Assembly: GCA_902984215.1 (NCBI GenBank)
Contig: CADWAF010004189.1
Span: 1 to 19,637 of the forward strand
DNA length: 19,637 nucleotides
DNA from: Willaertia magna
Taxonomy: Eukaryota; Heterolobosea; Eutetramitea; Acrasida; Naegleriidae
Direction: 5' to 3'
Shown in pieces: positions 1-19,637 of the stretch. The translations under genes and the position numbers were made by a program. A model generated the notes under the pieces. That model did not search any database. It was not told the DNA's origin and saw only the letters and a program-made list of their open reading frames with translations. The first letter of the stretch is position 1, and each line of letters starts with the position of its first letter.

Positions 1-208
1 ATTATGCTATTATAAAAATATTTATTATTTTTTTGATTGCGTAATTTTTTACAATTTTACATTAAAATCATTAATAAATTATTATTTTTAAAATTAAAGT
101 TCTGAATATATAATTATTAAATTTCTTTAATTTAAGTTCATATCTATTACGATATTATTTAAGAGGTAACCATTCGGGATCGATAAAATAAAAAGTATAA
201 TTTAAAAA

Positions 209-2204
209 TTAATTTAATCTTGTACTAGTTAAAATAGTTCTAGCAATTTCTACTGCTGTCTCAAATACGTATCGTTTTGTAAATGCTGAATCAAAAATTT
301 GAAACAAAACCATATCATTCTGTTCATTCATATTTTCACTGTCACTATTCAATATTATTGTCTCAAAATCATCTAAATCTCCAATTTGACTCGAGGGCAC
401 CCCAAAATGAGGCCTCTTTTCCTTTCTTTGTTTTTCCTTTAAATCATTAATTGTTTTCTCTATAGACAAAGCAGCATTTTGACAAAGAGTTTTAGGAATA
501 ATATTACAAGCTTCAATAAAACATTCCACACCATCCTTTTCAGGGGAATTTCTCATGTTTGTAAAAAGTAATTCTTCCAATTTATCCATTAAATGAATTT
601 CAAAAGCTCCACCTCCTGCCACAAATTCATTTCTTTCATTATTTTCATTCATTACAAATGCAGTGTATAATGCATCTTGAGCATGTCTTATATATTCTAA
701 ACATTGTTCCTCAGTTGTACCTTTTATAATCACTGTACAAGTTGTTGAATTCACTGTTGACTTATCGTCATTAGCAGTATACGCCTTAATTTTTGTAAAT
801 GGCTCCCTTGTTCCATACATCTCCATTAATTCCACACTTTCAACCAAACCAACATGACTTTCATCTAAATCGCCTATCGATGGTGCTATTTTACAATTAC
901 AAGTTTTACCAATAAATAATAAATCTTCTCTCTTTACATTTGGAATACATAAAATATTAAATTCTTGTAAATAATGAGACACTAACGCATGAACATTCCC
1001 TTTCGTAATTACAATATCAGCACCTACATCTCTCACTCTTTCAGCTTGTGATTTAAATACCATTTCCTCATCAATCTTCCAATTCTTTAATTGTTCTACC
1101 GTTTCAAGCATTGCATAATGTTTCGTTTTCGTTCGTTGTCTTTGAATCCCATCATTAATCAAAACAATCTTATAAGGATGTATTGACTGCAATTGTCCAC
1201 TATCATTACTGTCATTGTTATCTTTTAGCCATCTTGGCAATAATTGTTTTAAACAACCAATCGCTTGTAGCCTTAATAGAACTGTACTTTTTAATAGTTC
1301 TGATTCAAGTAAAACAGATTTTCCACCAATCATTGAAACGAAACGAATAGCCTTCATATCAAATAGTGGATTAATTGTTATTGAATTCATTGTCTTTCCT
1401 TTTTCTTCTTTACGCATTACGCTTTGTATTGCATTGGTAATAAGATTTGCAAAATAGTTGGAATAGAGATGAATAGAAATCTTAGAAGAAAGTGCAGACC
1501 TGACAGTTCTTAATAGCTTATTACTGTCATTCCTATCATTCTTATTATCATCATTGTCATCTACTTTTTGATTGTCGTTATTGGATAATATTAAATCCTT
1601 TACAATTGCATTGGGTAAAATTGTATTCACTAAATAGTCTAATGCCATATCATACCCATTCAAAATGTTTTGAATTGATACATTAGCCTTAACATGTTTA
1701 GAATAGGCTGTTTGACTGTAATATCCAATAAGTAAATCAATAAGTATCAATATCAGTATAGTATCAGTATAATATAACAGTTCCGATAGTGTGGAGTATT
1801 GTTAGGAAGGCAAGGCTTATTGTTAGCTTACAAGGCTTTGTTTTACTTACATGAAAGAAGAAGCTAACAAGGCTGCACTAGTTGTTCCATCTCCGATAAG
1901 TTTATCTAAAGTAAGAACTGATTCAACTAATAAAAGTGCAGCAGGTTGTTGTACTTGTAATTGACGTAATATAAAAGCACCATCTTGACTAACTAAAACT
2001 CTTTCTTAATTGTTAAATTATTAAATTATTAAATTGTTATTGAATAATCATAAATTATTATGTATTAATAATACTTTACTTTTTCTTTGGGTCTACAATT
2101 AATTTTGAATGGGCATTCGGACCTAAAGAAGATGCTAAAATTTCACCCAAAACAGTTACGGCCATTACATTTTCTCTCAATTGCAAAGCTTCCTTTGAAA
2201 ACAT
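209..2204 (-). CDS. CCT/TCP-1 family cytosolic chaperonin subunit (subunit not assigned)
   Basis: Group II chaperonin subunit, part of the ATP-driven ring that folds actin, tubulin and other proteins in the cytosol. I read three exons on the minus strand: 2204-2080, 2000-1851 and 1715-209, giving about 593 residues (CCT subunits are usually about 530-560; Asn/Asp-rich inserts add length). Exon 1 carries the GPN motif (residues 28-30) of the first ATP loop. Exon 2 has SQDGAFIL (46-53) and the nucleotide-binding GDGTT (78-82). Exon 3 has the equatorial return motif VAGGGA and the family stretch IIPKTLCQNA. Intron 1716-1850 has GTAAGT and TTACAG ends and restores an Ile codon. Intron 2001-2079 starts GTAAAG and ends AAG, with a less certain acceptor. 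The start follows nine A residues. Local resemblances to the beta, epsilon and theta subunits conflict, so I leave the subunit open. Family seen in the sequence; subunit unknown. Confidence 0.9.
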
Positions 2205-2389
2205 TTTTTTTTTACAAAAATTTAAAAAGCATTTTGCTAAAACAACCAATAAAAAAGTTTAAACTTTTTACAAAAAGGTTATTTAAGGTTATTAGAGACA
2301 CTATAAAGAATTGAATGAAAAAATAGTGTTGATTCAAAGTGTTGGATATTGTTATTTTTGTTTTACAAATTGATTGACATGCTTAACAT

Positions 2390-2639
2390 TGCTTAAAGAA
2401 GAATTTCCAGAAATTTTAATAATGGAAAAATTAAATTTTATTGAAAAGAATTAAACAGTTGTGACTAGAGTTGATTGTAAAGTATTGGATGACCTGTTAT
2501 GTATTTTTTGTTTCACACTGTTTTGAATAAAAACGTTAACAAAAACAATGTAGACAAGACAAAGTTAATCAATGAATTGTGTTAATGAAATGAAAGGAAC
2601 AATTACTTTGATCAACATCCATATATTGTTGTTATTTAA
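2390..2639 (+). pseudogene. Decayed 3' fragment of an SseB-domain-like gene
   Basis: This stretch aligns by eye with the 3' third of the gene at 11507-12490, from GAATTTCCAGAAA to the terminal ATCCATAT. One run of about 38 nt around 2456-2494 is identical to that gene, but in-frame TAA codons and indels destroy the reading frame. It carries the GTGACTAGAGTTGAT variant found in the 11507 copy and not in the 3930 copy, so it is closer to the former. The 5' two-thirds of the gene is missing. It lies upstream of the CCT gene and is probably a dead relic of local duplication. Confidence 0.8.
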
Positions 2640-3045
2640 GCTATTCAGTTATAAATTAAAATGTTGTACAAGTGTATTAAATCTAAAGAAAGAAATGGTG
2701 TTAAATAAAGGATATAGATTTTAATTAAACTGTATTACAAAAATATAATAATTAGAAGTAATCAGTCAACGATTTTATCACTGAAATTTACAAAATAAAC
2801 TGGTTGATAATTTTTATTGTTGTTATCACTGTAACAAGCGGGGAATAACATGTCCAAAACATGAACCGTCAAATTTAGATTAATTGACCGTTAAAACATT
2901 TTTGGGCTTGAAACAATACCTTTCTTTTTTAACGTTGGTTAATTGTTCCACAACGTACAATTAGAAAGTTTGAAAACTGTCAATTTTTGAAACGTTTAAA
3001 AAGTGTCAAAGTTATTTATCACCTTTTATATCAATCAAAAAAAAA
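2640..3045. other. Intergenic stretch without a recognisable gene
   Basis: AT-rich spacer of about 400 nt between the SseB-like relic and the secreted glycoprotein gene. I see no long reading frame and no RNA gene. The last part, ending in a run of nine A residues before the ATG at 3046, is presumably promoter and 5' UTR for that gene. Related short words occur around 2869-2895 (AACCGTCAA and TTGACCGTT), but they do not form a perfect inverted repeat. Confidence 0.5.
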
Positions 3046-3789
3046 ATGTATAGAAATATACTCTTAATAGTTATAACACTTCTATTGACATTTCTTCAAT
3101 TAAGCTTTGTTTTTGGAATGGATATCTCTCTAGTAAATAATAAAACTAACAATAAAACAAGCTTTGGTTTACCTATTGAAGATAAAACAGTGTTGACAGC
3201 TAGAGTGAAAAGTGCCTTACAAAACTGGAATGATCTAATTAAAAAGAAGGAAAGTTTATCATCTGCATTTACTTATTGTTACACAAATAAAAGAATTTGG
3301 GCAACTCCAAATACAACAAATTCTGATTTTACAAAAATTGTAATCTCATATAACAATGTAACACAAAAATATAGCATTATTGAAAGAAGTTTAATTAGTT
3401 TTGATTTTATCTTTGCAATAGATGATTACCGCACAAATAAATGGACAGAAAGAATAAACAATATAGGTTCACATTCTGATGGATATCCATTATATTATTT
3501 TGAGGAAATATTTACAACTTGTCTTGACACATTTCAAAATAATCAACAAGGATTAGGTGATGATATTTTATATGCAAATAATGTTACAACAGAACCTTTT
3601 TTACAAAAATGTGGAAAATTTAATACAATGTATAGAATAGATCAAAGTGAAGTTAATTCTACAGCATTTGTTTTGTACGATTTTAGATGGAATGACACTT
3701 GTATTTTACCTAATGCTAGCATTAGTGTCTCTTTTAATTATCAATTTTTATTGTTGGTTGTAACATTGCTTTTTATTTTAATTCATTAA
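3046..3789 (+). CDS. Small secreted or GPI-anchored-type glycoprotein, unknown function
   Basis: A single exon of 247 residues. The N-terminus (residues 5-24, rich in Leu, Ile and Val, ending FVFGM) is a clear signal peptide. The last 18 or so residues are strongly hydrophobic and end without a basic cytoplasmic tail, which is the pattern of a GPI-attachment signal. The mature part has many Asn-X-Ser/Thr sequons and several Cys residues that could form disulphides. I recognise no catalytic motif and no family. The gene is convergent with the SseB-like gene at 3930, with only 140 nt between them. A truncated copy of its 5' third lies at 12584-12732 next to the second SseB-like gene, so the two genes were duplicated together. 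The start is fixed by the signal peptide and the A-rich leader. Confidence 0.8.
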   Translation: MYRNILLIVITLLLTFLQLSFVFGMDISLVNNKTNNKTSFGLPIEDKTVLTARVKSALQNWNDLIKKKESLSSAFTYCYTNKRIWATPNTTNSDFTKIVISYNNVTQKYSIIERSLISFDFIFAIDDYRTNKWTERINNIGSHSDGYPLYYFEEIFTTCLDTFQNNQQGLGDDILYANNVTTEPFLQKCGKFNTMYRIDQSEVNSTAFVLYDFRWNDTCILPNASISVSFNYQFLLLVVTLLFILIH

Positions 3790-3929
3790 TATCACACTAT
3801 AAATCATTTACTATATAATATTTTTATTTACAGTAAAATAATAATAAAAAACAGTAAAATAATTTAATAAATTTAATAAAGTTAAAAAATTTCAATAATT
3901 TTCTAACGAAAACCAATTTGTTTTATTCT

Positions 3930-4922
3930 TCAACTATTAAAAGTTACAAAATATGGATATTTCAATGATGGAATTCCTTCGGTTTCATTAATAAATTGTA
4001 CCAATTCATTAGTTAAAACTGGTTTCTCTTCATTACCAATAATACTTTCCTTATTTAAACCAATTTCCATTAAAAAATACATATCAGGTCCATCCAATAC
4101 TTTACAATTCACCTCTTTTACAACTGTTTTATTCTTTTCAATAAATTCTTTATTTAATCTTTCCAATAACTTTTCTGGAAATTCATCTTCTTTTAACAAA
4201 TCTCTTTCAATAGTTTCAAACTTTCCAGCCAATAATTTTTTAATTTTACTTTTTGTAAATTGTAATCCATCAACACTTGCACAATGTGGATTTAACATTA
4301 AATCTGGAATGTCAATTGTGTTGTTATTACTATATTTATCTAAATTTACAATAAAATCAAATACAGGCACTAAAGGTAAAGCCACAACATTAACTTTGTC
4401 TTTCAAACCATTAAATCTTTTAAGAAACTGATTTGCATTATCAATACTTGTAAATATTGGAACGTAATGTACATTTATTTTTGGTATTTTAATTTCAATA
4501 AAGTTGGCACTGGTGTTTTGTTGTTGATTTAAATTTGTTGTTTTTTCATAGATAATGGCAATAATGTATTGATTATTTGACAATAAAGTTTGATAAAATC
4601 TTGTCATTTGATTTGTGTCATTTCTATTTATTTGATTATAAAAATCATTTAATTGATTTAATTGTTGTTTTACATTAATTTCTTGTTTTTGTTTTGGTAG
4701 TTCGTTATTATTATAATTATTGAAAATGTTCGAACAAAAAAGAGAAGCGTGAAAGTGTTGTTGTTTTTGAATTGTTTGTTGATGTTGCTGTTGAAAAAGA
4801 CAATGAACGAGAAGAGATAAAGAATTTAATTTTGTTGTGATCGCAGTTGTTGTTTTTGGAATAAGTATTCTGTTAATGCTGTTATTGTTTTTGAACTTTA
4901 CAATATTGATTGTTTTTTTCAT
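3930..4922 (-). CDS. SseB-domain-like protein, copy 1
   Basis: A single exon of 330 residues. The middle part, VPIFTSIDNANQF (154-166) followed by DLMLNPH (207-213), resembles the SseB N-terminal domain of bacterial proteins (pattern VPvFTS...lvlNP). This is a recognition by eye, not a database hit. The C-terminal 110 residues are shared almost unchanged with the copy at 11507. The first 45 residues are basic and rich in Ser, Thr and Asn without acidic residues, like a mitochondrial presequence, and are followed by Gln/Asn-rich linker. The stop is TGA. The 11507 copy has 8 extra bases there and ends in TAA, and the 3' UTRs match beyond that point. Molecular function is unknown. The domain call is tentative; the gene itself is secure because it has a conserved paralogue. 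Confidence 0.75.
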   Translation of the reverse strand: MKKTINIVKFKNNNSINRILIPKTTTAITTKLNSLSLLVHCLFQQQHQQTIQKQQHFHASLFCSNIFNNYNNNELPKQKQEINVKQQLNQLNDFYNQINRNDTNQMTRFYQTLLSNNQYIIAIIYEKTTNLNQQQNTSANFIEIKIPKINVHYVPIFTSIDNANQFLKRFNGLKDKVNVVALPLVPVFDFIVNLDKYSNNNTIDIPDLMLNPHCASVDGLQFTKSKIKKLLAGKFETIERDLLKEDEFPEKLLERLNKEFIEKNKTVVKEVNCKVLDGPDMYFLMEIGLNKESIIGNEEKPVLTNELVQFINETEGIPSLKYPYFVTFNS

Positions 4923-5344
4923 TGATTAATTAATGGATTTGGGTATTTTTTTTGTGACAAGTTGTTTGTTGCAATATTTATAATGAAAATAAATGATTGT
5001 TACAAATGAATTTTGAGTGAACTACCGCAACGATCTGGTCAATCAAAATAAAAAATAATAGATTTACTTTACAACAAATTATCAACTTTAATACTTAAAC
5101 TCTTTAATTAAAAGAAACACAATACGCATATTTTATCAGATTGATAGTGGGTCTATAAAAATTTGCTGGCTTAAGCCAAAATCTATTGTAAGCCCACTAT
5201 TCTTGTTTCACCAAAATTTACACTACAATTTGTTTGACAGAGTTGCGTATTACTTTCACTTGCCAAGTAACCTCCAAAAGCGTGTTGCGTTCTTTTTATC
5301 TAATGTCCATACTCCGATTTAGTGAAATTTCTTTGTGACACAAA
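4923..5344. other. Intergenic region between divergent genes
   Basis: About 420 nt separating the start of the minus-strand SseB-like gene from the plus-strand genes downstream, so it should hold both promoters. No long reading frame is visible. It contains an imperfect hairpin at 5144-5200 and an inverted pair AATACGCA (5121) and TGCGTATT (5244), which could mark the ends of a small non-autonomous element. Confidence 0.5.
5144..5200. repeat. Imperfect inverted repeat / hairpin with perfect 12-bp inner palindrome
   Basis: ATAGTGGGTCT at 5144 pairs with AGCCCACTAT at 5191-5200, apart from one bulged base. Inside lies the perfect palindrome TGGCTTAAGCCA (5167-5178). It sits in a divergent promoter region. 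It might be a small structured RNA, a MITE-like remnant or a protein-binding site. The sequence alone does not decide. Confidence 0.5.
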
Positions 5345-5422
5345 ATGGTGACAGCAACAAACGTACTTGGTTGTAACCAACTATCTCTTCCAAATCCAAA
5401 AGGAGATTATGGAAGAAAATAG
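5345..5422 (+). promoter_or_regulatory. Possible upstream ORF or 5' coding segment
   Basis: An ATG preceded by CAAA opens a 25-codon frame ending at a TAG (5420-5422), about 80 nt before the ATG of the 5501 gene. It may be a regulatory uORF in the leader of that gene. Alternatively it is a true N-terminus separated by an intron that I could not place: there is no GTAAGT donor in the gap, although an acceptor-like AAAAAAAG precedes the 5501 ATG. Confidence 0.3.
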
Positions 5423-5500
5423 AACCAATAGAAACACTTCAACTGTTAAGGCATTAAATCAACAAACTGGAATTAATTTGTTGGTTGAATTAAAAAAAGA

Positions 5501-6091
5501 ATGTCCCAAACAACACAACCAAAAACAAAAAGTGCCTTCCTATCACGCAAATCGCTCTTCTTTTCTAAAGGTTTTGGTAGTAATAATGATAAAGCAACTA
5601 GTCCAACATCTCCAAGAGTAATAACAACAACATCGTCATTATCAAACAGCAGTAACAATAATGCATCTTTACAACAACAATCCATCAAAGAAATAACATA
5701 TTCCACTCCTAATAAAAAGCAAGTATTAGCTGATAGAAAAGAAAAGTTCGCTAGGTCAGTAAAAAAGAAAAAAGGTTCATTAAAGTTAGAAAAAACACCA
5801 TCATTAGTGTTTCGTTCAATTACTCCATGTAAATGCGCAACATGTAATGATTCGTTAATGACATGCAATGCTGCAACATTAACAAATATTTCTAAGGGAA
5901 GTGATGACAATAACAATAATGGAATTAATATGAAAGATTATAAATGTTATCATAGACAAGGATTAATTTTTGGTTCTAACATTGATAACGATTTTGAGGT
6001 AAATGAAATTATTAACGATACTCAAAAGAGTACTCTTACCAGAACGTATAGCTTGCCACCTAAACTATATTTTAGATCTAGCAAGTACTGA
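5501..6091 (+). CDS. Basic, low-complexity protein of unknown function
   Basis: 196 residues from the ATG at 5501, rich in Lys, Ser, Thr and Asn. The N-terminus (SAFLSRKSLFFSKGF) is basic and aromatic, and the middle has SPTSPR and a Lys run (VKKKKGSLK). A small cluster CKCATCNDSLMTC (about residues 111-123) has CxC and CxxC spacing that might bind a metal, but it is not a known finger. No enzymatic motif or membrane segment is visible, so it is probably a largely disordered nuclear or cytoskeletal protein. The stop is TGA. The start is uncertain because open frames lie upstream in two phases. It is convergent with the gene at 6324-7321. Confidence 0.5.
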   Translation: MSQTTQPKTKSAFLSRKSLFFSKGFGSNNDKATSPTSPRVITTTSSLSNSSNNNASLQQQSIKEITYSTPNKKQVLADRKEKFARSVKKKKGSLKLEKTPSLVFRSITPCKCATCNDSLMTCNAATLTNISKGSDDNNNNGINMKDYKCYHRQGLIFGSNIDNDFEVNEIINDTQKSTLTRTYSLPPKLYFRSSKY

Positions 6092-6185
6092 GACTTGATA
6101 AGACAATTCTCTCAATTATTCTTCGCAAGACAATATCACTGTCTTTCATTCAAACAATTTTTGATTTAATAAAGGCCTTATAGTT

Positions 6186-6205
6186 ATAACTTTTTAAAAA
6201 GTTAT
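6186..6205. repeat. Perfect 20-bp palindrome in a convergent 3' region
   Basis: ATAACTTTTTAAAAAGTTAT reads the same on both strands. It lies between the 3' ends of the convergent genes 5501-6091 and 6324-7321. Such an AT-rich palindrome could form a 3'-end hairpin in either transcript, but it could also arise by chance in DNA this AT-rich. Confidence 0.45.
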
Positions 6206-6323
6206 GAAATATATTATTGTATAAACAATATTTGTATTCGTCATTCATTCTTAAATTTTCTTCTACGTCACTTTCTCTTCCCTATTTAATTTAAATGATT
6301 CAAATAAATATTTCAAATCATCA

Positions 6324-7321
6324 TTATTCTCTTCCTTTCAAATATTTATTAAAAATATTATTTAAATTCTTTTTATCATTTAACTTTGGATCATTAGATT
6401 GACTTGTCAATTTATTTTGTATTATATCAAAATAAAGTCTTATCGTCTTAATATCATTTCGTTTTTCTAAAATACTAGCTACTTGCTCAAACGCTTGAAT
6501 TATCTTTCAAAATTACACAAATATTATTTACACAAAAAATTACTTACAATTTTCGATTTTCTATTCGCATATTCCATCGTTCTATTTTCATCTGTAGCAA
6601 TATATAAAATCGAATCAAAACATTTTAAAGCTAATGCTTCCGATTCATCCGTTTTCATTTCCGTAAAACAAGAAACTAAATTACAAACTACTCTACAATA
6701 CATATTCTCTTCTTTCGCACCCTTCTTTACAGCATAATCTAAAACAAATGAATAACACTTTAAGGCTTGTTCACGATTCTTATCCACTTGATACCATTGA
6801 CCCATAGCTAACTCTAAAACATACTTATTATGTTCATACTCATCATTAGATAACTGTTTAGAATCTTGTAAAAACTTATAAGCCTTATCAAACAAGCCTT
6901 CCATCTCCCTAAAATCTCTATCATTAACTGTAAAGTTTGTTGGCGGTCTTTTTTTCATTTGCGTTAAACTTAAGATACGATGGTAATAGATAAAAAAGAT
7001 ATCAAAATTACTTTTAAAGAAGCCTTGTGGGATATATTTTTTGATAATTAGTTCTGTAATGGTTACAATTTCAACTAAACGTTTTTGTTTATAGTAAGTG
7101 GTAACAAAGTAGAGAAGTTCATATGGAGGGAAGCGAGTAATATCGAAATCGCGATGTTGAATGATTTGATGTTCTGGAGGTGGTGCTACGTTTTTATTAT
7201 AAAAGTTTGCTTCTGCAATATCGTTTAGACTTGAAAATTTTCCTTTAGTGAAAATGGATCGGGGACCATCATAAGCTAGGCTTGTTGTTGATGAAGAAGA
7301 GGATGTTGCTTGTTGTTGCAT
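6324..7321 (-). CDS. Helical-repeat (TPR-like) protein, two exons
   Basis: Exons 7321-6548 and 6503-6324, joined across a 44-nt intron (GTAAGT...AAG) in phase 0, give about 317 residues. Without the splice the frame stops soon after the donor. After a Ser/Thr-rich start the protein is a run of amphipathic helices. Pieces such as ELAMGQWYQVDKNREQALKCYSFVL and the following CNLVSCFTEM...EALALKCFDSIL have TPR-like spacing (ALKCY, ALKCF). Its role is likely protein-protein binding. I recognise no specific family, and the C-terminal exon is helical and Lys/Asn-rich. The start ATG follows a TTTTTTCAAA-type A-rich leader on its own strand. It lies head to tail with the 7403-8317 membrane protein, 81 nt apart. 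Confidence 0.7.
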
Positions 7322-7402
7322 TTTTTCAAATTTTTTTTCAATAAATAACGTTGTAAAGGGATGGATTTAATGTTAAAACTTTGTTTTGTTGAAATTACAA
7401 AT

Positions 7403-8317
7403 TTAAATAATGTTATCAGAAACTTTATGCTCGTAATAAACTACATCTTGAACTGGAGGAAGGTCAACTTTTGTTATTGGTTGTAATTCTTGTAGCTGTT
7501 GTGGCTGTGGCTGTGGTTGTGGCAGTGGTTGTTGTTGTTGATATTCTTGTACTGGAACAGGAGCAGGAAGATACGTCATTGTAGTTGGTAGAGGTAACTG
7601 TTGTTGTTGTTGATTTTCATTAATAATAGTTACGTTATTTCCTTGTGTATTATTCCTGTTGTTACTTCTTTCCAAAGCTTTTGCACAACAAATAAATCCT
7701 GAACAAACACCAGCACAACAAACTGCTCCAGGACAACAACAAACAATTAATATTGGAATACCAATGGCTGCTGTAGCTACTAAACAACAAAAGATAACTA
7801 CAGCTACAATTAATCCAACAACCATTGCTATAAATTCAGGATTATCCTGCCTATCGTTGTTACCAATTTCTTTTTTAGGTGGTTCATATAGTTCATTATT
7901 ATTATTATTTAATATATTCACTTCATAGTCATAGTTGGGGTAATAATAAACAGGATACACACCGATATACCAAATTTCAAGTGAGGAAGAAATGGAAATA
8001 GTTTTTATAAAACCAGATGATAATTGATGATCATAACTTTTAAGTGTAGGAACAGAACCTTTCTTTAAGAAAACGTTATAGAGATTACTTTTGAAGGATA
8101 CTTTTAAATACTTTCCCTCCATCCTTGCGATTGAATAGTACTTAAATCCCCCGTTTAACGTTCCCTTAACAACCTCGCCTGAACCGTAAAGTTGTTTGGT
8201 AACCTTAACATCACTTTGACAACTAATATTTTCAAGTGTATTCAAAAAAACAATCACAGTGAAAAGGAAAGAGATTATTACATAGAAAGAATGAATATTT
8301 GTTTTTAAGGTTTTCAT
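7403..8317 (-). CDS. Type I membrane protein with beta-sandwich-like ectodomain and Gln/Pro-rich tail
   Basis: 304 residues in one exon. An N-terminal hydrophobic segment (about residues 11-31, ending NISCQ) is a signal peptide. The ectodomain (about 36-135) has the rhythm GTLNGGFKYYSI...LKVSFKS...VFLKKGSVPT...IWYIGVYPV, which resembles the PPC-like beta-sandwich found in secreted proteins; this is an impression, not a search result. A transmembrane segment follows (about 163-192, FIAMVVGLIVAVVIFCC...). Next comes a Cys cluster (CCCPGAVCCAGVCSGFICC) that could be palmitoylated. The cytoplasmic tail is Gln/Pro-rich with PQ repeats. The overall plan suggests a cell-surface or endosomal receptor-like protein with an unknown ligand. 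Confidence 0.7.
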   Translation of the reverse strand: MKTLKTNIHSFYVIISFLFTVIVFLNTLENISCQSDVKVTKQLYGSGEVVKGTLNGGFKYYSIARMEGKYLKVSFKSNLYNVFLKKGSVPTLKSYDHQLSSGFIKTISISSSLEIWYIGVYPVYYYPNYDYEVNILNNNNNELYEPPKKEIGNNDRQDNPEFIAMVVGLIVAVVIFCCLVATAAIGIPILIVCCCPGAVCCAGVCSGFICCAKALERSNNRNNTQGNNVTIINENQQQQQLPLPTTMTYLPAPVPVQEYQQQQPLPQPQPQPQQLQELQPITKVDLPPVQDVVYYEHKVSDNII

Positions 8318-8662
8318 TTTGTGTTTTTTTTTTCTGTAGAGCCGTGTGAAACAAATAGTTGTTTTCTATTTTAAGGAATTTTTTGGGGCTGGCGCAATAA
8401 ACATGCAAAATTTACTTTGGTTTTTTACATCAGCAAAAAGTTAAGTTCTAGTTCTACAAACCTTGCCAATACGATACCGCACAAAAAAAATTGGTTTTGC
8501 ATGGTTTTCTAGTAAATTTTGACGTATAATTTTTCCTTCCACTCAAAACACGGTAATAAAAGGGTGTTTTTAAACTATTGAAACGTCTGGAAAATTGTGT
8601 AAGTTTTTGTAAAGACACGTACAACTAAAAAATAATTGGTCACTTCAAAAAAAAACAACGAA
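8318..8662. other. Divergent promoter region
   Basis: About 345 nt between the minus-strand membrane protein and the plus-strand kinase gene; it must hold both promoters. No coding frame was found. It contains CATGCAAAATTTACT near 8402. Its complementary halves (TTTTGCATG near 8492 and AGTAAATTTT near 8511) are split by a few bases, a weak long-range inverted repeat. Confidence 0.4.
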
Positions 8663-10550
8663 ATGAGTGGAAAAAACAACTATTTCAAACCCACTTTAAA
8701 AACCGAACTAGAAACAAAAGGATATAAAGATTTAATATTATTTCAAAACAATCGTGGACGTAAGTTTAAAAGTAAAATACTATAATAATTAAAAATTTAA
8801 GATTTCATTTATTTTGCAAAAAACAACAAGAACGAACAAATCGTTCTTAAAGTAACAGATTGTGAAGATTATTTTTCTGAAGATGAATACCAATTATTAA
8901 GTACTTTAACACATAAAAATATCATTAAAGTTTTTAATAGTTTTGAAGTGGAATTAGAAGGCACAAGATGGTTTGTTTTTGAAATGGAATATGCTAATTT
9001 TGGTACTTTGGGAAGTTTATTAAATAATAATTTTACATTTACAGAAAATATAATTTATCAAATATTATTTCAAATTTGTAGCGCAATAGAGTATTTAGGA
9101 ATGAAAAAAATATTACACGGAGATATTAAACCTTGGAATATTGTAATTACTAATTTAAGTAGTGAAAATTTTTTTGTAAAATTAATAGACTTTGAATTCG
9201 CAAGAAAATTAGATAATTCTTTTTTTAGAACTGGTTTATTTGGAACAGATGGATATATGGCTCCAGAAATATTAACTGGTATTGGTTGTAATTTACAATC
9301 AGATATATTTAGCTTAGGAGCTACACTTTATACTTTAATGTCAAACGATACAATTAAAAATGTAGGGCCCTATTTTGGTAATAACACAATTGAGACAACA
9401 CCAGTGTTAATAAACAAGATTAAAGAGAATGCAAGTAAAAGAAATATTCAATATTCTGATAAATTAATTGGTACTGTTATGAATATGTTAGAAAGGGATG
9501 AATCTTTAAGAAGTACTGTTCAAGACATATTATGGGAAATTCGTGAAGAAGATAATAATTATGAAAATTATGATTCTGGTATAGTTGACAATAATAACAA
9601 GAGTAACTTAAGTGACAATTTTAAAAATTTATTACAAGAAAATGGTTATACCGTACTTGAACAGATTGGAAGAGGAAATTATGGTAAGTATTATTGATTC
9701 ATAATTGTGTTTTCTTAATATTTAAAATATATTATAAATATAATAGGTACTGTTTATAAAGCAGTTTCACAAGAAAGAGAGATAGCTTTAAAAGTTTTTG
9801 TAGGAAATGATTTCATGCAAGTTGACAGTGGAGAAAGAGAATATGACATTTATCTTCAAAACAATTTAAATCATTCCAACATTATTAAGGTTTTTAATAA
9901 AAAAAAAGTAAATAGCAATACATTAATAATTGAAATGGAGCTATTGGAATGTGATTTAGAAAAGTTAGTAAAGAACAAGGTTGCTTTACCAGAAGAAATG
10001 ATTATTCAAATTTTAAAACAATCCTGCGATGTTTTACAATATTTAAACAGCAAAAAAGTGTCATTGTGACATTAAATTAGGAAATATTTTAATTAGAAAA
10101 TTAGATTTAGAGAAAAAAGAAATTGAAATTGTTTTTGCTGATTTTGGTTCAACTAAAGAAATATGTGACACTGAATCTATATCTTCTATTAGTACATTAG
10201 TGTGTACTTCACAATATGTTGCTCCAGAAATGGAAAAAGGTAAACCAATTTATTCACATAAAACTGAAATGTTTGCTTTAGGGGTTACATTGTTCAAACT
10301 AATGACTTTTGATAATAAGATTAGAATTGATCAATTATTATTATCACAAGAAGAATCCAAAGCAAAATCAGTACTGATGGAACAATTTTTAAATGGTGAA
10401 ATTAAGTACAGTTCCAAACTGATTGACATTGTAATGAAAATGTTAGAAAAGGATCCAAAAAATAGATTTTCTGCAAAGCAAGCAATGAATGCTTTGCAAA
10501 ATCTTAAAGAACATAATAATGAAAGAAAAGTATTAGGCACAAACGTTTAG
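8663..10550 (+). CDS. Tandem double protein kinase, frameshifted in the second kinase domain
   Basis: Exons 8663-8759, 8802-9683 and 9747-10550, with introns of 42 and 63 nt, encode two Ser/Thr-type kinase domains. Domain 1 has the ATP-site Lys (VLKV, K49), HGDIKPWN (138-145), DFE in place of DFG (162-164), MAPE (185-188) and SDIFSLG. Its glycine loop is weak (RGHFIYFA). Domain 2 has GRGNYGTVYKA (322-332), ALKVF with K342, HCDIKLGN, ADFGS, VAPEM and MFALGVTLFKLM. Between YLNSKKV and HCDIK (about 10055-10075) the frame changes by +1. A missing 2 nt, or one extra A in the AAAAAA run, explains it. As written, the protein ends at TGA 10067-10069 before the catalytic loop of domain 2. It may be a recent pseudogene, a sequence error or a one-domain kinase. 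Substrates are unknown. Confidence 0.8.
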
Positions 10551-10560
10551 GGATTCATTT

Positions 10561-11426
10561 ATGCATAAAACGCCAAAGAGACAATAATAGAACAGCATTA
10601 GATAACATGTTTCAAACTCCGTTAGATTGTATTACACCATCATCTACTACAAGTAGTATAAGAACATTAAGTAAGGCCACTCCAGTTATTAGTTCTTTTA
10701 ATGATCCTTTACATTCTGCCTTAACGACAACTAGAACAATTAATAATAACAGTAATATTCATTCAGATGAAGAAGATAATTTGAATGATTTAACTGAAGA
10801 AGAACTAAGGGCAATACTAGATAGTGACAATGAAAAGGAAAATTAAAAGTAGTGAGAATAACAATACAACAATAAGGACAATGAATGAAAAGAATGAAAA
10901 GAAGGAAGAAGAAACGGAAGAAGGAAATGATGAATTTGAAGTTTTAATTACACAAGAAGAAGAAGAAAAGACAATTAAGAAAACAACAAAAAGGAAAAAA
11001 CGTAGTGATAAAAGAAAGCGTTTTATTAAGGATGAAAGTGATGAGGATTAAATCAAGTAAATCTAAAAAAAAGAATACACATATTCTCTTTACTGGAATC
11101 CAATCAACATTTAAGAATAAGATTGCAATTGAAAGATTAGGTGGATTATTAGTAGAAGAAGAAGATTAAATTACAAGGTTGTAGATGAACACATTTAGTA
11201 ACTGATAAAATTAGAAGAACTGTTAAAATTTTAGGTGCACTAGGTAATACACCACATATTGTCTCAGTTGACTGGATTGAAAATAGTACAAAACTAAAGT
11301 ATTGGGTACAAGAAGAAATATAATGTGTTAAATAATAAACACTCTTCATCTTCATCTCTTCTGTTTAATACTTCTTTAAGTGTTATTCCAAATTTCTCTT
11401 CTTCTTCTTCATCTAATAATCTTAAT
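10561..11426 (+). pseudogene. BRCT-domain protein gene broken by successive frame changes
   Basis: Starting at ATG 10561 (MHKTPKRQ), coding-like segments continue in shifting frames. They are an NNRTALDNMFQTPLDC segment to 10846, an acidic/Lys-rich segment to 11051, then a BRCT domain. The domain begins HILFTGIQSTF...ERLGG (11080-11166), goes on as [19 protein letters not shown] (about 11189-11245) and ends with [21 protein letters not shown] (11258-11320). A Ser-rich tail follows to 11426. The BRCT resembles the phosphopeptide-binding BRCTs of MDC1/PTIP-type DNA-damage mediators, including the THLVTDxIRRTVK core, the conserved Trp of DWI and the late W. Each junction needs a +1 change, and a TGA lies just before THLVTD. 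No intron I can place explains them. It is probably an inactivated gene; sequence error is possible. It lies directly downstream of the kinase, on the same strand. Confidence 0.65.
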
Positions 11427-11463
11427 TAAATTTGAAATTAAATTTGAAATTAAATTTGAAATT
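11424..11463 (+). repeat. 12-bp tandem repeat, three units plus a partial
   Basis: The unit AATTAAATTTGA is repeated exactly three times (11424-11459), followed by AATT. It lies at the boundary between the decayed BRCT gene and the second SseB-like copy, close to where the duplicated block would join. Confidence 0.85.
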
Positions 11464-11506
11464 GGTGGAGATGACATTGCACTGTCAAAAAAATTTAAAA
11501 AAAACA

Positions 11507-12490
11507 ATGAAAAGAACAATTTCATCCGTTGTTGTGAAAAAGATCAACAAGACACCACAACTATTATTATTCACAAAAACAAATTCATTATTATCTAATA
11601 TTTCATCTCTTCAACAAAAAGTACAACAATTTCATCAACAAAATCACTTTTCACTTTTCAATTCATCCACTTTCAACACTAATCATTCCACCGCTACTGA
11701 CAACACTGACAACAACAACAATATCGACAACAATAAACAATTTGAAGAAACTGGCAGAAAACTTAATCAATTACATGAAATTTATAATCAATTAAATAAA
11801 CAAGATTTATCTCAAATGAAAACATTTTACAAGAGTTTATTTATTGACAATCACGCAGCGCTTGCCATCGTTTACAATACAAATCACGATCCAACCATTA
11901 CATCATCACAACAACAACAACAACCAATTAGTTTCTTTACATTAAATTCACCAAACGCAACATCTTTTGTTCCAATCTTTACCAATATGAATTTACTTAC
12001 TGAAACTTTAGAAAAGTACAAAATTCAAGATGGCTCTGTCAATATTGTATTATTGGGAATTCCAAATTTATTAAATTATGTTGATAAATGTGCAGAAAAT
12101 GATCCAAAGAATACACCAGATATTTTATTAAATCCAAATCATAAAAATGGTGAATTAATCTTTACAAAAAGTAAAATTAAAAAATTATTGGCTGGAAAGC
12201 TTGAAACTATTGAAAGAGAATTATTGAAAGAAGATGAATTTCCAGAAAATTTAATGGAAAGATTAAATAAAGAATTTATTGAAAAGAATAAAACAGTTGT
12301 GACTAGAGTTGATTGTAAAGTATTGGATGGACCTGATATGTATTTTTTAATGGAAATTGGTTTAAATAAGGAAAGTATTATTGGTAATGAAGATAAACCA
12401 GTTTTAACTAATGAATTGGTACAATTTATTAATGAAACCGAAGGAATTCCATCATTGAAATATCCATATTTTGTAACTTTTAAATTTTAA
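11507..12490 (+). CDS. SseB-domain-like protein, copy 2
   Basis: 327 residues from the ATG at 11507. I chose this over the in-frame ATG at 11432 because MKRTISSVVVKK aligns with MKKTINIVKF of the 3930 copy and the upstream codons are tandem repeat. The architecture matches copy 1: a basic presequence-like start (possible mitochondrial targeting), an Asn/Gln/Thr-rich linker, an SseB-like core (FVPIFTNMNLL and DILLNPNHK) and a nearly identical C-terminal 110 residues from FTKSKIKKLLAG on. Over the last 330 coding bases the two copies differ at only about 15 positions by my count, while their N-terminal halves are strongly diverged. The 3' UTRs also match. This pattern fits gene conversion of the 3' part or relaxed constraint on the N-terminus. 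Function unknown. Confidence 0.75.
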   Translation: MKRTISSVVVKKINKTPQLLLFTKTNSLLSNISSLQQKVQQFHQQNHFSLFNSSTFNTNHSTATDNTDNNNNIDNNKQFEETGRKLNQLHEIYNQLNKQDLSQMKTFYKSLFIDNHAALAIVYNTNHDPTITSSQQQQQPISFFTLNSPNATSFVPIFTNMNLLTETLEKYKIQDGSVNIVLLGIPNLLNYVDKCAENDPKNTPDILLNPNHKNGELIFTKSKIKKLLAGKLETIERELLKEDEFPENLMERLNKEFIEKNKTVVTRVDCKVLDGPDMYFLMEIGLNKESIIGNEDKPVLTNELVQFINETEGIPSLKYPYFVTFKF

Positions 12491-12583
12491 TAGTTGAAGA
12501 ATAAAACAAATCGGTTGTCGTTAGAAAATTATTTTTTAACTTTATTAAATTTATTAAATTGTGAATAAGTAAATGCAGATGAT

Positions 12584-12732
12584 TAACTTTCCTTCTTTTT
12601 AATTAGATCATTCCATTTTTGTAAGGCACTATTCACTCTAGCTGTCAACACTGTTTTATCTTCAATAGGTCCAAAAACAAAGCAGTGAAGAAGTGTCAAT
12701 AGAAGTGTTATACTATTAAGAGTATATTTCTA
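12584..12732 (-). pseudogene. Truncated relic of the secreted glycoprotein gene
   Basis: The reverse strand matches the first part of the 3046 gene. It has the signal-peptide segment (TAGAAATATACTCTTAATAG, with one base lost soon after), a deletion of about 55 bases, and then CCTATTGAAGATAAAACAGT through AAAAAGAAGGAAAG. The ATG and the 3' two-thirds are gone, so nothing functional can be made. It sits just past the second SseB-like gene in the same convergent arrangement as the intact pair at 3046 and 3930. This shows that the pair was duplicated as a block in inverted orientation. Confidence 0.85.
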
Positions 12733-12755
12733 AATAATTAAAAGAATGTATAATT

Positions 12756-13605
12756 TTATTGTAATAAAGCAGAATAATATAACAATTCTTCAGAATCATG
12801 TTCTACTTTCTTTAAACTAGTTTTCTTTTTTGAAGTATTTGAACCATTCACACATAAAACATCTTCTACTTCTTCTTCTCCTTCCATTAACTCAAAATAT
12901 AAATGTGGTTCAATTAATTCCATTTCACCTAACAACATTTCACAATTATTATAATCTTTAATTAATACATCTACTCTACAATATAAAATTAAATGATTTT
13001 GTGATTTTTCTTCTTTAACTTTTTTAATTAATTGTTCAATTTTTATGTAAAATCTATTATCAAATGTTTCTTTTGGTATTCCTTTAATAGTTGATTCAAA
13101 TTCTGGTTGAACACGAAAATCACCACGTTTTGGACTTTTTTTAATCACGTGATGGAATTTTTCTGCAATGTAAATAAAACTGTATTCTCCATCGTTTACA
13201 ATTTCTTCACAAAATGGTTGAACTAAATAATCTTTATCTTCTTCTAATGACCATTTTCTTAAATAATTAAATATTTTATTTCCCTTAACTAAATAATCAT
13301 TGTTGTCATTGCTGTCATTGCTTTCACTATTGTGATTGCTGTCATTGCTGTCATTGCTGTCATTATCTTTAGCAATGACATATGTTCTAAAAGAACCTGC
13401 AGACACAGCAGGTTTAATCACTAATTTATTTGTATTAAATTTAGTAAATAATTTATCTAAAAGAATATCATTATTCAATTCCATTTCTAAAACTTGTTTA
13501 TTTATTAATTCCGTTGGAACGCAAGAAATACCGGTATTCCACTTGTCAATATCAAAAAAATAAGTTTTTGAAGAATTCCATAAATAAGTTTTTGAAGAAT
13601 TCCAT
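12756..13605 (-). pseudogene. ATP-grasp domain protein, C-terminal part (gene split by a transposon)
   Basis: The 3' portion of an ATP-grasp ligase-like gene; the remaining 5' piece lies at 17295-17396 beyond the transposon. Recognisable elements are WNSSK.YFFDI, the nucleotide-binding VIKPAVSAGSFRTYV (about 13381-13424), LVQPFCEEIVNDGEYSFIY, KSPKRGDFRVQPEF, YCRVDVLI and GEMELIEPHLYFEL. This order is that of a glutathione-synthetase-like ATP-grasp family common in bacteria, which joins a carboxylate to an amine or thiol using ATP; the substrate here is unknown. A DSN-encoding 9-bp microsatellite (13335-13361) adds a linker absent from typical members. The frame is intact from the transposon edge to the TAA at 12756. 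An internal ATG at 13484 could in principle start a shorter product. Confidence 0.8.
13558..13605. repeat. 24-bp tandem duplication at the transposon target
   Basis: Two exact, adjacent 24-bp copies (13558-13581 and 13582-13605). Each ends in the ATTCCAT heptamer that forms the target-site duplication. In the host frame this is an exact 8-residue duplication (LWNSSKTY). It may predate the insertion or record an earlier excision or repair event at the same site. Confidence 0.9.
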
Positions 13606-13620
13606 CCGGGTGTGGAAACT
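13606..13620 (+). repeat. Left terminal inverted repeat of the transposon
   Basis: CCGGGTGTGGAAACT, identical to the inverted right end. It directly follows the ATTCCAT target duplication at 13599-13605. About 270 nt of apparently non-coding DNA separates the subterminal GGTAACACC from the transposase stop at 13913. Confidence 0.95.
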
Positions 13621-13912
13621 AAAAATTTTCCGGTAACACCCTATTAGTATCTGATTCTTTATGTATGTCTTACCAAATTTGTTACCATTTACTTGTCCTT
13701 TTTAAGATCTTAAAACCCCTTGTATTAAGTCTAAAAGGTTAGGCCAAGTTTTTGCTCTGTTTTCTCTTTGAATGTCTTTGTGTATAAAAATATTGTTCAG
13801 TTTTTTTTTCAAAATTATGGGAATAATTTAATTGCAGATCAATCAAAATTATATTGAAAAGGTGTTTGAATAATTGAAGATTTAATAAATTATTAATTAA
13901 ACTTATTTTTTA

Positions 13913-16900
13913 TTAAATTTCTTGACTTGATTGTAACACTTCTTGAGTAGCATGTTTGACAGAAAGAGATTTTGATTTTCTAGCATAAATCATGAATACG
14001 TTTGAAAGTACTTTCCAGTTTTGATTGATTAAACCTAGTCTCATTAAAAGCTTTTTCTTTGAAATGCTTTGAGAATAAGTAAATTTAACACAATAATTAT
14101 TGTTGTCATCTTTAGATATGGTAAAATTTATACATGGTATTGTAGCAATTAAAGAATATTGTTTGTTGTAACAATGTAAAAATAAATCACAATTTCCTTA
14201 AAAATTTAATTATTAATTAAACTTTAATACTTACCTATTATCATTACATCAGTTAAATAAGCTATAATTGGTTTATCTCTAAAAAAACAAGGGATACCTT
14301 CTTTAATATTAAAATAAGTTTCACTTGTTATTTCTAAATTAAATGAAATATCTGAACGTAAAAAAATTGACATTGGGGAATAAACATTACCATAAGTATT
14401 ATTTGAAATTGATATAATAGACGGAGTTTTTGTAATATCTGGTGGATCAATATTTGTAATTTCTTCATAATTTGTTATACCAAAATTGTGAACATGATAA
14501 CTTTGCCTAATACTTTTACATTTTGTAATATGATATTTTTCTTGTAAAAGTCGACATTTTGTAAGTATTTCATTTGTAATTTTTTCTTTTTCTTTTTTAC
14601 TATTATCATTGTACTCCTTAATAGCCAATTTAAATTCTTCCAAATCCATTTTTTGATTTGAATCAGTTTCATTGTAATTTCTAATCTTTTTAGTATTATG
14701 ATTTATTTCTACACCGTATTTTAAAAGAAATAATTGTCTTGTTTTATGATAATTTTTCATAATGGACATTGCATTTCTTACAAGACAGTTATTAGTAAGA
14801 TATCCAAAATAACCTTCTTCATCATTAGTTCCAAAAATTCTAGTATCTATTTCTTCATTTTCATTTAATTCATTTAATAAATATTGTAAATTATTTGTAT
14901 TGTTTTGTAAAATATCTAAAGTTAATAAATTGGATACTGTAAAATGATTTTGTGGACAAGAATAATTAATATCTTCAAAAAGATTCACCCATTCTTCTAT
15001 TTCTCTCTTGACTATTAATAGTTTTGAAAGAATTTGATGAAGAGTAAATTCTCTATTATGATAACTAAAATAACAAATATTTATCCAACTTAAATATTTA
15101 GCAAGCCCAAAATGTTGATAATACTGAAAAAGTTTATCTACATTCTTTTGTTTACATAAATCAACAAAAAAATCTTCTCTTTGTTTATCTACACAACATA
15201 CTGAACTTTTCTTTACTTTTATAATATTATTTAAATATAAACTTTGTAAAGTAGCCATAGAAAATATTTCAATTTCCGCCATACAAATATTATAAATTAA
15301 AAATGAATGATTACTATAATTAATAATTTTAATTGTTTGAATTCCAGTTTTGTTAATAAGTATTAATGTAAGATAATTTTCATTATAACGACCAATATAA
15401 CATCCTTCATTAGAACTACTTAATTCTGAATTTAATTCCCAAATAAATGAACACATTTTTTTTAAATAAGTATTTTCATTTAAAATAATATGAATTTCAA
15501 GTTTTGAAGTATTTTCTTTAAAAAACCATATTCTTAAATACTGAGGAAATGGTTTATCAAAATTAATAAATGAATATTGAAATTCTTTTACAGTATTAAA
15601 AATAACTTCTTTTTTGATATTTTTAATAAATATTTTTTCAATAAACAATCCATTTCTTAAACATTTAGCATAATGAACATAACAATAAAAATGTAAAATC
15701 CCTAATCTTTTAAAAAACTCGCTTTTTACAAAAGATCTATTAGCAGAACCAGCATTTGTAATAAATAATTTAACATTAACTTTATAAATATCAAAAAATG
15801 TATGAAATAATGATTCTAAAATTGAAGCATTTTCTTTATGACAAAATTTAAAATTTGCTGGAAGTGATATTTGACCATCAATACTTGTTAAAAACAGTTG
15901 TGACATATATTGTGCTAAATTTTCTAATTTAATATCATTCAATAAATTATCAATTAAAGAAAAAGATACAATTTCATTAAGTCCAATTATTTCTTTTGTT
16001 ACTAAACTTATTTGAATACCCGATACTATATCCATAGCATCACATTTTAATGCAAATATCTTATTTTCTTTACATAAAGTTTTTACAATTTTAAAATCTT
16101 GTTCTCTATCACCTAAAGATAAACTATTATTTGAAAAATAATATCTTATTAATCTAGAACTAGGTAATGGTATATTAATTTCATTACTATTAAGACTAAA
16201 TTTATCATTTTCTTCATTATGATTAATTCCTCTTATTAAATATTCATAAGTTTGTTCACTTATATTACAAAGAAGATCAAAACAAAAAGCTATCAAACCA
16301 TAATTCCATTTCATACTTCTTGTATCCTCAAGACAAAGATATTTTGTTCCGTTTAAAATGATTTCATAAAATAGTGAACCTTTAATTAATTTTCCATAAT
16401 ATAAACTAGTTAATAAATTTATTACAAGTTCATCATCAAAGAAAATATTGTACTTATTTATAAATTCTTTATTTGCTTCACAAATTTTGTTAAATTTAAA
16501 TATTGATTCGGATATTTCTTTGTTTTTAAAATTAAAATTATTATTATTTACTGTTTGAGTTAAATTTATATATTGTGTATTAGAGTAATTATGATTATTT
16601 TGATATGATTGAGATGTCATTGTATCAATAAAATTTGACAAATATATTTCTGTCTCACCTAAATATTTTATACATAAAAAACTAATCAATTTTATCTTTT
16701 TACAATATAACATAATATTATCCTTTTTTAATAAATTAAATAAATTTCTTTCACAAAACCTTTTTGTTGTTTTATTAATTTTATTATAAAAATCACTACT
16801 CTTCATAATTCCATTCAACATTAAATTATATATAGCGTTTTTTTTCTCTTCTTTATTATCTTCATTATTTAAAATATAATATGGAAAATCAGGAAAGTCA

Positions 16901-17181
16901 TTAAAATAAATATTAGTATATTTATTTAATATTTGATCACAATTATTAAAACAATACTCAATTTCTCTTTTACTAAACAAAAAATATAAAGATTTCGGAA
17001 TTTTTTGATTTTCTTTAAATAAAGAAGTTAAGTAATTAAATAAAAAATTTTTAATATCATCTTCATTCATTCCTGTTAATACTGATAAATGTTTAAAATT
17101 CTTTATTAAATTATTATTTATTTCATTAATTATTATATCAACTAAGTCTCTTCTAATAATACCAACAAACAGCTTTACCAT
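13913..17181 (-). CDS. DDE-type transposase, P/THAP9-like (tentative), two exons
   Basis: Exon 17181-14235 and exon 14196-13913, joined over a 38-nt intron (GTAAGT...TTAAG), encode about 1076 residues; without the splice the protein ends three codons after the junction. RNase-H-like landmarks are KCDAMDI (Asp381), a helical insert with IDGQISLP, ITNAGSANRSF (about 474-484) and HYAKCLRNGLF (His503 onward). The last two correspond to the TxDGAxxN and H.xKxxRN motifs of P-element/THAP9-type transposases. The position expected to hold the second catalytic Asp is Asn476, so activity is doubtful. I could not place the third acidic residue or an N-terminal zinc finger. The frame is intact over more than 1000 codons, suggesting a recent insertion. 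A short overlapping upstream ATG frame (MDNGKKW) precedes the start. It is transcribed in the same direction as the interrupted host gene. Confidence 0.75.
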
Positions 17182-17279
17182 TTTTTTCCGTTGTCCATCT
17201 TCTTGTTAGAACAACAAAAAAGTACTTGTTAATAAAAAAAGTCGGTGTCTATAAAGAGTTTGGTAACACCACTTTTGTG

Positions 17280-17294
17280 AGTTTCCACACCCGG
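17280..17294 (-). repeat. Right terminal inverted repeat of the transposon
   Basis: Perfect complement of the left end, followed at once by the second ATTCCAT (17295-17301). The 99 nt between the transposase start (17181) and this repeat should contain its promoter. Confidence 0.95.
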
Positions 17295-17396
17295 ATTCCA
17301 TAACATTAATAAAGGATCATTATAAACTTTAATATTTTTATATTCTTTTTGTAAAGTAATTAATTCTTGTAACCAATCTACAAATTTAGAATAATA
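17295..17396 (-). pseudogene. ATP-grasp domain protein, 5' remnant beyond the transposon
   Basis: This frame reads YYSKFVDWLQELITLQ... then VYNDPLLMLWN up to the transposon edge. It matches the segment just before the WN.K.Y motif in this ATP-grasp family, where a conserved TWDY usually precedes F..WL. Here YY follows a TAA codon (17397-17399) and no match continues upstream. The N-terminal 70-80 residues expected for the family are therefore missing, either lost at a rearrangement junction or on an exon I cannot see. Confidence 0.65.
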
Positions 17397-18042
17397 TTAT
17401 GAAAAGGGATATTCTAGTATTATTTTTGCTGAAGTACCTGAATTGGCAGTTGACTTGACACATTCATATTCAAAGAAAGCAATTGAAGAATTTTTAAAAG
17501 TTGAATTATTTACAAGATTTCCATTGGATGGAAAATATTATTTAATTAAAGGAAATGCCTTTTTTAGTTTAGGTATGTTTGAACAAGCAATCCATTGTTA
17601 TCAATACGTTGATAAATATTCTTCCAAATTGGTAAGTAGTTTATTTTTTGACACACAACATTTTACAATGAAACAACCTGGAACGTTATAGCCAAAACAA
17701 TCAGTTATTGATGCCATTGTAAACTCTTGTAATAGTTTAGTTGCAATGGGTTATGCTCCAATGTGTTTAACGGAAATTGATAAATATATTGAAAAATATG
17801 AAGGTGATATTCGTTTAAGATTATTAAAGATTTATGTTGAAGAAGTAATGTGTAAATCAAAAGCTGATCTTACTGATGTTAAAGAAAAATGTATAAATAT
17901 AATTAAAGAATTATCTGATCCAAACTTTAAAATAGCTGATGATAGTAGACCTTATTTTAACAACTCTTTAGAATATGTAAAACGTAAAATTACACATTTG
18001 GAAAATTCTATTAATGATCCAAATATTGCTGAAACGTGGTAA
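17395..18042 (+). CDS. Helical-repeat (TPR-like) protein lacking a visible 5' end
   Basis: An open frame from 17395 to a 60-nt intron (17632-17691, GTAAGT...TATAG, phase 0), then exon 17692-18042 ending TAA. About 195 residues are visible. The segment GKYYLIKGNAFFSLGMFEQAIHCYQYV (about 17530-17610) has the spacing of a tetratricopeptide repeat, and the rest is predicted helical (ITHLENSINDPN near the end). There is no in-frame ATG before the repeat region, and a TAA lies at 17392-17394, so the start is absent or on an upstream exon; AAAAG at 17402-17406 could be an acceptor. It shares its truncated 5' boundary with the divergent ATP-grasp remnant. Probably a protein-binding scaffold or a broken gene. 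Family not recognised. Confidence 0.55.
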
Positions 18043-18206
18043 TTAAAGCTTAGACTTTTTAAAATTTATTTGTTAAATTTACTTAAACTTTAAACTTTTA
18101 TAACCACATAATTAGTCATTTGAATTTGATTGCCCGATGTAACAATCATTAGCTCTTTACAAGAAGATTTTACAATCAAAAAAATAAAAAAAAAATTAAA
18201 AAAAAA

Positions 18207-19637
18207 ATGGAACAAAACGTTTTGAATTTCACAGAAATTTTAAAATTAGAAAAGGATTGCCACGGAAATATAAACGATTTCACTTATTATTATTTTCTTT
18301 TCGATTTCTTTTCCATCAAGGAATTATCAACTTTTCTTTTATTAAATTTTGAAATTACAAAAAATTTATTAGAAAATGAAAATTTTTGGGAAAGAAAAAA
18401 TGTTCAATATTTTCACACTTTAAATTCTTTACGTTTTGAATTATTAAATTATTTTACAAATTTTTGGAATAATGAAAAATCTTTACAATTTGAAAATTTG
18501 TATAATTGTAAAGAATTAAAAAATATTAGTAATGTTATTGTTGATAGTTATTCTTTGGATAAAAATAGATTACAAAGAGAATGTAAAAATCAATGGATTA
18601 TTGTAAAGTGTTTATATTTATTAGAGAATGTTAATTTTTTTACAAAATTAAAGTTTTTTAAAAAAATTAAAATTTCAAAAAACTTTTTAATTTTCAGATT
18701 CTTTACAATTTTATTTAAAACAAAAAGATATCATCAAAATATTTATTGTTTAACAAATGATGAAATACCAAATGATTTTAAAATGTCAACTTATTTTAGA
18801 CAAATTTACGATATTGATACTAATGACAACGAAGAAGAAATTAAATTACAATACAAATATATCTTTACAACACACTTTTTACAAACAATGAAACAAAAAT
18901 TAAAATTGACAAGTGACATGTTAATGCATTGTTTCTCAAAAACTAACTTTCCACATTATTTTCTATATTTTTTTTCTAACGGTTATTCCTGTAATTTTCA
19001 AGATAGTTTCAACTTTTTACATGAAAGAAATCAATCACGTAAAGAACTATTTAAAAAGGAAAATTTATTTTTATTATTAAATATAGATTTTAGTTTAGAT
19101 AGATCTTATTATACAAAATATATACAATTATGTCCTTGTGTATCAATTAAAGAAGAAGAAAAGAATGAAAAGAATAAATTAATTGTATATTTATTTGAAG
19201 AATATGTTAATAATGTTAATAGTTATAAATATATTTATCCTGACGATATTACAAAAATTGTAAATCATTTAGATAATTTCTTTACAGTAATGATAGTCAA
19301 TAATGTAGGATTTCCTTTATTTGAAAGATATTATCCAAAAATAAGTATAATGGATTATATTTTAGCATTGTCAAGAACGAAAGCACAAAATAATTTTATT
19401 GTGAAAAATTATTTAGAAAGATTTATTGGAAAATCATCTTATTTTAAATCTATGAATAATATTGATGATATTTATCAATCGTTAACTGATTTAATAAATA
19501 ATGGTATTACAAAAAGTGCTTGTAAAATTAAGAATAATTTATTATTAAAAATAAAAGAAAAGAATGATTCAAATGATTTTAATTTGAGAGAATTTTGTAA
19601 TGAAATGAATTTAAAATATCCAACAAGAAAAGAAATG
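18207..19637 (+). CDS. Unidentified large protein, possibly F-box-like N-terminus (partial at window end)
   Basis: I translated the frame from ATG 18207 codon by codon. It stays open for 477 codons to the last base without a stop, which is unlikely by chance in DNA this AT-rich. An A-rich leader precedes the ATG. Residues about 24-61 (YYYFLFDFFSIKELSTFLL...ENENFWERK) have the spacing of an F-box: a leucine-rich helix pair, then LLENExxWxR. This is a weak match by eye. The rest is rich in Asn, Lys, Phe and Tyr, contains a short acidic/Lys stretch (EEEKNEKNK), and shows no transmembrane or catalytic motif I know. If the F-box reading is right, it would be a substrate adaptor for an SCF ubiquitin ligase; otherwise the function is unknown. 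Confidence 0.7.
   Translation, partial: MEQNVLNFTEILKLEKDCHGNINDFTYYYFLFDFFSIKELSTFLLLNFEITKNLLENENFWERKNVQYFHTLNSLRFELLNYFTNFWNNEKSLQFENLYNCKELKNISNVIVDSYSLDKNRLQRECKNQWIIVKCLYLLENVNFFTKLKFFKKIKISKNFLIFRFFTILFKTKRYHQNIYCLTNDEIPNDFKMSTYFRQIYDIDTNDNEEEIKLQYKYIFTTHFLQTMKQKLKLTSDMLMHCFSKTNFPHYFLYFFSNGYSCNFQDSFNFLHERNQSRKELFKKENLFLLLNIDFSLDRSYYTKYIQLCPCVSIKEEEKNEKNKLIVYLFEEYVNNVNSYKYIYPDDITKIVNHLDNFFTVMIVNNVGFPLFERYYPKISIMDYILALSRTKAQNNFIVKNYLERFIGKSSYFKSMNNIDDIYQSLTDLINNGITKSACKIKNNLLLKIKEKNDSNDFNLREFCNEMNLKYPTRKEM

Follow-up and report, generated by a model that had tools for sequence, protein, structure and literature searches.

A probably P-related DNA transposon inside an ATP-grasp-like gene of Willaertia magna

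The window considered here is a whole stretch of 19,637 nucleotides from the heterolobosean Willaertia magna (contig CADWAF010004189.1 of assembly GCA_902984215.1). Its 1-kb slices range from 19% to 33% GC; the W. magna c2c genome is given as 36.5 Mb with 24.8% GC (PMC6892926). A gene at 212-1750 on the minus strand encodes a chaperonin-like protein with 99% identity to one assigned to W. magna (Naegleriidae), and two paralogous genes in opposite orientation (3930-4922, minus; 11432-12490, plus) combine near-identical C-terminal halves with divergent N-termini. Positions 13606-17294 are occupied by an element of 3,689 bp with terminal inverted repeats (TIRs) and a target site duplication (TSD), whose landmarks are as follows.

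13606-17294, minus (the strand of the transposase gene): whole element, delimited by TIRs and TSD
13599-13605, no strand: TSD ATTCCAT, left copy
13606-13620, plus: left TIR, CCGGGTGTGGAAACT; both element ends are the only 2 exact sites in the searched contig set (G000)
13632-13640, plus: subterminal 9-mer GGTAACACC, 11 bp inside the left TIR
13680-13687, plus: TGTTACCA, 59 bp inside the left TIR; forms an inverted subterminal pair with the next entry
17261-17268, minus: TGTTACCA, right member of the inverted pair, 11 bp inside the TIR
17262-17270, plus: subterminal 9-mer GGTAACACC in direct orientation, 9 bp inside the right TIR
17280-17294, minus: right TIR
17295-17301, no strand: TSD ATTCCAT, right copy

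The two TIRs are identical at 15 of 15 bases, and ATTCCAT abuts the element on both sides as an exact 7-bp duplication. An arrangement of this kind, a 15-bp inverted repeat with a flanking 7-bp direct repeat, was encountered once in the window and in none of 200 first-order Markov shuffles, so that the preliminary description of a DNA transposon with perfect 15-bp TIRs and an exact 7-bp duplication is borne out. A 24-bp in-frame tandem duplication (two copies at 13558-13605, plus strand) adjoins the left end, and ATTCCAT therefore occurs three times around the insertion. The subterminal motifs GGTAACACC and TGTTACCA are putative transposase-binding sites; in P elements, the binding sites also lie at unequal distances, 9 and 21 bp (PMC7776569).

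The element splits a gene on the minus strand, whose reading frame runs as ...NDPLLMLWN up to the element (34 open codons) and continues beyond it as (WN)SSKTY.... The two parts are:

17302-17396, minus: ATP-grasp-like host gene, part upstream of the insertion, frame open until a stop
12756-13598, minus: ATP-grasp-like host gene, part downstream of the insertion, resumed frame with NCBIfam match

The host protein matches NCBIfam NF058666 (D-cycloserine synthetase) with an E of 2.4e-11 and 43 bits, below the equivalog cut-off of 360, and no Pfam family was matched at E up to 10. An ATP-grasp reading frame resuming on both sides of the insertion, as first described, is thus confirmed at the level of an ATP-grasp-like gene. 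The host frame reaches a stop at 17397-17399, which means that the 5' part of the gene is missing here. At 17395-17401 it meets head to head a tetratricopeptide-like gene on the plus strand (labeled by eye), and both fragments are without their 5' parts about 100 bp outside the element, a sign of rearrangement or of a false join. Neither a second copy of the host gene nor an empty site was detected in G000, where the sole other match had an E of 0.23. An intein or an intron as the inserted sequence was set aside in view of the TIRs, the duplication and the element's own gene on the host's strand.

This transposase gene is the single gene of the element. In the feature list below, C212 and C302 denote other contigs of the genome that carry relatives.

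14235-17181, minus: transposase exon 1, 982 codons plus one base, ATG at 17181
16039-16041, minus: Asp381, presumed first catalytic residue, conserved in C212 and C302
15724-16086, minus: match to Pfam PF21787 (TNP-like_RNaseH_N), residues 366-486, E 0.016 with fragment 215-515
15754-15756, minus: Asn476, presumed second catalytic position, from alignment with relatives
15673-15684, minus: C500-Y-V-H503, [C/D](2)H motif; CYEH in C212, CYSH in C302
14815-14817, minus: Glu789 in TNDEEGYFG, presumed third catalytic residue; TNDLEGFFG in C212
14197-14234, minus: predicted 38-nt intron GTAAGT...TTTAAG, from splice signals only; donor 14234, acceptor ending at 14197
13913-14196, minus: predicted exon 2, 93 whole codons and then TAA

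Read without splicing, exon 1 belongs to an uninterrupted 985-codon ORF that ends at 14224, and the predicted intron would extend the product to a transposase of 1,076 residues ending at 13913. A length of over 1000 residues, as initially proposed, thus holds with the predicted intron and does not hold for the unspliced ORF. An open frame of 93 codons such as that of exon 2 was obtained in 2 of 20,000 Markov sequences; exon 2 has no significant similarity to the C-terminus of the C212 protein (best E 0.46).

Relatives of the element were sought in G000, which comprises 894 contigs and 19.24 Mb, probably about half of the genome. The shortest contig among the listed loci has 10,272 bases, and short contigs are presumably absent from the set, so that all copy counts are lower bounds. 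In a protein search of G000, the window protein recovered a relative on C212 at E 2.9e-35, with 28% identity across residues 209-980, and, at E 0.0014, an N-terminal piece on C858; the two halves of the C212 protein used as queries added C821, C302, C218 and C431. The matched or neighboring stretch contains stops in all relatives except C858. The C212 gene has just one, an in-frame TAG, and the C821 transposase is full of them; on C858, an ORF of 357 codons is open but stops short of the catalytic region. No pair of ends was found for C302, C218, C431 and C858; upstream of the C858 ATG, a GTGTTAC-like motif was seen by eye.

The C212 and C821 copies share 85-88% DNA identity. Their homology breaks off at the terminus CCAGGCCTAGAAACTCAAAAATTTT (read inward), which aligns with the left end of the window element, CCGGGTGTGGAAACTAAAAATTTT. 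A degenerate pattern derived from the C212 end and the left end of the window element matches just those two sites in G000 and had no control match; since it was built from the two ends, its rarity alone is informative. In C821 both ends are kept, the left at position 1466 and the right at position 5656 of its locus (L039), with 1 and 4 mismatches per 15 bp relative to C212. Its flanks GCCAAGAA and ACCAAAAA are equal at 6 of 8 positions, both differences being transitions, a similarity reached by 0.2% of random 8-mer pairs; 8 bp was the best of the eight lengths tried (4 to 11). We read these flanks as a decayed 8-bp target duplication. The 5' end and left terminus of the C212 copy are missing or unrecognized, given that homology to C821 begins near codon 24. 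With their homologous transposase and the terminus GAAACT...AAAAATTTT, the C212 and C821 copies resemble the window element; their 85-88% likeness in DNA to each other, as against 28% to the window in protein, places them in another subfamily. Judged from the sequences, the window element is one member of a small, mostly decayed family with homologous ends in two relatives.

The decay of the C821 copy can be followed in a comparison of positions 1903-5649 of L039 with positions 3476-6580 of the C212 locus (L038), which differ by 274 substitutions. In 207 of these, C821 has T where C212 has C, or A where C212 has G; 41 are the reverse transitions and 26 are transversions, with no clear next-base preference (24-35%). 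This comparison of the two copies with each other alone suggests strong deamination-like decay or an AT mutation bias. The decayed transposase also carries a foldback insert of about 730 bp (L039 4510-5245; arms of 249 nt at 90% and 109 nt at 93%), and a 5S rRNA gene is located at L039 7098-7216, about 1.4 kb from the copy.

The genome search with TIR and transposase that had been suggested at the outset gave a divided result: homologous ends and transposases were recovered on other contigs, and no other copy of this exact element, its subfamily or its TIR was found in the 19.24 Mb of G000. The TIR with at most 2 mismatches occurs at 14 sites, of which 2 are the element's own ends; the other 12 are at chance level, because the reversed control pattern gave 10. 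Partial DNA matches are present on C591, C745 and C312 (75-78% identity over 69-123 bp of the query), and C5 carries a 69-bp piece of the left end, 86% identical, that lacks the outermost 10 bases and for which a partner end was not found. The 113 bp of the right end had no other match in the search.

Alignment of the relatives assigns the presumed catalytic residues. D381 and E789 of the window protein align with C212, and an IEGFFG corresponding to the Glu789 region is present in the open downstream piece of C302. At the second position, C212 and C302 have Asp and the stop-ridden C218 has Asn, so that Asp is seen in two of three readable relatives; the comparison left out C821, which is broken there, and C858, which ends before it. 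P-type enzymes are crippled when Ala or Cys takes the place of the second catalytic residue (PMC8230255, PMC10983969), and an Asn substitution is absent from the available portions of both papers. Because of the Asn at this position, it appears rather probable that this copy's own protein is impaired and that another copy mobilized the element, or that it moved before the change arose. The intact reading frame fits a recent insertion, or a retained role in end binding or repression, and the element may not move itself. The earlier label of an intact-looking transposon hence applies to the ORF and both ends, and less to a protein with Asn476 where two of three readable relatives have Asp.

The superfamily assignment was approached by profile searches. 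For residues 215-515 of the window protein, a fragment chosen by the range of the C212 match, PF21787 was the sole Pfam family listed (E 0.016), as it was for C212 (E 0.0069 with the first half, 0.014 with the whole). The TNP of its name we take to stand for P-element transposase. Both matches end at profile position 134, corresponding to residue 486 in the window protein and 404 in C212, 10 residues past the second catalytic position. At 15.9-17.1 bits, all scores fall short of the curated cut-off of 24.6. With the 985-residue ORF as a whole, PF21787 was not listed and AAA_11 was the only family (E 0.11), two C302 pieces were without PF21787, one of them giving HTH_58 (E 0.055), and none of 10 other window proteins matched it. 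A six-frame search of G000 with PF21787 found no match and is uninformative, as none of 14 control genomes matched either. The GTP-binding and C-terminal RNase H domains of P transposase had no match among the listed Pfam families at E up to 10; about 290 residues separate C500 and E789. The THAP C2CH pattern (C-x2-4-C-x30-55-C-x2-H) was found in none of three proteins, namely the 1,076-residue window protein, that of C212 and the N-terminal piece from C858. Pfam searches with the window protein and these two relatives matched no hAT, Mutator-like or KDZ transposase family at E up to 10, a weak test given that HMMER filters drop most weak matches.

Sequence databases and literature were also covered. 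PDB sequence searches retrieved no P transposase, and the best match, Toxofilin (E 0.78), was dismissed as chance. From a collection of 5.8 billion proteins, the 7,995 and 7,982 candidates that were scored included no homologue, and of 137 and 282 pattern stretches in viral and prokaryote genome collections, none was confirmed. The protein collection includes W. magna, and repeats were masked before the T5(S)44 gene set was predicted (PMC11702301). The ABK040 proteins are presumably this gene set, and absence from W. magna proteins is weak evidence because of the masking. Papers on Willaertia transposons and on P elements and transposons in Naegleria gruberi contain no such element in their accessible parts (PMC11702301, PMC4007536). 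The suspicion that the family is undescribed agrees with the searchable databases and papers, which hold no description of it.

Several features of the element are also those of the P superfamily. Short TIRs are combined with a 7-8 bp duplication (15 bp and 7 bp in the window; 8 bp, 6 of 8, in C821), and the [C/D](2)H motif, defined after the second Asp (PMC8230255), is present as CYVH at 500-503. This motif is shared by P, hAT, MuDR, Kolobok and Dada (PMC9587614) and is therefore not P-specific. As in Drosophila P and THAP9/Pdre2, one transposase gene lies between short TIRs and subterminal repeats, and the presumed RNase H domain, which carries [C/D](2)H, would be split by a large insertion. 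The TIRs of 15 bp in the window are close to those of 13 bp in zebrafish Pdre2, and the distance between the first two catalytic residues is 95 residues in the window and 99 in C212, against 73 in DmTNP and 87 in zebrafish THAP9 (PMC8230255, PMC7776569, PMC10983969). The 8-bp TSD of Drosophila P (PMC7776569) is seen degraded in the C821 relative, and Galileo, a P-superfamily element of Drosophila, has TSDs of 7 bp in most copies and 8 bp in three (PMC4168063). The 7-bp TSD of the window is like that of Galileo, whose long foldback-like TIRs and target consensus GTATTAC differ from the 15-bp TIRs and the one target, ATTCCAT, seen here.

Other traits set the element apart from P and THAP9/Pdre2. 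The window TSD has 7 bp and the second catalytic position an Asn; with respect to P and THAP9, the THAP C2CH pattern was not found and overall sequence similarity is undetectable. From the second catalytic residue to Glu the spacing is 313 in the window and 301 in C212, compared to 228 in DmTNP. The ends read CCGGG or CCAGG, in contrast to CATACC in Pdre2 (PMC10983969).

Taken together, we consider it probable that the element is a DDE transposon of the cut-and-paste type and a distant relative of the P superfamily, within a small and mostly decayed W. magna family. The sub-threshold PF21787 match in two diverged members, the shared motif, the 7-8 bp TSD and the absence of a recognizable THAP finger are the reasons for regarding it as P-related and P-like in action and for not filing it as a P element or THAP9. 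The distant resemblance to P/THAP9 noted at first sight is thereby supported, and the recommended profile search led to a superfamily with 7-8 bp duplications by way of a weak match that stays below its curated cut-off.

It is unlikely that the element is no P relative and belongs to a different or new superfamily of DDE transposons with a C/DxxH motif (hAT, MuDR, Kolobok, Dada or one not yet described). Such a membership would account for the sub-threshold PF21787 scores and the THAP finger not being found. Dada elements make 6-7 bp duplications, which would suit the window; they insert in multicopy RNA genes, whereas the target here is a protein gene of which a second copy was not found in G000. 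Kolobok duplicates the 4-bp TTAA (PMC9587614) and is at odds with ATTCCAT. Against another superfamily, Pfam searches up to an E of 10 with the window protein, the C212 protein and the N-terminal piece from C858 gave no model of any other transposase superfamily, and two proteins only 28% identical point to one P-type model with equal end register.

A domesticated or host gene that came to lie by chance between inverted repeats and is no longer mobile is very improbable: the single copy in G000 and the Asn in an otherwise open 985-codon frame would suit it, but the exact duplication with perfect TIRs directly abutting it, within the frame of another gene, and the homologous ends of the relatives do not. 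An assembly artefact is practically negligible, as the 7-bp duplication and the resumed host frame show that the flanks belong together and the region has the base composition of the contig at large, even if the two head-to-head gene fragments about 100 bp to the right could be a false join.

For a P-related cut-and-paste transposon, the following course of events is proposed. The family transposase, not necessarily that of this copy, would pair the ends via the terminal 15 bp and the subterminal GGTAACACC and TGTTACCA, and an RNase H-type DDE site would cut the element out. Insertion would follow at target positions separated by 7 bp (8 bp for the relative on C821), and repair would create the target duplication. 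A bolder scenario, which we hold to be improbable, is a THAP-less P-related lineage native to Heterolobosea (Discoba) that forms its own superfamily beside P, marked by 7-8 bp duplications, by ends of the CCRGG type and by a flipped pair of subterminal GGTAACACC; its last full-length member would act without the canonical second catalytic aspartate or would have become an end-binding repressor.

The 3.7-kb cut-and-paste element genuinely extends a known kind of mobile DNA, if modestly, and its practical reach is modest as well: it is one putatively mobile element. If the P relationship is true, P-type RNase H transposases would extend to Discoba, a deep branch of the eukaryotes, and such an enzyme would function, or would once have functioned, with no THAP finger, the defining feature of the animal elements. 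The ends of the C821/C212 family can be used for annotating Willaertia and Naegleria genomes.
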